A DNA stretch of 64,000 nt. Source: a virus. The notes under the pieces are model-generated. The model saw only the letters and a list, made by a program, of their open reading frames with translations, was not told where the DNA came from and did not search any database. Both the position numbers and the translations under genes were made by a program. The stretch is from IMG/VR virus record IMGVR_UViG_3300030099_007533, positions 1-64,000 of that record. One strand, given 5' to 3'. Each line of letters opens with the position of its first letter. Within the stretch, counting starts at the first letter, position 1. Positions 1 to 64,000 of the stretch are shown here, in pieces.

Positions 1-494
1 CTGGAGGTTCCCTTAAAATAGGAGTGGATGAGAGCCTTTACTGCATCAGCCCAGCCTTCGATTGAGTCTGAGATTAAGAAGCGTCTTGTTCTTTTAGTAT
101 TCGGTTTTCTAATTTCTGGTAGTTTTTCAACGTGGTGCTGCTGAACGGAGAACCCAACACCAGTTCCACCCAATAACAAAAACATACATTCGGAAAAAGC
201 ATCAGCATGATCAATTGGCATATAAGCACAATTATATACGCGGTTTGGAGCAACTTCAATTGGTTTGCCAGCGAACTGCATTGAGCGCATAGACGGCAAA
301 ACCTTCTTTGGTATAACATAGTTGTTATACAGTTTCTTAATTTCTTTCTTCAACTCTGGGTACTTCTTAATATGCATGTTCATATTACGAGTACAAAGTT
401 CTACCCAATTTTCCCTACGTTCTTTTTTAGGAACGTACTTGGCGTACTTCATATGTACGGTGATGTCTGATAAAATTTCTGATGCTATTTCCAT
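1..494 (-). CDS. nrdJ: Class II (B12-dependent) ribonucleotide reductase, N-terminal part
   Basis: The gene starts at 494 and runs off the left edge of the window, leaving 164 codons. I read it directly as an open frame. Residues 66-127 carry a block typical of the monomeric adenosylcobalamin-dependent reductases (RTPR/NrdJ): LPSMRSMQFAG, then NRVYNCAYMP with a conserved cysteine at about 89, then LLLGGTGVGFSV and KLP. The family reduces ribonucleotides to deoxyribonucleotides and uses coenzyme B12 instead of the oxygen-dependent NrdAB of T4. Its ATG shares one base with the helicase stop (TAATG), and AAAGGAG lies just before it inside the helicase gene, so the two are probably co-translated. 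The catalytic C-terminal cysteines are outside the window. Confidence 0.9.
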   Translation of the reverse strand, partial: MEIASEILSDITVHMKYAKYVPKKERRENWVELCTRNMNMHIKKYPELKKEIKKLYNNYVIPKKVLPSMRSMQFAGKPIEVAPNRVYNCAYMPIDHADAFSECMFLLLGGTGVGFSVQQHHVEKLPEIRKPNTKRTRRFLISDSIEGWADAVKALIHSYFKGTS

Positions 495-1870
495 TATTTG
501 TCTCCTTTTAGTTCGCGTTGCAATTCTTTATATTTTTCTCTTAACATATCTTTTTGTTCTTTCGCAGCATTTTTACTAACAGCCGCTGGATCGACTGAAT
601 TCTTTTCTACTTTAATTTTTACATTGCTTGTATCCATATGAATCGGATAAATCAAGCCATCGGGACCGAATCGATTTTTAGCCACAAAGAACCTGCCAGT
701 GTTATTATTTTTATCCTCGGTGGTACGGGATAGAGTAAATATGAAGTCGGCAACAAAACACTTGGAAAAAGCTTCAGAAATTGACTCCATCGTCACAAGT
801 TCTGCGTTATACCCTGTTCTATTCGTTTGAGAGACCGTCCAAATCGGACAATGATTTTCTTGTGCAATGCCACGAAGTTCTTCATAAATTGATTCTAAGT
901 CGTGTCTTTTTTCGCCATAACTTTTCTTTGGGCTAATCAAATCTGCATAATCAACAATAATAATGTCAGGTTCAATTCCTCGCATCTTCAATTTTGATAA
1001 ATGGTTTTTGATTGCCGTGGTTGTAATTGACTTTGTTGGATACTCTTTTACAATTAAAGTTCCCTTAATATCTTTAATCTTTTCTAAGATGTTGTCCTTG
1101 AACACATTTAGATCTTTTAGTTTTACGCCTGTAATACACGAATCATATCTGCGTGCAACCACCGTTTCTGAAAGCTCTAATGTGTAATGTACAACCGTCT
1201 TATCTTCTTTTAGTGCTTGACATCCTAAGTGAGCAAGGATATGACTTTTACCAGCGCCAGTGCCTGCCATCGCAACACCGAGTTCACCTGCTCCAAGACC
1301 ACCTTGCATCAAGTCATCAAAGGTTTTCCAACCTGTTGTCAACGGACTGCGTACTTTAATCTCAAAACGCTTCTCAAAGTCTTTAAGATAATGATAGCCA
1401 AAATCATTTGATTGCCCCAACTTAAGTGCTTCATTGATAAGATCACTAATTTCATCAAATGAAGATTTTTCCAAAAGACGAACTGACTTAACAATTGCTT
1501 CTTTTAATTTTTGTTTTTTACAGAAGTCCAAGGCAGTATCTTTAATGTACTGCTCTCCTTGAACAACTGGGTCTGAGTGAATACGAATAAGAAAATCACG
1601 AACTTGTTTAATAACTAAGTCGTCTTCCTTCTCCATCTCCGTATTGATTAGAGAAGCCATAAGGTTCATTGACGGATGAACCTCATACTTTTCTTTATAT
1701 TGATATATTAAATTTGAAAATTTTTGTAGGTATTTTGTCTCAAAGTACTCAGTGATGAGAACCTCGCCAATCTGGTCAGAATATGCTCTATCCATAAGGA
1801 TGAGCTTGGCGAGGTTCTCTTGGAACATATTACCGAATTTTGAGAAATCAACCTTCTCGCTTGTACGCAT
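494..1870 (-). CDS. 41: Replicative DNA helicase, DnaB/gp41 type
   Basis: A 458-residue RecA-fold helicase of the DnaB family, expected to form a hexamer that unwinds DNA at the phage fork together with the primase. Walker A is GTGAGKS at 203-209 and Walker B is IIIVDYADL at 303-311. The N-terminal 150 residues are helical, like the DnaB N-domain. The C-terminus is a charged, helical tail (KEQKDMLREKYKEL). T4 gp41 is 475 residues, so it is full length. The start is supported by AAAGGT a few bases upstream. A near-consensus sigma70 promoter sits in the 59-base gap before it. The reductase gene follows with a one-base overlap. Confidence 0.95.
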   Translation of the reverse strand: MRTSEKVDFSKFGNMFQENLAKLILMDRAYSDQIGEVLITEYFETKYLQKFSNLIYQYKEKYEVHPSMNLMASLINTEMEKEDDLVIKQVRDFLIRIHSDPVVQGEQYIKDTALDFCKKQKLKEAIVKSVRLLEKSSFDEISDLINEALKLGQSNDFGYHYLKDFEKRFEIKVRSPLTTGWKTFDDLMQGGLGAGELGVAMAGTGAGKSHILAHLGCQALKEDKTVVHYTLELSETVVARRYDSCITGVKLKDLNVFKDNILEKIKDIKGTLIVKEYPTKSITTTAIKNHLSKLKMRGIEPDIIIVDYADLISPKKSYGEKRHDLESIYEELRGIAQENHCPIWTVSQTNRTGYNAELVTMESISEAFSKCFVADFIFTLSRTTEDKNNNTGRFFVAKNRFGPDGLIYPIHMDTSNVKIKVEKNSVDPAAVSKNAAKEQKDMLREKYKELQRELKGDK

Positions 1871-1894
1871 AGTTTACCTTTTGTTGGGTCTACC

Positions 1895-1923
1895 ATCATA
1901 ACAAGATTGGCTGTGATTGTCAA
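1895..1923 (-). promoter_or_regulatory. Sigma70-type promoter before the helicase gene
   Basis: On the coding strand TTGACA (1923-1918) is followed by exactly 17 bases and then TATGAT (1900-1895). This matches the bacterial housekeeping consensus at 11 of 12 positions. It lies in the gap between the EF-hand-like gene and the helicase and would start transcription near 1888, leaving a leader of about 18 bases. It probably drives helicase and reductase by unmodified host polymerase. Confidence 0.75.
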
Positions 1924-1929
1924 GCGAAA

Positions 1930-2322
1930 CTATTCTGCGGGAAGCATCAGATCAGGATTTTCTTCTTTTAGTCCAGACATTTCAATGTAATCGCCTTTTA
2001 TGTGCTTCATTACATTTTTCATATCTTTTAACTTTTCCTCTAAATCCATTGGGACTTCCATATTCTTATCTCTGAGTTTTTCTTTGACTTTCTTTAAGTC
2101 GGCTGCGCCGCCTTCTTCATCAAGAATAGTTTTAACTTCCTCTTCTAAGGATGGCTTTTTTTCCTCTTCCTCAAGCTTTCCTGTTGCTTTTTTGATTGCT
2201 TTATCTCGGGAACCTAAGTATTCTTCGGTGGATGTTTCAATTTTTCCATCACCATCATAATCCTTTTTTGCCATTTTCGCCTCAAAAAGATTACCGTATA
2301 CCATTTCTTTAAAGTTTTTCAT
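1930..2322 (-). CDS. Acidic protein with EF-hand-like loop and virion-targeting-like N-terminus
   Basis: A 130-residue protein of unknown function, rich in Lys and Glu. Residues 21-34 (DYDGDGKIETSTEE) resemble a calcium-binding EF-hand loop (D-x-D-x-D-G-x-I), although the twelfth position is Thr with Glu next to it. The N-terminus MKNFKEMVYGNLFEA resembles the short capsid-targeting peptides of T4 internal proteins, including an L-x-E|A site of the kind cut by the gp21 protease. It sits among replication genes but has a strong Shine-Dalgarno (CGGAGG) and its own ACTATTTAT motif, the element otherwise found before virion genes. A packaged internal protein is therefore a reasonable inference, but it is unproven. 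Confidence 0.6.
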   Translation of the reverse strand: MKNFKEMVYGNLFEAKMAKKDYDGDGKIETSTEEYLGSRDKAIKKATGKLEEEEKKPSLEEEVKTILDEEGGAADLKKVKEKLRDKNMEVPMDLEEKLKDMKNVMKHIKGDYIEMSGLKEENPDLMLPAE

Positions 2323-2338
2323 CTTAAAACCTCCGAAT

Positions 2339-2347
2339 ATAAATAGT
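2339..2347 (-). promoter_or_regulatory. ACTATTTAT motif before the EF-hand-like gene
   Basis: Coding strand GACTATTTATATTCGGA; the motif ends 16 bases before the start codon and CGGAGG follows. This is the only copy found in the replication cluster. Confidence 0.45.
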
Positions 2348-3298
2348 CTAAGTTTTTGCTATTCTATTAGAACTTGCAAAAAGGTCTGTCCACCTGATTT
2401 CTGGAAAGCCATCCTGAAACATCATCTTAACAATTTCTGTTTTATTATAATACTTTGGATAGTTTTCCACTGAGTTCTTAACCATATCTCTTACTTGAAA
2501 AGAGACATTTGGAATATACAACTGCATAATTTTATAATTCTTTAAGATCTTGTCGTAGTTGTCAAGAATACCCTCGTGAATTTTTAATTTATTCTCTGTT
2601 GCTTCGCACACATCTGATAAATCAGTTAAACTATAATCTTTTTCTTCTACTAAGAAAGGAAAACGCTTGGCTAAAGTTTTTAGTCCTGCACCTTTGACAC
2701 CTTCTAAGTTGTCGCTTTTATCACCACTAACCGCTCTTGCTAGGGCAAAATTGTTTGGATGAATTTTAAACTCTTCCAGTATGTCGTTCCTTGTTTTAAA
2801 AACGGCTTGTACTGGTCGGTAAATAATTGTTTCGTCATCCAACAACTGATAAAAATCTTTATCGCTTGAAACAATTATCTTTTGTCCTTCTATCTGACGG
2901 CATAAAATTGAAATCATATCATCAGCTTCCACGCCATCGTGGATTAGTTGGACCATTGGCAAGTTGTCAATATACTCTAACAACCTCAACATTTGTTCTA
3001 TCTTGCTTTTGTTTTCTTCTTCAAGAGACATACTAACACCATCAGACCTGTTTAGCCTAATTGCCTTTCGCCCTTCTTTGTAAGAGGACACCACTGATCT
3101 GCGACGGGCAGAGCCTCCTGCACCGTCCCAACAAATGTAAACCTTGTCTGGCTTCATTTCTCTGGTAAGTTTCTGAAGTGTTTTAAGAAAGCCAACCAAT
3201 CCACCAACAGGCTCTCCGCTGGTTGACAAAGATGGATTTACAACATAAGCACGATAAAATATATTTGTGCCGTCAATGATTAGAGACCTCTCAGTCAT
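2348..3298 (-). CDS. rnh: 5'-3' exonuclease / flap endonuclease (T4 RNase H type)
   Basis: Structure-specific nuclease that removes RNA primers and 5' flaps during lagging-strand synthesis. I start it at 3298 rather than an upstream Met because this ATG overlaps the uvsX stop (ATGACTGA) and GAGG lies before it; that gives 316 residues against 305 in T4 RNase H. Metal-binding acidic residues of the PIN/FEN fold are present: LIIDGTN (D9), CWDG (D58), VEADD (124-127), SSDKDF (D146, D148) and SGDKSDN (D193, D196). A helix-hairpin-helix (VKGAGLKTLAKRF) follows at 201-213. It is co-translated with uvsX. Confidence 0.92.
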   Translation of the reverse strand: MTERSLIIDGTNIFYRAYVVNPSLSTSGEPVGGLVGFLKTLQKLTREMKPDKVYICWDGAGGSARRRSVVSSYKEGRKAIRLNRSDGVSMSLEEENKSKIEQMLRLLEYIDNLPMVQLIHDGVEADDMISILCRQIEGQKIIVSSDKDFYQLLDDETIIYRPVQAVFKTRNDILEEFKIHPNNFALARAVSGDKSDNLEGVKGAGLKTLAKRFPFLVEEKDYSLTDLSDVCEATENKLKIHEGILDNYDKILKNYKIMQLYIPNVSFQVRDMVKNSVENYPKYYNKTEIVKMMFQDGFPEIRWTDLFASSNRIAKT

Positions 3299-4400
3299 TT
3301 TCACCATCCTCGTAGAAGTCGCTGGACTTACCAATCCTCTTGTCAAACTTCATAACCACTTCTTCTTCCAACAACTTAATAACTCTGTTGTAGAACTTTT
3401 CGTCATTAAGCTTGTCCATCCACTGCTTTGTCTGGAACTTATCTGTCTTGCCATCTTCGTAGTGCAAGGTAAACCAAGCACCCGCGTTTGTTAGACTATC
3501 TGAGGACTTGATTGCTTCAAGCCAGCTTTCCTTATCCATAATCTTAACTTCTTCGCCAGCCCACAAAATCTTAAAGTTGCATTGGCGACCTTGGGTTCCA
3601 AAGCGCGACTTCTCAATCTTAGCCTTAACCTCCGTACCAATTCTAAATCCCTTGTCATCAAAGATGAAAGATGACTTGCCTTTGCGTGCAGTCAACCAAA
3701 TTCTCAATGAATATGAATATGCAAGTGCTTTACCGCCCGGTGTAAAGTAGGGAGTTGTAAGAGCCTCTGCTGTGTTTCTTGTAATATTAGTCTTTAACTG
3801 ATTAAGAATTAATAGAGTTGACTTTGTATTAGCAATTGGCTGAATTAGTTTTGACAAGCCCTTAGAAAGAATACGAGGTTTAACTGCCATCGTAGACAAA
3901 GGGTTGAAGTCTGATTCAATGTCTGATACTGATGGTGTCAACGCCATACTATCCCAGATAAAAAGCATCTGACTGTCGTTGTTGCCAAGCAAACTTTCAA
4001 TAGTTTCCAGCACAAACTCAACTGAGTTTGCCTGAACATAAAGCAGCTTTTCAACATCGCATCCCGCCATTGCCAAAAAGTTTGGGTCAATAGAATTTTC
4101 TGAATCAAAGTAGATGACATCAATGCCCATCTTCTGTGCATTGCCTGCAATCTGTGCAGCCATATAAGATTTACCGGTTGCTTCTAAACCAGCGATCTCA
4201 CTAACTTTGCCAACGGGAATACCACCCCAATCTCCACGTTTAATAATACCATCAAGCCATTTACAACCAGTTGGAATAAATTGTAAAACTTGTGTTGGGT
4301 TGTCGTCAGACAAAGAAAAGGCGACATCAGTACCCGCCTTTTTATTAATTAATTTCTTCATATCGGCAATAGAAAGCTTGCCTGTTTTTGTTTTTGCCAT
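3291..4400 (-). CDS. uvsX: UvsX/RecA-like recombinase
   Basis: Strand-exchange protein of 369 residues that forms filaments on single-stranded DNA for repair and recombination-dependent replication. Walker A is GLEATGKS at 71-78, the catalytic glutamate follows in FDSEN (E101), and Walker B is LFIWDS at about 146-151. The acidic C-terminus (DFYEDGEND) is typical of T4 UvsX, where it helps regulate DNA binding. Length is close to T4 UvsX (391). GGAG stands seven bases before the start. A hairpin terminator and a TGTTATAAT element lie between it and gp32. Confidence 0.95.
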   Translation of the reverse strand: MAKTKTGKLSIADMKKLINKKAGTDVAFSLSDDNPTQVLQFIPTGCKWLDGIIKRGDWGGIPVGKVSEIAGLEATGKSYMAAQIAGNAQKMGIDVIYFDSENSIDPNFLAMAGCDVEKLLYVQANSVEFVLETIESLLGNNDSQMLFIWDSMALTPSVSDIESDFNPLSTMAVKPRILSKGLSKLIQPIANTKSTLLILNQLKTNITRNTAEALTTPYFTPGGKALAYSYSLRIWLTARKGKSSFIFDDKGFRIGTEVKAKIEKSRFGTQGRQCNFKILWAGEEVKIMDKESWLEAIKSSDSLTNAGAWFTLHYEDGKTDKFQTKQWMDKLNDEKFYNRVIKLLEEEVVMKFDKRIGKSSDFYEDGEND

Positions 4401-4418
4401 TTTGTCTCCATAAAAGAA

Positions 4419-4444
4419 GGCGAGGGGGATTTTTCCCCCTCGCC
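4419..4444 (-). terminator. Hairpin terminator after gp32
   Basis: An 11-bp perfect stem (GGCGAGGGGGA with its complement) and a four-base loop, followed on the coding strand by TTCTTTTAT. It lies 16 bases after the gp32 stop and just before the uvsX Shine-Dalgarno. It probably limits read-through from gp32 into uvsX. It would also form the 5' end of an uvsX transcript started at the nearby TATAAT. Confidence 0.8.
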
Positions 4445-4445
4445 C

Positions 4446-4474
4446 ATTATAACACTTATTTAAGCAGAAAGCAA
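4446..4474 (-). promoter_or_regulatory. Possible extended -10 promoter for uvsX
   Basis: The coding strand has TGTTATAAT (perfect TATAAT at 4451-4446 with the TG extension). Seventeen bases upstream is TTGCTT, a poor -35, inside the end of gp32. Transcription would start around 4440, directly at the hairpin. This would let uvsX be transcribed independently of the upstream terminator. Confidence 0.45.
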
Positions 4475-5200
4475 GGACTTAAATGCTTGGTCTGCTGCAT
4501 CGTCAGTGGTCTTAGCATACTGAACTGTACCAGCACTATCATCAGTATCGCCTGACAAGTGCTGCTCCAACATCTGCTGAACCTCATCAGTTGTCTTCTT
4601 AGAAAAGACATTATCATACTGAATCTCAGTCTCAGCCAACTCTTTTGCCAGTCCCTTATCCTTATGCAATGGGGAAGTGCGACGGGCTGGGAAAATGTCA
4701 GTGCTTGGGAACATCTGACCAGCCTTCTTACCATAATTAATAGTAAGGTCTGTGCCTTCCTGTAGGTCAGTAATATCGCCATACTCTGGGTTTAGAACCA
4801 ACTGAAGAAGCTTTTGGTATACAGTCTTGGAATAACCCCAAAGACGAACACCCTTTTCCTCTTCACCACGAACAATTACAGGGGAAAAGAAGCGCTGCTT
4901 TGCCATAAGCTTCTTTGCTTCCTCGCGGCTTTCCTCTGTGCCATCATTGAACAACTTGCGAACATATGCGTCAAGCACATCGTCCTCTCCAAAATTCTTC
5001 TTTGGTGAAAGAAAACCGGGGTTGTTTGCTACATTGTAGTGAAACCAGTACTCCTTGAAGGGATCTCCATCTGGATCTGGAACAATACGAATTACGGACT
5101 CGCCATCTTGTGGCTTCCAAAATAGATTCTTGTTAGAACCTCCACCCTTGTTCTCAGTAGAAGCGAGCTTTGCTCGCATTTTTTTCAAATCAATAGCCAT
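4460..5200 (-). CDS. 32: Single-stranded DNA binding protein gp32
   Basis: A 246-residue single-stranded DNA binding protein that coats DNA at the fork and coordinates replication and recombination proteins. Hallmarks are a basic N-terminal tail (MAIDLKKMRAKL), FWKPQDGESVIRIVP at 27-41, WGYSKTVYQKLL at 121-132, and an acidic, mobile C-terminal tail ending DDAADQAFKSLLSA. T4 gp32 (301 residues) has a structural zinc held by His and three Cys. This protein has no cysteine at all, and the matching segment reads GFLSPKKNFGEDD, so the zinc site is lost. AAGGAG precedes the start. It has its own sigma70 promoter and terminator. Confidence 0.92.
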   Translation of the reverse strand: MAIDLKKMRAKLASTENKGGGSNKNLFWKPQDGESVIRIVPDPDGDPFKEYWFHYNVANNPGFLSPKKNFGEDDVLDAYVRKLFNDGTEESREEAKKLMAKQRFFSPVIVRGEEEKGVRLWGYSKTVYQKLLQLVLNPEYGDITDLQEGTDLTINYGKKAGQMFPSTDIFPARRTSPLHKDKGLAKELAETEIQYDNVFSKKTTDEVQQMLEQHLSGDTDDSAGTVQYAKTTDDAADQAFKSLLSA

Positions 5201-5215
5201 GTTATTTACTCCTTG

Positions 5216-6061
5216 TTATAAGGCAGGTGATTTCCCTGCCTCGCTTTGTATATGATTAGTATAGTACATTATGTACACTTTGTCAACAGAATATCCCGAT
5301 GGGAAAAAGCCGTAAGATACTTGCTGAAATTCATTTTCTTCCGCCTTCTTTAACTTGCGAGATACTAAATCCAAAACATTGCCTGTCTCTGCTAATGTTT
5401 CTTCGCTAAAAGTAAAGTAAAAGTGTTTCTCTCTTACTCCTTCCAGTTCATAAAACTTTTGTTCTGCCTCATCATTAAGACTATACAGCCCAAAAGTTGC
5501 GATCCTATTCTGCTCCTCTGGCTCTTCTAAGTTCCCCATCAACGCAGATGCCTGACCATAATACTCCATTAGACACCACATGTCAACAATTTTCTCGTTT
5601 ACCTTCTGAAAATAGTTGCCAATAGATATATCAGACGCCAAGTTAGAGATACTTTTATTGGAGATCAGCCACATTTTGTTGAACAACCCTGACCGTGCAA
5701 ATTCTTGTAAGATATTCCTTACAACTCGCTCTCTTGTCTTGCCATTGTTATTCATAAACGAAGTGTCAGGCTGAATATAAAGAAAATCAATCTGTTTATC
5801 CTTGAAGTTCTCCAATATTCTAAGACAAGCGCCTGTTATAAGTCCAGATCCTGCCATAACACAGAGGATCTGATCCGATTTAACATTGTTTTTAAGTTTA
5901 TCAAGATCAATTTCAACCTTTTCTGCTTCTTCAATCGTCTTTACTTTAGGGAACTTTACATAAGCGTCAGTGTGTGTATCAATAGAGTATGCTTTATAAC
6001 CCTTTTCCTCAAACAACTTACATATTTCACGCCCAGCGTTTCCAATACCAATTACATCCAT
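5216..6061 (-). CDS. FtsZ/tubulin-like protein
   Basis: A 281-residue protein whose first 165 residues follow the nucleotide-binding half of FtsZ. VIGIGNAG (3-10) matches the first glycine-rich loop, AYSIDTHTDA (24-33) matches the strand ending in NTDAQ, and VMAGSGLITGAC (68-79) lines up with the tubulin signature AGMGGGTGTG. FLYIQPDTSF (93-102), NGKTRERVVRNILQE and MWLISNKSI then match the later FtsZ strands and helices. Two glycines of the signature are replaced by Leu-Ile, and I see no NxDxxD catalytic T7 loop, so GTP hydrolysis or classical polymerisation is doubtful. It overlaps the polymerase stop by 10 bases and precedes gp32. Role unknown; intracellular positioning or a replication scaffold are guesses. 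Confidence 0.7.
   Translation of the reverse strand: MDVIGIGNAGREICKLFEEKGYKAYSIDTHTDAYVKFPKVKTIEEAEKVEIDLDKLKNNVKSDQILCVMAGSGLITGACLRILENFKDKQIDFLYIQPDTSFMNNNGKTRERVVRNILQEFARSGLFNKMWLISNKSISNLASDISIGNYFQKVNEKIVDMWCLMEYYGQASALMGNLEEPEEQNRIATFGLYSLNDEAEQKFYELEGVREKHFYFTFSEETLAETGNVLDLVSRKLKKAEENEFQQVSYGFFPSGYSVDKVYIMYYTNHIQSEAGKSPAL
5258..5286 (-). promoter_or_regulatory. Sigma70-type promoter for gp32 with palindromic spacer
   Basis: Coding strand TTGACA (5286-5281), 17 bases, then TATACT (5263-5258): 11 of 12 consensus positions. The spacer contains the 13-base inverted repeat GTACATTATGTAC (5264-5276), which could be an operator. The promoter lies within the last codons of the FtsZ-like gene, 58 bases before the gp32 start. 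Confidence 0.7.
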
Positions 6062-7239
6062 TCTGTGCTTAGATCTCCCAATGTTCTTCCAACCTGAATA
6101 TTTAGTTTCATTTCACCATATCTTGTCTGCTTAAATGTATCCCTGATCTGATTAAGCAATTTATAATCTTTCCTATCAAAATCTAAGATCATACTGTCGT
6201 GGATAAGCATAGAAACATAAGATTTACTATTATTGTCTTGCAAAATCTTAAATACTTTATAAGCCTGCTCCAAAAACAAATCAGACGCAGTGCTTTGGAT
6301 TAGATAATTAAGTGCGTGATAATCATCTGCCTCAATTTCTCTATCAAAATCAGTTGTAATTTTACCATCAGAAAAATATTTTTTCAGCAAACCATCCCTA
6401 TCATACTCGCGAGATAAAAGAGCGTCATCAGAATTTGGATTGTAAAGCCACGCAAATATTCTCTTTTTCGCCTCAGATCGCTCTGTGCCGTCCTTAAATA
6501 TATTCTTGATGTTCCAGTCGTGGATGTCGCCTTTCGGCTGCTCACGACCAAGCAGAGCCGTTAAAACACGCAATTCAAAAGCATTGTAATCAAACTCAAT
6601 GAAAACGCCATTGTTTGGTTTGATCATTGTGCGATATTCTTTGTTTAGGGTAAGCAGGGGAAACGAAGAGGGGGTAGTAGATAACCGCCCCGTCACAGTC
6701 CCGAAGGTGTTGTACTGGATAAAGGCAGGGCTGGATGAATATCTCTTAATAATCTTCCTGATACGGTTATCATTTGCTGCTGTATACACATTTGTAAGAT
6801 CCAAGTTTAACGAACGCTTTGAGATTGAATGAACCATACGCTCAATTTTTTCCAACTGAGCATAGTTTTTTGGTTCTTGATAATTCTTTACCGCAAGTTC
6901 CATAGCTTTATTTTTTAAGTTAAAGAAATCTTCAATAAAAGTTTTTTCAATCAATTCGTCCAAACAAAACTTGCGAGGGTCATACCCGCACACGCTATAT
7001 GATTTAAGTGTGTTCTTGATTTTGTTTTCCAGCATCTTGTATTCTTCTGCATCGTGCTTTGGAAGCAGCTTAACATAATCTTCACCACCACAAAACAACT
7101 TAACAAACTTCACATCTGGTGGTAAGTCATCTTGATATGTCCAAGTATATTTCATTGTATCCTCGTAATCAGAGAATACTTTATCGTCTGCAAAGATGCT
7201 TTTGCAATTATTTTTTGTATCAATTTTTGAGAAAAACAT
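6052..7239 (-). CDS. Family A DNA polymerase, polymerase domain only
   Basis: A 395-residue DNA polymerase of the PolA type, presumably the replicative enzyme here, where T4 would have family B gp43. Motif A is FIEFDYNAFELR (D217). Motif B is RSEAKKRIFAWLYN (R254, K258, F262, Y266), and the conserved arginine segment is GTVTGRLSTTP at 180-190. Motif C is LIHDSM (H347, D348), with Ser in place of the usual Glu of HDE. Only about 115 residues precede the first recognisable thumb/palm region, so both the 3'-5' proofreading and the 5'-3' exonuclease domains are absent; the latter activity may come from the nearby flap nuclease. AAGGA precedes the ATG. Confidence 0.88.
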   Translation of the reverse strand: MFFSKIDTKNNCKSIFADDKVFSDYEDTMKYTWTYQDDLPPDVKFVKLFCGGEDYVKLLPKHDAEEYKMLENKIKNTLKSYSVCGYDPRKFCLDELIEKTFIEDFFNLKNKAMELAVKNYQEPKNYAQLEKIERMVHSISKRSLNLDLTNVYTAANDNRIRKIIKRYSSSPAFIQYNTFGTVTGRLSTTPSSFPLLTLNKEYRTMIKPNNGVFIEFDYNAFELRVLTALLGREQPKGDIHDWNIKNIFKDGTERSEAKKRIFAWLYNPNSDDALLSREYDRDGLLKKYFSDGKITTDFDREIEADDYHALNYLIQSTASDLFLEQAYKVFKILQDNNSKSYVSMLIHDSMILDFDRKDYKLLNQIRDTFKQTRYGEMKLNIQVGRTLGDLSTEWM

Positions 7240-7246
7240 TTAGTCC

Positions 7247-8692
7247 TTAAGAAAAGTCTGTGGTTTGATCGGTTGGATTAACAGAAAATAACAATCCTTC
7301 CTCGTCTTCTTGTACTAATGTAGCAGATTCTTCGGTCCCTGTCAAGAGTTTTCTAACTCCCCTGTTCCAAAAAAATACTAATTCTCTCTTGTCTGTGTTG
7401 TTCTTAGATCCTTGATTTCTCAGAAACAACTCTAAATAATTTATTGCTTGTCCAGAAATTGCTAATCGCTCTGCAAAGGAAGCTTTATTTTTAAAAATTA
7501 TAGAGTTTGATACATCTATTAGGGACAACACATTTTTAGCTATGGTATCCAAAGCCGTGCTTTTTAAATTAAAATTGTTTTCTTTTGCCCTTATTTTAAT
7601 ATAATATTTTATTCTATCTTTGTTTAACAACAACTGAGGTTCTTGTCTTTTAATCTTTGACGTTTGAAATTTCTTTTTATAGAGTTGACTAATATTAGCT
7701 GATGCAGCATAGTCAATATAAGTTGGATATTTGTTTGTAAACCTTTTGTAAGCTGACGACAGAAAAACAAACAATTCAGTTATTACCTTATCAGAACTCA
7801 GAAAAAAGTTTTGCTTTACAAAATATTCATCTAAAATCATTGTTGGCAACTCTGATAAGTCTTTTTCTTTAAAATAATTTTTTACATATAGTTCCAATAA
7901 TTTTTCTGATTGTATGTCTGCTATCAGAGTATTTGGATTATTTGGGTCTATTCTTAATCCATTAACCTTTGCCACATAATTTAAAACAGGAAATCTAACA
8001 TCATTTAAAATTGTCTGCTTATCTATCTCACTTTCTACTTTAAAAAAATCAAATGCCAAACCTGTATTGTAAATGCTATAATTCGCGGCTTCGTAGTAGC
8101 CAGCTTTACTAATTGCAACGTTTTTTCCAATGAACCAAGAGTAGAACAAATTTAAAAAGTCGTCAAAATTTTTCACCTTATTGGTGTTTTTTATTTCATT
8201 AAGTACGTCATTAAAAAATTCAATATAGACTTCTTCAACGTGCGCAGAATACGACTTTATTGGCTGATAAGCTTTTACTATTCTTAAATTATTTAAGGAG
8301 CTTTTTGGATGTCCCGGTCGCTGATTGTTAAATTGGTCGAAAAAATTTTCTGCGGCATCAGCAGCAAAATCCAATAGCTGAAAATCGCCTTGAAGCTGTT
8401 TTAATTTTTCAGGTCCGAAAAAGGGTGCAATGAGTCTATGCTGATAATCGTATTTTAAATAATTTTTTTCTTTGTACCAAGTGTCCAGTTGATTGTTTAA
8501 ATTTTGCCCAGCAGAATTTTTCTCACCAATCGGCAAATTGTTGTCATTTATTTGCTCTTTGTAAGATTTCCTTGCTTTATAAATTTCCGCTGTATTGCTT
8601 TGATTTGAAACATCATCAAAGGTAACAAGAGTGCTTTCTTTATCTTGTATTTCTTTCTTAACTTTAAATAATTCTTGAATATTAATCTTCAA
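7247..8692 (-). CDS. Probable tail/baseplate structural protein, TTG start
   Basis: A 481-residue protein that I do not recognise. It is Asn-, Lys- and Phe-rich, with no membrane segment or catalytic motif that I can see. Its place at the end of the tail gene run, right after a 923-residue protein and before the DNA polymerase, suggests a baseplate or tail component. The start codon is TTG (8692-8690), chosen because a strong GAGGG lies seven bases upstream and no ATG fits. It ends 7 bases before the polymerase start. Confidence 0.6.
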   Translation of the reverse strand: MKINIQELFKVKKEIQDKESTLVTFDDVSNQSNTAEIYKARKSYKEQINDNNLPIGEKNSAGQNLNNQLDTWYKEKNYLKYDYQHRLIAPFFGPEKLKQLQGDFQLLDFAADAAENFFDQFNNQRPGHPKSSLNNLRIVKAYQPIKSYSAHVEEVYIEFFNDVLNEIKNTNKVKNFDDFLNLFYSWFIGKNVAISKAGYYEAANYSIYNTGLAFDFFKVESEIDKQTILNDVRFPVLNYVAKVNGLRIDPNNPNTLIADIQSEKLLELYVKNYFKEKDLSELPTMILDEYFVKQNFFLSSDKVITELFVFLSSAYKRFTNKYPTYIDYAASANISQLYKKKFQTSKIKRQEPQLLLNKDRIKYYIKIRAKENNFNLKSTALDTIAKNVLSLIDVSNSIIFKNKASFAERLAISGQAINYLELFLRNQGSKNNTDKRELVFFWNRGVRKLLTGTEESATLVQEDEEGLLFSVNPTDQTTDFS

Positions 8693-8704
8693 CTTATCAC
8701 CCTC

Positions 8705-11476
8705 TTATTTTTTTACCTTGTCAGCTTTTTTTGCAATTTTTGTAGATAATTTATCATAATTGCTTGCAATATAAGTTGATAAATCCTGATTAAACTTATC
8801 AGATGGGAACAATACTTTGTTATCCTGTAGATCTTTTAATCTTGCCAGCAACAATTGAGAATCACGAATTAAAGTTGAGGCATTTATTGTTTTTGTATAA
8901 ACACCATTAGCCAATTGCAGATTGTCAGAAACATTATTTATGGTGTACAAACCGCCAATTTCAAAATCGTTTGAGCGGTTTTGTTCTCTTAACCTTTGTA
9001 GTTGCTGTGGGGTTGGATTGTCCGGTATTGAAGCCACTCCTTTGCCCAAAGTATAGCTTGGCACATAAATCAAGTTACTAAACTCATACACGCGATTACC
9101 AAACAATTCAGCACTAATTGTATATTGAAAATTAGTTGAGATAATATCATCTGGGACACCGGGTTTTTTCTCATTTAAAACATGAGATAAGTTTGTCAAC
9201 GTATCATCAGAGTTGGAATTAAAAGATAAGTTTTTTAACAATCCATTAGAAGAACCTATAACTAATTTACTTATGCCCGTGTCCAAGAGGTCCCCATCTT
9301 TTTTAAAAAAAGTCTCTCTAAAACGAGCTACTCTTTTGCCCAAAAATATTCCTGAATTTTCATATAAAAGGTTGCTGCTTTGACCTATGAAAAAACACCC
9401 AGTGGATGATTTAATGTCAGCGGAATCAAAATACCCTTTGCAAAAATCATCAAACACCTTTTCGTCTCCTTGAAAAAGTTTATTATATTTTTTATCAACT
9501 GCTGGTGTTTTTTGTAAAAAGTCTTTTTCAAATTTTCTAATATCAAAGTGATAGTATGGATAAGAAAGAGATGGAAAAGCAGCGATATTGTTTTTATTTA
9601 TAACGGCTGTTGGCAAAGCTTTTTGAACAAAAAAGTTAATAAATTTTTTAAAATTTGCATTTGGAAAATTCTTAAAAAAGTCAATAAGTATTTGTCTTAA
9701 AGTGCCCTCAGTCAATGCAAGATCACCAATATTACACCAATATTTATCTCCCGTAGGTAGCGGGTATGCCACATTACCTAAAATATAGTATGGTAATTCA
9801 TAACGAGGATTATTTGTTGAATACAAAATAGTGTTGTTTTTATCATAACTTTCTGATAGATTATATATGCCTCGGAGGATGTCTTTAAAGAAAATAAAAG
9901 TAGTGCTTGTTTCTTTTTGATTTTTCTTGTGATTTTTTAAAGTTGCCTCTATTATTTTTTCAGAGGACTTTCTAATGTTTTCTGCCTCGTCTCTTAGAGC
10001 CGCCTTGTCATCTGCTTGCTCATAGGTTTCAACGTTAATTAAAATATCCAATGCCTGATCTTCAATTGAGCCCTCTGCATCAGAACTGCTCGTGCCACTT
10101 TCAAAATAAGTTCGTGTGGGATTGCCGGGAGCAAGCCCTATTTTAACCTTTAGGGTGTTATTAATCTTCTTTACATCGTTGCTTCTTTTTATTTCTGTTT
10201 TTAAACTGTAAGAATTAAAAAGATTAAGATTTTTAAAATCTTCAATAATATAATTGGCAAACAATGGTCCACTATCTTTCAAAAGACTTTGTAAGTTTTG
10301 GGAAAGTTTTTTTAATCTTTTAAAACTGGCGAAGAGTCGTCTTTGGAGTGTGCCCTTTTTAAAAGGATTAATTTTTCCTTTCTCTCTAAAAGCTTTTTCA
10401 ACTTTCTCTGCGTCTGCGGTCTTAAGGGTTTGTTTATATCTCTTGATTGCTTGTTTAAGCCTTATAACTCGCTTTCGCATATCAAGTATGTCTCTTCCCA
10501 GTTTAGTTTTTTTAATCACTGCTTTTTCTGACAAGATTTTATCAACGATTGCCTCTCCAAGACCCGGTTTGTTTTCTAAGTCTGCTAATGGAGATGGGAT
10601 ATACTCAACATTTAAAGTAAAACTTCCATCTTGATTAAAGTTTATTTTGTGAGTTATGGGAGTTATTTTATAATAAACTTTTTCAAACTTATCAATAATT
10701 TCTTTCTCTTTTCTGCTTAAAATATCATCAGATACGCCGTCAGAATAAGTCCAGCCATATTCTAATACCAGCCTAAACTCTGTACTTCTTTTAATTAATT
10801 CTTTGTAAGTAATGTTTTGGACCTTGTTAAAAAATCCAGTGAAAGCTCCAAAATTATTGCCGCCATAACTCAAGCCAGACAGAGTGCCTTGCTCAATTGC
10901 AGGCTTATTTATGAGCACTTCATAAGATGAGAAAAAGAATTGAGCATTCAAAGTAATTGGATCATAATCTCCAGTAATATTATAAATGCGGTTTGCGTTA
11001 ATGGAGATAATCCCCGCCCCCTCACCTCGGGCTGTTGATTTACGATTCTTTAGAAAGAAATCTAAATCAAAGGACTTGCTAAAAGATATTGGGATTGCAG
11101 TTTTTTTAAAGGTTGATTTTTTAAGGTTGGTTGAATCAACAACATAAAATCTGGCGTATGGGGACATCGCTGCTAATTGGTGAGGCTTGATTGTTTGCAT
11201 AAATTTTATATGTTCTTTTCTGTTTTCCAGTTTTGAATTTCTCATATAAGATTCAAAATCACAACCATATTTGGCGTTCAATTGAATAATTTTATCCGCC
11301 GCGATTTCACTTCTTTTTGTCTCTACATCCAAAGCCTCTTGTTGTTTTTTGAAAAAAAAGGAAAGTGCATGATTATTATTGCTTATTTTTGGAACAAGTA
11401 TTTGATTTAAGAAAGCCTGCTCCAAGTCCAAGTCAGTAGTTAATTTTGGTTTGAAATATTCAATTTTGCCAGACAT
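8705..11476 (-). CDS. Large tail/baseplate structural protein
   Basis: A 923-residue protein, not assigned to a family. The first 310 residues look like a beta-rich domain (SPYARFYVVD, SINANRIYNITGDYDP, EYGWTYSDG, FTLNVEYIPSP). Next comes a very basic helical stretch at about 310-400, rich in KK, KR and RL, then a second globular half. It follows gp53 directly, so a baseplate hub or central spike role (the place of T4 gp27/gp5) is possible by position, but I see no lysozyme domain and cannot confirm it. GGGGT precedes the start. Confidence 0.6.
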   Translation of the reverse strand: MSGKIEYFKPKLTTDLDLEQAFLNQILVPKISNNNHALSFFFKKQQEALDVETKRSEIAADKIIQLNAKYGCDFESYMRNSKLENRKEHIKFMQTIKPHQLAAMSPYARFYVVDSTNLKKSTFKKTAIPISFSKSFDLDFFLKNRKSTARGEGAGIISINANRIYNITGDYDPITLNAQFFFSSYEVLINKPAIEQGTLSGLSYGGNNFGAFTGFFNKVQNITYKELIKRSTEFRLVLEYGWTYSDGVSDDILSRKEKEIIDKFEKVYYKITPITHKINFNQDGSFTLNVEYIPSPLADLENKPGLGEAIVDKILSEKAVIKKTKLGRDILDMRKRVIRLKQAIKRYKQTLKTADAEKVEKAFREKGKINPFKKGTLQRRLFASFKRLKKLSQNLQSLLKDSGPLFANYIIEDFKNLNLFNSYSLKTEIKRSNDVKKINNTLKVKIGLAPGNPTRTYFESGTSSSDAEGSIEDQALDILINVETYEQADDKAALRDEAENIRKSSEKIIEATLKNHKKNQKETSTTFIFFKDILRGIYNLSESYDKNNTILYSTNNPRYELPYYILGNVAYPLPTGDKYWCNIGDLALTEGTLRQILIDFFKNFPNANFKKFINFFVQKALPTAVINKNNIAAFPSLSYPYYHFDIRKFEKDFLQKTPAVDKKYNKLFQGDEKVFDDFCKGYFDSADIKSSTGCFFIGQSSNLLYENSGIFLGKRVARFRETFFKKDGDLLDTGISKLVIGSSNGLLKNLSFNSNSDDTLTNLSHVLNEKKPGVPDDIISTNFQYTISAELFGNRVYEFSNLIYVPSYTLGKGVASIPDNPTPQQLQRLREQNRSNDFEIGGLYTINNVSDNLQLANGVYTKTINASTLIRDSQLLLARLKDLQDNKVLFPSDKFNQDLSTYIASNYDKLSTKIAKKADKVKK

Positions 11477-11479
11477 ACT

Positions 11480-11830
11480 TTAATACCCCGTGGCAGACAA
11501 TATGTCCCCTAAAGAACTGGGAACTCTTATAATATCTCCGACTTTGATGTGAGATTCTGTTGGCTTTTTGTTAAACCACGCAATAATCCACCAATATCTT
11601 GAATCACCATAATAAGAGTCCGCGAGTTTGTAATACCTATCACCCAACGACCAAACATGGTCCGTATAATCAAGCTGTAAAATCTCATCAAAAGATGGGT
11701 AAGATATATTCAGAGTCTCGATTATTGGGATGTATTGCCTTCTGCCATTATCAAATTTATCCAAATAGACTCTTTTATAATCTATATCGTTTAAGCTATT
11801 TGTACCAGTTCTATCGTATCTTGATGCCAT
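11480..11830 (-). CDS. 53: Baseplate wedge protein gp53-like with LysM fold
   Basis: A 116-residue protein. Residues 58-104 have the LysM-like pattern seen in T4 gp53 and similar baseplate proteins: VWSLGDRYYKLADSYYGDSR, then WWIIAWFN and VGDIIRVP. In T4, gp53 (196 residues) links adjacent baseplate wedges; this copy is shorter and keeps mainly the LysM portion plus an N-terminal strand region (YIPIIETLNISYPSFDE). It is tightly packed between two tail genes, 8 bases after the upstream stop, with only a weak ribosome site. Confidence 0.75.
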   Translation of the reverse strand: MASRYDRTGTNSLNDIDYKRVYLDKFDNGRRQYIPIIETLNISYPSFDEILQLDYTDHVWSLGDRYYKLADSYYGDSRYWWIIAWFNKKPTESHIKVGDIIRVPSSLGDILSATGY

Positions 11831-11838
11831 TTTACTAT

Positions 11839-12687
11839 CTACCGTAAGATTTTTGCCTCACTTAAATCTCCTGATAATCCAAAAGTCTTGCTTAGATCTT
11901 CCGAACTTCTTTGTTGAATCGGGCTAAAAATATTGTGTCTTGTTCTATATGGATAATCTGTTGGATTGTTTGGTCTGCCATTAATTGTTCCGATAACTTT
12001 TTCATGAAGTACGTTCATTGTAAAGCCAATTGTATATTCTCTAAAAAACAAGTTGCTTGTGCCACCCTCAGATCTATCCATAAAAAATCCATCTGCTGGA
12101 TTAAAGCTATAAGTAAAGTTATTGATATATCCAAGCAGCCCTCTAAAAGAAAACTTTGGGTCTACGATCAAATTGGCAAACTTGACTCTAACAAGTGGTG
12201 GGGACGCAATAATTAAGTCACCTTTAAACTCGTTATAAGATGGATAAATATTTTTAATAAATTGATTGACCTTTTTCATGTTTTCGTTTGCATCAACTTC
12301 ATCAAAACACGGAATTTTTAACGTGACCCTTATTGTTCTTGATGTCCCTCTGTAAGTTGGGATCGGATCATTTCTACCATAAACAGGCGTTGCACTAAAA
12401 CTTGGGTTGAAGTTTTGGTTCAAGCTTGTTATGTAGGCTGGGAAACTTAAGGCTGTTGACGAAAACAAGTTTGTCAAAGCTGTTGAGCCAGCAGTGGTTG
12501 GAAATGAAATTCTTATATTCGCAAAGTTTAACCTATTTCTTAAAGAAGCTTCTGCTGGTAGTGCGGTTCTTAAAGTTGGATCATTTATTGGTCCACCAAA
12601 CAACTCATCCCCGAGACCTGCGCCGCCGCCAAGAAGTCCTTCAAGCGTGTTGCCAAGTGTAAAGGGGTTTTTTACTGATAATGCCAT
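11839..12687 (-). CDS. Baseplate / tail-tube cap-like protein
   Basis: A 282-residue protein with a Gly-rich N-terminus and a conserved-looking core: YGRNDPIPTYRGTSR (about 102-116), LKIPCFDEVDANENMKKVNQFIK, IASPPLVRVKFANLI, then GLLGYINNFTYSF. This pattern (small beta domain, helix with AN.N, strand PLVRVKF) is one I associate with tail-tube initiator or baseplate cap proteins near LysM proteins in other phages. Position next to gp53 agrees, but I cannot name a T4 counterpart (gp48 or gp54 by role). There is no Shine-Dalgarno; a CTATTTAT motif ends three bases before the ATG. Confidence 0.6.
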   Translation of the reverse strand: MALSVKNPFTLGNTLEGLLGGGAGLGDELFGGPINDPTLRTALPAEASLRNRLNFANIRISFPTTAGSTALTNLFSSTALSFPAYITSLNQNFNPSFSATPVYGRNDPIPTYRGTSRTIRVTLKIPCFDEVDANENMKKVNQFIKNIYPSYNEFKGDLIIASPPLVRVKFANLIVDPKFSFRGLLGYINNFTYSFNPADGFFMDRSEGGTSNLFFREYTIGFTMNVLHEKVIGTINGRPNNPTDYPYRTRHNIFSPIQQRSSEDLSKTFGLSGDLSEAKILR

Positions 12688-12690
12688 ACA

Positions 12691-12699
12691 ATAAATAGA
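12691..12699 (-). promoter_or_regulatory. CTATTTAT motif adjoining the start of the tube-cap-like gene
   Basis: Coding strand TCTATTTATTGTATG, where ATG is the start codon; the first base of the motif is T rather than A. Only three bases separate the motif from the start, unlike the 16-27 at other copies, and no ribosome site is present. It may be a chance copy in AT-rich sequence. Confidence 0.3.
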
Positions 12700-12716
12700 T
12701 TAAATAAAAAATTATT

Positions 12717-14093
12717 TTATTTTGTTTGGGGTTTGATCGCTTGAAAACCAAGGTTCAGCCCGATAGCTTCTAACGCCTTTAAAGCTGCTGCGTTGGTAAG
12801 ATCTTCTGGACTGGGGGTAATTGGCTTGGCAATTTCTTTGATTCTCGCTGGGTTAGGATCAGAGACGGCTTTTTGAAGGTCGTCGGCTGTTTTAGAGAAA
12901 CTTTTTACCGCGTCTGTAAATTTATCTGAAGCACCATTAAACTTCGTGCCTGCTGAATTAATTCCTGCAACCGCAGCAAGCTGTTGTTTAGCAACAATTC
13001 TGCGTTGTGCAGCAATAAATTGTGCGCGTTTAGCTTCAAAAGTCGCAGCACGCTTTCGCATTTCATCCGTTATTCCACCACCGGCTGCTCTGGCGTCACG
13101 CAGTTGTCTTTGTGCTTCAGAGATATCAACCCCTCTCACAAGTGCTGTCTGTATTGCCTCTCTACCAAATTGCGGTAATGCCCTACTCAGGGTAAGAGAC
13201 AACCCTCTCTGTTGTGCTGGGGTTAAAGTTTTTGAAGCACTGCTGAACTTTCTCAAAGCTTCTTGCAAACCTTGTCTTTGCACATCTGGGTCTGCACTCA
13301 TCAACTTTGATACGTCGATACCAACACCGACCATTGTTCCAATTTGGGATAATCGCGCAGCAAGTTGTTGCCTGCCTGTAATCGTTTGCATACTTCCCAA
13401 CTGTTTATTAATGATATCGCCTGTTGCCCCTAAAGCGCGACCAAAAGCTTCAGAATTTAAAGTAGCTTTTTCGATTTTGTCGTTCGATTCACCAAAATAA
13501 TTGCCGGTTGTCAACAAACTCTGACCCAAGTTTAGCAATGCATCATTTGGCAACCCAAGCCTGTAAGCCAGCCCAACAAGACGATCGCCAAATTTTGCAG
13601 ACGTATCAATTGCTCTATCAGTCTGAAATGTAAACTTTTGTGTAAAACCAACTAATTTTGATTGATCAATAACGTTCGAATTTTTTGCAATCTCCAAAGA
13701 GACTAATTTTGCAGCATCCTTAAACCTATTGAATCCGCCAGATGCAAGGGCAACCTCTTTATTAACCAAGGCAAACGATTGTCCGATTCCTGCAAAAGCG
13801 CCTTGAATATTTGTTTCCTCAATACCAAGCATGGCTTTATTCAAGTTTACAAATGCATCGCTAATATTGTTTACTGCGTCAAGACCATCTTTTCCCAAAG
13901 TCTTATTAAGGGCGACTTGCATTGTTTCCAGTTGATTTAATGCCTGAATGCCTTCGCCAACCCGTCTATTTAAAAAATCAAAGCTTTTTGTTATTAATTG
14001 TACTTCAGCCCTAAATTTAATTGTATCAGGAAGGGCGGCTCGCAACCCCTGATTAAACTCTGCAATTTTTTCCAAACCTGTCTTTGGCGGCAT
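12717..14093 (-). CDS. Tape-measure-like tail protein
   Basis: A 458-residue, almost wholly helical protein rich in Ala, Gln, Leu and Lys with few aromatic residues, as expected for a tail tape-measure or hub protein (the place of T4 gp29, 590 residues). There are heptad-like stretches (RRVGEGIQALNQLETMQVALNKTL; QRQLRDARAAGG; AKRAQFIAAQRRIVAKQQLAAV) and an apolar segment near GTMVGVGIDVSKL. It lies just after the gp26-like gene and its putative frameshift extension, the usual place of a tape-measure gene after its chaperone. GGAAGAGG precedes the start. The assignment rests on composition and order. Confidence 0.55.
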   Translation of the reverse strand: MPPKTGLEKIAEFNQGLRAALPDTIKFRAEVQLITKSFDFLNRRVGEGIQALNQLETMQVALNKTLGKDGLDAVNNISDAFVNLNKAMLGIEETNIQGAFAGIGQSFALVNKEVALASGGFNRFKDAAKLVSLEIAKNSNVIDQSKLVGFTQKFTFQTDRAIDTSAKFGDRLVGLAYRLGLPNDALLNLGQSLLTTGNYFGESNDKIEKATLNSEAFGRALGATGDIINKQLGSMQTITGRQQLAARLSQIGTMVGVGIDVSKLMSADPDVQRQGLQEALRKFSSASKTLTPAQQRGLSLTLSRALPQFGREAIQTALVRGVDISEAQRQLRDARAAGGGITDEMRKRAATFEAKRAQFIAAQRRIVAKQQLAAVAGINSAGTKFNGASDKFTDAVKSFSKTADDLQKAVSDPNPARIKEIAKPITPSPEDLTNAAALKALEAIGLNLGFQAIKPQTK

Positions 14094-14258
14094 TTATTGA
14101 TCCTCTTCCTTTGGTGTATTTAACTCAATAAATTTATTAAATATCCAATCCCTTTTTGATACAGCGAGGTCACAAATATCTTTATATGTCCAACCCCCAG
14201 ATGAAATTAATGTCATAATGTTAGAGTAAACCATCTCCAAATAATTAGAGTTCAGGGA
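14094..14258 (-). CDS. Frameshift extension of the gp26-like protein (tail assembly chaperone candidate)
   Basis: An open stretch in another frame that begins inside the end of the gp26-like gene and runs to the tape-measure start. Its coding signal is the last 46 codons, from MVYSNIM to PKEEDQ, with GGWTYKDICDLAVSKRDWIF in the middle. An independent start at 14234 is weak, because GGAG abuts the ATG with no spacing. A U8 tract at 14265-14258 in the gp26-like frame (AAC UUU UUU UUC) would let ribosomes slip +1 or -2 into this frame, giving a fused protein of 312-313 residues. Two products made by frameshifting just before the tape-measure gene are the hallmark of tail assembly chaperones in long-tailed phages. 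Confidence 0.55.
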   Translation of the reverse strand, partial: SLNSNYLEMVYSNIMTLISSGGWTYKDICDLAVSKRDWIFNKFIELNTPKEEDQ

Positions 14259-15033
14259 AAAAAAAGTTCGCCTGAATTGGCAGACCCCCTTGACTCTCTT
14301 TGCCACAAGAGCCACACACAGTTTTTCTCTCCGTGTTGATGGACGGCATTGAACCATTATATGCCTTTGATAAAGCTCTGGAATCCATAATCCGTATACC
14401 ATCAACAAATTTTGAAATCTCCTCTTTATCCTCAACCCCATCAATTGAAACAATAATTCTTTTAAAAAACTCAATATTAAAATTTGTATTAATATTAAGT
14501 TTCTTCATTTTTTCAACAGACTTATTAATTGATTCTAAATCTTTTGGTAAAAGATTCCTAAACTCAACAACTTTATTTGATTTTGGCAATTCAAATATTG
14601 TTGTGCCCGCTTCTGTTTTTTCGTATTCGCTATCAATAACATCTGCCAACACCGCACTTAAATTGATTATTTCTTCTTGGGTTTTGGAACAGAAAGGGCA
14701 AACAGAAGCAACTTCGTATTCTGGACCATACGCCTCAATTCTTGCAGCCAACAACATAGCCATCTTGTCTGTTTCGTGTATATCTTTTGGATCTACTTTA
14801 ATTAACATTATGCTTTCCAGCAATTTATCCACAGCAATACCATTTTCAACATAAGACTGATTTGTTAAAATATCCTCTTCTCTGGTGGTCATCATTTTGA
14901 TTTCTACTTGTGGAATATTGTGCAGTGGATGAGCTTGAGGATAAAAAGCGCCGCATGTTGGTAAATCAACATAGTGGGTCATACCCCCGTATTGATTGGA
15001 AGAAGGATTATCTTCCATATTAAATTGTTTCAT
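14245..15033 (-). CDS. 26: gp26-like T4 baseplate/hub assembly protein
   Basis: A 262-residue protein with the features of the T4 base plate protein family that includes gp26 (PF12322, by recall): LPTCGAFYP near 24-32, EIKMMTTREEDIL at 45-57, GIAVDKLLESI at 65-75, then AARIEAYG and a zinc-like pair CPFC at 111-114. A second pair, CGSC, lies near 240. Its C-terminus includes a U8 tract seven codons before the stop. It sits between the tail tubes and the tape-measure-like gene. In T4 the protein helps assemble the central hub; the location here suggests it also serves as the chaperone for the tape measure. AGAGG precedes the ATG. Confidence 0.75.
   Translation of the reverse strand: MKQFNMEDNPSSNQYGGMTHYVDLPTCGAFYPQAHPLHNIPQVEIKMMTTREEDILTNQSYVENGIAVDKLLESIMLIKVDPKDIHETDKMAMLLAARIEAYGPEYEVASVCPFCSKTQEEIINLSAVLADVIDSEYEKTEAGTTIFELPKSNKVVEFRNLLPKDLESINKSVEKMKKLNINTNFNIEFFKRIIVSIDGVEDKEEISKFVDGIRIMDSRALSKAYNGSMPSINTERKTVCGSCGKESQGGLPIQANFFFPEL
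14258..14265 (-). promoter_or_regulatory. U8 slippery tract (candidate programmed frameshift site)
   Basis: Eight U residues in the message, read as AAC UUU UUU UUC in the gp26-like frame, at codons 257-259 of 262. Slippage of tRNA-Phe by -2, or a +1 skip, enters the downstream open frame and bypasses the UAA at 14247-14245. I did not identify a stimulatory hairpin or pseudoknot by eye. Confidence 0.5.
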
Positions 15034-15047
15034 TTATACCTCTTAAG

Positions 15048-15605
15048 TTAATAAGTTTTTTCAAAACCAGCTTCATTTGCATAAGTTAGAGCAGCCCAAT
15101 CATAACTAATTTTCATTGTTGTGCCAATAAGACCTGTGCTTGTGTAGGAGAGCTTACTAAAGTTTATGCCTGAAATAAAAGCTCCGTACAGAGTCCATTG
15201 CTCATATACATTTCCCTCTGGATTAATTATTTGTATCATAACATCTCCAAGGGATTCCATTAAGGATGATTTGCTCATATTTTTTAAATTTGCAGCGGAA
15301 ACTTGATTGGGATTGTCATAGCCCAATTTTTTATACTTATTTAATATTATGCCTGATACTGAATCAACTATCCCGTTATCAAATGTTTCTCTAATTGTGA
15401 AAGAAACATCTGACCAGCTTACAACCGCGCCGGGATATTTAAATTTCCAATTTAATAATTGATATTGTCGCGGGGTGTCAAAGACTGGGTTTGGTCTATT
15501 AACGTCTGAGACAAGTGCGAAAGGCACGTCTTGAATCCGCAATAAAAAGCGAAAACCGCTCTGTAAGCTTTGCTCATAGATAGATTGTTCAATTAACTCT
15601 GCCAT
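15048..15605 (-). CDS. Second tail tube protein, gp19 paralogue
   Basis: A 185-residue tail tube homologue in tandem with the first gp19. Shared landmarks with its neighbour: FRFLLRIQDVPFALVSDVNRPNP against FKFVLTLGDIPAWVVTDATRPSP; LNWKFKYPGAVVSWSDVSFTI against HQFKFPGKVQWNDVSVTL; and EQWTLYGAFISGINFSKLSYTSTGL against EKWTLFNPFVNSVTYSKLQYGQGGI. This one may form a minor ring, for example at the tube tip or terminus, or a specialised part of the tube. There is hardly any ribosome site before the ATG, so it may depend on coupling to the upstream gene. Confidence 0.85.
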   Translation of the reverse strand: MAELIEQSIYEQSLQSGFRFLLRIQDVPFALVSDVNRPNPVFDTPRQYQLLNWKFKYPGAVVSWSDVSFTIRETFDNGIVDSVSGIILNKYKKLGYDNPNQVSAANLKNMSKSSLMESLGDVMIQIINPEGNVYEQWTLYGAFISGINFSKLSYTSTGLIGTTMKISYDWAALTYANEAGFEKTY

Positions 15606-15613
15606 CTAAGTAA

Positions 15614-16183
15614 TTATGCCACTGTTGTATTTTGATCTACTTCAAAAATTTCAACATCTGCATAATCGTAAGAGAAGCCAACACCAACCGTATTAATGCC
15701 GCCCTGTCCATACTGCAACTTAGAGTAAGTTACTGAATTTACAAAGGGATTAAAAAGAGTCCACTTTTCAACAACAGAGCCATTGGAATCCAATACTTTA
15801 ATTGCGATGTTGCCTAAGTTTCCGTCAACAAACTTCTCTTTAGATAAAGTTGTTCTCCATCCCTCGTTATCAACAGTCCAAGTTGAGGGTGGGTTGTATC
15901 CAGCTTTCTTGATGGATTCCAACACCAAGCCCGATACATCAGGGTCGATTGGTTCAACAAGAGTCACAGATACATCATTCCACTGAACTTTGCCGGGAAA
16001 CTTAAATTGATGACCTAAAAAGTCATGAGTTGCTCCACCTTGGAATTTTGGGCTTGGTCGAGTTGCATCGGTTACAACCCAAGCTGGAATGTCTCCAAGG
16101 GTTAATACAAACTTAAACGCTCTTTTTGGCTCAATCTTTACTGATGCCCATGGTGGAATTGGTGATGCTTTATTTACAGCCAT
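15614..16183 (-). CDS. 19: Tail tube protein gp19
   Basis: A 189-residue protein of the T4 tail tube family (gp19 is 163 residues). The tube is the rigid inner channel built of stacked hexamers through which DNA passes. The ordered motifs RAFKFVLTLGDIPAW, HQFKFPGKVQWNDVSVTL, and WTLFNPFVNSVTYSKLQYG followed by VGFSYDYADVEI match the family. It follows the sheath gene, as in T4, with AGGAG before the start; the TATAAATA between them and the ATG is likely spacer rather than a promoter. It is probably the main tube subunit because its translation signal is much better than that of the paralogue after it. Confidence 0.92.
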   Translation of the reverse strand: MAVNKASPIPPWASVKIEPKRAFKFVLTLGDIPAWVVTDATRPSPKFQGGATHDFLGHQFKFPGKVQWNDVSVTLVEPIDPDVSGLVLESIKKAGYNPPSTWTVDNEGWRTTLSKEKFVDGNLGNIAIKVLDSNGSVVEKWTLFNPFVNSVTYSKLQYGQGGINTVGVGFSYDYADVEIFEVDQNTTVA

Positions 16184-16214
16184 TATTTATACTCCTGCTT
16201 TCCTATTAATTAGT

Positions 16215-19175
16215 TTAATCCTCAAAAGATGCACCCGTATTACTAATAATGAAATCAACTGCTACAAATTCAATTGCTCTTGTTGGCTTCAAGTAAACCT
16301 TTGCATATAGAATGTTTCTATCGATAAGGTCTGGTGTTGTGGTTGTCTCATCAAGCACCAACTTAAATTCATCTAAGCCAAATCTTGCTTGTACATCCGA
16401 AAGGAAAGGGTTGGCTTGCCCGATGAATCTTGCCCATGTGGCACGAACATTTGGTTCAAACAATATACCTGAAGCAATATTTGAAATTCCCTTCTTGATA
16501 AAGATTAATAATCTACGAACATTAATTCTATCCAAAGCGCTTCTTGTAACCTGTAGTGTTTTCTGACCAAAGATCACGATTCCTTCATTTGGGAATGAGG
16601 CGATTGGGTTGATGTTGGCGTCATAAAGAAGGTCTCTATCTTGCGATGTAAGCTTCTGTGTTACGTTAACAACTGGAAGACCAGTTATGCCGCTTGAAAG
16701 ACCGCCACGGTTAAATCCTGCTGGGGCAAACCATGGTGCTCTAACCCTATCTGTGTATGACATCGCGCCAATCGCGACAACAGATGAGGGCATAAAGACA
16801 AGTTTCCCCTGTAACGTGTCCCTGATCTGAACAAAGGGGTAGTAAGCACAGCCATAACTTGAATTAATCTGACGATTCTTTAAGTTGGTGATTGTTGTGC
16901 TTAAGTTGGGGTATACCTTACCGTTAGCATCTTCGTGTGAAGGTTGAAAGTCGCCCTTCAAATCAATAACCGCTAATGCGTCTGCTCTTGCTTCGGCTGT
17001 GTTGATCAAGTGGGTTGTTAATTCTTCATTTGTGATACCGGGGACCGAAACCAAATTATAAGGTACAAACTCTGGGTCTCTGACAATATCAATCGATTCC
17101 TTTACAGAGTTGTAAGCATAATTTGTTGTCTCTGTCTTGCCAGATAACAAGCTGTTTCTGAATGGGTCTCTTTCTGTAATATCAAGACCATCAGACCCAC
17201 CGTACATAGGCATAGTAAAGCGGTCTGCTCCCTGATCAATAACATTTTTGTATGTGTGACCAGCTTGAGCAGAAATAGCGTTGCCTGCAACTCTTGAGCC
17301 TGATGTCCAAGTAAGAGCAGTAGAGGTGCTTCCTGTTGTAATCTCATCAAGAGTAAATACAAATTGTGGCTCAGAGTAAGTTGTGTCTCCCAACAAGTTG
17401 CTAACTGAGTCTGACCTGTTTCTATTTAAATCTGCGTAATCACGATTAAATTTGTTGCTGGCTTTTGTAATGCCAGTCCAAACACCCCAGAATGCGTCTG
17501 TTTGATCGGATAAACCATCTTGACTACCAGAGGTTCTTAGTTCGTGTGATGGGAAAAGGAACTTAAGTTCTGGACCTTCCATGACATGACCCATGTTAGA
17601 ACCGGTAACAATTAACATGTCTCCTTCGTTTTTATGACCGATGGTGTCATCTAAAATATTTTTTGCGCCAAGTGCAAAAATTCCTGATCCAAATCCTAAC
17701 TGCGTTAAGTTTGTTGCTTGATTAATCTCAAAGTCCTTGTATTTGAGTGGACCATAAAAGCCAAATGGTAGAAGCTGCGAATCGTAGTCATCAGCTTCCA
17801 TTTCAATTCTAATGTACTTAGAGTTGTTTGGGTACTCTCCTCTGGTTTCCAATCTTCTTGTTGTTGAATCAAATTGCACAAATTGGTCACCAATTTTTCT
17901 TGCAACATAGTCTAAAGAATTTGCATCCAAATTACAATTACTAAATGTTTCAATGATGATTGGAGCAGCATCGGTATCGTTCGCTCGGCGGACCAATACA
18001 TCAAAAGTTCCAAATTGATTGAACTGATCTTCTGAATAATTAATATTTGAAATTGAAATTTTAATATTGTTTTGCGCCCACTCTGCATGGTCAAGAGCGT
18101 GGATTCTAAACAAGTTTTTCATGTTTGCATAAGCATATGAATCCTTTGCGGCGGCTCCACCCAAATCTTGACCAAAGACAAGTCCAGTCGCTGGGTTATT
18201 TCTTGTTGCGCCATTCTCAAAAGCGATCTGTCTATCGCTGTGTCGATCTCCTGAGCCAGTTGCCAGCGGCAAAATAACACCCAAGTAGGTTCCAGTTGTA
18301 CCAGATGCTTTTCCACCCGAGCCTTTAACAATGTTTCTATCAACTTTTTGTAAAAATTCTCTCGCGTATGTCTCGCCAAGCCAGTACCGTTCTCTTTGTC
18401 CTGTTTTGGTAATTGTCTTATTTACTAAGGCTGGATTGGTATTAAATACATTTCTGAGGTAATCTTTGTTATTCTCAGCCAGTGAAAAACTAACAACAGG
18501 ACTTTTATCATATCCTGTAGACCCTGTAATTACAACCGTGAAATTGTCACCATCAGATTCAATTAAGCGGGCAGAACCACTACCTGCGTTGGTTGCCTTA
18601 ATCGTATTACCATCGGTGTCTTTGCCAACCAATGCCGCAACGCCATCTTCAACATACCAAGTTGCTACTAAAGAACCAGTACCGTGCTGACTTGTAGTTC
18701 CACTCATTGCATTTGGGAAAACAAACAATCCATAAGCGGATCCTGTGGTGTTGCCATGGGACGTATTAAACACCGGGGTTGGCTTCATGCTAGTACCAAA
18801 TGGAGAATCACCACTAAGCTTCCAACCAGCCTTTCCAGAAGTTTCAGCACCGACGTTTTCTGAACCTAAAAGACGAACATAAGTACAAGTTGAGGAGTTC
18901 CTTAACCAAGATTGGGCAGCGTAAGCGCCATAAGTTGGAGTTTGCTCGTTGCCATTTCTCCAAACATCACCTGACTTACCACCGGGGATTGGCTCACCAT
19001 AAAGCTGAACAAACTCAGCGAATGAGTCAACAGTAACTGGTCTCATTGCTGGACCGTATTTTGCCCTACCAATAAAAAGCGGACCAATCTCTCTTGGTTC
19101 GTTTGGTAATTGTGAATTGTCAATTTCGTTTAGAAAAACACCGGGTGAAATAAACTTAAATTTTCTCGCACTCAT
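16215..19175 (-). CDS. 18: Tail sheath protein gp18
   Basis: A 986-residue contractile sheath subunit, much larger than T4 gp18 (659). The conserved N-terminus SPGVFLNEIDNS, followed by GPLFIGRAKYGPAMRP and FAEFVQLYGEP (about 10-57), and the C-terminal half with GINEGIVIFGQKTL-like residues, RLLIFIKKGISNIASGILFEPN and VYLKPTRAIEFVAVDFIIS, are family hallmarks. The extra length lies in the middle, which in this family carries surface-exposed insertion domains. The gene has its own ACTATTTAT motif 24 bases before the ATG plus GGGAG, so it probably begins a transcription unit that continues into the tube genes. Confidence 0.95.
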   Translation of the reverse strand: MSARKFKFISPGVFLNEIDNSQLPNEPREIGPLFIGRAKYGPAMRPVTVDSFAEFVQLYGEPIPGGKSGDVWRNGNEQTPTYGAYAAQSWLRNSSTCTYVRLLGSENVGAETSGKAGWKLSGDSPFGTSMKPTPVFNTSHGNTTGSAYGLFVFPNAMSGTTSQHGTGSLVATWYVEDGVAALVGKDTDGNTIKATNAGSGSARLIESDGDNFTVVITGSTGYDKSPVVSFSLAENNKDYLRNVFNTNPALVNKTITKTGQRERYWLGETYAREFLQKVDRNIVKGSGGKASGTTGTYLGVILPLATGSGDRHSDRQIAFENGATRNNPATGLVFGQDLGGAAAKDSYAYANMKNLFRIHALDHAEWAQNNIKISISNINYSEDQFNQFGTFDVLVRRANDTDAAPIIIETFSNCNLDANSLDYVARKIGDQFVQFDSTTRRLETRGEYPNNSKYIRIEMEADDYDSQLLPFGFYGPLKYKDFEINQATNLTQLGFGSGIFALGAKNILDDTIGHKNEGDMLIVTGSNMGHVMEGPELKFLFPSHELRTSGSQDGLSDQTDAFWGVWTGITKASNKFNRDYADLNRNRSDSVSNLLGDTTYSEPQFVFTLDEITTGSTSTALTWTSGSRVAGNAISAQAGHTYKNVIDQGADRFTMPMYGGSDGLDITERDPFRNSLLSGKTETTNYAYNSVKESIDIVRDPEFVPYNLVSVPGITNEELTTHLINTAEARADALAVIDLKGDFQPSHEDANGKVYPNLSTTITNLKNRQINSSYGCAYYPFVQIRDTLQGKLVFMPSSVVAIGAMSYTDRVRAPWFAPAGFNRGGLSSGITGLPVVNVTQKLTSQDRDLLYDANINPIASFPNEGIVIFGQKTLQVTRSALDRINVRRLLIFIKKGISNIASGILFEPNVRATWARFIGQANPFLSDVQARFGLDEFKLVLDETTTTPDLIDRNILYAKVYLKPTRAIEFVAVDFIISNTGASFED

Positions 19176-19199
19176 AAATCGTCTCCCAAATATGCTACA

Positions 19200-19208
19200 G
19201 TAAATAGT
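19200..19208 (-). promoter_or_regulatory. ACTATTTAC motif before the sheath gene
   Basis: Coding strand AACTATTTACTGTAGCATA, 24 bases before the start codon. It shares an extended block (AACTATTTAyTGTAGCrTA) with the copy before the scaffold gene. Confidence 0.5.
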
Positions 19209-19226
19209 TTTGAATTAGCCTAAAAA

Positions 19227-20195
19227 CTACGGTCTGTATCCATCATCTGAGAAATCGTTAATATCGCCAAGCATGACATGTTCTCTTGGGAAGCGCACTT
19301 CAACAAAATTTTCTTTTCTTGCAACCTGTGGTCCTTTTTGATTTGGACCGCCGCCCATGATGTAACCAATAACGCGAACTTGAATTTTTGATTCATAAAC
19401 TTTTTCGTTATTAGCAAGATTGCCTATATTGTTGGCAATACCAAAATCAGTTTGTAAGAATGCCTCATAACTGTGTCCGCTATCACTAATCATAAACTGA
19501 TTTATGTTGTTGTTAAAAGCAGCGAATGGCTGAAGCATGTCATTTATCTGTTGTTGATATTCTGCTCTTAAATTTATTGTATAGTTTAAATCATGATAGA
19601 TGGGGAGCGGAACTGTTGCCATTTCATATACAACCTTTTTGTTTTCAAATTTAAAATTATTTTGCTTATACAATCTTAAACTTGTAGCATTTGCAAAGTT
19701 TTTTGTTTTTGATTGTTTTATCTTTTTTGCGATTGTTAATGTAGTCCCATCACTCCCTGCAAACAATCTCGCTGGTATTGGGCAATCATTAACAGCGGTT
19801 TGTTTAATTGATGTCCTCTCCACCGAAATCATGGGGAATTTAAGTGATTCTGTTCCCAATTCCCGCATTTCTCTATCATCTTTAATCTGAAAAGCTCTTT
19901 CCTGTGTTAGCCAAATTATTGGAACTTTGCGCCAGCCATCGTTTCTTGTGGCAAAAATATCAATTGTTTCGTCCAACCAACCGTATAAAGCCATATCAAT
20001 AGTTTCAAAAGATGATGGAATAAGTGTATCATATTGTACTGAATAAGCCGACTTAAAAAGATCGTCAGCATTTTTGCAAGGATAAAAATGTCCATTCTCA
20101 GTATGGGTGCCTACACAATCAAGATCTTCAGCTTTCTTTAAAGCGTCTCTATAGTTGTTAAATTTATAGTTTTCTTCGATATACTTTGGTAGCAT
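19227..20195 (-). CDS. 15: Tail terminator-like protein (T4 gp15 type)
   Basis: A 322-residue protein that I match to T4 gp15 by order and by the pattern VVYEMATVPLPIYHDLNYTINL, then YQQQINDMLQPFAAF, a strand-rich end (ESKIQVRVIGYIMG), and a disordered C-terminus. T4 gp15 has KMIYELSIFTRYEDDMFQIVEQILPYF in the same place. The protein caps the tail and completes head-tail joining. It follows the gp14-like gene and precedes the sheath. The start follows TAGGAAC, with the upstream stop TAG forming part of that site. Confidence 0.65.
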   Translation of the reverse strand: MLPKYIEENYKFNNYRDALKKAEDLDCVGTHTENGHFYPCKNADDLFKSAYSVQYDTLIPSSFETIDMALYGWLDETIDIFATRNDGWRKVPIIWLTQERAFQIKDDREMRELGTESLKFPMISVERTSIKQTAVNDCPIPARLFAGSDGTTLTIAKKIKQSKTKNFANATSLRLYKQNNFKFENKKVVYEMATVPLPIYHDLNYTINLRAEYQQQINDMLQPFAAFNNNINQFMISDSGHSYEAFLQTDFGIANNIGNLANNEKVYESKIQVRVIGYIMGGGPNQKGPQVARKENFVEVRFPREHVMLGDINDFSDDGYRP

Positions 20196-20204
20196 TTATT
20201 GTTC

Positions 20205-20690
20205 CTATGGGTTAAATTTTCCTTCTCTTGCCAAAATGCAAGTTGCGCTAATTTCAAAGCTTTTATCAGTCTGATCAAAAAGCAATTTTGGCTCGCTGAG
20301 TTCTACAATTTCGTAATCAAAATCCCCATAACGAACAAAATCTCCTACGCGGACATATAAATTCTGATCTTCCGTCAGGCGCCTTTTCTGAAAATCAACT
20401 ACAATTTGCGGTCTTCTATCAATGCCATATTTTGTAAACTCTGTTTTAGTTCCTTTCCAGCTTACACGACTATAAACTCTAATTGGTGGCAAGTAGGTCT
20501 TTTCTATTGATTCGCCGTATAACGGATGATAATTGGAATGCTGTCTGGAAATTGGAAAGTAAAGAATTTGTTGTCCCACAACTCTCTCAATAACTTCGTC
20601 ATTAATCTGTTTAACAAAATCAGCTTCCTTTTGCCCCGTAAAAAGCGGTGGCGGCGGTGCATCAGGTCTTGTCCATTTATCATCTGCCAT
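20205..20690 (-). CDS. 14: Neck protein (T4 gp14-like)
   Basis: A 161-residue protein, shorter than T4 gp14 (256), with a similar run of landmarks: ILYFPISRQHSNYHPLYGES near 42-61, TEFTKYGIDRRPQIVVDF, then RVGDFVRYGDFDYEIVEL near 115-132. T4 gp14 has YYVPR, FGED, a strand-rich part with FFSNFGMQVQDEV, and EGDLIYFP followed by FEINWVEP in the same order. The N-terminus is Pro-rich (RPDAPPPPLF). The protein would lie in the collar between portal and tail. Order (unknown, gp14-like, gp15-like, gp18) fits the T4 arrangement. Confidence 0.6.
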   Translation of the reverse strand: MADDKWTRPDAPPPPLFTGQKEADFVKQINDEVIERVVGQQILYFPISRQHSNYHPLYGESIEKTYLPPIRVYSRVSWKGTKTEFTKYGIDRRPQIVVDFQKRRLTEDQNLYVRVGDFVRYGDFDYEIVELSEPKLLFDQTDKSFEISATCILAREGKFNP

Positions 20691-20696
20691 TCTTTA

Positions 20697-21983
20697 TTAT
20701 CCTACAAATAATGGAACTGGAACTTTGCTTAATGTGTCCGCAGTTGTTTTAGTCATATTGGCGTCTTTTGTTAATAACTTCTCATAAGTTAACTCGTCCA
20801 ATACTGTCTTGAGTTCTGTTCTTAAATCGCCCATCTCTTTTGTTGCCTCTGATAAAAGAGAGGTTGCATTAAGTGAAACATTGCCGCCTGGAAGTGGAAC
20901 AACATTACCCAGCTTTCCTCTGATTTGTCCAAGCATTTCTTTGCAAAGTGCCAAAGCAAATCTGCGAATCCACTGCTTGCCAATTGAGTTAATTGATGAA
21001 TACGGGATGTTTTGAAATGGTAAATTGTTCATATTATTAACACCCTTTGTTCCTGACTGTCGATCTGGATATTCTTCAAATGAATCTTTTTTTACAGTGA
21101 ATCTAAAATAGAAACGATCTGGTGAGTGGGTCGATGGTGTTGGATACAATCTTAACTTATTATTGATGATTTCATATGAATAATTTGATGTTCTGGTTCT
21201 AATTGAATCCTCATACATTATTGCCTGAAGCTTATTTTGCCAAGTTGGGACCACCTCAAATTGCGAATCATCTGCGTATTGTCCATACGTTGACATGTTA
21301 CCAATTACGTTTAAGCCTCCGTAATAAGCAAAAAACCTCCACATCGATCTTGGTGTTTTATAATACATATCACGAATAATAATTTTATTGTTACCAACCG
21401 TATCGCCATCGTTCAAAGTTAATTCGCCATTTTCAACAGATGAACTAACAATTTGTTGTAAATCGTAGTCTTGGACACTTGCAGTTGGAGCAAAAGAAGC
21501 CGTATAGTAACTTAAACCACCACCAACTCCAGCTTCCGAAGCGATTCCTTCAGCCACCCTTCTTGTATAATCAAAAGTATATCTTGGAAGCGCCATTTCG
21601 ACGTTAGAGCCGCTTAAAGCATGACCTTCAACAATCTGCCCGTCTTCATCAAAAGAAGCCGTTGTAGCCCCAAGTAGGTTGTTTAATGAGTTTTTTGCTT
21701 GATGAATATTTACTAAGTATGAATATTCTAAAACAGCCTCTTCATAAGCTGCATAAACATTAAACTGAGTTAATTCAATGTCTAAGACATCTCCACCCAA
21801 TTTTTTATAAACAAAACCAACCTGATCTGATGCGCCTGAAGCAAAAGCTTGGTGATCCGGTCCTTGCATGTAAAAACCAAATGGTAGTGGATTACTTGCA
21901 GCATTTACATTATCTGGGGTTCCTGTAATTGGCAAAATTACTTTGCTTGAATTACTTGATGGTGTTAAAACTGGTACAGACAT
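20697..21983 (-). CDS. Neck/head-completion protein, gp13 position
   Basis: A 428-residue protein. By order it occupies the slot of T4 gp13 (309 residues), a neck protein that joins head and tail, but I find no clear signature. Visible features are a low-complexity N-terminus, LTQFNVYAAYEEAVLEYSYLVN near 95-116, PRSMWRFFAYYGG near 210-222, IINNKLRLYPTP, and a helical C-terminal part (WIRRFALALCKEMLGQIRGKLG). The gene starts after a terminator and an ACTATTTAG motif, with TAGGAG before the ATG, so it probably opens the neck operon. Confidence 0.55.
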   Translation of the reverse strand: MSVPVLTPSSNSSKVILPITGTPDNVNAASNPLPFGFYMQGPDHQAFASGASDQVGFVYKKLGGDVLDIELTQFNVYAAYEEAVLEYSYLVNIHQAKNSLNNLLGATTASFDEDGQIVEGHALSGSNVEMALPRYTFDYTRRVAEGIASEAGVGGGLSYYTASFAPTASVQDYDLQQIVSSSVENGELTLNDGDTVGNNKIIIRDMYYKTPRSMWRFFAYYGGLNVIGNMSTYGQYADDSQFEVVPTWQNKLQAIMYEDSIRTRTSNYSYEIINNKLRLYPTPSTHSPDRFYFRFTVKKDSFEEYPDRQSGTKGVNNMNNLPFQNIPYSSINSIGKQWIRRFALALCKEMLGQIRGKLGNVVPLPGGNVSLNATSLLSEATKEMGDLRTELKTVLDELTYEKLLTKDANMTKTTADTLSKVPVPLFVG

Positions 21984-22002
21984 TCATATATTCTCCTACT
22001 AT

Positions 22003-22011
22003 CTAAATAGT
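22003..22011 (-). promoter_or_regulatory. ACTATTTAG motif before the neck operon
   Basis: Coding strand AACTATTTAGATAGTAGG, 19 bases before the start codon and 15 bases downstream of a terminator hairpin, so it is well placed to restart transcription. Confidence 0.5.
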
Positions 22012-22026
22012 TTTTGAAAAAAGAAA

Positions 22027-22050
22027 CCCTCCGATGAAAACATCGGAGGG
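22027..22050 (-). terminator. Terminator after the basic protein gene
   Basis: Perfect 10-bp stem (CCCTCCGATG with its complement) and a four-base loop, followed on the coding strand by TTTCTTTTTTC. It lies 23 bases after the stop of the Lys-rich gene. Confidence 0.9.
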
Positions 22051-22073
22051 CAATTGTTAATTTATTGTTTTAA

Positions 22074-22313
22074 TTACTTTGTTTTTTTAACAACTTTCTT
22101 AACAACTTTTTTAGTTGCTTTGGGCTTGACAGCCTCTTTCTTCACAACTGGTTTTGGAGCAGGCTTTACCTCAACCTTTTTTGGTTCAGGTTTTGGTTGT
22201 GGTGCAGCAGCTTCTTTAACTGACTCTTCGACCTGTCTTGCTTTAACTGCTGGGTGATTGGCGTGCTTTTTCCAAAATTGTGGGTGTGAAATCATTTTTC
22301 TTTTTTTGCCCAT
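22074..22313 (-). CDS. Small Lys/Pro/Ala-rich basic protein, histone H1-like composition
   Basis: A 79-residue protein with a short N-terminal part (MGKKRKMISHPQFWKKHANH) and a long tail of Lys-, Ala-, Pro- and Val-rich repeats such as PKPEPKKVEVKPAPKP and KKVVKKVVKK. The composition resembles the tails of histone H1 and other DNA-condensing proteins, so DNA binding is likely, but this is composition only. The gene is isolated as its own unit, with an ACTATTTAT motif and AGGAG before it and strong terminators on both sides. Its placement right after the major capsid gene suggests a late, abundant, possibly packaged protein. Confidence 0.7.
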   Translation of the reverse strand: MGKKRKMISHPQFWKKHANHPAVKARQVEESVKEAAAPQPKPEPKKVEVKPAPKPVVKKEAVKPKATKKVVKKVVKKTK

Positions 22314-22340
22314 GATAAACTCCTGTTTAATGTTTGTCTA

Positions 22341-22349
22341 ATAAATAGT
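22341..22349 (-). promoter_or_regulatory. ACTATTTAT motif before the basic protein gene
   Basis: Coding strand CACTATTTATTAGACAA, 27 bases before the start codon and immediately downstream of the gp23 terminator's T-rich tail. Confidence 0.5.
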
Positions 22350-22364
22350 GTTGATAAAATAAAA

Positions 22365-22388
22365 CCCCCGGTTCTTGCGAACCGGGGG
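22365..22388 (-). terminator. Terminator after the major capsid gene
   Basis: Perfect 10-bp GC-rich stem (CCCCCGGTTC with its complement), four-base loop, and TTTTATTTTAT downstream on the coding strand. It lies 32 bases after the gp23 stop. Confidence 0.92.
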
Positions 22389-22420
22389 CTGGATAAATCC
22401 ATTTAATTTATTTAACTACA

Positions 22421-24280
22421 TTAAGCAGTTGCACCACTTGAACCAATCAAGCCATGGCAAATAACCAAGCCGTACATGTCAGGGCGAACCATCTTCTTAG
22501 CGTAGCGAGTCATTACACCCTTGCGTGGTGCAAAGTCCTCAGTACCAAAGATGGTAGGAGTGACCTGTAGTGGGACATATGGAGCGTAAACGTAGCCGCT
22601 CTCTAAGAAGCTGTTGCCCTTGCGACCAACCAACACGATGTTGCGTGGGAAGTAAGGATCGACGTGAACGTCAAACTTCTTGGAGATTGAACCAACGTTT
22701 ACAGCACCGGCTGTGCCATTGGAATCAACGCTGACAGCAGCGCGGAAACCAGCAGTGAACTCAAGAATGCTGGCAACTTCTGGTGAACAAACTACGAAGT
22801 TAGCACCACCGCGAAGTGTCTTTCTGTGAATACGAGCGGAAACGTCATTGATTGTCTCAAGAAGAGTCTCGTACCACTCAGAAACGGTACCTGTGAAGTC
22901 AGGAGCAGCAGAAGCAGCACCAACCTCAGCACCGGTCTCACGGTTCAAGAATTGACCGGGATTGCGTGACCAGTGTAGAGTGCCAGCAGTTGCTCTCTTG
23001 ATGAGGTCGTTTAGGATTTCACGATCGATCTCCAAAGCAACCTGCTCAGAAAGAATGCCAGTTAACTCAACTTCAGCGTCCAAGTTGTGGTAAGCGTTTA
23101 GGTCTTGACCCAACTCTGGTGACCACTTAGCGCGGAGCTTCTTGGTGTTAGCTGTAACAGCGATTGAATCAACCTTGATGTCAATCTCTGGGATTTCAGC
23201 GGAACCATCCTTAAAAACACCTGCGAATGCAGTCATGTCGGACTCTAAGAGCCAGTTAGTAGCACCTACAACGGCACCTTCAGCACTAGCAGCATTGAAA
23301 TTATCAGCAGTGGCGTACTCGTAGTGAGTAGCATCACGGAGTACAGAAGTCTCCAAATCAATTAAGTTTTGATCTGCATTTGACCCGAAGTTTGCCGTTG
23401 TACCAGAAGCGTGTACAACAACAATGTAAACTTCTGAACGAGCAGCATCAGATGAAAGGTAAGATGTTAGTCTTCTTTCCTGACGGGCTGCTTTAGTAGT
23501 ACCTTGAGCCAAAGGTGTACCATTAGCATCGCCTTGAAGGGCGATAGTAATAAGGTCATCCTTGTTAAGCTGTGATAGGTGGTGATCTGTAGTGCTGGCT
23601 TTCATAATAAGAACCGCAGAACCAGATGTAAGATCTGGGTCATACTTAGTAATATCTTGGTTAACCGCAGCCTCAGTAACTTGAACACTTCTCATAACAC
23701 TCTCTGGGTACTGGAAGAACTCTCCACCTTCACCAATTGCACCAGACTGAACAATTGTAAAAGCAGAAGCGATTGCAGATGATGAAACTGGTGATGAGTA
23801 GCCGTTATTCAAGCTGTAGAAAGACTTCTCAGCGTTATTTCCGCTGAGGTCAACACCGCCTGTCAACTGAGCACCAAGAACGCCGCCACCGTAAACGGAA
23901 TCATCAGCATTGCTACCAAGGCGACCGCCGCCTACTTCAGTTGCCTTCTTGAAGTCCAAGAAGAAGATGAGACCTGATGGTAGGCTCATTGGTTGTACAC
24001 TAACAAGATCGTTAGCGAGTAGACCGCCGAATACACGACGGACGATTGGGAATGCGACGGCTGCGAAGCCCTCTACATCACCAGCAGCCATTGTGGAAGC
24101 TTCACGAAGAAGTTCCTTGGCTTGGTTTTCTAAGAGTCGAGACATGTTGTCCCTCATTCTATCATTACCGAGTCCTTCAAGTAGACCTGTTTTTTCCCAT
24201 TTGGAAACTAGGGCAGCGCCTTCCTTGGAGAGATCACGAGCAACGATGTTTTCTGTTAATCTTTCGACTATGTTTGACAT
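22421..24280 (-). CDS. 23: Major capsid protein gp23
   Basis: A 619-residue major head protein. T4 gp23 is 521 residues. The segment LLRE|AS at 57-62 fits the prohead protease rule (L/I-x-E before A, G or S), giving a mature protein from about residue 61, close to the cut at residue 65 in T4. The region FAAVAFPIVRRVFGGLLANDLVSVQPMS (72-99) corresponds to the conserved start of the T4-like capsid fold; YAPYVPLQVTP and KGVMTRYAKKMVRPDMYGLV near the C-terminus are also typical. The extra length falls in the central insertion region. GGAGG overlaps the end of the scaffold gene and supports strong translation. A terminator follows. Confidence 0.95.
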   Translation of the reverse strand: MSNIVERLTENIVARDLSKEGAALVSKWEKTGLLEGLGNDRMRDNMSRLLENQAKELLREASTMAAGDVEGFAAVAFPIVRRVFGGLLANDLVSVQPMSLPSGLIFFLDFKKATEVGGGRLGSNADDSVYGGGVLGAQLTGGVDLSGNNAEKSFYSLNNGYSSPVSSSAIASAFTIVQSGAIGEGGEFFQYPESVMRSVQVTEAAVNQDITKYDPDLTSGSAVLIMKASTTDHHLSQLNKDDLITIALQGDANGTPLAQGTTKAARQERRLTSYLSSDAARSEVYIVVVHASGTTANFGSNADQNLIDLETSVLRDATHYEYATADNFNAASAEGAVVGATNWLLESDMTAFAGVFKDGSAEIPEIDIKVDSIAVTANTKKLRAKWSPELGQDLNAYHNLDAEVELTGILSEQVALEIDREILNDLIKRATAGTLHWSRNPGQFLNRETGAEVGAASAAPDFTGTVSEWYETLLETINDVSARIHRKTLRGGANFVVCSPEVASILEFTAGFRAAVSVDSNGTAGAVNVGSISKKFDVHVDPYFPRNIVLVGRKGNSFLESGYVYAPYVPLQVTPTIFGTEDFAPRKGVMTRYAKKMVRPDMYGLVICHGLIGSSGATA

Positions 24281-24284
24281 TGTT

Positions 24285-25415
24285 TTAATCCTCCTTATGA
24301 TGTTTAATGCCTGCTAAAATTTGCATACGATTAGCTAAGATGTTACTTTCGTTTACCTTTGGCTTATCGTCGCTTTTTTGTGCTTTTAGCAATAAAGATG
24401 TTGAAGATCGCTTGCCTACTGCCTCACTCAGAGATTCCGGTTGCTTATTCATAATAGCATTGCCCACTGTGCTTTTAAGAGTTTCATAGACAATCTTCGC
24501 TTGCTCAGATGTCTGAGCATTATTAATAGACTCGACAAGGTTACCCTTTTGTCGCTCATTCAGGGAGTCGTCCATTAAAGTTTGGTTTGTGTAGAATAAC
24601 TTGCTGTTCATTAATTTGATTTCCTCAAACTTCTCAGCAATATTCTTCACGGTTTCTTTTAATTTTTGGTTAGACTCTTTTAAGCTTGCGCCGGTCTTAA
24701 CCAAAGTTTCGTTTTTCTTTTCTAATTTAGCGTTTTCTTCTTCGATGGCGAGCATTACGTCCATTAACATAGCTTGCTCTGCCTGCTGTGCTCTTGTTGC
24801 ACCGTAAGCAGTTGTTTGTCCTTCTGGAACTGGCTTGTAATCCATCTTGATTTCTTCTTCAAGTGCTTCTTCTTCCACGGTAGCGGGCATTGGTGCCTCG
24901 CCAGTAGTCCCCTCAGTCTCAGAGGGGCTTAAGTCTGCTGGCATCTCCATCTCTTCTAAGTTTTCCTTCTCCTCTTCAACAACTTCTTTTTCTTCTGTTG
25001 TGGAGTCTTCTGATCCCTCTGTCATAATCTCTTCAACCAACTGATCAATAAGTTCATCTGAAATTTCAACGTCTTCTTCTAATAACTCATCATCAATCTC
25101 TACTTCTTCTTGAAGCTGTTCTTGCTGAACTTCCTCAAATAAAGCTTTAACATCAATGTCTACAAGATCGTTTTGTTCTAAATCGCTAAGTTCGGTGTCC
25201 TCAACAAAAGCGTAACCTTTGCCTTTATCATCTGCCTCAACAATCTGCTCATCAACAGTCTTATTCTCTTCGAAATCGTTTTCTTCCATTAATTGTTCAA
25301 CGGCTTCTTTAATTTCTGTTGAATACTTTTCGACAACCGCCTGTTCTGCACTTTTAATTGCAGCTTCTCTTAAGGCTGTTGCATCGATAATTGCTTGATC
25401 TAACATTGATGACAT
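24285..25415 (-). CDS. 22: Prohead core scaffold gp22-like
   Basis: A 376-residue, very acidic, coiled-coil-rich protein in the position of T4 gp22 (269 residues), directly upstream of gp23. The N-terminal helix (ALREAAIKSAEQAV) is followed by long Glu/Asp runs (about residues 80-175), then a coiled coil (EEENAKLEKKNETLV, SLKESNQKLKETVKNIAEKF) and a basic C-terminal end. The scaffold fills the prohead and is degraded by the gp21 protease; several I/L-x-E sites are present. The gene starts a probable late unit, with an ACTATTTAT motif 25 bases before the start and TAGGAG. Confidence 0.85.
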   Translation of the reverse strand: MSSMLDQAIIDATALREAAIKSAEQAVVEKYSTEIKEAVEQLMEENDFEENKTVDEQIVEADDKGKGYAFVEDTELSDLEQNDLVDIDVKALFEEVQQEQLQEEVEIDDELLEEDVEISDELIDQLVEEIMTEGSEDSTTEEKEVVEEEKENLEEMEMPADLSPSETEGTTGEAPMPATVEEEALEEEIKMDYKPVPEGQTTAYGATRAQQAEQAMLMDVMLAIEEENAKLEKKNETLVKTGASLKESNQKLKETVKNIAEKFEEIKLMNSKLFYTNQTLMDDSLNERQKGNLVESINNAQTSEQAKIVYETLKSTVGNAIMNKQPESLSEAVGKRSSTSLLLKAQKSDDKPKVNESNILANRMQILAGIKHHKED

Positions 25416-25440
25416 AAGTTTACTCCTAAATTACGCTACA

Positions 25441-25449
25441 ATAAATAGT
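25441..25449 (-). promoter_or_regulatory. ACTATTTAT motif before the scaffold gene
   Basis: Coding strand AACTATTTATTGTAGCGTA, 25 bases before the start codon; it shares an extended block with the copy before the sheath gene. Confidence 0.5.
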
Positions 25450-25469
25450 TGTAAAAAAGGTAAAATGAC

Positions 25470-25703
25470 TTAGGGGCGAATGGGCGTAACTGGAATAGTA
25501 TAACCAGCGTTGATTATCCATTCTTGAAGATTGAATTCTGTCCAAGTGGTTTGTATTGAAATAATAGCATTTGGAGGAGTCGTGTGTCCCCAATCTCCAA
25601 GAACTCTGTATTTGCTAAAGCCTTTCTTTACTGGTGTGCCGTTGCCGCCAGAGTTGGCTTCAGTTACAATGTAATAAGTTATTGGTAATGGTTTTGTGGA
25701 CAT
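25470..25703 (-). CDS. Small head-region protein of unknown function
   Basis: A 77-residue protein that I do not recognise. It has two predicted beta stretches (ITYYIVTEANSG, SKYRVLGDW) and ends with TIPVTPIRP. It lies between the LamG protein and the scaffold gene, with AAGGAATA 9 bases before the ATG. Its position within the head cluster suggests a structural or decoration protein. Confidence 0.65.
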   Translation of the reverse strand: MSTKPLPITYYIVTEANSGGNGTPVKKGFSKYRVLGDWGHTTPPNAIISIQTTWTEFNLQEWIINAGYTIPVTPIRP

Positions 25704-25714
25704 TTAATTATTCC

Positions 25715-26593
25715 TTATGTGGGAGATGCCCCCGCACCTACATTGTATCTATTAAGCACGGCATTTTGTAATCGGCTCATTTCTCCATCAGCAAGCACTC
25801 TTGTAACCGCAATGAAACAACCAATTGATCCATTCATATGTAAAGTTGTACCACCTTGACGCCGACCCATGTAAAGCTTGTCATTAGACGCCCAAGCACT
25901 ATCGATGTTAAATGTTGAACCGCCAGTGTAAATATTTGATGTGGCAACTGGCGAGCCATTAACATAGGGTTTCGTGGCTAAACCAGCACCAGCGCCGGGG
26001 GCATTTCGATTAAAGACCACCCCAAGTGCTAAAGGATTATTTACTGTAACATTTGTTCCGTCAGCGCCAGCGATGCCGCCGACTGCTGTACCATCTGGGT
26101 GTTGATCTTGACCATTGTATACTGCGAAGTCGGAGGCGCCGAGTTGAAAAGCGACAGCGAAACCATTCAAGCTGTACCAATAGGTGCCGTATTCCAGTAC
26201 CGTTTGAAATCCGTCTGAAGAACTTTCATTTTTTGAAAAGTATACAAGCGAAAGGGCTGTCTTTGAATTCAATTGAGTGGCATTAGCAGCAGTGCTCATA
26301 AAATTACTTGAGCCATTAAATGAAACAACCGGCTTGCCATTGTATAAATCGAGAGTGGGCTTATCGGTTGAAGTAAAGTTGGTGTTAAAAACATCCCAAG
26401 CATCAAACCAATTTGTTATTGTGCCGCCGACTGCGATGTCGTTAATAGACAGCGAGTCTAAACAAAATAATAAGTCGTCGCCAGCAATATGCTTAACTAA
26501 ATTTAAAAAATTACTACTTTTGTCTTCAACGCGGACTTGACCGGTTGATCGAGATGAAAGACTTCCGTGACGACCACCGAATCCACTTCTCAT
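25715..26593 (-). CDS. LamG/lectin-like head decoration protein
   Basis: A 292-residue protein whose C-terminal 240 residues look like a concanavalin-A/LamG sandwich: LFCLDSLSIND, LDLYNGKPVVSFNGSSNFM, a middle part with tyrosines, LALGVVFNRN, KPYVNGSPVATSN, KLYMGRRQGGTTLHMNGSIGCFIAVTRVLADGEMSRLQ. Such domains bind sugars or act as adhesion modules. The N-terminal 30 residues are Arg/Ser/Gly-rich and could anchor to the capsid. It starts in the stop of the previous gene (TAATG). Location among the head genes rather than tail fibre genes suggests it decorates the capsid. Confidence 0.7.
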   Translation of the reverse strand: MRSGFGGRHGSLSSRSTGQVRVEDKSSNFLNLVKHIAGDDLLFCLDSLSINDIAVGGTITNWFDAWDVFNTNFTSTDKPTLDLYNGKPVVSFNGSSNFMSTAANATQLNSKTALSLVYFSKNESSSDGFQTVLEYGTYWYSLNGFAVAFQLGASDFAVYNGQDQHPDGTAVGGIAGADGTNVTVNNPLALGVVFNRNAPGAGAGLATKPYVNGSPVATSNIYTGGSTFNIDSAWASNDKLYMGRRQGGTTLHMNGSIGCFIAVTRVLADGEMSRLQNAVLNRYNVGAGASPT

Positions 26594-27051
26594 TAACCTA
26601 CTCCAGAGGTTCCTGACCAGTTGGTTAGAAGGGATGAGGCGTTAATCCCTGTCATGCCAGCAATGACTGAAGCAGTTGTTGGCGATTCATGCCCAACAAG
26701 GAACACGCTTGAAACTCTAAATTCGCCTGTGTATGACTCTCCATTATCTAAAATAAGGTAATTTTCACCAGTATCATTGCCACCAGCTGAACCAGTAATG
26801 CCGAGGGCGCTGAATCCAACTCTGAGTTTGGCTGACGAGCCGCTATGTTCATTAACAATTGTAATAAATTTTGTAACATACGGAAATTTAATTTCGGCTG
26901 CCGGGGCGACAAATGGAGATTCTACGTTGGGAACAACGATTGATGCCGATGTGAACGGTATACCACTCATCTGATATTGTCCGGTCTTTCCTAAGCCGGG
27001 GCTACTAAATTGAAATCTATGATCTGCAAATTTTTCATTTGGGGTTGACAT
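26593..27051 (-). CDS. Head-cluster structural protein of unknown function
   Basis: A 152-residue, Ser/Gly/Thr-rich protein with no match I recognise. It appears all-beta (ASIVVPNVESPF, YVTKFITIVNEHSGSSAKLRVGFS, GESYTGEFRVSSVFLV) and could be a capsid decoration or head fibre subunit. It overlaps the bS21 gene by 17 bases, has its own ACTATTTAT motif inside the bS21 coding region, and GGAG before the start. The LamG gene follows by TAATG overlap, so the two probably work together on the head surface. Confidence 0.6.
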   Translation of the reverse strand: MSTPNEKFADHRFQFSSPGLGKTGQYQMSGIPFTSASIVVPNVESPFVAPAAEIKFPYVTKFITIVNEHSGSSAKLRVGFSALGITGSAGGNDTGENYLILDNGESYTGEFRVSSVFLVGHESPTTASVIAGMTGINASSLLTNWSGTSGVG

Positions 27052-27265
27052 CTTTTTCTCCGTTCTGTTTCATAAATAGTTTCTTTAAAACTCTTTTTCT
27101 CTTTAATTTATCTCTTCTTCTCTTAACAGAAGGCTTTTCGTAATACATTCTTTTCTTGCACTCTTCAACGATGCCCTCTCGTTTTGCCTTCCTACTAAAT
27201 CTTTTAATTAAAGCCTCGGCACTTTCATTTCTTCGTGCCTTGACATAAATATTAACTGCACTCAT
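27035..27265 (-). CDS. rpsU: Ribosomal protein bS21 homologue
   Basis: A 76-residue protein matching bacterial small-subunit protein bS21 (71 residues in E. coli). It keeps the start VYVKxRxNES-A-IKRF-style pattern (IYVKARRNESAEALIKRF), SRKAKREGIVEECKKRMYYEKPSVKRRRDK, and the long basic helical tail. bS21 sits near the mRNA exit and helps initiation; known phage copies could replace the host protein in ribosomes. Here it sits among head genes, after GAGGTTAAA, with no neighbouring translation genes. Whether it is incorporated into host ribosomes cannot be told from sequence. Confidence 0.93.
   Translation of the reverse strand: MSAVNIYVKARRNESAEALIKRFSRKAKREGIVEECKKRMYYEKPSVKRRRDKLKRKRVLKKLFMKQNGEKDVNPK
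27072..27080 (-). promoter_or_regulatory. ACTATTTAT motif inside the bS21 gene
   Basis: Coding strand AACTATTTATGAAACAG, 20 bases before the start of the 152-residue structural gene and within the 3' end of the bS21 gene. Confidence 0.4.
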
Positions 27266-27272
27266 TTTAACC

Positions 27273-27692
27273 TCATACCAATTTTGACCATTTATCGCCG
27301 CCGATATTTAGAATTCCTGAAATATCAACACCTGCATCGTTTGGATCTGTACCAGATAAAGCGCTGCCGGGACCTGAAGAATTAGACTCCTGCATCGGTG
27401 TCGTTCCTTCAAAGATATCGACGCCGCCATAAGCATCTTTATTAATCGACTCTAAAAGAGATTTTCTTGTTTGATTTAATTTATCTTCTCTTTCTTGGCG
27501 TCTTTTCTTTGCCTCTTCATCACTTTCATATTTCTTTTGCTGTTCTGTGATTTGTGCTTGTTGTGGCTGAGTTCCTATGCCCTTAACAACCTCAGAAATA
27601 ATACCTGAAATTAGATTTGATTCTACAAGAGCTTCTTGAATACACTCTTTAATAATTGGTTTAATTAATTTTCTAAATTGTTCTTTCTTCAT
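27273..27692 (-). CDS. Helical head-assembly protein with targeting-like N-terminus
   Basis: A 139-residue protein, unrecognised. The N-terminal helix MKKEQFRKLIKPIIKECIQEALVE contains I-Q-E|A, which fits the prohead protease cut rule. The middle is charged and helical (YESDEEAKKRRQEREDKLN), the end is Gly/Ser/Asp-rich. It overlaps the protease stop by four bases (ATGA), as expected of co-expressed prohead genes. A prohead core component in the role of T4 gp67 or gp68, or an internal protein, is likely by context. Confidence 0.55.
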   Translation of the reverse strand: MKKEQFRKLIKPIIKECIQEALVESNLISGIISEVVKGIGTQPQQAQITEQQKKYESDEEAKKRRQEREDKLNQTRKSLLESINKDAYGGVDIFEGTTPMQESNSSGPGSALSGTDPNDAGVDISGILNIGGDKWSKLV

Positions 27693-28309
27693 TTTTCATC
27701 TATAATTGAGTTTAGTAGTGAATTAACACGATATTCTTTATCATGGATTTTAACTTGTTTTGATTCACTAATTCTTTTTGGGTTCATAAAGGCACCGGGC
27801 GTTGATGGGTCCGCAACAATGTCAAAACAGATTAGCTGAAAGTCTTCCTGAACCATGCTTACGCCATTCGATTCATTGACAACTGACCCAAGACCTCTTG
27901 AAGAGATTCCAATTTGACCACCAGATCTAATAATTCCTTTTACAATTTCACCTGCTGGCGTCTCTAAAAGTTTAATAACACCCATAACTTTTTCGCCTTC
28001 CATCCAGTAGCGAGTGACCATGTGAGAAGCGTTCTTCAAATCAACGACTGATGTGTCAGGGTGGTCTAATTCACCATATGCTCTTCGCTGTTTGATAAGC
28101 ATTTCATAGTTTTTCATCTCTCTTTCAAGAACGTGAGTTGGGTATTTCCTTCTATTGCCATTCTCTGTATTTCCTTTTTGTAAAATACCAGTTAGATAAA
28201 AGGCTCTGCCTTCCGACATTGCTGTTTTTTCACCTTCTGTTAGAAGATCTTTACAAACACCACCTTCACAAAGAGCATAATATTCCTGTAATAATACTTT
28301 ATCTGACAT
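27689..28309 (-). CDS. 21: Prohead protease gp21
   Basis: A 206-residue serine protease of the T4 gp21 family (T4 212 residues). It cuts scaffold and capsid proteins at L/I-x-E sites during head maturation. Catalytic residues are recognisable: His83 in AYGELDHPD and Ser136/137 in GQIGISSRG, with ASH at 94-96 and the following strand MVTRYWMEGEKVMGVIKLLETP. The position between the portal group and the scaffold agrees. The start follows GGGGG. Confidence 0.93.
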   Translation of the reverse strand: MSDKVLLQEYYALCEGGVCKDLLTEGEKTAMSEGRAFYLTGILQKGNTENGNRRKYPTHVLEREMKNYEMLIKQRRAYGELDHPDTSVVDLKNASHMVTRYWMEGEKVMGVIKLLETPAGEIVKGIIRSGGQIGISSRGLGSVVNESNGVSMVQEDFQLICFDIVADPSTPGAFMNPKRISESKQVKIHDKEYRVNSLLNSIIDEK

Positions 28310-28310
28310 G

Positions 28311-28694
28311 TTATTCAGCCCCCACTTTTGTATTTAACTCTGGAGTTGAAGAACCTGCACCCAATTGTTTTCTTTTTTCTTTGGCATTGTTGACAGCATC
28401 ATGCATTTGAGTTAAAAAGTCAGAAACGAGTTTAACAACTTCGTCGCCGGGAACTCCCGCCTGAACTAAACAAGGTGCTGCCATTTCGGCAATTTCTGTG
28501 GCAACTGCATCAATGATGTTCCCTTGTGCAGCAATCATCTGTTGTATTTCTTTCTCCGCATCATCAACAATCCCTTGAATATCTGGTGGGTCCGCTTCAC
28601 CGCCTGCGTCACCGTCCATTGCGGCATTTGAATAGCCAACCCTCTCTTGAATAAGGGAAGTGATTACCATTTTTTTAATTTTTTTTAGGTTCAT
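28311..28694 (-). CDS. Prohead core-type protein with targeting-like N-terminus
   Basis: A 127-residue protein, unrecognised. It has an N-terminal basic helix (MNLKKIKKMVITSLIQERVG) with L-I-Q-E and a mostly helical body containing a Cys-Leu-Val segment, and ends with Ser/Thr/Gly-rich sequence. TAGGAG precedes the start and a six-base hairpin lies 13 bases before the ATG. By position between portal and protease it probably belongs to prohead assembly (T4 gp67/gp68 slot). Confidence 0.55.
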   Translation of the reverse strand: MNLKKIKKMVITSLIQERVGYSNAAMDGDAGGEADPPDIQGIVDDAEKEIQQMIAAQGNIIDAVATEIAEMAAPCLVQAGVPGDEVVKLVSDFLTQMHDAVNNAKEKRKQLGAGSSTPELNTKVGAE

Positions 28695-28703
28695 TGTTTT
28701 CTC

Positions 28704-28805
28704 CTAAGCGGGCGTAACCCGCTCGATACAGCAGCCCTTCTTACAAAGCCTTGGAGGCTGAAGCATCCATTTAGTTTCTACAAAATTATTAGTTCCTTTT
28801 GACAT
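28704..28805 (-). CDS. Possible small Cys-containing ORF, 33 residues
   Basis: A short open frame starting at 28805 after GAGGG, overlapping the end of the membrane protein gene by 17 bases and ending nine bases before the next gene. It would encode MSKGTNNFVETKWMLQPPRL, followed by C-K-K-G-C-C-I-E-R-V-T-P-A, with three cysteines. The good ribosome site and lack of other use for this 100-base gap favour translation; the short length and a hairpin in its 3' end argue for caution. Confidence 0.4.
   Translation of the reverse strand: MSKGTNNFVETKWMLQPPRLCKKGCCIERVTPA
28707..28723 (-). other. Hairpin just before the prohead core gene
   Basis: Six-base perfect stem AGCGGG/CCCGCT with a five-base loop, ending about 13 bases before the ATG of the 127-residue gene and overlapping the last codons of the small ORF. 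There is no T-rich tail, so a terminator is unlikely; it may shape translation of the next gene. Confidence 0.4.
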
Positions 28806-29073
28806 TTATTCCCTCGTCTCCAAAAAGCGTACAGAAAACATAGGATGTTCCTGAACTTAACCAACCACATAAAAGTAAATTGATTATATTTGTTTCAAAA
28901 GTAAATAGTTCCGTCCAAGGGGAAATTAAAAAAACCAATACACCTGACCAAAATCCCATACACATAGAACAATGAAAGAAATGATGCTTAGGTCTTATTT
29001 TATTAAAAATTGAACCATAAGTTAAAATTTGTGTTAAGCCATAACACGTCAGTATAAACCATAATAAAGACAT
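28789..29073 (-). CDS. Small membrane protein with HCSMCMGFWSG motif
   Basis: A 94-residue protein with three likely membrane segments (about 2-20, 39-52, 62-82). HCSMCMGFWSG at 34-44 resembles the C-x2-C-x-GFW-x-G signature of the DUF1360-type phage and bacterial membrane proteins, whose function is unknown. It lies in the head operon behind the 206-residue gene, with AGGATATAG before the start. Two Cys pairs could bind metal. Confidence 0.6.
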   Translation of the reverse strand: MSLLWFILTCYGLTQILTYGSIFNKIRPKHHFFHCSMCMGFWSGVLVFLISPWTELFTFETNIINLLLCGWLSSGTSYVFCTLFGDEGINVKRN

Positions 29074-29673
29074 CTATATCCTGTAAAGTAGCCCATAATA
29101 TTGGGTATAGAATGGATCCATCGTGCCTTTCTTTTTCTGCTGTGGAACTTCGCCATATTCTGTACTATCTTCTGTAGATGGGTCCACTAACATTTTTTCT
29201 GCTTCAAAATCGTAATCCAAAGCTTTTTGAAGATGCGGTAGCTCCTCCCTGAGAAACACAAACACATTTAACAAAATAATTTTAACAACATCCATTTTTT
29301 TATTTGCTGGATAAGTCGCTTCAATGCTACCAAAAATATTCCCACCTTTAATTGTGTCTGGTAAAATGACCCCTCTTTTCTTCAAGAAATTAAAAAAGAC
29401 ATCTTGGTGAGGATAAGCTTCAGTTTTAATAAAGTCCTTAACGAATGTTGATATTTTTTTCTTATCAGGGTTTATTACAATATCAAACAAAGGGTGATCG
29501 TGAATGATGTAATTATTATCCAAAGTGCGGCGGACATCTAATGAAATACGTTGTGATGGCACTGGCTCAACATCAATCCCAATTTCTGCTGGCACTGGCT
29601 CTGCAATAGATATAGTGATCTTATCTTTCTGCTGGTCATCTATGTTGATTTTAATTTCATCAATTTTAATCAT
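29074..29673 (-). CDS. Virion-cluster protein of unknown function
   Basis: About 199 residues, not recognised. I start at 29673, because this ATG overlaps the previous stop (ATGATTAA) and the sequence then begins MIKIDEIKINIDDQ; an upstream Met would overlap more. The N-terminal third is beta-rich (TISIAEPVPAEIGIDVEPVP), the middle helical (TFVKDFIKTEAYPHQDVFFNFL), and the end includes DPFYTQYYGLLYRI. Context: between the portal and protease genes. Confidence 0.5.
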   Translation of the reverse strand: MIKIDEIKINIDDQQKDKITISIAEPVPAEIGIDVEPVPSQRISLDVRRTLDNNYIIHDHPLFDIVINPDKKKISTFVKDFIKTEAYPHQDVFFNFLKKRGVILPDTIKGGNIFGSIEATYPANKKMDVVKIILLNVFVFLREELPHLQKALDYDFEAEKMLVDPSTEDSTEYGEVPQQKKKGTMDPFYTQYYGLLYRI

Positions 29674-30463
29674 CGGTACCAATCTCACTAACAAGCTGTT
29701 GCATTTTCATAATTTGTTTGAGCATTTCCTCATTAATTAATTCATCTTTGAAGTTGTCGATAATTGATGTGACTTTATTAATTTTTTCTCCAATATCTCC
29801 TTCAAAGTTTGCTTTTGATACAGTTTCCTTAATTCTACTCAATTCATCATTTAAATATATTTTTAGTTCAAGTCCATTATCTGTAAAAGATGAAATGTAT
29901 TTTGATAATAGAATTCTTTGCTCTTCTAAAAGCCCATTATATTGATTGTTGAATTTGGAAGAGAATATTCTCATTGTTGCATTATTAATTCTTTTTTGTT
30001 CTGTAACTTGCTGTGGCTGCGACGACATGTATTGAATCACGATGTTTTCCATTAAAACTTTATTTTTAATTTTCGTATTTGGGGAAAACATCTGATAAAT
30101 ACTTGCAAGTGCTTTATAGTTTGGAACAAAATTAGAGAGGACCTCCTCACTTAAAGTATTGTGTATCTTATTAATAAGGCGAGTCTGCTCTTCAAAAAGT
30201 TTTTTTGAATTTAATGCATCGCGCTCTTTACGAACATAGCCAATAATTTTTTCTGCCGCTTTTTTATTAACCCCGCGTGTTTCAATAATTTCTGTGTAAA
30301 GATTTAGGTCTTTCTTCAAAGTTGTTTGATTGTTGAAAAACTCTTTCATTACTGCCATTACAGCAGTCTTTCTTTGCTCATCTTTATTGACAACACTTTT
30401 AGTTAATTCTCTAACTAAAGCCTCATATAAAAAAGCAGTATTTCTTCTCTTGTTGTGATTCAT
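29666..30463 (-). CDS. Helical head-assembly protein of unknown function
   Basis: A 265-residue helical protein following the portal gene. I take the ATG at 30463, just after the portal stop, because GAGG lies before it, rather than an upstream Met inside the portal. It is rich in Lys, Glu, Asn and Ile with coiled-coil-like stretches (RKERDALNSKKLFEEQTRLINKI; LKIYLNDELSRIKETV). No family is recognised. Location suggests a portal-associated or prohead scaffold role. Confidence 0.55.
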   Translation of the reverse strand: MNHNKRRNTAFLYEALVRELTKSVVNKDEQRKTAVMAVMKEFFNNQTTLKKDLNLYTEIIETRGVNKKAAEKIIGYVRKERDALNSKKLFEEQTRLINKIHNTLSEEVLSNFVPNYKALASIYQMFSPNTKIKNKVLMENIVIQYMSSQPQQVTEQKRINNATMRIFSSKFNNQYNGLLEEQRILLSKYISSFTDNGLELKIYLNDELSRIKETVSKANFEGDIGEKINKVTSIIDNFKDELINEEMLKQIMKMQQLVSEIGTDD

Positions 30464-30464
30464 T

Positions 30465-32444
30465 CTATAAATCCTCTGATAATATTCTATCCATTTCCTC
30501 ATTTAATGAAGACATTTTATTTTCAAAATCCTCACTATAATTAGATTTGTTTTCTTTAATAAACGTACCTTTTGCCATTGCACCAAAAATGTTTCTTGGT
30601 TTTCTTGGCATTCCCACTCCCCACGACTCTTTTCGACCAGCCTCTCTTCGCTTATCGTGTTTCACTGAAAAATATCTTTTACCCTTAGATCCCTTTGTTG
30701 TATGAGATCCATCTTCATATTCAGCGTAAATGGCGGCTGGCTTGTCACGCTTTTTGCCGCCGCCTTCAGGAGTTGCTAAAAGAACATCTTCACCGCCGCC
30801 TGCTTCTGGAGTCGCTGGTTCTGGTGTCTCTGCTGGTCCTGCTGCTGGGGTTGGCTCGGCTTCTGGAGTGTCGGGTGTTTCAATGTCAAGATCAGCAGCG
30901 GGTGCTGTCTCTGGTGTAACACCAAGTCCAAGGTCGCCAACTCCACCAAAGCCTGTACCTGTTAATGCCTCTGAGGCGAGACCCTCACCTTGTTGCTCTG
31001 CGACCTTTGCTAAAGCAGTTTCTATTTGTTTATCATAAAATTTTTCTCTTGTGTTTCTTATCAACTCTTCTTCTGACAATCCTAAAATATTTTTTGAGAT
31101 CCAGCGGTTGCTATATACATCTCCTCTCGCTTTTGATGCGGCATCCAGTCTTGAATTTAACATTTCCATTTCTTGAAGCATCGACACTCTTGAGGGGTTG
31201 TGCAATTTTAAATTAAAGTTAATTAAATCATTTCCTCTATAGCCAAGAGTATAAAGGTGGATTGTCGCCATTTTATCTAACTCTGCGACTACTGCTCTTT
31301 GTACCCTCTGAATTGTTCTGGCGAACCTAATGTCCTTTTGTGAAAGCGCTGCCTGCTCTTCCGTAGCCCCTTCACCGCGTATTAAATAAGACATTGGAAT
31401 TTTAATAGCCGCAAATAGCTTGTTTTGAAGGTATTTAATATCTTCAATCGCAGTTCCCCATGTGTCTCCTTGGACTGTTGAAATATCAACTGAAGACTGT
31501 CCATTTCTTGTTGGAATGTAATAATCTTCTTCGATTGATAAGGGATTGTAGCGCAAATCAACTCTACCATTATTCTCATCAACAACTTGGTGGCGTTTCA
31601 TCATGGTGATGATTTTTTGCATATATTGTTCGACCTCTTCTGGTGGGATCCCGCCAACATCAATCTTAAACTGTTTTCTTTGTGGGGATCGAACAACTCT
31701 GTACGCGATCATCGCATCCTCAAGAAGAGTCAACTGCCTCCAAATTCTACGACCGGGGTCCAACACCGATGTGCCATACGGCGCATATTTATCATTACCC
31801 AAAACTCTAAAATGCGCAAGTTGCCAATTTTCAAAAGTTAAGCCACCGGTATTCCATTGATATTGGACATAGTTTGGATTAGATTGGTCAGTTCCTTCCA
31901 TTCTCTCTATTTCGCTCACTGGCAATCCAATAAAGGATTTAATTCCTACTTGTTCATCAAGGTCTAAATAGCCAAAGAAATCGCCATACTTACACATAGA
32001 ACGCACCCAACCAAAAAGATTAGCATCAATGTTTAAGACTTTGTGAAATAAAGTGTCAAGAATCTCTTTTATTTCTTCGTTCTGACAGTCAATCATAAGC
32101 GATTTATGGAATTCAGAATGAGTTGTGATTTCATCTGCGTATATGTCTAAAGCCGATGCCAATTCAGGCATAAATTCCATTTGATCAAAATCGGCGTACC
32201 TTTCAGCGCGATTATAATTGTTCATCATCGCTGATGAAATTGACTCGTAAGGGTTATAAGACTTTCTTTTGAATGATTGACCACCGATAGATCTAAACTT
32301 AGGCGCGTATTTATCTACTGAATATTTACGATTATTTCTAACTTGTTGTGCTTTATAGTTTACAATTGGTCCTGAAAATAATCGAGTTAATCTTTGGAAC
32401 AAAGGGCTGTTTGGATTTCTTGGATTGTTCTTGTTGTCTGCCAT
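30465..32444 (-). CDS. 20: Portal protein gp20
   Basis: A 659-residue portal subunit (T4 gp20 524 residues), the dodecameric ring at one head vertex through which DNA enters and leaves. Landmarks of the family: NYKAQQVRNNRK, YNRAERYADFDQMEFMPELASALDIYADEITTHS, LRVDL-like residues, and YKLARFQV-type helices in the C-terminal half with EEQAALSQKDIRFARTIQRVQ. The C-terminal tail has a Pro/Glu/Ala/Gly-rich linker (about 510-575) followed by a basic segment (KKRDKPAA, GSKGKRYFSVKHDKRREAG), longer than in T4. TAGGAA precedes the ATG. Confidence 0.93.
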   Translation of the reverse strand: MADNKNNPRNPNSPLFQRLTRLFSGPIVNYKAQQVRNNRKYSVDKYAPKFRSIGGQSFKRKSYNPYESISSAMMNNYNRAERYADFDQMEFMPELASALDIYADEITTHSEFHKSLMIDCQNEEIKEILDTLFHKVLNIDANLFGWVRSMCKYGDFFGYLDLDEQVGIKSFIGLPVSEIERMEGTDQSNPNYVQYQWNTGGLTFENWQLAHFRVLGNDKYAPYGTSVLDPGRRIWRQLTLLEDAMIAYRVVRSPQRKQFKIDVGGIPPEEVEQYMQKIITMMKRHQVVDENNGRVDLRYNPLSIEEDYYIPTRNGQSSVDISTVQGDTWGTAIEDIKYLQNKLFAAIKIPMSYLIRGEGATEEQAALSQKDIRFARTIQRVQRAVVAELDKMATIHLYTLGYRGNDLINFNLKLHNPSRVSMLQEMEMLNSRLDAASKARGDVYSNRWISKNILGLSEEELIRNTREKFYDKQIETALAKVAEQQGEGLASEALTGTGFGGVGDLGLGVTPETAPAADLDIETPDTPEAEPTPAAGPAETPEPATPEAGGGEDVLLATPEGGGKKRDKPAAIYAEYEDGSHTTKGSKGKRYFSVKHDKRREAGRKESWGVGMPRKPRNIFGAMAKGTFIKENKSNYSEDFENKMSSLNEEMDRILSEDL

Positions 32445-32454
32445 TTATCAATTC

Positions 32455-34044
32455 CTATTTCATAAAGAACGGCAACTTATTTAGTTTCACCGTCTCTTTT
32501 TTTCTGCCATCGCTGTAGATATAATTATCTTGCTGATTCCTTTCCATCCCAAGAATTCTTGTATCTAATGTTTTATTACTTGTCATTATAGCAGAAAGCA
32601 TTGATTTTTTATACTCTATTTCCTGTTGATTTACAGTCAATGCAGTGTCTCTAACCCAGCACCCGATCGCACAAGCCATAACTAAGTCGTCATTATAAGA
32701 ACGCATTGCCTCTGCCTTGCCATTGTTCCAAATAAAAGTTTTTAATTCGTTAAATAATCTCCGTGATCTAATCTTTAATACTTTATTGCGGATAAATTCT
32801 TCAAGCTTGGCAATGATCATAGGTCTGGTTTTAACTGTTGTTGAAAATCCAGCTATGATTGAAGTTTGTTCAGTATACGATGCTTCAACATATTCGTGAG
32901 TTGATTTTCTGGAGTGGTAAATGTTGGGGTGACCGTAATCTTTAAGCTTTGTTAAAACTGTCATACCAACTGAGTTGTTTTCAACAACGGTCATACACAT
33001 ACCATAACTTTTTGATGTGTCATAAATTAGTCTTGCAAAACTATCAAGAGGCAATTTCCCCTGATATTCACAACACATTTCCATCGTATCAGACTCAAAA
33101 ATGTAGAAAGTTGAATTGTCCTTTCCATCACCGCGAGCCACGTCGGCAACCATAAAATATTTTTTGTTTTCTTCAGCAGTTTTCCAAATCCAAAGATTTC
33201 TATCAAATCCTGTTTTATATTCTGGCTCTGACAACTCTTCCTGCTCAACCCTAACCAAATCTTTGCCATGAATTAGTGTATCACCAGACATATTAAAGTT
33301 GCACTCTAACTCCTGCGCGATTTCCCTTGCTGACATGTTTTTAGTTTCTTTATCAAACCATTTTTGATCTCTGTCAGGATGGATATGCCATGGTAATTTA
33401 ATTGGATTAAAATCATTCAGTCCCTGTTCTGCCTCTGAATATAGCTTGTGATATAAATTACCTACACCTTTTGGAGTTGAAATGATAATACAATCACCAC
33501 CAGTTGACAGTGTGGGGTACAAGCCAGCCCACAAGTCATCAAGTCCTTCAATAATCGCCGCCTCATCAATAACCAACAAAGAAAGGGCTTCAGAACGACC
33601 AGCATCGCCAGATGTTGAAATTGCTTTTACTTGTGAGCCATTAGACAATTCAAAAGAGTTTTTATTGTCAATAACTAACTCTGTCAACTTCATCCATTCA
33701 GGAATTGCCTTCAAGGCAAATTTTACCTTTCTAACCAAGTTAGCAGCAGTTGATAATTTAGTTGCCATCACAACAACGTTTTTATTTTTATGAAAAAGGA
33801 CAAACCATGCAATATAAACAGCAGAAACAGTTGAAAGCCCTAACTGTCTTGCTTTTAGAATAATATTAAAACGATTATCTTGAAAATCCTTTACAACATC
33901 TTTCTGAAAAGGGTACATTATAAAGGGAATTGTCCCCTTCATAGGATGTGCTATTTTTCCATAATTGTTAATAAAGTATGTTGGATCTTTACCGCAGGCA
34001 ATAATTTCTTTTTTTATCTGCGTTTTGGTTAAACCACGCGCCAT
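32455..34044 (-). CDS. 17: Terminase large subunit gp17
   Basis: A 529-residue DNA packaging motor and headful nuclease (T4 610). ATPase half: Walker A KARQLGLST at 64-72, Walker B LLVIDE at 156-161, and the coupling motif STP near 189-191. RNase H-like nuclease half: FMVADVARGDGKD (D301), TVVENNSVG (E355) and YNDDLVMA (D452/D453). It begins in the stop of the 170-residue gene (TAATG). This is a reliable marker for placing the phage. Confidence 0.96.
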   Translation of the reverse strand: MARGLTKTQIKKEIIACGKDPTYFINNYGKIAHPMKGTIPFIMYPFQKDVVKDFQDNRFNIILKARQLGLSTVSAVYIAWFVLFHKNKNVVVMATKLSTAANLVRKVKFALKAIPEWMKLTELVIDNKNSFELSNGSQVKAISTSGDAGRSEALSLLVIDEAAIIEGLDDLWAGLYPTLSTGGDCIIISTPKGVGNLYHKLYSEAEQGLNDFNPIKLPWHIHPDRDQKWFDKETKNMSAREIAQELECNFNMSGDTLIHGKDLVRVEQEELSEPEYKTGFDRNLWIWKTAEENKKYFMVADVARGDGKDNSTFYIFESDTMEMCCEYQGKLPLDSFARLIYDTSKSYGMCMTVVENNSVGMTVLTKLKDYGHPNIYHSRKSTHEYVEASYTEQTSIIAGFSTTVKTRPMIIAKLEEFIRNKVLKIRSRRLFNELKTFIWNNGKAEAMRSYNDDLVMACAIGCWVRDTALTVNQQEIEYKKSMLSAIMTSNKTLDTRILGMERNQQDNYIYSDGRKKETVKLNKLPFFMK

Positions 34045-34556
34045 TACTTACCATATTTGTGTGTCTGTAGAAAGTCCTTTACAACATCAAATGGCTTTTT
34101 CTCTGGCTCAACAACACCAGAGCCGAGACCACCAATTGTGTAGCATTTTGTTGCTTGAATCCAACTTCTTTTACGATTCATGTACTGTAAAAGAATGTCT
34201 GCGTCACCATCAGGATTTAAAGAAAGAGCTTTGCCAGTAGCCTTTTTATATCTGTCTTTGAGGAACTTTACAATGTTTCCGAAGCGCATTTCAACTTCAG
34301 CTTCGAATGCGTTTGGTCCCTTTCTATGAACCTCTGGCATCGGAGCCTCAGACTGGTAATTGACAATCAATTTATTGCCATACATTTTGACACCAAAGCC
34401 ATCCATGCAACCATCTCTGGATTGGAGCATCATATCCTTTTCGTCTCTTTTTAGACCAATTTCAATTGGTTTGCCATCTTCATCAATGGCTCCATCGTAG
34501 GCATAGCCCATCGCTTGGCTAATCCCTCTGTAAACTTCAAGTGCTTGTTTAGACAT
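34044..34556 (-). CDS. Conserved-looking protein upstream of terminase
   Basis: A 170-residue protein of unknown family. Features: AYDGAIDEDGKPIEIGLKRDEK at the N-side, CMDGFGVKMYGNKLIVNYQS (about 50-69), VEMRFGNIVKFLKDRYKKATG, a Gly-rich CYTIGGLGSGVVEP, and a basic end. T4 has its small terminase gp16 immediately before gp17, so gene order makes a small terminase possible, but the central helices of TerS are not evident. It overlaps both neighbours by a few bases, so it is co-translated with terminase. Confidence 0.6.
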   Translation of the reverse strand: MSKQALEVYRGISQAMGYAYDGAIDEDGKPIEIGLKRDEKDMMLQSRDGCMDGFGVKMYGNKLIVNYQSEAPMPEVHRKGPNAFEAEVEMRFGNIVKFLKDRYKKATGKALSLNPDGDADILLQYMNRKRSWIQATKCYTIGGLGSGVVEPEKKPFDVVKDFLQTHKYGK

Positions 34557-34917
34557 TATCTGGTCTCCATCCCTTTAGCCATCTTTCCTCTCTATCCTCT
34601 ACAAATTGAATATAGCAGTTCCGACAACATTCGTATTTTGTTTCGTACAGCATGTCTTGCTGTTTTAGAATATTTGAGCATACACTACAATTATTCTTAC
34701 TATCCTTCTTAATTAGTTTTGCAGAGAATAAAAAGCCATCACGTTCTTCAACCCGATCTTTGGTCATTTCTTTTGCTTTATTTTCTTTTAATTGTTTTAA
34801 ATATTCTTTTTCTTTTTCCGGCGTCCAATTAGAAGAAGGGTTCTGAACTGCCTCTTTGCCGTACTTTTTAGAAATTGCTTTTTCAAGTCCCGCAATATAA
34901 TTTAAATCTTTTTTCAT
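34549..34917 (-). CDS. Zinc-ribbon protein of unknown function
   Basis: A 122-residue protein with two Cys pairs in one block, CSVC at about 77-80 and CRNC near 97-100, with CC in YECCRNC, which suggests a zinc ribbon. The N-terminal half is charged and helical (KEKEYLKQLKENKAKEMTKDRVEE). It overlaps neighbours by 4 and 8 bases. Possibly a regulatory or assembly factor; nothing more can be said. Confidence 0.6.
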   Translation of the reverse strand: MKKDLNYIAGLEKAISKKYGKEAVQNPSSNWTPEKEKEYLKQLKENKAKEMTKDRVEERDGFLFSAKLIKKDSKNNCSVCSNILKQQDMLYETKYECCRNCYIQFVEDREERWLKGWRPDNV

Positions 34918-35351
34918 TTACTTGCCTGAGCGGCGGCATAGAAGATTCCGATGGATAATCCCACACCAGCAACAAAACCGCCAACAAACCATAACTTAGT
35001 ATAATCTGGTTTTTGCGACTTTTTAACAACTTCTTCTAATCTTTTTACTTCGGCGTTCTTGAGCCTCATAAGCTCATCGAACTTTTTCTTACCTGTGTCC
35101 CTCTCAATGGTGATTAATCTTTTTTCAAAATTACATTCGGCTGTAATCTTTTTTATTGAGAAGTCTTTATTCATCTCGCAAATCTTAACAGCACTCTCTC
35201 TCTTCGCTGTTATTGTTGCTTCTGCTCTTTTATCTAACAACATACCACTGAATGGGGCTCTTTGACCTTTCTTTATAGCGGCAATTTTACCATTAGCAAA
35301 GCAAGTTATTGGAAATAAAGTTATTAATAAGACAATTGCTGTAGGTCTCAT
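34914..35351 (-). CDS. Membrane/periplasmic protein, spanin-partner-like
   Basis: A 145-residue protein with an N-terminal signal-like segment (VLLITLFPITCFANG, about 6-20), a Lys/Glu-rich coiled coil (about 80-115), and a C-terminal membrane segment (LWFVGGFVAGVGLSIGIFYAAAQA, about 120-143). The stretch GQRAPFSGMLLDKRAEATI resembles a segment I recall from phage lysis-associated proteins. It overlaps the preceding gene by ATGA, as in i-spanin/o-spanin pairs, but the Cys lacks a good lipobox. A lysis-related role is an inference. Confidence 0.5.
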   Translation of the reverse strand: MRPTAIVLLITLFPITCFANGKIAAIKKGQRAPFSGMLLDKRAEATITAKRESAVKICEMNKDFSIKKITAECNFEKRLITIERDTGKKKFDELMRLKNAEVKRLEEVVKKSQKPDYTKLWFVGGFVAGVGLSIGIFYAAAQASK

Positions 35352-35752
35352 TCTTCAACCTCAACGATCTCCAAGCCAAACTCATCGGCTAAAGTATGTA
35401 ACCTTTCTTCTTCGGGCATAGCAACGATCTCTTTTATTCTTTTCTTTTCTTCTTTCTTGACTTTTTCGCCTGCTTGTTTTCGCTCTTCTTCAAGTGTTTC
35501 TACAGCAACCTTAAAATCTTCAGTTGCTCTTTCTTTCTCTACTCTTTCCTGCTTGTGAGTTTCGTTTATAACTTTTAGTTCTTTTTCGTTTTGTTTTGCC
35601 TTCTCTTCGTAAAGACCACCTAAAACATCTTTATCAAATAGAAAAAACTTGTGGAGCACAAAACCTAATGCGATTAGTGCTCCAACCCACCAATAATTTT
35701 TAATGTAAAACCAAGCTTTTTGTAGGATTTGTTTAGCTATTAACCAGTTCAT
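35348..35752 (-). CDS. Membrane-anchored coiled-coil protein, i-spanin-like
   Basis: A 134-residue protein with one membrane segment near the N-terminus (NYWWVGALIALGFVLHKFFLF, about 19-39) and a long charged coiled coil to the C-terminus (EEKAKQNEKELKVINETHKQ and beyond). This architecture is that of inner-membrane spanins, which help disrupt the outer membrane at lysis. The gene starts in the stop of the 289-residue gene (TAATG) and is followed by another membrane protein with ATGA overlap. No endolysin was found in the window. Confidence 0.5.
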   Translation of the reverse strand: MNWLIAKQILQKAWFYIKNYWWVGALIALGFVLHKFFLFDKDVLGGLYEEKAKQNEKELKVINETHKQERVEKERATEDFKVAVETLEEERKQAGEKVKKEEKKRIKEIVAMPEEERLHTLADEFGLEIVEVEE

Positions 35753-36621
35753 TATGCCTCGTATCTAGCTTCGTCCCAGCCATCTTGAATTGCTTTTATA
35801 ATTTCATCTTCACTGGGGTTTTTGTTTTTATTTAACAGACTTCTTAATTGAGAGTGAGCAAACTGTATCTCTTTTCCGTATGGATTCTCGTTTGGGTTAA
35901 GTTTTTCTTTATCATCTTCATCTTCAAGAGCATTCTTCCAATTATCAGTATAAAGTCTCTCTTCTTCGGACTTTTCATCAGCTAACAATGGACTATCTTC
36001 TGGTAGGACAAAGTAAAAACCTTTTTCAGCATAATTATTTCTATCCATTGGCATTTCAACACCATCGATTTCTGTGCTGCCGGGGAAAGCAGTGATTAGA
36101 GATATAATTTGCTTACCATCAAGTTTGCCCACATTGCCTGTAACTAAAGTCATTTTTTTAGTTGGTTTTCTTTCGCCAGCAGTAATTTTTACATTTTCTT
36201 GTCTTTCACCGGGCATTGTATAATCTTTCATAGCAGAAACTTTTTCAGGGTTTGCCTTCTCAACACCCATTTTACCAACTTCTTCATCGACTTCCACACC
36301 GAGCCACTTAACCCTGTCGCCCGTTTCAGATGGCTCTTTGCTTAATAAATTTTTTATTGTATCTTTTAGATCAATATCATCTTTAAATAGAGATCCCGGT
36401 GCATCGGCATCCATATGTCTATTTTTAATGTGCTTTAAAGAATCAGGACTATAAAATAAAACATAATTACCGCCCTCAATCATATTGTCAGCAGTAGCTT
36501 CAAGTTTAACCACATCTCTTAGAAAGGTATTGCTATTAATAAGCTTTTGTGCTTTGTCATAATCTACTTGCTCTGCTAAGAACCTATTAAAGTTCTCCAT
36601 TATGAGTTTCATACTTTTCAT
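35752..36621 (-). CDS. Possible nuclease-like phage protein with targeting-like N-terminus
   Basis: A 289-residue protein. LKHIKNRHMDADAPGSLF (62-79) and the following IDLKDTIKNLLSKEP, together with KKMTLVTGNVGK and QIISLITAFPG (155-180), recall the Barnase/EndoU/RelE-like (BECR) phage nuclease domains, with His64 and His69 as candidate catalytic residues. I cannot verify this. The N-terminus MENFNRFLAEQ resembles the T4 internal-protein targeting peptide (F-I-A-E|A). The start at 36621 is supported by AGGGA; an in-frame Met at residue 8 is an alternative. The C-terminal third is acidic. Confidence 0.5.
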   Translation of the reverse strand: MKSMKLIMENFNRFLAEQVDYDKAQKLINSNTFLRDVVKLEATADNMIEGGNYVLFYSPDSLKHIKNRHMDADAPGSLFKDDIDLKDTIKNLLSKEPSETGDRVKWLGVEVDEEVGKMGVEKANPEKVSAMKDYTMPGERQENVKITAGERKPTKKMTLVTGNVGKLDGKQIISLITAFPGSTEIDGVEMPMDRNNYAEKGFYFVLPEDSPLLADEKSEEERLYTDNWKNALEDEDDKEKLNPNENPYGKEIQFAHSQLRSLLNKNKNPSEDEIIKAIQDGWDEARYEA

Positions 36622-36644
36622 TTTATGTTTCCCTAATAGTTTTA

Positions 36645-36971
36645 TTATTTGGCTAGTAGTTGATCGATCTTTTGTTCGATGCTATCAAGTCTTTCTTCCA
36701 CTGACATATCAGCCTTGTCTGTGGAGTCGTCGGGTGCCGGTGTTTTTTTCTGGGCTGCTTTATCTGAAGCAGCCGCATTTAAATCGACAGCCCACTGACA
36801 CTTCTGAGCCAGAGCTTGGTTGAAGGCTTTTTGGTCGCCGCCGTAGTATCCCTGTGGATTGCTGTAACCTTCCGCCTCGGCTTGATCATATCTAGCCTTA
36901 AGCTCTTCACAACTCACTGCGGCGATCTCTTCTTTAATCAGTTTTTTTAAATAATCTTTTGTAACTTTCAT
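36645..36971 (-). CDS. Small helical protein of unknown function
   Basis: A 108-residue protein with a basic helix at the N-terminus (MKVTKDYLKKLIKEEIAAV), a Gly/Tyr/Gln-rich middle (GYSNPQGYYGGDQKAFNQALAQKCQW), a Lys/Asp/Ser-rich linker and a C-terminal coiled coil (VEERLDSIEQKIDQLLAK). Two Cys residues, 20 and 57, could form a disulfide. The K-x-x-L-x-x-L-I-x-E-E start is shared in style with other small proteins of this phage. AAGGGG precedes the ATG. Function unknown. Confidence 0.6.
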   Translation of the reverse strand: MKVTKDYLKKLIKEEIAAVSCEELKARYDQAEAEGYSNPQGYYGGDQKAFNQALAQKCQWAVDLNAAASDKAAQKKTPAPDDSTDKADMSVEERLDSIEQKIDQLLAK

Positions 36972-36974
36972 TGT

Positions 36975-37169
36975 TTATTTCCCCTTAAAACGGGCTACAA
37001 CATCAACGAAGCCCTGTGTGCCGACATATGCTGTGGCGATGATGATCCACTGCTCTGAATCGACCTTCTCTGCTAAGAGTAATCCTGTTGTTGTTAGCCA
37101 TACCAAAAGTTTCTTTGATACGAATCTTTCTAAGTGCCTATCGGCAAATGCTTTTACTGCTGCCACCAT
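36975..37169 (-). CDS. Small membrane protein
   Basis: A 64-residue protein. I start at 37169 (MVAAVKAFAD) because GAGAGGATAAA lies just before it; a longer frame begins inside the upstream Cys-rich ORF. Two hydrophobic stretches, KLLVWLTTTGLLLAE (20-34) and WIIIATAYVGTQGFVDVV (41-58), suggest two membrane passes joined by a charged turn, a shape seen in small holins but also in many other phage proteins. No further evidence. Confidence 0.6.
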   Translation of the reverse strand: MVAAVKAFADRHLERFVSKKLLVWLTTTGLLLAEKVDSEQWIIIATAYVGTQGFVDVVARFKGK

Positions 37170-37189
37170 TTTATCCTCTCTGGTTATAA

Positions 37190-37252
37190 TTAACCGCAGC
37201 AGCAATCGCAGCCGCAGTCCTTTTCACATTTACAATTATCACATCCACACAT
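37190..37252 (-). CDS. 20-residue cysteine-rich peptide
   Basis: A tiny open frame encoding MCGCDNCKCEKDCGCDCCCG, with nine cysteines of 20 residues (positions 2, 4, 7, 9, 13, 15, 17, 18, 19). The arrangement resembles metallothionein fragments that bind zinc or copper in clusters. It starts 10 bases after the stop of the gp47-gp46 fusion, with GAGG overlapping that stop, and ends 20 bases before the membrane protein gene. Such codon order is unlikely by chance in AT-rich DNA, so it is probably translated. Metal binding or redox function is inferred from composition only. Confidence 0.65.
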   Translation of the reverse strand: MCGCDNCKCEKDCGCDCCCG

Positions 37253-37262
37253 TTTTTTATCC

Positions 37263-40200
37263 TCATTGATTAACAAATGCGTATCCGTCATCTGTTTTAG
37301 AGATTTCGACTGTCATATCGACAATATCTTTCAAACTCTCTATGTGAGTAATTAGTAGCGTAACATCAAAATATCCTTTTACAAGATCTAAGATCCTGAC
37401 GAATCCTTCCATATTCTCAGCGTCCAACGCAGTTCCCGGTTCGTCAAGGATAAACAAGTTGCTCTTCGGCATATTGCTCACATTTAGTAAAGCAATTCTG
37501 ATGGCAACAGCAGCAAGTGTTTTCTCTGCACCTGAGCAAGTTTCAAGTTGTCGTGGGTCATGCTTTGGGTGTTTGATTAGAATATTTAATTTGTTCTCGC
37601 TATTCTCAAAGAATACCTCAAAGTCAACAATGTTAGACAACACTTTCGCAATCTCTGTGTTGATGACTGGTAAAGCCTTCTTGATAACATCAAAAGCAAT
37701 GCCGTTGGAATGCATACACCTCATAAAGAGATCATAAGCTGAATATTCTGTGTTTAATCTAATCTTTTCCTCTTTAAGTTCTTTTAAGTTTTCTAACTTT
37801 TGTTCCAAAGCCCCTTCTTTACCAACGAGAGTATAAATTCTTTCTTCGCAATCCTGTATCTCCTGTTCGGTTCTTTCCTTGTTGGTTTTTGCCAACTCCA
37901 ACTCTGATACAACTTTTTCCATATTCTCCAAGACTTCTTTATGTTCTTCATAATAGTCTACTGTCTCATTTAGTTGTTTTGTTTCCCCTTCTAATTTTTG
38001 TATAGACGAGTTGGTTCTTTCTAAGTGCAAATTTAGATTAGTTAAATTAGATTGTTCATCCTTTGACTTATCAGACAGTCTTGACCAATTGTCAATTGTT
38101 TTGCTGACCTTATCAATATCAATGTTGGATAATTCACCTGAATTTAGTTCAAGCTTCTCTTCCACCTCAGATAAAACCTTCTTTGTAATTGAAAGATCCT
38201 GTTTTGCTCCGTGCGCATCCTTGATGAACTTGCAAGTGGTTAAATACTGTTCGCCACAAGGAATATCCGTTAATATTTTAATTTGGCGAAGGCTTGTTTC
38301 CCTTTCTTTCTCTTGACGTTCTTGTTCTTGTAGCAGCCTCTCAACTTTATTCTGCAACTCATCGGCTTCTTCTTTCTGCCTATTGAGACTTAAAATATCA
38401 ATTGTCTCCAAGAGTGTACTTGCCTTCTCTAAAAATTCTTCTTTTTGTTTGATTTCTTTTGTTAGGGTTCTAACTTTATTTTTTAAAACTTTTTTATTTT
38501 CTCCAAGACTTTCCAACTGCTCTCTTACTTTGCGAATAGAAATTGGTTTTTCTGGAATTTGAGAGAGTTTTTCCTCTAACGCTGCAATATTTTCTTCAAC
38601 TGTGCTTAAATTTTCTTTGAGATCTGAGCAGTGATTCTTTTGTCTTGCGACTGCTGTCCCTGCCTTAAAAATATCATTTTTTGTCTTCTTGATGTCGTCA
38701 TCATAATTAACATCTTGAACCCTGCGAAGTGCTCCTCGTAGATCAGCAGCATCTTCCTTAGCCAACTTAAACTTCCTCTCAAAGAACTCCAAGTCAAGGA
38801 ACTTTGCTAAAATTTCTTTACGACGAGTTGAACCTTCGCTAATGAAAGATAAGGCACCAAGCTGAGAAGACATAGAAGTGTTTAGGAAATCATCTAAATC
38901 TCCAAACACATTGCGGATCGCTTTATCTGTACTACCTCTGGCAGTCTGATTTAGAGAGCCGACCTCGCCCGATACTTGGTCCACATAGTCAAAGTCCGCT
39001 TGCGTTTTAGCCTCGTTTGTAACTTTGCCTTTAAGCTTCTTAACGTATTTATCTGACCTGCGACTAATCTGATAAGTTTTATTGTTAGCTTCAATCTCCA
39101 CCACACCAGATCCATAATCTTTGTTTTGATTGATAATGTTGTATGTTTTTCTAATATTTTTAGAGGTGTTATTATAAATTGTATAAAGCAATGCATCAAT
39201 AACGCTAGACTTTCCACTGTAGTTCTTACCAAAAATTCCAACAGTGCCAGACAATTTATCAAAATCAATAGAATTACCTTCTCCGTAATTGAATAAATTA
39301 TCCCAACTAAACTTTTTAATACGCCAATGAACGTTGCGGGAAATGTCTTCACTCTCTTCAACAACTTTGTTGTACTTTGAATTAAGAGTGAAGACTTCAT
39401 TGAGGGTTTCCTCCGTTACATTGTAGTCTTTAAGGTACTCTTTAATTAGGTCTTGTTGTGTCTTCTCGTCTCGTAAGTTTTCAAACAATTCTGTATCAAC
39501 ACGATCTTCCACCGATAAATCGCCGCTGTTGGCTTTATTTAAGAAAGTGATACTCTCGGGCTTAAATCGATGCTTCGCGATGTCTACAGCCCTTCTCAGC
39601 CGTTCTAAGGCTATGTTAGACTTAGACACCAAACGAAGTCTCGCACCATCTGGACATTTAAAGCCTTTTGGAATTCTACCCGTCTTTGTTAAGTTGATTG
39701 TAATAAAAGGTTTTGGGTTTACAAAGTCAAACTTTTCTCTTGTAAATTCTGTCTTTGACTTAATATCCCAGATAAACATACCCTTATCTTGGGTTTCACC
39801 AAAGTTTTGTTGGATAGTTGAACCAGCATAGGCAATTGTGCCTTCTTTGTTTAGAACCTGTGTTTTGTGAATATCGCCAAGCATTGAATAATCGCAATCA
39901 TCAAAGATTGAAATGTCGTGCTCCCCGTGTTCCATAACAAAACCAATATCTGTTCGGCTATATTTGATCGCGCCGTGATAAAGTCCAATGTTAATCTTGT
40001 CAGGATTGCTTGGCTTGACCCAATTTTCTTCATCAAATACTGATAAGGTGTTAAGACAAAACTCATCATTCAAGTGAGTTTCGCCTGCGTTCTTTAATAG
40101 ATGTAGGCTTGGATGGTTCAGAGCGTCTACAATCGGTGTAATGGCATCTTGGCGGTAAGAATTACGCAAATTACCATCGTGATTGCCCAAAATAACGTAA

Positions 40201-40418
40201 GTTGGGGCAATATCTGCCATATTTTTGAGAAAATCAGAGCATAATTCAACAAATTCTGGTGAAATTTGTGTCTTTGTATGGGCAATATCACCGCAATGGA
40301 TGATATAATCAACCTTCTGATCCTTCAAAGTTTGGTATAACTGTTGAAAAACAGCCTTATATTCTTTGTGATATTTTAAATTTTTTATGTGTGTATCTGC
40401 TATATGGGCAAATTTCAT
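37263..40418 (-). CDS. Fused recombination nuclease, gp47-gp46 (SbcD-SbcC type)
   Basis: A 1051-residue single protein that joins the two subunits of the phage Mre11/Rad50 complex. N-terminal nuclease (1 to about 350): DTH (D8, H10), HCGD (41-44), GNHD (78-81), YHG (H148) and GDIHK (181-185). C-terminal ATPase (about 366 on): Walker A GKNYSGKS at 397-404, long coiled coil from about 550 to 860, signature SGAEK near 962 and Walker B LFILDEP near 988. The hook Cys pair is unusual: C722 and C730 (PCGEQYLTTC), not CxxC. In T4 the proteins are 339 and 560 residues, encoded separately. It overlaps the primase stop by four bases. Confidence 0.92.
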   Translation of the reverse strand: MKFAHIADTHIKNLKYHKEYKAVFQQLYQTLKDQKVDYIIHCGDIAHTKTQISPEFVELCSDFLKNMADIAPTYVILGNHDGNLRNSYRQDAITPIVDALNHPSLHLLKNAGETHLNDEFCLNTLSVFDEENWVKPSNPDKINIGLYHGAIKYSRTDIGFVMEHGEHDISIFDDCDYSMLGDIHKTQVLNKEGTIAYAGSTIQQNFGETQDKGMFIWDIKSKTEFTREKFDFVNPKPFITINLTKTGRIPKGFKCPDGARLRLVSKSNIALERLRRAVDIAKHRFKPESITFLNKANSGDLSVEDRVDTELFENLRDEKTQQDLIKEYLKDYNVTEETLNEVFTLNSKYNKVVEESEDISRNVHWRIKKFSWDNLFNYGEGNSIDFDKLSGTVGIFGKNYSGKSSVIDALLYTIYNNTSKNIRKTYNIINQNKDYGSGVVEIEANNKTYQISRRSDKYVKKLKGKVTNEAKTQADFDYVDQVSGEVGSLNQTARGSTDKAIRNVFGDLDDFLNTSMSSQLGALSFISEGSTRRKEILAKFLDLEFFERKFKLAKEDAADLRGALRRVQDVNYDDDIKKTKNDIFKAGTAVARQKNHCSDLKENLSTVEENIAALEEKLSQIPEKPISIRKVREQLESLGENKKVLKNKVRTLTKEIKQKEEFLEKASTLLETIDILSLNRQKEEADELQNKVERLLQEQERQEKERETSLRQIKILTDIPCGEQYLTTCKFIKDAHGAKQDLSITKKVLSEVEEKLELNSGELSNIDIDKVSKTIDNWSRLSDKSKDEQSNLTNLNLHLERTNSSIQKLEGETKQLNETVDYYEEHKEVLENMEKVVSELELAKTNKERTEQEIQDCEERIYTLVGKEGALEQKLENLKELKEEKIRLNTEYSAYDLFMRCMHSNGIAFDVIKKALPVINTEIAKVLSNIVDFEVFFENSENKLNILIKHPKHDPRQLETCSGAEKTLAAVAIRIALLNVSNMPKSNLFILDEPGTALDAENMEGFVRILDLVKGYFDVTLLITHIESLKDIVDMTVEISKTDDGYAFVNQ

Positions 40419-41353
40419 GCAACCTCTTCTATTAACTGATACAGAAAGTTTAATCCCCCCATATCAGTTGCGTTTTCTATCCTCTCTTCTACAACTTCTC
40501 TTGGCATTGTGGCAATGTCCTCATAACCAGAAGTATCAACCTTTTTAACATCAATGCCATAATTCAAAAATAACTCAATTATTTTTTTCTCTTTTTTATG
40601 TGCGTCTTCATCCAACGCAATATAAACTGGTGTCCTATTCTCAACAATCCTTTCAAACAATAAATGATCCGACTTAATTGTTGACCCCAAAATTGGAATT
40701 GCGTTCTGTCCCACACGCATTGCATCAAAAACACCCTCAACGATTATTATAGGACGATTAAAGTTGATTGTCAACTCGTTAAAAATCATTGAAGACTTTG
40801 ATACTTTTGGGTTCTTATATTTTGGAAAGTCATTAGCGTAAGTTCTGGCAATAAAATAATTTAAATCGCCTTGTTCATCAAATGAGGGGACAATAACTCT
40901 ACCTTTATACTCGCCTTTTGTGCAAACGCCAGCTTTCATCCTAAAAATCTGATCGTCGTCGTAACCGCGCTTACGCATATATTTTAATGCTCTTTGCCTA
41001 TGATAAGATCTGCCGGGTGCAAATAAAGGAACAAACCCCTCTGGTAGAAAGATAGTTTCTTTTTTAACTTCTACTTTTTCTCCATAAAGAATAAACTCAA
41101 TGTTCTCAAAATTTAATTCACGATCCAAGCCCCAATCTTTAAGGTCTTCTGTTGTTCCGAACTTCTTTACCAGAAAATCAATGGATCTGCCAGATGAATC
41201 ACAAACCCAACACTTCCATACGTTTTTGTCAAGGTTGACGGACATTTTCTTTTTGTGGTGATCACAAAAAGGACAAGAGAACAACATCTCATTGTTGCTC
41301 TCATAATAATCGCCCAATATCTTTCTTAAGATTTTTTGTTCTTTTGTTGCCAT
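40415..41353 (-). CDS. 61: DNA primase gp61-like
   Basis: A 312-residue DnaG-type primase that makes RNA primers on the lagging strand with the helicase. N-terminal zinc motif: C27-x2-C30 and C48-x2-C51 with nearby His (FSCPFCDHHKKK, WKCWVCDSSG). The TOPRIM core has IIIVEGVFDAMR (E206) and ALDEDAHKK (D248, D250). Length is close to T4 gp61 (342). It overlaps the RuvC-like gene by 28 bases and the recombination nuclease by 4. Confidence 0.93.
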   Translation of the reverse strand: MATKEQKILRKILGDYYESNNEMLFSCPFCDHHKKKMSVNLDKNVWKCWVCDSSGRSIDFLVKKFGTTEDLKDWGLDRELNFENIEFILYGEKVEVKKETIFLPEGFVPLFAPGRSYHRQRALKYMRKRGYDDDQIFRMKAGVCTKGEYKGRVIVPSFDEQGDLNYFIARTYANDFPKYKNPKVSKSSMIFNELTINFNRPIIIVEGVFDAMRVGQNAIPILGSTIKSDHLLFERIVENRTPVYIALDEDAHKKEKKIIELFLNYGIDVKKVDTSGYEDIATMPREVVEERIENATDMGGLNFLYQLIEEVA

Positions 41354-41856
41354 GTATCAAAACCAGCTTTGGCAATCACCCAACTATCTGCCTTATCATA
41401 ACTGTCTGGGCGTGGATTACCTTTGTTGGTATATTCTACTACAAACTGTGGCTCGTTGTCAAGCACAAATTGAAGTACAACTGGCTTGGCTTTAGTACCT
41501 CTTGGTACTTTTATCCCACAAATTCGCCTAGCTGAGACCGCAGCAAGGTACTCTGGTTCTAATTTAAATAAAGTAAAACAAATCCAACTAATCACGCCAT
41601 TAAAGCGTGAAAGCGTTGAAAGAGTTTGTGCAGATGAAAATCCCGATCTAAACGACTGTAAAGACTGTTCTATGTATATCTCTTGAACCGCGTAGGATTG
41701 TCTCAGAGAGATTAATTTCTCCTCAACCACCCCTACTTTGGTAAAAAAGTTTTTGTACTTTCTTGTGTCAATAGAGCCGTATTCTACAAGATTTCCACTG
41801 CCATCAAGGACTGTGTATCCTGTGATGCTGGTTGAAATATCTAATCCTAATATCAT
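41326..41856 (-). CDS. RuvC-like Holliday junction resolvase
   Basis: A 176-residue RNase H-fold endonuclease. Acidic residues typical of the fold: D6 in ILGLDIS, E63 in IYIEQSL, and a C-terminal acidic set in SYDKADSWVIA (D154, D157). E. coli RuvC is 172 residues. It would resolve branched recombination intermediates before packaging, a job done by gp49 (endonuclease VII) in T4, which I did not find here. Start overlaps the previous stop (ATGA). Confidence 0.85.
   Translation of the reverse strand: MILGLDISTSITGYTVLDGSGNLVEYGSIDTRKYKNFFTKVGVVEEKLISLRQSYAVQEIYIEQSLQSFRSGFSSAQTLSTLSRFNGVISWICFTLFKLEPEYLAAVSARRICGIKVPRGTKAKPVVLQFVLDNEPQFVVEYTNKGNPRPDSYDKADSWVIAKAGFDTWQQKNKKS
41433..41462 (-). 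promoter_or_regulatory. Weak sigma70-like site in the RuvC gene
   Basis: Coding strand TTGACA (41462-41457), 18 bases, TAGAAT (41438-41433), about 80 bases before the primase start. It lies inside the resolvase coding sequence, where the match could be accidental. Confidence 0.25.
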
Positions 41857-43196
41857 AAATCTATTTTTAACTTAAAGGTGTAATCTGTGCTATTTGTTTT
41901 AGTCACAGGTTTTGCTAATTTAGCAGTTCCTATAAGTATATCATTATCATCATAAATATTAACCTTTGTTATGAAAGTTTGATCCTGATATGATGCAGAA
42001 TAGTTTGCAAACGAGCTTGAGATTGTATTTTTAACCTCTATATATTCTTTTTCACGATAAACCGTAGAACCCGTTTCTGCAACAGCAATTTCTTGATAAG
42101 TTGATCCTGTTGCAAAGTTTCTATCCACATATGTTAAATTATTGCTCCAGTTAAATTCATTTTTATCTGCGTGTGCAAACATTGTAAGAGTTGGAATAGT
42201 GTTTGTGCCCTTAAATTTCAATTCATATGATGAAGATACTGGCGCATAGCTTTGGGAAAAAACAGAGTCGGTCGGCTGAATGAAAGATTCATATGCTCCA
42301 AAATGTGCCCATTTTGGGTTATCTTTCCAAGCGTCTTGAAGTGTCACTGCGCCGGGTCCTTTTATCGTTGTGGATGTACCTGTAACCGGACATAAATATC
42401 CATCTTGCACTGAACTGTCAAGACTATAATTACCTGTTAATAGTAAAATGCCCTCTTCGTATAAAACTGTTCCGACCACCCCATTAGTTCTTGGTCCGAG
42501 TGTCTCAATTATTTCACCATTTCTTTTGTTATCTTTAGCTGTTCCAATAAGTGTCCCAGTAACATAAAAATTAAGTTCTAACGAACCGGGCTTAATTCTT
42601 TGAGCTTTAAATATTTCTGGAAATGAAAATAGCGCCATGTATTTTTGGCGTGGGGATGCCGCCCCCTCTATACTTGCTGCATTTGGAACTATATCTCCCA
42701 ATATATAAAATTTCTTAAAATCAAATTTGGGACTACGCACCCTACCATAGTCCATTACATTTTCAATAGCTATGAATTTGTGTACTGTATTCCTACTCGA
42801 AACTCCATCAATAATATCAAATCCGTTATAAGGGGCTGAACCATTTCCTATCAATCTCTCTCTGGTGACAAAAGACGTGAACGGGTATGCACCTGTAATT
42901 TGTGTGCCTGCGGCGAGTTCCAAATACTCATTAGTCTCTATTGTCCCAGTGACGTTATTGAAAACAAAATCATTTAAATTTTCACCTTTAATAATGAAAG
43001 GTTGAATTAAGTCACTCCCTTGAATCCTGTCAACATTAAGCTCGTATAAAGAAATCGAACCACTTTGGACTCTATTGCCATCAGTTTGTCTGTTGTTAAT
43101 ATAAGATTGGTTAAAATAATATTTAAGAGTGTTTTGCGGATATGTTTTTACTGTATTGTAAAATATATCATCTGGTCCAAATTTCTTTTTTGGCAT
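41853..43196 (-). CDS. Virion structural protein, paralogue of the next gene upstream
   Basis: A 447-residue beta-rich protein, probably a tail or fibre-associated component. Its last 40 residues (TFITKVNIYDDNDILIGTAK, then LAKPVTKTNSTDYTFKLKIDL) match those of the 358-residue upstream gene in the same pattern, and both have NxFNWSNN/FNFSSN-type motifs before it (NEFNWSNNLTYV against GEFNFSSNPTYL). It is 89 residues longer, mainly in the N-terminal half. Short spacing to its neighbours suggests one operon. Function beyond the shared C-terminal domain unknown. Confidence 0.6.
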   Translation of the reverse strand: MPKKKFGPDDIFYNTVKTYPQNTLKYYFNQSYINNRQTDGNRVQSGSISLYELNVDRIQGSDLIQPFIIKGENLNDFVFNNVTGTIETNEYLELAAGTQITGAYPFTSFVTRERLIGNGSAPYNGFDIIDGVSSRNTVHKFIAIENVMDYGRVRSPKFDFKKFYILGDIVPNAASIEGAASPRQKYMALFSFPEIFKAQRIKPGSLELNFYVTGTLIGTAKDNKRNGEIIETLGPRTNGVVGTVLYEEGILLLTGNYSLDSSVQDGYLCPVTGTSTTIKGPGAVTLQDAWKDNPKWAHFGAYESFIQPTDSVFSQSYAPVSSSYELKFKGTNTIPTLTMFAHADKNEFNWSNNLTYVDRNFATGSTYQEIAVAETGSTVYREKEYIEVKNTISSSFANYSASYQDQTFITKVNIYDDNDILIGTAKLAKPVTKTNSTDYTFKLKIDL

Positions 43197-43207
43197 TTTT
43201 TCATCTC

Positions 43208-44284
43208 TTAGTAGTCCAATCTTACACGAATTGTCAAATCATTTGAAGGAGTTTTCTTAATTGGTTCGCTCAACTTAGCTGTTGCGACCAAAGCTCCATC
43301 GGCGGCATATAAGCCAACCGCTGTGATATAAGAAATAGGAGAATTCTCTGGATTGTTCTCTTTAACTCTAATTTGACTTGCTGATAAGTATGTGGGGTTA
43401 GAACTAAAATTAAATTCACCCGCGCCCGCCCGACAGAAGTACACTGTTGAATTCAACTCTGTTGAGTTGTTAAACTCAATATTATTAATTCTTTTTCTTA
43501 GAGCATCAGCAAGCTGTTCAATTGTACCTGATTCAATACTGCCGGTATAGGTCAAATGTTGGGGTGAAGTTGTTGAGGATTTCACCCACTTAATGTGATC
43601 CGCGCCGCCTGTTTGGGGTTTGCCAGCAAGATTTATGGTTGCAGATAAGTCAAGAACAGCAACACCAGCTTGATAATAAATTATTCCCAATGCATCGTTG
43701 TTCTCAGCCGCCGAGTCTGTTGTAGAAGAACCACTTCTTAAAATACCATATTCGCCTGCTGGTGAGTTAGTATCATTAAAAGAAGATGTCGCGCCATAAT
43801 CACCAATATGAAAAAGGTGGAGGTGCGGATTATAGTAATCGGTGCCAAGACCAAGCGTAAGTCTAAAAGTTCCTTTTTGGATTTCATCCTTACCAAGAAG
43901 TCTTGCAAGATTAATAAAACCGGGAGTTTGAATAACGGTTGCTGTCTCATCATATGAACCAGACACCTTAAAGGGGGTAACCGAAGCAGTCACGTCATAG
44001 CCGTATAATACCTGAGCCATTTCATGATATATATTTGCTTTTTCAACGCTCTGGGATGCAACAGTCTGACTATTGATACCATATGTAATATCAAAAATAT
44101 GGTTTGCAGAAGAACTTAAAAAGGGATAATCGTAGACAGATTGAAACATTCCATGGGAATAATTTTTAATGTTGTCATCATTATAAGTTCCTGAGAGCAA
44201 ACTTCCAGTAACTGGAATTGTCTCATGTAACAAAGTTTTAAGTGTTGTTATTTCTTCATTTTTAAGTGGTTTTAATGTGCTCAT
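43208..44284 (-). CDS. Virion structural protein, paralogous C-terminal domain
   Basis: A 358-residue Ser/Thr/Asn-rich protein. The C-terminal domain (YITAVGLYAADGALVATAKL, then SEPIKKTPSNDLTIRVRLDY) is shared with the next gene. Landmarks before it are GIIYYQAGVAVLDLSATINL, YTGSIESGTIEQLADALRKR and EFNFSSNPTYLSASQIRVKENN, the latter matching the neighbour's EFNWSNNLTYVDRN. The order of genes, directly after the 322-residue gene, suggests a tail fibre or tail surface component. AGGAAATAATA lies before the ATG. Confidence 0.6.
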   Translation of the reverse strand: MSTLKPLKNEEITTLKTLLHETIPVTGSLLSGTYNDDNIKNYSHGMFQSVYDYPFLSSSANHIFDITYGINSQTVASQSVEKANIYHEMAQVLYGYDVTASVTPFKVSGSYDETATVIQTPGFINLARLLGKDEIQKGTFRLTLGLGTDYYNPHLHLFHIGDYGATSSFNDTNSPAGEYGILRSGSSTTDSAAENNDALGIIYYQAGVAVLDLSATINLAGKPQTGGADHIKWVKSSTTSPQHLTYTGSIESGTIEQLADALRKRINNIEFNNSTELNSTVYFCRAGAGEFNFSSNPTYLSASQIRVKENNPENSPISYITAVGLYAADGALVATAKLSEPIKKTPSNDLTIRVRLDY

Positions 44285-44296
44285 TATTATTTCCTA

Positions 44297-45265
44297 TTAG
44301 CTTGTGGCTCTAACAATTCTAACTGGAACATCTATTGTTATTCCGGTTCTACCACCGGATACTCTTACAACAGTGTCAATTACCTTTGCGCTGGTTGAAT
44401 CTGGGAAAAAGTCTGCTACAGTTGTTCCAATCTGATCAAACAAAAAATCACTTGAAGCGATTGTTGATGGAACCACAAAAGATGTTAGAAGGCTTTTCCC
44501 TCTTGGACCCTGTATTGGACTAAACCCAAACTCTGACGACTCGCCTGAAGCAGCCTGTCGTAATGAAGCCTCTAATGTAACATACGTTGCGATGTTGTCA
44601 GTGTCCGTAAATGATTTTGGAAATTGTCGCGCTGTAGTTGGGTCAACTGGGACCAATAGTCTGTCGTCAGACTGAATAAAAAATTCTGTTTCACTTAGAT
44701 CAGGGTCTAAGACATTTTTAAAAGATAGTTGTGTAGTATCAAGCCCTTGGTCAATAACAATTGCCCTATTAGCAGCGCGTTCAACGTTAACTCCATTAAT
44801 AAATCCATCTGGTAGAAAATTAAAACCGGTTGTTAAAGCTGATGTTGATGCTACATATTTATCAACTGCCAACTGGTTAGAGAGGACTACAAAACTATTA
44901 GTTGTTTTGGCGTTAGAAAGACTGGCATAGGGAAACCCCGGAAATTCTGATGAAGAACTCTTCAAGTTTAATCTTGCAACTGGTAAGAACAAAGTTTGAT
45001 TTCTTCCGCTTAAAGTTAGTAATTTGTACTTCATCGCGGAGGAGCTATTTGTGAAAGCCTCAAATACCGGAGTTTTTAAAATGTTTATATCCTTCTCTGC
45101 TGTTGACTTTGTTGTATCATAAAGTTTGTAATTAATTTCATCATCCCCAAAGGCAAAAAAAGAAATTTTGAATGAACCATCGGCTCTTGCTAATCTTTGA
45201 CGACCAATATCTGTTAGAACCGCGTCTAAAATAATATCGCCACTGTTATCTAAAAAACTTGACAT
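44297..45265 (-). CDS. Structural protein with LTDIGRQRLA N-terminal domain
   Basis: A 322-residue protein. The N-terminal 60 residues (AVLTDIGRQRLARADGSFKI, then FFAFGDDEINYKLYD) share a pattern with the 311-residue protein encoded at 49597-50532, indicating a common domain. The C-terminal third ends with a beta-strand VPVRIVRATS. It begins after an ACTATTTAT motif (18 bases before the ATG) and TAGGAGAG, so it probably starts a transcription unit that carries the next two structural genes and perhaps the recombination genes. Confidence 0.6.
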   Translation of the reverse strand: MSSFLDNSGDIILDAVLTDIGRQRLARADGSFKISFFAFGDDEINYKLYDTTKSTAEKDINILKTPVFEAFTNSSSAMKYKLLTLSGRNQTLFLPVARLNLKSSSSEFPGFPYASLSNAKTTNSFVVLSNQLAVDKYVASTSALTTGFNFLPDGFINGVNVERAANRAIVIDQGLDTTQLSFKNVLDPDLSETEFFIQSDDRLLVPVDPTTARQFPKSFTDTDNIATYVTLEASLRQAASGESSEFGFSPIQGPRGKSLLTSFVVPSTIASSDFLFDQIGTTVADFFPDSTSAKVIDTVVRVSGGRTGITIDVPVRIVRATS

Positions 45266-45283
45266 GCTTCTCTCCTAAACATA

Positions 45284-45292
45284 ATAAATAGT
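45284..45292 (-). promoter_or_regulatory. ACTATTTAT motif before the 322-residue structural gene
   Basis: Coding strand AACTATTTATTATGTTT, 18 bases before the start codon, in a 61-base gap. Confidence 0.5.
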
Positions 45293-45326
45293 TTTAAAAT
45301 GCAAAATAACTTTATTCAGCATTCGT

Positions 45327-47879
45327 TTATTCTTCATCCACCCTATAACTAATAAGTACCTTGTCTTTTGTTGTCTGGTCTAAATTAAGAACCCCCGCAT
45401 TTTCACTTGCTTCTTTAAAGTTCTTTTTATAAATAATATTAAAATCAACTTTTCTGCCAGTTTTTTTAGAAGTTAATCTAATCTTAAACTGCGGTCGTGT
45501 CTCCGTGACAGGCGAAAAAACAGTAGGACTCAAATATCCAATTCCATTTTTTTCTGGGTTGGGGGCTTGTTGTAATAACGCTGGTTCAATCCTAAATTTA
45601 TTTCCAAAATTCAACTCTTTTGTTCTTTTTTCTTTACTTGACAAATCATCATAAAGTTGAATTATTGGGAATATTGTGCCGCCGTCGTCAACTATCTCGA
45701 CCTCGTATACTTGACTAAAATAAGATTCTAACCCTGTATAAGATTCACTTTTTGAAGCAAAATAATATTTTGTATCTGGCTCTATGTTAACAACTTTTCC
45801 ATAACCTTCTGAAAAAACATCTATTTTTTTAAATAATTTTAAATCATTTAGATCTTTTGGTGGAGTTTTTGAAAAATATATTTTTATGTTTTTTAATACT
45901 TGTTTGAAAAAATACATTTGTTCTTCAATTGGGTTTACAATCCCCTGTTGTTTTTCATAATATTCTTTTGCTTCTTCATAGCCCTCTGTCCAAAGTTTTT
46001 TTGGAACATTTTTTGTCACAACACCACCAGAAACAAGATTCTCAAAAATAAAAATTAATTTGTTATTCACACCTGTGATTGGAAACACGTTCATAAAAGT
46101 CGGTAATGGCGGCAAATCAACAAAAGAAAACTCTGTATCTACCTTAGATTTACCGACTTTTTTTAAGGAATTTTTTGTGAATCCGCTCTGTTTTGCTTTT
46201 AAGCCTATAGATGTGTAGTTCGCAGGCGAATTTGTTACAACAACTTCAGCGCTATATTTATATTCATATGTTTCTTGTTGGATCAACTCTTGCAATTCAT
46301 ATCCGTATTTTGTTCCATACCTTACTTGTGAATCGTATAAAATGAAATTATTTTCCTGTCCCAAATTATCAACTACAAAGTAAGATTGCGAACCATCATT
46401 GGAGAAAGTCGCAGCAAGTCTTTTTTTCCGAACAATATTTCCAACACTAAGTTGTCCAAAAAACGGAACAAAGTTTCTTGATAGATCAAGCGTTGAAGTT
46501 GTGTTGGCGGATTCAATAATGTTGGACATGAGTTTAATAAGACTTCCATCCAAGAATGTATCTAAATCCTTATCAACAAGGACATCAAAAAAGCTTTTTC
46601 CTATGAGCGTCAAATATAAATTTTGTTTGTATAGTTTTACAGTTTTATCAGTTGCGCCTATTATTTGAGATAAAGAAATACCATTATCAGCCTGTTTTGG
46701 GATCGCAGTATTGTTCTTGATACTTAATTCATTATAATAAGGTAACGATAGATTAATTCTAAGAATGTTTGATTTCACGTTTTCAATATCAAATATTTGA
46801 TTTTGGGCGGCGGTCCAAGATAAAACACTTGTTTGGCACCCCAACCCACCTTCAGGCACATCTTTATTTAAAATATTGTCATTGCCTTCCTTATAAAAAA
46901 GCCTTAAACCGGTTTCAACTTTATCAGCAAGGGCGTTTTTGCACTTTTTAACCTCTTTTGGTGTGCTAAAAAACTTTTTTTCTGATTCAGGCACATTTTG
47001 TAAACTATTATTAAAAAATGGAGAGTTTATATAATTTACCGTGCTAAACCCTTCTATTGAAGAAGGCGGGTTTATTTGCAAATAATTATTTTTATTTTCA
47101 TAAGTTCTTTTATTAACTTGGTCTTTTATAAGCCCTAATAAGGCTGGGAAACCAAAACCCGGATTCTTTAAATAATCTAATAGTGGTTCTTTAGGATTGC
47201 CTGTTGCATAATAATCGCACAGGAAAAAAGCAGCTAATGTCAAAGGTTTTGCTGATTCCGCGTTACCTTTGAAGGTTAAATCGTCTCCAGTCTTTTTTTC
47301 AATATTGTAAGAAAAGATCTGTGAACACCAAAGCCAAAAATAATTTTCTATTAATTTTAATTGTTCATCAGTCTGTTTTGGTCCTGATGTATGGCTTATC
47401 GCTGTACCGCCTATTGTTTCAATAAATTTTTGTTTTATTCCCTCTTCATCAAGGATGACTGGTTCTAAATCTTTTAAAACTTTTTCTATCGCCAAATTAG
47501 TGATAAAATTTATATCTGTATCACCCGAGAGCCGATAATCAAATACCAAGGTGTTATTGTTTAAATTAAAATTTGGTGCCCAAACATAGTTTTTCATAAA
47601 GGCGATTGGGTCCTCAAGATATTTATTTATGTCAAAAAAGTTTCTTAAATTTGTTATGTTGTAATCTTTATAATTGGTAATTGTAAATTTTGGTGAATAA
47701 AATTTTTCCTCTTTAACTTCCGGTGGGGACGCCTCAGAGGCAAATTTGTCAACCTCTGTTAGATCTATAGTTTCAAAATCTATCTTTAATTCATCTTCTT
47801 TTTCGGTTGAAAGGCTTTCATCTGTTGGATTTTCGGAGCCGTAAAGAACATTTTCAACATTTTCTATTTCTATTGTCAT
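45327..47879 (-). CDS. Large virion protein of unknown function, 850 residues
   Basis: An 850-residue Asn/Lys/Phe-rich protein with no recognised domain. The N-terminal 60 residues are acidic (SLSTEKEDELKIDFETIDLT). The middle has regions like LFYKEGNDNILNKDVPEGG, and the C-terminus is a likely beta domain (FKIRLTSKKTGRKVDFNIIYKK). It follows the 567-residue gene with a two-base gap. Most likely a tail or baseplate part; no catalytic or transmembrane feature seen. Confidence 0.55.
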   Translation of the reverse strand: MTIEIENVENVLYGSENPTDESLSTEKEDELKIDFETIDLTEVDKFASEASPPEVKEEKFYSPKFTITNYKDYNITNLRNFFDINKYLEDPIAFMKNYVWAPNFNLNNNTLVFDYRLSGDTDINFITNLAIEKVLKDLEPVILDEEGIKQKFIETIGGTAISHTSGPKQTDEQLKLIENYFWLWCSQIFSYNIEKKTGDDLTFKGNAESAKPLTLAAFFLCDYYATGNPKEPLLDYLKNPGFGFPALLGLIKDQVNKRTYENKNNYLQINPPSSIEGFSTVNYINSPFFNNSLQNVPESEKKFFSTPKEVKKCKNALADKVETGLRLFYKEGNDNILNKDVPEGGLGCQTSVLSWTAAQNQIFDIENVKSNILRINLSLPYYNELSIKNNTAIPKQADNGISLSQIIGATDKTVKLYKQNLYLTLIGKSFFDVLVDKDLDTFLDGSLIKLMSNIIESANTTSTLDLSRNFVPFFGQLSVGNIVRKKRLAATFSNDGSQSYFVVDNLGQENNFILYDSQVRYGTKYGYELQELIQQETYEYKYSAEVVVTNSPANYTSIGLKAKQSGFTKNSLKKVGKSKVDTEFSFVDLPPLPTFMNVFPITGVNNKLIFIFENLVSGGVVTKNVPKKLWTEGYEEAKEYYEKQQGIVNPIEEQMYFFKQVLKNIKIYFSKTPPKDLNDLKLFKKIDVFSEGYGKVVNIEPDTKYYFASKSESYTGLESYFSQVYEVEIVDDGGTIFPIIQLYDDLSSKEKRTKELNFGNKFRIEPALLQQAPNPEKNGIGYLSPTVFSPVTETRPQFKIRLTSKKTGRKVDFNIIYKKNFKEASENAGVLNLDQTTKDKVLISYRVDEE

Positions 47880-47881
47880 TA

Positions 47882-49585
47882 TTAAATACCACTTCCTACA
47901 ATGTAAAAGTATGAATCGTAAAACTCTTCATAATTATCAAGTCGCGCCAATATTCTCTGCCCCGGCTCTATAAGATCTAAAACTTCTTGTGTTAATTTTT
48001 TAAAATTTAATGCAGAAACTGTTTCTCCAATGTTGTCTAAATAAGACACCTCAACGTCTTGTTCCTTCGTTGTTACAAGCTCTAAAATGCTTTGAGGAAT
48101 TTGAAATCCGATTTTTTCATCCCTTTTTTGATCTGAGTCTCCACAATTAACTTTATTAGTTAAACCACCCTGATTAATTTCATCCTCCTTGGTGGATACA
48201 ACTGAAAAGACTGGTATGGCTTTTAAATTGTTAATTTTTTTAAACGATTGTGCAAGAGCGCTTACATACTTTTTATTGCCATCTTCAACATCAGCGGATA
48301 AAATACTTTTAAAAAATGTTTGGTTGGTTAAGTTAAAAAACTTGTTGTTTTTGTCGCTTTTTATTTTTATTTTTTTCTCAAAATTTTGCTCAAAATAATT
48401 TGGAAAATAATTTGACGAATAAAAAGAAGGCTTTGTGTATTGTGAGGATATATGTTGATTTGCCACGACTCTTTCTGTTGCGGAGTCAAGTTTCTCTGAA
48501 ATTAAAGATGTAATTCCACCAACTAAAAACTCAAAGTCAGCATCAGAAATTATTTCATAATTGTCAAATAAGCTCTTATATTCACTTGGTATTTGTTCGC
48601 CAAAAAATTGTGAAATAATATTAACGACCTCTTGTCTGTTTTTTTCTTGTTCGGCTCCCAGCATTTGTGTTAGAAGCTTTTCTGCAATGCCAATTGTTAT
48701 GTCATTAAAATATAATATAATTTTAAGCTCATAATTTGCAAATGGATTTAATGTCGGTGTAAAAAAATTGTAAAACTTATATTGATCAGTATTTTGTACT
48801 TTAAGTTGTTCAACGCTTTGACTATCAACAATTGCAAGAATATCCTCAAATTCGTATCCAAAATTTGCTGAATCATAAGTTGAAATTTGCACTTTTGTAG
48901 ATATTAAAAATTGAGTAAATTGTTGTTCATCTTCTATTTGAATTAAATTCGGAAATTTTGTTCTTTCATTAATAAATTTTTGTGCGTCTAAGACATAAAA
49001 TCCATCAAGATTGTTTTGATTTGAAAACGAGTAAAGAATATCTGAAGTGTAAGAATTTTCTTTTATAAAATCTGATATAGTCGTTGAATCGCTTTGTTTA
49101 AAAACTTGTAGATCTTTTTGCGATACTGATGTGTTTTCTGTTTTATCAATTATGTCTTGCCTGTTTACCGAAAACAGAAAAACTTGTCCTGTTTCTATCC
49201 CATTGCCAGTTAAAGAAATTAGTATTTTAAAATTTTGACCCGGCGTTTCTTTCAAATCAACCCTGATGGATCGTATCAACTCTTCAGCCTTAAAAATTAT
49301 TTCATTTTTATCAAGAGAAAAAAGTTTTTTCCTTGCCGACTTGTTCAGGATGGACGGAAAGCCAGACTTTTGTAAAGAGATCAAATCATTTTCAGAAAGA
49401 GACATAATTTTTACAGTGTCAAAAAACTCATTAATGTTTGTTATGTTTAAGTCCAAATATAATTTGCCATCTACTTTATAAATATTTGAAGCACTAACGG
49501 ATGTATCCGCTTCCTCCAATGGAAAAACTTGAATACCAGTTAGATTATTTTTTGCTTCAAAATATTTTGTATTATTAACAATCAT
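47882..49585 (-). CDS. Virion protein of unknown function, 567 residues
   Basis: A 567-residue protein, Asn/Gln/Phe/Ser-rich, no recognised domain. N-terminus IVNNTKYFEAKNNLTGIQVFP, then an early domain with KLYLDLNITNINEFF; the middle has helices with RQEVVNIISQFFGEQIP; and the C-terminus has a strand-rich block (DVEVSYLDNIGETVSALNF). It is packed between two other large virion genes. Role by context: tail or baseplate component. Confidence 0.55.
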   Translation of the reverse strand: MIVNNTKYFEAKNNLTGIQVFPLEEADTSVSASNIYKVDGKLYLDLNITNINEFFDTVKIMSLSENDLISLQKSGFPSILNKSARKKLFSLDKNEIIFKAEELIRSIRVDLKETPGQNFKILISLTGNGIETGQVFLFSVNRQDIIDKTENTSVSQKDLQVFKQSDSTTISDFIKENSYTSDILYSFSNQNNLDGFYVLDAQKFINERTKFPNLIQIEDEQQFTQFLISTKVQISTYDSANFGYEFEDILAIVDSQSVEQLKVQNTDQYKFYNFFTPTLNPFANYELKIILYFNDITIGIAEKLLTQMLGAEQEKNRQEVVNIISQFFGEQIPSEYKSLFDNYEIISDADFEFLVGGITSLISEKLDSATERVVANQHISSQYTKPSFYSSNYFPNYFEQNFEKKIKIKSDKNNKFFNLTNQTFFKSILSADVEDGNKKYVSALAQSFKKINNLKAIPVFSVVSTKEDEINQGGLTNKVNCGDSDQKRDEKIGFQIPQSILELVTTKEQDVEVSYLDNIGETVSALNFKKLTQEVLDLIEPGQRILARLDNYEEFYDSYFYIVGSGI

Positions 49586-49596
49586 ATTCTACTTCC

Positions 49597-50532
49597 CTAC
49601 ACATCAACACATTCATCGTCTACTTTTTCAATTTCCACTTCCTCGTCTACAAAAGTGAATCCCTCTCTTGCCGCTTCCACTTCCTCATCAGTTGAAATGT
49701 TAAAATACCACCCAACAGAAGTTGGATTTAAATTTTCCTCTTCAAAGTAAAGCTGATCTAAGCTGGCTGTTTGAAAATTGTCTGTGTATCGGTATTTAAA
49801 CACTTCTAATGTAAAATCCTCTTTACCACTTAAAACATTTTTTTCTTCGACTGATATTGTAAAATCATTAAACGCTTTATTAAATAAAATAAACGTGTTG
49901 TCCCCAGACTTTCTGAAAAGATCTTTAAAATCTATATTTAAATTTTCTTGAACATCAGAATAGTAAACTGATTCTGTATCATTTTTATCAAACGAAAATT
50001 GATTGTAGTCATAACTACAACTTAAAGATAACTGTGGAATTTTTTCGAAAGATGGTCCAATAGTCCCACCGTGAATGTCGGATGAAGTGAAAGATATTTC
50101 TGTTGAGCCTGTGAAAAGAGTTCCGTCGTCAGCAAGTACTTCCCACGCAGGTTTATAGTTTGAATATGGAGTAAAAGTCCCCAAACCCTCTATTTGTTTA
50201 TTTTCTTTTTTAAAGGTGGGAAGGACTGTTATTCCAACCCCTTTTAAAAACTCATCAAGGAATAATGATAAAGCTTCCTCTTGTAAAACTTGATAGTTTT
50301 TTACGCCCTGCTTGGCTGTCGGGGATCTAAGAGTTAATTTATCTTTTATTCTTGTTTTTATTTCGTTCTGTTCTTCCACAGAGCCAGACCTTATATATTG
50401 CAAGTCATAAACAACGTCGTCATCCATAAATTCGTAGTGAGTTGGCTTAAACCTACCTTGAGATAAAAGCTGACGACCCAATCGTGTTAATTGAACTTCT
50501 ATTACTTCCTCTTTTTTGTTAAAAAACGTCAT
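49597..50532 (-). CDS. Structural protein with LTRLGRQLLS N-terminal domain
   Basis: A 311-residue protein. N-terminal block VQLTRLGRQLLSQGRFKPTH, then YEFMDDDVVYDLQY matches that of the 322-residue protein at 44297-45265 (LTDIGRQRLA, FAFGDDEINYKL). The remaining part is acidic and strand-rich, ending EEVEIEKVDDECVDV with a near-terminal Cys. It lies directly after the 2944-residue gene. Probably a tail-associated partner of the giant protein. Confidence 0.6.
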   Translation of the reverse strand: MTFFNKKEEVIEVQLTRLGRQLLSQGRFKPTHYEFMDDDVVYDLQYIRSGSVEEQNEIKTRIKDKLTLRSPTAKQGVKNYQVLQEEALSLFLDEFLKGVGITVLPTFKKENKQIEGLGTFTPYSNYKPAWEVLADDGTLFTGSTEISFTSSDIHGGTIGPSFEKIPQLSLSCSYDYNQFSFDKNDTESVYYSDVQENLNIDFKDLFRKSGDNTFILFNKAFNDFTISVEEKNVLSGKEDFTLEVFKYRYTDNFQTASLDQLYFEEENLNPTSVGWYFNISTDEEVEAAREGFTFVDEEVEIEKVDDECVDV

Positions 50533-50558
50533 AATTTTTCTCTATATAATTAGTTGTC

Positions 50559-53500
50559 CTAACATTTCCCTTGAAGTTCCTGCAATCGCCTCAAAGCTTC
50601 TGGATCCATAGCATCTCCAACCTCGTTCTGAATTTCTGATAAGATTTGCAGTTCCGCAAGTTCCTCGTCTGTGCATAACTCTGGGTCACCTGCCTCAACG
50701 GATTCGGGGTCTGGACTGTCTGCGTCTATAGCGCCAAAGTCCACTGCTTCAAAACTGGCAACTGCCGCTGTTGCAAAAGTTGTTGCTGGTGTAGAAACCA
50801 CTGCCGCAGTTCTTTCTGGCTCAGGAGAAGTAAATTCTGGCTCCCGCTCTGGCTCTCTTTCTGGCTCAGGCTCTGGTGAGGTAAATGGTATGAAAGTTTC
50901 TGGTAGTGGAACAAATTCAAAGCTCTCTGGCTGTTCTGTCACAGGCTCTGGTCTTGGGCATTTTCTTAATAATTCTTGCAGTCTGTTGGATTCTCTTGGA
51001 GTTAGCGTACCCCCAATAGGACCACCCAATGCGCTCTGAGTAGGCTGGCTTTTATTTATGAGAAGCTGCAACTCTCTTGCGTCCTCGTCAGAACAAACAC
51101 TTGTTTCTACTTGGCTTGTTGGTTGTAGTTGCGTATTTACTTCTATGGGCTGTCCCAAATTAAGTGCTTTAGCCAGTGCGTCTTCTGGTTTGATATATCC
51201 TCCACCAGCAATCTGTTTAATTCTATTTGGATTATCGTTCCGCACTTCAAATTCTACGTCCATCTTTCCAAGCTCAACTAAGCTAAATTGATCGTATGGA
51301 TAGTTGTAAGAAAAGCGGGATGCACCTGATGTTTTATAGGCGCGGACCCCTGTTTTATTTTCAAGCATCTTGTAATAATCGTAGTTTGCCCTCTTTTTGA
51401 CTTTAAACATTTTCCAGCGTATGTCGTTTGGAATTGAATTTAGACCATTATATCTAAAAATTGTTGGTGATAATAATTCTCCATCAACAATCGGGTGTTC
51501 TAAGACTACTTTTTGTTTTTGTGCTTTGGTAGCTATTTCTGGCATCACTCCTTGCCAGATATTTGCCAAGTCTTGTTTAGTTAAATCACTTGAGAATTCA
51601 AAGAAATACATGGCAAAGGGCGGATAAGCTGGTTCAAATGATTGCTTTGTTCTAAGAATTTGTCTTGCTTCGTCTCTCGTATGAACAAAATCATAGACGG
51701 GAGGCAAAACATACTTATCCATTTTCGTGATCATGTTAGAAATTGAATCTTCTGTTACTTGGTTATTTCTTACTAAACTATATCTATTTTCAAAAATGTT
51801 TATTGGCAATTCAAAAAATTTCTCTTCGCCAGTTTTACAGTCAACAAAGAAGGGGACCGCACAAACTGCTTCTTCAATCACTTGTCGCGGCTTAATTTTT
51901 CCAAACGCTTTAGCCGTTGGTTCAAACCCAACCGCCTGTATTAACGAACCTGTTAGAGCAGGATTGGTGGTCGTAGTTTCATCCAAACTTATATGAACAC
52001 GCTTTCTATCAACTGCTGATGCAAGTTCGCCATATTGATGCCACATACCTTGTGTTGCTTCGCCGGGACCAAAAGTTGTAGCGGTGACGTTTACAAAATT
52101 TAAAACTGGGCATTCCCATTTAGATCTAATTGTCCATCTATCCTCTTCTCCTAATTCAAACATGTCAATACTTGCAGTTATTTTCATAAAGTCTGCGCCA
52201 GCCACAGCCTCTGATAAATAAGAGGTGTGCTCTATTGTTGAATTGGCGACAATATCTGCCAAACTAAATGTTGTCTGCCCTCTTCTGTTTGTTGTGGATA
52301 GAAGGTTGGTTGGGTCAAACACTAAAGTTGCTTTTGTAAAACCGCCGCGTGTTACGCCAACGTTTTGTATATTTTTTACAGGACTTGCAGTTGCCTGTGT
52401 ATAAGAGCCCGGTGGTGCGTGATGATTATATGGGAACGGTCCAAACGCTGCTGGGTTACCATATTGTATAAACTCGGATGGGCTTACTATTGTAATATCC
52501 ATTGCAAATTTTTTGACTTCTGAGCCAACGCTAAGTGGACCTTCAAACTGCCATTGTTCTTCAGGTGAAGATTTAAAATTTGTTAAATCATCCAAGAAAA
52601 ACTCTGGTACCTCAGCAAAAAAGTTGTGTGCCATCAATTCATATATGCCGTCACTTCTATTGACAGAACCACTACTATCAATTTGTGTCGATCCGCTGTT
52701 AACTATGTGCTCAATCCTACTAACATATTCGCTTGGAGTAATGATCGCTTCAAATGGGGCAATTGAATTATAGGCTTCTGTCATGCTGGCTGACGGATTT
52801 TGTGCTGTAGCGGATTTGTATGGGAACTCGACTGCAAAACCAGCTTTAATTGAATTTAATCCAATCCCCGGTGCCCAGAACGGCATTAATGTAGTCTCTT
52901 GCGAAGCATTGCTCCCCAAAGGAACTGGATCTCCTGAGAAGGCTCCCGGCAAAGCATATTCTGAATTTGCATGAGAGGATGAAAACTGTTGGGCTAATTG
53001 AATAACCCTTTGTTGCGGATAAAATCCTGTCTTTGGAAGTAATTTTTTAGTTGTATCAAATGTCAGTCTAATTGCAGTTGGTTCGCCATAAAAATCTTTT
53101 AATTGTTCAAGGTAAGTTATTTTTTCAGTTTTTCCATAACGCTCAGAAAAAGAATTGCCAGATAGAGTATCGCTTCCAGTTAAAGAAAAACCATATACCT
53201 CTTCTTTAAGAAAGTCACCATCATTTTCACTAATGATCGTGTGAATAAAGTCTGAGATGGCAAATTCTGGAATTATTGTCTGATCCTGTCCGATTAGTCT
53301 TGTATCTTCTGCAAATTTGTCATAACTTGTGTAAAAAGCTCCAGTCCCTGCTTGAGCTTGAACTAAATTGTTTGGACGACCCGACCCAGTTGACTCAAAC
53401 ATGTATCTTGCATTTGCCTCTCCATGGCGTTGTGGATCGCCATTTGAGCCAGTATTTCTCATCAATTCGCCTGATTTCTCTTCTTGAAAAGAACCAGATA

Positions 53501-56500
53501 TACTAACGTCCATGGACCACTGACTGCCATTTATTGTGTAGCCCTGTGAGTTAACAAATGTGCTTGCAGTTCGAACCTCTAAATCATCGCTTATCCAGAA
53601 AGATACATAGTCTAAACGCTCTCTTGTAGATTCCTTGTAAACATTTTCATCTTTCGGGTAAACAGTTTCTTTATAATTTATAATATTAAACTTTTGGCTA
53701 AACTTATAGAAATCTGTGTTATAGATGTTGACTGCCGGTGTGTCTAATTCCAGACTGTAATCTTTAATCTCATTAGACGGGGCTTCATAAACATTGGCAT
53801 AATAACAAAGATCATTGCCAAGTTCATATTGAATTGTGCCGGTTCCCTCATCAATAAACTGTTGAACTGGCTTAAATTTAGAAGTGACGGGCGTCTGATT
53901 AACAGAGAACTGTGCGCCAAATCTCTCTAATCTCTGTCGGTCATCACTTAGCACATCAATTTGATTTCTATATATGTTTTTTCTCTTGTATTCTCTTCCA
54001 ACTCTATGTTCGCCACCTCTTATTTGTTTAAATGTTGGGTGTTGGTATGGACCATTATTGCTCAACAATAGACCGTTTAAAACGTAGGGTGCTGTCGCTG
54101 CTGAAAATTCCGGCAAATTATAATAATCACCGGGTCCATCAGAAGTAGAGGCGGTTGTAAATAAGTTTTTATCCAAAATGACATCGCCAACAATAACGTA
54201 ATTTGTCCCATTAAATGCAACAGAAACTGGTATATTGCTACCCACACCATACTCAATATGACCTTCAGCAATGTATCTTATGTTATCTGAGAAAATATAT
54301 CCATAGATAGGGGAATAATCACTTGACGAAATATCGGGATTGAAATCGCTCGTATTTTGATGGAAAGCTGGGTTTACATTCGTCCCGGTTAACAGACCTG
54401 ATGTGGAATGCAATGTAGCGTTATTTGGGTATCCTGTTTTTCTTGCAATCCACGAACTTGCCACCCAACGATATTGCACGTCTGTTCTTGGTATGCCATG
54501 ACCAACATAAGAATTATCAAAAATAGGCTGAGGTGTATCTAAGGTATCTGATAACCTATACACTCCGTTTCTTTGAGTCTTGTAGAAAGCTCCTGATGGC
54601 TGTAATAGAACAGAATCATAGCCTCCACTTAAAGTGTGGCGTGTTAACAACTCATTGTTGTCTAAGCGAACAATAAGATTCCTATAATTTAGATTGTTGT
54701 ATGCCGAATATTCTGCTGCCTCCACATCAAGATATGCTAAAGAATTTACTTCTGGTCCACCGGGGGCGCTAAACCTATTAACAATAACAAACTTATTGCT
54801 ACCTGTGTGTTCTCTATCTAAGATTCTAAAGTCTTTAAAGAAAAATAATCCATCTTCATCATAGCTTAAACTACTTGAAGCATTAACCGAGCCAGTAAAA
54901 CCATTAGATTTAACGTAGTATCTATTATTTTCTCGACGCCCACTTGTCTGAATTATTTCATAATCTTTAAAATAATTTGACCCGCTAATATTTTTAATGT
55001 TTACAGGTCTTTTAGCTGCTGTTTCTCTTAGCCAAAAACCAAGGGGTCTATCACTCAAATATTCAGGCTCTGGATTGGATGAAGCGCTGACCATACGAGG
55101 GTTGTTAAGATGTATGGTTGTTGGGGTGCTCTCAACTATGTTTAGCTGGTATCCCTCCTTTCTGATGCGCGGATCAGTTTCTAATAAATTGCCATGGCGA
55201 TACATATAACCGCCAACATTTTCCTCTGTAAATGGACCTTGAAGATTACTGCCCTCGACCCCATTAAAGTCTCTATGTTTTGTCTCAATTTTTATTTCTA
55301 AGTTCCTATCAAACAAATATTGTTGATAAGCAGATGTAACTTTAGACGCGCTTAAAACATCAAACGGCAAGTATTTTTGTCCAGACAACACTCTTTCGTT
55401 TGTTTGGTCTATAATACTTAAAGGAGTTATCCTATTGTCATCATATGTTTTATCTGGTGCTTCTTCATAATCATAATATGGTTTCCCATGAACATTTGTG
55501 ACAGTGGATCTCACATGCATAGAAATTCCATCTTGTCCAACTGTTCCACTTGACACCCTAAATGAATTTGGAAAATAATTTTTTCTATTTTCACCAGCGA
55601 AGCCAACATTCGTTCCAATCGCTCTTGTAGCATCGGCTCTAAAAACATATGGTGTTTGACGGGATCCAGTAACTACTTGGAATTGATTTATTCTTGTTTG
55701 TGCTCTATTAACATCAACACTATCAACACCACTCGCTAAAAACTCGCCGGGACCTCTTTCAACTCTGGTGTTGTACCAAAAAGTTGCATCGCCTTGCCTC
55801 ATGGTTGAGACTTCATTTGGCGCTCTAATTTCTTGAGTTATATAAGGTAATTCAGAGGCTTTTGGCTTCGGTCTAAGACTTGTTCTTTCTCGACGGCGTT
55901 TTGCCTTTCTAATTTCCTCTGGTAATTTCTTAGAAATGTTTATATTATTACCAGCCGGAATGGTTAAATCGAGGTCGGGTGATGCGGGGATTGTTAAACT
56001 GGGATCATTACAATTTTCTCCCTTGCAGGGATTGTCCTCTGGGGGCTTTATAAAGTCTTCTTTTTTATATTCTTTAAGGGAAATATATTTATGAATATAT
56101 TTGCTTCTTTCCAATATATGGCTTTCAACTATATTTCTAACTTTGTCAGAAGTTTTTGAAGACGCCGGAATTAAGTTTGATATCACGCTTTCTAAAGCGC
56201 CATCAAGCCACTTATATAAATTAACAAATTTATCTAAATCAGGATCATTTTTAATATTTTCAAAAAATAATTCTCTTAGTTTTTCCAAGTTTTTGTAATT
56301 TGGTCTGTACATGTTGACCGGGTTGCCAATCAAACTATTGAAATCACTAATTGACGCAAAGAAGCCCAACATTTCTCTTGAGATTGTATCGTACAAGCTT
56401 GTTTCAACTGCAAAATAATATTTGCTTGGGCGGCTCTCTCTTGTAAACAAAGAATCATCACCTTCCCTGATTTCAACTAAATCTGAACTGTATAAATTCT

Positions 56501-59393
56501 CTGGCAACTGTTGTTTTGCAGCATCGACAAATAAGAAGTCTACGACTTTAGTTGAATTAGGGGCAACACCTGCACCTTGACCACTATAGTTCGGACCAAC
56601 AAATTTAGAGTAATTGCCCGCGCCATATCTATCATCTACTGTTATGCTTGAACCAGATGTTATATCCTGCACTAAAAATTTACCAGTTGTGCCAGAACCA
56701 GTAATATTTTCATAATTCCAGTGCAGACCCAAGGTTTGTATTCTTGGAATATAGTTTATTTTTTCATCACCTTCAAATATAAAAGAATTGCGCTGAGGTG
56801 TTAAACGACCAAAGCCGCTTACATCTCTCGCATGGTTACTTAATTCATTGTTTGTCAGGTAATCAAACCACACTCTTGATGAAACAAGCCTTGTGTTCGA
56901 TTTGTAATTTAATGATCCTGTTATGTTTTCTCTATCAGCGCCAACATACATTCTCTTATTAGAGCCTGTTAAAAATTGACCTATCCCGTCACTTATATTC
57001 ACCTCTGATGAGACAGTAAATTCATTAAGCTTATAACCAGCAACATAATTTACACCATAGAACTCTAAATTTAATATATCGGATTGAATAACCTCTTTTG
57101 CATACGGATAACCTTTTGGTTTAGTTCTAACTGCAAACGTCCAGTTTGTGTTATCATACACATCCTCATAGAAAGATGATGTTAAAGAACCAATAGACCC
57201 AATGTTAGTTTCTAATACAAATTGAGTTTTGTTAATACTGTTGGTATCGGCGTAGACTTTAAAATACACATCTCCGACCGGAATTGTCGTCTGAGTTGTG
57301 TCAGCACTTGCGCTGTGGACTCCAAACAAAGAAGCCCTTTCTAACTTGTCCAAGTAGCCATTTGGAAAATTTACAAATTTTGGAAATTGAAATTGATTTT
57401 CAAAGGTTAATGGAATATACGCATTTACTGACGATGACAAGTATCCGCTATCGCCTGTCTCGGCAGCACTTTTTGATGGATCCGCAAATTGATAGACTAC
57501 AACTTCTCTATTTTGACCGTCGTTGTAACCAGATAAATCAACCACATTTCTTTTAACTAATGATGTTTCGTAGTTTTCCCTAATTTCGTACTCTTGATTA
57601 TCTGCGTACATGTTCAAGCGAACAAGTTCATCATCAACCCCAAAGCATCTAAATAAGTTTCTAAATGATTTTTCAGTTCCTTTTGATTTATTAATGTAAT
57701 TTAAGTTGTTAAAGATATTTTGAAAAATTAAATTTTTTAAATTAAAAATCTTATCTTCGTATAAACGTTTTTCATCTTTAAAATATATTTCCTCAATAAC
57801 GCCGGGGTCAATAAATACATCTGGAATATCAAATCCATAAGAAATTAAGTTTCTTTTTGAAAATGGATTGGGTTTAGCATTTGAGCCGCTAACATAAGAA
57901 CCATCTTGTAGTTGTGAAATCGCCGTAATCTGTGCGTGAAGCGTGTCTAAGTAAGTAGACATAATCTGCACCATCTTACGAATTAAAAGCCCGTTAGCGG
58001 CATCGTCGTCCCTTATCCACTGTGGCATCATATTGTACATATTGCCAAGGTTTTCAGCATCATAATTCGAGCCAGAGGCTTGTTTATCCGCCCTGTATGC
58101 TACCACATCTGGGTTCGTGGAATATATAATTGGTGAAGCAACCTCAGTGGCGACTCCAGATTCCGTAATTGCACTACCCGTTGGACGCGATGTGTGACCG
58201 TCTGTATTATATCCAACCCAGACAGCATCAGTTAGCCTCCCTGAATAGTCCAGTACGATGCTATCAACTGATGAATCTCCCGTATTACCTTCATTAAATT
58301 TATAATATAGAGATAATTCCAGCGGGCTGTCTTCGTTCACCTTCGCAGTATCAGTATTGCCGCCGCCGCCAACGTCGAAAAAATAATTGATGCCTATCTG
58401 TTTAGCATCTCTATTCGTCTTCCAAAGTCTTACCTCGTCAATTTCGCCAAGTAAGCCGCCTTCGCCCAAATATCCAGATAGGGATGAGGCTGCAACAGTC
58501 GCGTCTAACGTACCTGTTAGAAGTAAAACGGGGCTTGCTTTAGTTTGATATTTCTTTTCTTGAAAATTACCATCAACATAAATTTCTCCAACATACCCTG
58601 CCGAGTTGGTTGAAAAAGTTAGTGCATAATGGTGCCATGTATTGTCTGCTATATTAGATAAGTTAGTTTCAAAATTGTAAGAAAATTCTGTGTTTGTTAA
58701 CGCCTTGGAAAAGGAAGTTAAAATCTTTGTGGAGGCAGTAACATCCGTGGTGATTTGAAAAAGGTCATTTTCGGTGTTACTAATCGAGAAAATAACCTCA
58801 TTTTTGGTGTCAGTGGCATCGGGGAATGTGCCTTTTTTTAACCAAAACTCAACTGTTACACCATCCGAGAAGTCCAACTCTACGCTGCCAACTTGATTGG
58901 AACCGGTGTTGTAAACTAATTTGTTTGAATAATTATCAGTTAGAATATAGTGACCGTTTCCCTCTGAGCCGCCGAAAGTGAATGTTGTACTACCAACTGT
59001 GAACGGCGTCGAAAGAGACCCATCATATATGGAATCTGTAAAATCAGCATAACCAGTTGTTCTTGGATAATTTTTATCAAATTCGTGTTTTTGGATTGCA
59101 GGCAAACCATTACGATATTTCAATCTCTCTGCAAGTGATCCATCATATGGATAAGATTGAACAATACTGTCTACTAAATCAACATAATAATCTTCTGCCA
59201 AGCCATATTTTACAAAGTTGGATGGATCTTGAAAATCTAATTCTGGTATAAAATTTAATTTGTCTTCTGTATATTCTTTAATATAGTTGATAGACTCAAC
59301 ATTTTGCCCAGCGTCATTAATTGTTGATTTTTCTTGACCGCGTATTTTTGCTTCTTGCGACTTTTGCTTATTGAAAAAACTTTTTGTACCCAT
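50559..59393 (-). CDS. Giant virion structural protein, 2944 residues, LamG domain
   Basis: By far the largest gene. Residues about 130-345 form a concanavalin-A/LamG-like domain (VTVEFWLKKG, NTWHHYALTF, GEIYVDGNFQEKK, LLGEIDEVRLWKTNRDAKQ), which in other proteins binds sugars. The remainder is long, Ser/Asn/Tyr-rich, mostly unrecognisable. The C-terminal 180 residues hold two copies of a Cys-bounded helical module (CSDEDARELQLL to RLQELLRKC, 2767-2812; CTDEELAELQIL to RLQELQGKC, 2907-2944) separated by a Pro/Glu-rich linker. Likely a long tail or baseplate-attached protein involved in host contact. Weak ribosome site (AAAGAT). Confidence 0.7.
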   Translation of the reverse strand: MGTKSFFNKQKSQEAKIRGQEKSTINDAGQNVESINYIKEYTEDKLNFIPELDFQDPSNFVKYGLAEDYYVDLVDSIVQSYPYDGSLAERLKYRNGLPAIQKHEFDKNYPRTTGYADFTDSIYDGSLSTPFTVGSTTFTFGGSEGNGHYILTDNYSNKLVYNTGSNQVGSVELDFSDGVTVEFWLKKGTFPDATDTKNEVIFSISNTENDLFQITTDVTASTKILTSFSKALTNTEFSYNFETNLSNIADNTWHHYALTFSTNSAGYVGEIYVDGNFQEKKYQTKASPVLLLTGTLDATVAASSLSGYLGEGGLLGEIDEVRLWKTNRDAKQIGINYFFDVGGGGNTDTAKVNEDSPLELSLYYKFNEGNTGDSSVDSIVLDYSGRLTDAVWVGYNTDGHTSRPTGSAITESGVATEVASPIIYSTNPDVVAYRADKQASGSNYDAENLGNMYNMMPQWIRDDDAANGLLIRKMVQIMSTYLDTLHAQITAISQLQDGSYVSGSNAKPNPFSKRNLISYGFDIPDVFIDPGVIEEIYFKDEKRLYEDKIFNLKNLIFQNIFNNLNYINKSKGTEKSFRNLFRCFGVDDELVRLNMYADNQEYEIRENYETSLVKRNVVDLSGYNDGQNREVVVYQFADPSKSAAETGDSGYLSSSVNAYIPLTFENQFQFPKFVNFPNGYLDKLERASLFGVHSASADTTQTTIPVGDVYFKVYADTNSINKTQFVLETNIGSIGSLTSSFYEDVYDNTNWTFAVRTKPKGYPYAKEVIQSDILNLEFYGVNYVAGYKLNEFTVSSEVNISDGIGQFLTGSNKRMYVGADRENITGSLNYKSNTRLVSSRVWFDYLTNNELSNHARDVSGFGRLTPQRNSFIFEGDEKINYIPRIQTLGLHWNYENITGSGTTGKFLVQDITSGSSITVDDRYGAGNYSKFVGPNYSGQGAGVAPNSTKVVDFLFVDAAKQQLPENLYSSDLVEIREGDDSLFTRESRPSKYYFAVETSLYDTISREMLGFFASISDFNSLIGNPVNMYRPNYKNLEKLRELFFENIKNDPDLDKFVNLYKWLDGALESVISNLIPASSKTSDKVRNIVESHILERSKYIHKYISLKEYKKEDFIKPPEDNPCKGENCNDPSLTIPASPDLDLTIPAGNNINISKKLPEEIRKAKRRRERTSLRPKPKASELPYITQEIRAPNEVSTMRQGDATFWYNTRVERGPGEFLASGVDSVDVNRAQTRINQFQVVTGSRQTPYVFRADATRAIGTNVGFAGENRKNYFPNSFRVSSGTVGQDGISMHVRSTVTNVHGKPYYDYEEAPDKTYDDNRITPLSIIDQTNERVLSGQKYLPFDVLSASKVTSAYQQYLFDRNLEIKIETKHRDFNGVEGSNLQGPFTEENVGGYMYRHGNLLETDPRIRKEGYQLNIVESTPTTIHLNNPRMVSASSNPEPEYLSDRPLGFWLRETAAKRPVNIKNISGSNYFKDYEIIQTSGRRENNRYYVKSNGFTGSVNASSSLSYDEDGLFFFKDFRILDREHTGSNKFVIVNRFSAPGGPEVNSLAYLDVEAAEYSAYNNLNYRNLIVRLDNNELLTRHTLSGGYDSVLLQPSGAFYKTQRNGVYRLSDTLDTPQPIFDNSYVGHGIPRTDVQYRWVASSWIARKTGYPNNATLHSTSGLLTGTNVNPAFHQNTSDFNPDISSSDYSPIYGYIFSDNIRYIAEGHIEYGVGSNIPVSVAFNGTNYVIVGDVILDKNLFTTASTSDGPGDYYNLPEFSAATAPYVLNGLLLSNNGPYQHPTFKQIRGGEHRVGREYKRKNIYRNQIDVLSDDRQRLERFGAQFSVNQTPVTSKFKPVQQFIDEGTGTIQYELGNDLCYYANVYEAPSNEIKDYSLELDTPAVNIYNTDFYKFSQKFNIINYKETVYPKDENVYKESTRERLDYVSFWISDDLEVRTASTFVNSQGYTINGSQWSMDVSISGSFQEEKSGELMRNTGSNGDPQRHGEANARYMFESTGSGRPNNLVQAQAGTGAFYTSYDKFAEDTRLIGQDQTIIPEFAISDFIHTIISENDGDFLKEEVYGFSLTGSDTLSGNSFSERYGKTEKITYLEQLKDFYGEPTAIRLTFDTTKKLLPKTGFYPQQRVIQLAQQFSSSHANSEYALPGAFSGDPVPLGSNASQETTLMPFWAPGIGLNSIKAGFAVEFPYKSATAQNPSASMTEAYNSIAPFEAIITPSEYVSRIEHIVNSGSTQIDSSGSVNRSDGIYELMAHNFFAEVPEFFLDDLTNFKSSPEEQWQFEGPLSVGSEVKKFAMDITIVSPSEFIQYGNPAAFGPFPYNHHAPPGSYTQATASPVKNIQNVGVTRGGFTKATLVFDPTNLLSTTNRRGQTTFSLADIVANSTIEHTSYLSEAVAGADFMKITASIDMFELGEEDRWTIRSKWECPVLNFVNVTATTFGPGEATQGMWHQYGELASAVDRKRVHISLDETTTTNPALTGSLIQAVGFEPTAKAFGKIKPRQVIEEAVCAVPFFVDCKTGEEKFFELPINIFENRYSLVRNNQVTEDSISNMITKMDKYVLPPVYDFVHTRDEARQILRTKQSFEPAYPPFAMYFFEFSSDLTKQDLANIWQGVMPEIATKAQKQKVVLEHPIVDGELLSPTIFRYNGLNSIPNDIRWKMFKVKKRANYDYYKMLENKTGVRAYKTSGASRFSYNYPYDQFSLVELGKMDVEFEVRNDNPNRIKQIAGGGYIKPEDALAKALNLGQPIEVNTQLQPTSQVETSVCSDEDARELQLLINKSQPTQSALGGPIGGTLTPRESNRLQELLRKCPRPEPVTEQPESFEFVPLPETFIPFTSPEPEPEREPEREPEFTSPEPERTAAVVSTPATTFATAAVASFEAVDFGAIDADSPDPESVEAGDPELCTDEELAELQILSEIQNEVGDAMDPEALRRLQELQGKC
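50562..51095 (-). repeat. Duplicated Cys-bounded module and Pro/Glu-rich linker
   Basis: Within the C-terminus of the giant protein, two related segments (residues 2767-2812 and 2907-2944) each begin C-[ST]-D-E and end R-L-Q-E-L-x-x-K-C. Between them lie short repeats PEPEREPERE and FTSPEPE. The reading frame is intact, so this is protein-level repetition. Confidence 0.65.
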
Positions 59394-59425
59394 ATCTTTA
59401 TAATTATTTTGCTATTAAATTTTCA

Positions 59426-61720
59426 TTAACCCGGTAGGTCGTTTTCATCTATTACTCTAAATTTAAATTTGTCCTTGAGTTCATAGTAATTACCTGCATC
59501 ATTAATTAAAAAGCATATCTGGTATGAAAAATCTGGTTCAAATATACTCATATCTAAATCAAAATAATTGCCAGCAGAGTCGTAAGAAAGCTGAGTATAT
59601 GACCCCTCTCCTGAACCTGTTCCATAATTAATTACAATCTCTTCATCGACACGTCTTTGTACCTTATAATACATTTTCTCAATTATTGTTGGCTCAACCA
59701 CTGTTGAAGCGACGGTATAAACTGTTGCTTCAAAATTTTTATTTTGAACAAACACTCTAAAATTAGCGACATCAGTTTTACCATATTCTGCTTGTAAATT
59801 TGTTATATTTACCTTATAAGAATTAATTGGATAGGAAGTTTGTGTATCAAAAGTGTTTACAGACACGGCAGAGGCAGTTAAATATTCTGTTGAGCCGCTG
59901 TGCCAAACGGGGTATAGTTCTGTTACATTAGAGTTGGCATAAGCAAACGATGCAGAATAAATACCTGTTGAAACTTTACTACCTGTTGCGTGTGTGTCAT
60001 TGTTCGCAACAACGCCACCCCCCGCTGGGAGTTGTAGTTTATTGCCCGCTGGGGCGGCGCTGGAGCCCGAATAAACACTTATAAATATTTTATTCTCTAC
60101 TCCAAGACCCGGTATGTCTTGCAGTTGTCCTCTAACATAATTGTACAGATAGAGAGTGTTTAAATTATCTGCTGCGGGCACTCTTGAAGAGCTTAAATAA
60201 AAGTTGGAAGCGTCGTCAGTTCTGTTATCGTTCCAACGAGCCTCAATAACCGGTCTCTTTAAAAAGTATTGACTATCTCTCGCAAAGAATTTTTTTGTGT
60301 AATATGATCTATTAGCAGCTTCTAAACTGGATGATAGAAATACACCAAAACCAAAGCTGGCAGTATTGTTGTTAAGCCACTCTTCAACCTGATGTGTCAC
60401 ATCCACTTCTAAGTCTTCTAATCCAGTTGCAAAAGTTTGTGAATACACTGTAGTCTGGCTACCTGTGCTAAAACGCCCACCTTCATCAAGCCAATATAAA
60501 GCAGTGTTTACAGCATTTGCGACACCATTGCCAGCAAAATCTGTTGTAGAAAAATTAGAGGTTGCTAATCCATTGCCTGTTCCATTATGACCATTACCAG
60601 ATCGGTCTCTTATTGTTGATGCTGTATCAACATCTATAACTTTGTTGGCATCTGTTTCTATTTGCCACCAAGCGACCAACTTTTTTGTAGCATCTGTCGT
60701 ATACGCTTTCGTTTTCACTAAATTGTTTGGAACGCCCTCATTATAAATTTCAAGGATCTGAGTTGAGCTTAACTCTTTGTTCCAAACAGATATTTCATCT
60801 ATTTTTCCATCAAAAAAGTTAGAATCTACAGTCATTGCACCAATTTGCACTGGAGCAGTGGTATTTGCCATTGCAACATAACTTGCATCAGTGCCTAAAG
60901 TTAAAGTTTGTGACACTCCATTAATATAGAGTTTCATTCCAGAGGTAGCTGCTGAACCGCCGCGACCATCGTATGTTGCTGCAACATGATACCACCTCCC
61001 TGTTGCAATTGAACTTGCGGGGGATTGTGCGATCATACGAGGGGTGCTGCCAACAGTCTCATCTTCAAACTCAAGATATAGTTGTCCCGTCGATAACACA
61101 AAAAATTGCCATTCGCGCTGACCTGACGCACGCTTAGTAATAATTGGTCTGTGGTCCGAGAGACTATCAATATTGATCCATGCGCTTAGTGAAAAAGGGT
61201 TATCATTCGCGCCATCGCCATAAGAAAATGCATTGTTGTCTGCCACTTGAACATATTCATCAGAACCATTCAATTCTAATGAACAATCACTGAAAGATCC
61301 TGCTTTGCGAGTTAGCCAAGTTGAGCCTTGACCGCCATTACCAATGCCGGGGTCACTATAATCTTCCATATCCAGACCATCGCCTTCATCCCAAGATTGA
61401 GAGATGGCTGCAATCGAAAGAGTGAAATTTGTTGGTGTTGTTGACGTATGTTCGGCATTAAACATACGAAGATAGAAATCAACAGAACCGGATTCTGGGA
61501 TATTTCCATCATTTCTTGATGCGGAAAGGGTATCAAGGTCAAATTCGATTAAGGCTCTTGATAATTCCCCAGAGGATGTTGTCGCTTGTGCGTATAGACT
61601 AAACACTTCTAACACATCTGACTGCCCCATATTTGCAGTTGTACCACGAGTAGTTAAGTTCTCCTTAAAAGCATTAGTAATTGTATTGTCTTTTGTTGCT
61701 TTAAACCTTCTAATTGCCAT
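59426..61720 (-). CDS. LamG-containing virion protein, 764 residues
   Basis: A 764-residue protein with a clear LamG-type domain at about 150-320 (FSLSAWINIDSLSDHRPIIT, WQFFVLSTGQLYLEFED, RWYHVAATYDGRG, LYINGVSQTLTLG, FFDGKIDEISVWNKELS). The first 130 residues look like a DNRLRE-type beta domain (ALIEFDLDTLSAS, VDFYLRMFNAEH). A later part, FYLSSSRVPAADNLNTLYLYNY, is typical of phage tail proteins. It starts in the gp6-like stop (TAATG) and precedes the giant protein. Tail surface or host attachment is probable. Confidence 0.7.
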   Translation of the reverse strand: MAIRRFKATKDNTITNAFKENLTTRGTTANMGQSDVLEVFSLYAQATTSSGELSRALIEFDLDTLSASRNDGNIPESGSVDFYLRMFNAEHTSTTPTNFTLSIAAISQSWDEGDGLDMEDYSDPGIGNGGQGSTWLTRKAGSFSDCSLELNGSDEYVQVADNNAFSYGDGANDNPFSLSAWINIDSLSDHRPIITKRASGQREWQFFVLSTGQLYLEFEDETVGSTPRMIAQSPASSIATGRWYHVAATYDGRGGSAATSGMKLYINGVSQTLTLGTDASYVAMANTTAPVQIGAMTVDSNFFDGKIDEISVWNKELSSTQILEIYNEGVPNNLVKTKAYTTDATKKLVAWWQIETDANKVIDVDTASTIRDRSGNGHNGTGNGLATSNFSTTDFAGNGVANAVNTALYWLDEGGRFSTGSQTTVYSQTFATGLEDLEVDVTHQVEEWLNNNTASFGFGVFLSSSLEAANRSYYTKKFFARDSQYFLKRPVIEARWNDNRTDDASNFYLSSSRVPAADNLNTLYLYNYVRGQLQDIPGLGVENKIFISVYSGSSAAPAGNKLQLPAGGGVVANNDTHATGSKVSTGIYSASFAYANSNVTELYPVWHSGSTEYLTASAVSVNTFDTQTSYPINSYKVNITNLQAEYGKTDVANFRVFVQNKNFEATVYTVASTVVEPTIIEKMYYKVQRRVDEEIVINYGTGSGEGSYTQLSYDSAGNYFDLDMSIFEPDFSYQICFLINDAGNYYELKDKFKFRVIDENDLPG

Positions 61721-63516
61721 TAGACTACCACTCCAATAATATTTTCATCTGGAAACTTTAATTCCATAACTACGTTTTCTGGGACAATGATGAATCTACC
61801 ATCATCTGTTGTCGCACCATCAATATCAAAAGAGAATCCGCTATAGTTTGTGCCAAACTTCTGCTTTATTCTTACATCTTGAGTGTCAATGACAGAATCT
61901 AAATCATTTAGAATTCTATATATTTCTGAAATATAAAATGGTGCTCCAAACAAAGATTGTACTGCATAAAAACTTTTTAATGCGTTGTTACATTGTTCCA
62001 AAACTTCAGTTTGATTGTAGTCTAAAGCTCCCAATACTTTATATTCAATGCTAAAGTTAACAACTTGACCATCTAAAATATCAATTGTGTCGTTAATCAT
62101 TTTGTATTGACTTAACCAAACTTTTAAATTTTCTTTTGTTGTTGATGGTGTTGTTGTTAAGTTGCCATCCAAGCCTTGTGACAAAACAAACAAATTTAAA
62201 TTTCTTTTAAACGAGTCTTTGTCCTGCACAATGTTGGTTCTTTTAACAGAGCCAAATTTTGCTGGCATTCTATACACTAAACTTACATAGTCTTGCTGTG
62301 TAACTGCTCTATTCTGTGAAGAATAAGCATTAAGGGCTCGGACTCTTATTTCATCTGATACCAAACTATTTGTTGAGCCAAGAATTGGTTCCTCGTTTTC
62401 AACATCTAAAGAATTTTGAGCAAAAACTAAGTTTTCATTAGATACAGCGGAACTGTTTGGAAATGACAATATCGCGTCAACAATCGTATTTACTGAATTG
62501 ACTGGGATGTTGACGGTGCTTTGATCATTTTTTCTATACGTTACCACCAAGTCTCCAGAAGGTGGCACAACGCCAAACTTGTCATTTTTTAATAAAACCG
62601 ATGGGTCAAAACTATCATCAGAATAATAATCACGCGCATATCTTTGCAACGCTACAGAGGAAGGGTCAGGATATTCATCGCTTTTTAAACTATTTTCCGA
62701 TCCAAAGCCAAACTGAATTGATACAGTCCCATCCTCTTCAACTTCTGTAATAAATCTTCTTGAAGCCAACTTTTCCCTTAAAACATATGGTGCGTCATCC
62801 TCTCCATCCTTGTTTGGATTTCTTATTGGTTGCAAGGTTACGTTGTGGGATAAATAAGGGACTTCAAAATACTCATTACCCTCAGAATCAACAATTGAAA
62901 TTATCTCTGTAATATTTTCATCTGATAAAGAAATTTTTAGAAATTTCTGGTATTCTCCAACCGTCAGAATTTCTGTGTTTATAAAACCAGATATGACATC
63001 GCCATATGCCTTAAAAGCAAAAGATGTTGGATCACCATTTGCATCAGTCTGTGCAACAACAACCTCTGCATCAGATTTATTAAAATCAACATCAGAGGTT
63101 AAGATGAGGGAAGTCCCATTGTTGCTTGATAAAGTTGTACCTTCTTTTAATATTGGTATTAAATCTGTATTTGGTGTTTTATTTGTATTTGCTGGCACTT
63201 GTACATAAAATGCCGCTTTCCCATTAGCAGAAAAAGCCATGGGGTTTTTGTATCCAAATTGTTTGGCAATTTTTAATAAATTTTTAGTTTCAATCGCACT
63301 GTCAACAAATGACTCGTTTGTTTGATAGTCTATGTAAAAAGATAACATGTCACCAACATAAGCAACAGTGTCCAACATTAATGAGCCAAACGATGAGGCA
63401 TTAAAATCTTTAAAAGTATCAGGGTAGTATGTCTTCGCATAATTTACTAAAGAATCTTTAATAGTGTCAAATTCTTTACTGGAATATTTTACTGGTTTTG
63501 TTTTCTTATCCGCCAT
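61720..63516 (-). CDS. 6: Baseplate wedge protein gp6
   Basis: A 598-residue protein matching T4 gp6 (660), the wedge protein that makes the central ring of the baseplate. Landmarks: YSSKEFDTIKDSLVNYAKTYYPD, FGSLMLDTVAYVGDMLSFYIDYQTNESFVD and RKNLLKIAKQFGYKN-type residues (about 11-90), followed by baseplate-J-like strands (FVQIP; ISLSDENITEIISIVD) and a C-terminal helical domain (QSLFGAPFYISEIYRILND). It lies one base after the gp25-like gene. AAAGGGG precedes the start. Confidence 0.93.
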   Translation of the reverse strand: MADKKTKPVKYSSKEFDTIKDSLVNYAKTYYPDTFKDFNASSFGSLMLDTVAYVGDMLSFYIDYQTNESFVDSAIETKNLLKIAKQFGYKNPMAFSANGKAAFYVQVPANTNKTPNTDLIPILKEGTTLSSNNGTSLILTSDVDFNKSDAEVVVAQTDANGDPTSFAFKAYGDVISGFINTEILTVGEYQKFLKISLSDENITEIISIVDSEGNEYFEVPYLSHNVTLQPIRNPNKDGEDDAPYVLREKLASRRFITEVEEDGTVSIQFGFGSENSLKSDEYPDPSSVALQRYARDYYSDDSFDPSVLLKNDKFGVVPPSGDLVVTYRKNDQSTVNIPVNSVNTIVDAILSFPNSSAVSNENLVFAQNSLDVENEEPILGSTNSLVSDEIRVRALNAYSSQNRAVTQQDYVSLVYRMPAKFGSVKRTNIVQDKDSFKRNLNLFVLSQGLDGNLTTTPSTTKENLKVWLSQYKMINDTIDILDGQVVNFSIEYKVLGALDYNQTEVLEQCNNALKSFYAVQSLFGAPFYISEIYRILNDLDSVIDTQDVRIKQKFGTNYSGFSFDIDGATTDDGRFIIVPENVVMELKFPDENIIGVVV

Positions 63517-63517
63517 A

Positions 63518-63895
63518 TTAAATGAACCCCTTTACATCCAAATTTAATGTATCACTCACTGATAAAGTAGGTATAATATATTCAACTCTCAAATTTGCCG
63601 TATTTTCCTCTATTTTTGTAGTCACATCTAATATTTGCACAAATGGCAAATATTTGCCCACTTGTGTAAATAGTCTTTCTTTCAAGTCTTCTAAAATATC
63701 ATCTGTTGCATTTTCAAATAAAAGAGCATAAAACCCAACACCAAAATCAGGATCCATGACTCTCTCACCGGGATTAGTAAAAATTAAATTTTTTAAGTTC
63801 TGTTTTGTATTCTCTGTTAAATCTTGCGTTAAAAGATATGGACCATCACTTTTTGTGTACGCCAAAGGTAATTTTGCGGAAATGCCTGTTGTCAT
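63518..63895 (-). CDS. 25: Baseplate wedge protein gp25
   Basis: A 125-residue gp25-like baseplate subunit (T4 132). The signature NLIFTNPGERVMDPDFGVG at about 34-52 and the following FYALLFENATDDILEDLKERL match the family, as does the last strand (TANLRVEYIIPTLSVSDTLNLDV). In T4 it joins gp6 and gp53 and touches the sheath. gp6 lies directly downstream. Confidence 0.93.
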   Translation of the reverse strand: MTTGISAKLPLAYTKSDGPYLLTQDLTENTKQNLKNLIFTNPGERVMDPDFGVGFYALLFENATDDILEDLKERLFTQVGKYLPFVQILDVTTKIEENTANLRVEYIIPTLSVSDTLNLDVKGFI

Positions 63896-64000
63896 TTATG
63901 AAACCTCTATAGAATCTACTAAAGTAATTAGATTTTGATCAATAATATCGTCCATTTTGTTAGCCTCGGAAATAAAATTGTCAAGTAGTTCTGTTTTAGA
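63896..64000 (-). CDS. 3' end of a gene running off the right edge
   Basis: The last 34 codons of an open frame that begins outside the window, ending in LDNFISEANKMDDIIDQNL and then ITLVDSIEVS. Its stop abuts the gp25 start with no gap. Helical and acidic; the length seen is too short to assign, though the position suggests a baseplate or tail gene. Confidence 0.7.
   Translation of the reverse strand, partial: SKTELLDNFISEANKMDDIIDQNLITLVDSIEVS

What the first reader, a model, noticed from the sequence alone, without database searches (positions are those of the whole stretch)
5216..6061. Divergent FtsZ/tubulin-like protein between DNA polymerase and gp32
Seen: glycine-rich loop VIGIGNAG, AYSIDTHTDA, and AGSGLITGAC aligning with the tubulin signature AGMGGGTGTG, then the further FtsZ order of strands and helices. 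Two signature glycines are Leu-Ile and the NxDxxD T7 catalytic loop is not visible. Known: phage tubulins such as PhuZ position replicating DNA, and those keep the catalytic residues. Inference: this is a nucleotide-binding, perhaps non-hydrolysing member used in replication, given its 10-base overlap with the polymerase gene.
Basis: partly seen in the sequence, partly recalled or inferred. Interest (0 to 1): 0.75.

Follow-up and report, generated by a model that had tools for sequence, protein, structure and literature searches.

The report
Replication-linked FtsZ-like protein in uncultured phages
A large group of uncultured phages always carries, wedged between its DNA polymerase and its single-strand DNA-binding protein, a shrunken relative of the bacterial cell-division protein FtsZ that has lost the part needed to build normal filaments, which suggests that this cytoskeletal fold has been put to work in DNA replication.

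Summary
Confirmed and extended. The ORF (minus strand, 5216-6061, 281 aa) overlaps the polA-like gene by 10 nt and precedes gp32. Pfam, PHROGs and NCBIfam give this protein no significant hit. But AlphaFold2 on a 53-sequence family alignment gives a confident model (pLDDT 91.8); its 50 best PDB matches are all FtsZ (E 5e-12, both domains). A second model of a 26%-identical member (pLDDT 95.2) gives FtsZ and TubZ. Profile-profile comparison also finds FtsZ (E 1e-5 to 8e-5) and PhuZ (about 1e-4); controls fail. The gene occurs in at least 597 IMG/VR stretches, is single-copy in ten large records, and accompanied 231/231 gp32 and 220/220 polA genes with enough flank. Five query members find no match in sequenced isolate phages, and cellular genomes gave only one, a phage piece in a MAG. 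Guanine-contact positions are largely kept; T3, the full T4 motif, T7 and helix H8 are lost. Best reading: a new, minimal, replisome-linked branch of the FtsZ/tubulin superfamily, probably nucleotide-binding but unable to form canonical hydrolysing protofilaments. That function is inference (about 0.5); fold and context are well supported.

The parts
5216..6061 (-). FtsZ/tubulin-fold protein (281 aa), the subject
   Evidence: ORF; AF2 pLDDT 91.8; Foldseek top hits all FtsZ
6029..6052 (-). T1 loop, residues 4-11 IGIGNAGR (family IGLGxAGC)
   Evidence: G5/G7/G10 in 155/156/147 of 159 NR members; aligned to the FtsZ T1 loop
5831..5851 (-). T4-equivalent loop, residues 71-77 GSGLITG (FtsZ GGGTGTG)
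   Evidence: hhalign register; partly conserved: G71 141/159, G73 111/159, G77 98/159
5681..5707 (-). Family-specific motif at the end of H5, residues 119-127 QEFARSGLF; candidate partner-binding surface (inference)
   Evidence: Q119 and R123 159/159, S124 158/159
5657..5659 (-). Asn135, equivalent of E. coli FtsZ Asn165 (guanine contact)
   Evidence: N in 139/159; hhalign register
5597..5611 (-). H7 start: Phe151 to Asn155, equivalent of E. coli FtsZ F182..N186 (base stacking and recognition)
   Evidence: aromatic or His at 151 in 140/159, N155 in 140/159
5504..5536 (-). Shortened T7 region, residues 176-186 GNLEEPEEQNR; no NxDxxD and no helix H8
   Evidence: DSSP of two models shows no helix between H7 and S7; E/D at 183 in 119/159, R/K at 186 in 154/159
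5246..5503 (-). FtsZ-type C-terminal domain (strands S7-S10 with one helix H10; H9 missing)
   Evidence: DSSP elements
6052..7239 (-). Short PolA-family DNA polymerase (395 aa), overlaps the subject by 10 nt
   Evidence: Pfam DNA_pol_A 7.8e-16, phrog_17
4460..5200 (-). gp32-like single-strand DNA-binding protein
   Evidence: Pfam gp32 1.5e-12, phrog_1192 1.8e-25
3291..4400 (-). UvsX/RecA-like recombinase
2348..3346 (-). 5'-3' exonuclease
494..1870 (-). DnaB/gp41-like replicative helicase

Best explanation
The protein is a minimal two-domain member of the FtsZ/tubulin superfamily that is a fixed part of the replication module of a large, uncultured group of T4-related phages with a short PolA-type polymerase. 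Shown here: the predicted fold, the conserved place polA-X-gp32, single copy, usual overlap with polA, retained T1 loop and guanine-contact positions, and loss of T3/H2, canonical T4, T7 motif and helix H8. Inferred: it binds a guanine nucleotide; it does not form canonical GTP-hydrolysing protofilaments; it is made in step with the polymerase by translational coupling and acts as an accessory protein of the PolA/gp32 replisome, docking through the near-invariant QE(Y/F)xRSxxF surface at the end of helix H5. Separate estimates: superfamily fold 0.97; role in phage DNA replication 0.8; nucleotide binding 0.65; no canonical protofilament 0.6; direct partner of PolA or gp32 0.4.
For: Fold: AF2 pLDDT 91.8/pTM 0.89; PDB Foldseek top 50 all FtsZ, best 4.8e-12, TM 0.61-0.69 over about 315 columns; second, 26%-identical member pLDDT 95.2, FtsZ/TubZ hits from 1.7e-10. 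Sequence: hhalign to FtsZ 1.3e-5 to 7.5e-5 and to PhuZ 7e-5 to 1.4e-4, against 0.18 or worse for reversed and 0.035 or worse for Rossmann controls; some members reach NCBIfam ftsZ at 2.3e-4 and Pfam Tubulin at 0.019. Context: 231/231 gp32 and 220/220 polA genes with enough flank have it on the same strand in the locus; 183 of 231 pairs overlap polA, mostly by 4, 10 or 13 nt; one copy in each of ten records of 111-204 kb. Conservation: N135 139/159, N155 140/159; Q119 and R123 159/159. Missing T7/H8; phiKZ TubZ work states that T7, the base of H8 and S9 occupy the same place in the protofilaments of tubulin, FtsZ and TubZ (PMC3678025).
Against: All characterised superfamily members form filaments, as Makarova and Koonin wrote in 2010 (PMC2875224), so loss of filament formation would be exceptional. 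An acidic residue persists at the T7 position in 119/159 members, so some hydrolysis at a subunit interface cannot be excluded. Gene order and overlap do not prove physical contact with the polymerase; the distance-matrix correlations (X-pol given gp32 0.51, X-gp32 given pol 0.48, pol-gp32 given X 0.25) are confounded by linkage because X lies between the two genes. No fusion of X with polA or gp32 was found.
Confidence: 0.5

Rival explanations
1. PhuZ/TubZ-like cytomotive protein: it polymerises (perhaps through a remodelled interface) and positions or segregates replicating phage DNA or the replication focus.
For: Same superfamily as PhuZ, profile match about 1e-4; T1 and guanine-contact positions kept; characterised superfamily members form filaments (PMC2875224); an acid is kept at the T7 position in 119/159.
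Against: Helix H8 and the NxDxxD loop are absent in both models, and these belong to the canonical longitudinal interface (PMC3678025); there is no C-terminal H11 tail of the kind seen in TubZ/PhuZ; lower-ranked viral models match worse (TM 0.47) than FtsZ. PhuZ is non-essential and absent from 24% of chimalliviruses (PMC11724907), whereas this gene was never missing beside polA.
Confidence: 0.25
2. Host-FtsZ antagonist: a decoy monomer that caps or poisons the host Z-ring to stop division during infection.
For: An FtsZ-like fold with half of the interface missing could act as a cap; phage inhibitors of FtsZ such as lambda Kil and T7 gp0.4 are known (own knowledge).
Against: Strict placement inside the replication operon with polA and gp32 and invariant family-specific residues outside the known nucleotide loops; host-directed inhibitors are usually accessory and patchily distributed (own knowledge).
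Confidence: 0.1
3. GTP or nucleotide sensor that couples nucleotide supply to the polymerase, without filaments.
For: Conserved guanine-contact positions; in some loci a MazG-like, Nudix-like or OMP-decarboxylase-like gene sits between polA and this gene.
Against: These insertions are a minority (28 of 231 pairs have more than 100 nt between polA and X), and nothing shows binding.
Confidence: 0.1
4. Ordinary Rossmann (NAD-binding, dehydrogenase or KtrA-type) protein mistaken for FtsZ.
For: Weak sequence hits to KtrA, 6-phosphogluconate dehydrogenase and UDP-glucose dehydrogenase families at the GxGxxG end.
Against: These hits cover only the first 50-100 residues; fold search gives FtsZ over both domains with two models; hhalign to ugd, gnd and trkA fails (E 0.035 or worse, each as a single sequence).
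Confidence: 0.02

Closest known systems
FtsZ (TIGR00065 / PF00091), bacterial and archaeal cell-division GTPase
   Same: Predicted two-domain fold with H7 connector; T1 loop; positions of N165, F182 and N186 (E. coli numbering); best fold match.
   Different: About 13% identity; no H2/T3 loop, degenerate T4, no NxDxxD, no H8, no H9, no C-terminal linker or tail; found only in viral sequence, in a replication operon.
PhuZ / phiKZ TubZ, phage tubulin of Chimalliviridae
   Same: Phage-encoded superfamily member; profile match E about 1e-4; similar T1 (GGAGFRIG) and T4 (GGASGSTIG) loops.
   Different: PhuZ keeps T7/H8 and an H11 tail, polymerises, is optional, and occurs in jumbo phages; this family lacks those elements and was never absent from the sampled polA and gp32 loci.
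FtsZl1 / FtsZl2 (Makarova and Koonin 2010, PMC2875224)
   Same: Highly diverged superfamily branches; FtsZl1 also lacks recognisable T6-H7 elements.
   Different: Cellular, with extra domains or long C-terminal regions and, for FtsZl1, membrane/vWA context; not compared by sequence here.
Phage proteins annotated FtsZ in BFVD (A0A6J5RW92, uncultured Caudovirales phage; A0A8S5UFG9, Myoviridae sp. ctcyQ27)
   Same: Closest viral fold matches: 8.4e-12 with TM 0.72, and 3.3e-8.
   Different: 387-452 aa, 8-15% identity; genomic context could not be inspected.

Membership tests
FtsZ/tubulin superfamily | Two-domain fold: Rossmann-like GTPase domain, connector helix H7, C-terminal activation domain | tested here: met
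   AF2 models of two members and Foldseek
FtsZ/tubulin superfamily | Detectable sequence relation to FtsZ or PhuZ | tested here: met
   hhalign 1.3e-5 to 1.4e-4 with failing controls; single-sequence searches are at or below significance
FtsZ/tubulin superfamily | Tubulin signature [SAG]GGTG[SA]G in T4 | tested here: not met
   GSGLITG in the window; family only partly conserved. The claim made is therefore fold and homology, not conformity with the signature
FtsZ/tubulin superfamily | Guanine-recognition residues (Asn before H6; aromatic and Asn in H7) | tested here: met
   N135 139/159, aromatic or His at 151 in 140/159, N155 140/159, register
FtsZ/tubulin superfamily, catalytic members | T7 synergy loop NxDxxD followed by H8 | tested here: not met
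   Absent in sequence and in both models; only an acid at 183 in 119/159
FtsZ/tubulin superfamily | GTP binding, hydrolysis and protofilament formation | not testable with these tools
   needs purified protein
PhuZ/TubZ | C-terminal H11 and tail used in polymer assembly | tested here: not met
   Chain ends just after S10 with a short disordered tail
PhuZ/TubZ | Direct sequence match to PhuZ proteins | tested here: inconclusive
   Profile match about 1e-4, local over about 97 columns; fold match weaker than to FtsZ
NAD(P)-binding dehydrogenase / TrkA_N | Rossmann fold and profile match over the whole domain | tested here: not met
   Only weak N-terminal hits; hhalign controls fail; no such hit among the top 50 folds

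The most novel reading that the evidence does not exclude
An FtsZ/tubulin fold that has given up filament formation to become an obligatory subunit of a phage DNA replisome, for example a processivity or tethering factor for a short PolA polymerase that couples it to gp32. It would, to my knowledge, be the first superfamily member shown to work as a replication-enzyme subunit rather than as a cytoskeleton.
Probability: 0.3. Interest if true: 0.9.

Novelty: new variant of a known kind. Interest (0 to 1): 0.74.

Why it matters
The family is big (at least 597 IMG/VR stretches), always found where it could be looked for in its phage group, and was not named by Pfam, PHROGs or NCBIfam in the searches run here, so an evidently core replication gene of these uncultured phages has no assigned function. 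If it does not polymerise, it shows that the FtsZ/tubulin fold can be domesticated for another job, which bears on how that fold evolved. If it does polymerise without H8 and NxDxxD, it would overturn what is thought indispensable for protofilaments. Either outcome is testable with one purified 32-kDa protein.

Tried and rejected
Dehydrogenase/KtrA reading: rejected after fold search and hhalign controls. Cellular origin: the only GTDB hit, L117 in a WOR-3 MAG, is a phage polA-X-gp32-UvsX piece between N runs, so not cellular. Isolates: tblastn with five diverse members finds nothing in 50,697 phage records; nearest polA isolates match only about half the protein at about 25%. Missing T4-type sliding clamp (which would favour a processivity role): PF02916 not found in ten large records, but the same model also misses cyanophage S-PM2 while finding T4, so inconclusive. 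Pfam PF00091 on the own genome: no match. Global hhalign to place T7 column by column: unusable. pol-X fusions: none. Apparent inner stops in three records: in the one checked (L289) the X frame is open. The literature searches found no paper on this family, in an open-licence library only.

Full report
Observation. The ORF is real, 281 aa, on the minus strand at 5216-6061. It overlaps a PolA-type polymerase gene (6052-7239) by 10 nt and is followed by gp32, UvsX, a 5'-3' exonuclease and a DnaB-type helicase. The record is a 103.5-kb virus contig. All three quoted motifs are present.

No family library names it. For this protein Pfam gives only PAC2 at 0.18, PHROGs only a dehydrogenase-type hit at 0.01, and NCBIfam a dehydrogenase-type hit far below its cut-off. 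Five diverse members find nothing in 50,697 phage records.

Family. IMG/VR scans give close relatives. Starting from the neighbouring polymerase gave diverged polA loci, nearly all with a 24-34%-identical relative directly downstream. In GTDB genomes the only relative is a phage fragment scaffolded into a WOR-3 MAG.

Fold. AlphaFold2 on 53 sequences gives pLDDT 91.8 and pTM 0.89. The 50 best PDB matches are all FtsZ, E from 4.8e-12, TM about 0.61-0.69 over both domains. The closest viral models are phage proteins annotated FtsZ. A second member only 26% identical gives pLDDT 95.2 and again FtsZ, with TubZ also in the list. Independently, hhalign links the family to FtsZ at 1.3e-5 to 7.5e-5 and to PhuZ at 7e-5 to 1.4e-4; reversed profiles, ugd, gnd, trkA, polA and gp32 all give 0.035 or worse, while FtsZ against PhuZ gives 3e-8. 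The Rossmann controls were single sequences and so weaker than a profile control; the E. coli FtsZ single sequence alone also failed (0.08-0.17), so the profile is needed. Among 6030 ORFs of the fetched loci the FtsZ HMM's 24 best hits are all this family.

Anatomy. Missing are H2/T3, H8, H9 and any C-terminal tail. Kept in 159 non-redundant members: G5/G7/G10; N135 (139), aromatic or His at 151 (140) and N155 (140), which hhalign places on E. coli N165, F182 and N186; an acid at 183 (119) and a base at 186 (154) near the T7 position; and Q119, R123 (159 each) and S124 (158), a family-specific signature. That the FtsZ positions contact guanine is established knowledge of FtsZ and tubulin, recalled, not tested here.

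Context. Where enough flank exists, 231 of 231 gp32 genes and 220 of 220 polA genes have this gene on the same strand in the locus. The scans returned the best-matching 80 loci each, so very remote branches are not sampled; three of the five viral scans were made with polA or gp32 and so were not selected on X. In 183 of 231 pairs it overlaps polA, usually by 4, 10 or 13 nt; 28 have more than 100 nt between, some with a MazG-like gene. One locus, L069, has another gene upstream instead of polA. It is single-copy in ten records of 111-204 kb.

Mechanism. [quoted passage not shown] With H8 and the NxDxxD loop gone, a canonical hydrolysing protofilament is unlikely; this is inference. Constant overlap with polA suggests coupled synthesis. 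The strongest conservation lies on helix H5, not on the phosphate loops, as expected for a protein-contact surface. I therefore favour a nucleotide-binding, non-filamentous accessory protein of the PolA/gp32 replisome (0.5), over a PhuZ-like filament (0.25), a host FtsZ decoy (0.1) or a nucleotide sensor (0.1). Distance correlations fit X as a link between pol and gp32 but are confounded by gene order.

Known and new. The superfamily and phage tubulins are known; PhuZ is non-essential and missing in 24% of chimalliviruses (PMC11724907). FtsZl1 is the nearest precedent for a member lacking the filament elements (PMC2875224). A replisome-linked, always-present, minimal branch in uncultured T4-related phages was not found in the papers searched. 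I rate it a new variant of a known kind.

Noticed in passing
L117 5514-10873 (CP070664.1, 'candidate division WOR-3' MAG chromosome): A phage polA-X-gp32-UvsX block sits between runs of N inside a bacterial MAG chromosome: phage sequence scaffolded into the wrong genome.
   Followed up: partly
window 37263-40418 (-): SbcD-like and SbcC-like (gp47/gp46) subunits are one continuous 1051-aa ORF, apparently a fusion.
   Followed up: no
L310 (record 98983-99993, -): PurA-like adenylosuccinate synthetase with a GDEGKGK motif in the phage genome, judged from the N-terminus only; its role was not examined.
   Followed up: no
record about 70-95 kb (L309/L310): Long cluster that looks like sugar-nucleotide and glycosyltransferase genes, judged from N-termini only.
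   Followed up: no
L069 3-830: The only X locus with enough flank in the first set that lacks polA upstream; the upstream ORF has a vWA-like DxSxS motif (DILLIVDWSGSMG). Cellular FtsZl1 genes are also vWA neighbours.
   Followed up: partly
L178 2639-2947, L223 2246-2554, L059 1866-2165, L275 2465-2773, L058 657-965: A MazG-like gene of about 103 aa (YNKLVRDRIPEI) is inserted between polA and X in several loci; L207 has a Nudix-like and L288 an OMP-decarboxylase-like gene there.
   Followed up: partly
window 6052-7239 and alignment A4: The PolA of the whole group is only about 395 aa, the size of the polymerase domain alone, with no room for a 3'-5' exonuclease domain; where proofreading comes from is open.
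   Followed up: no
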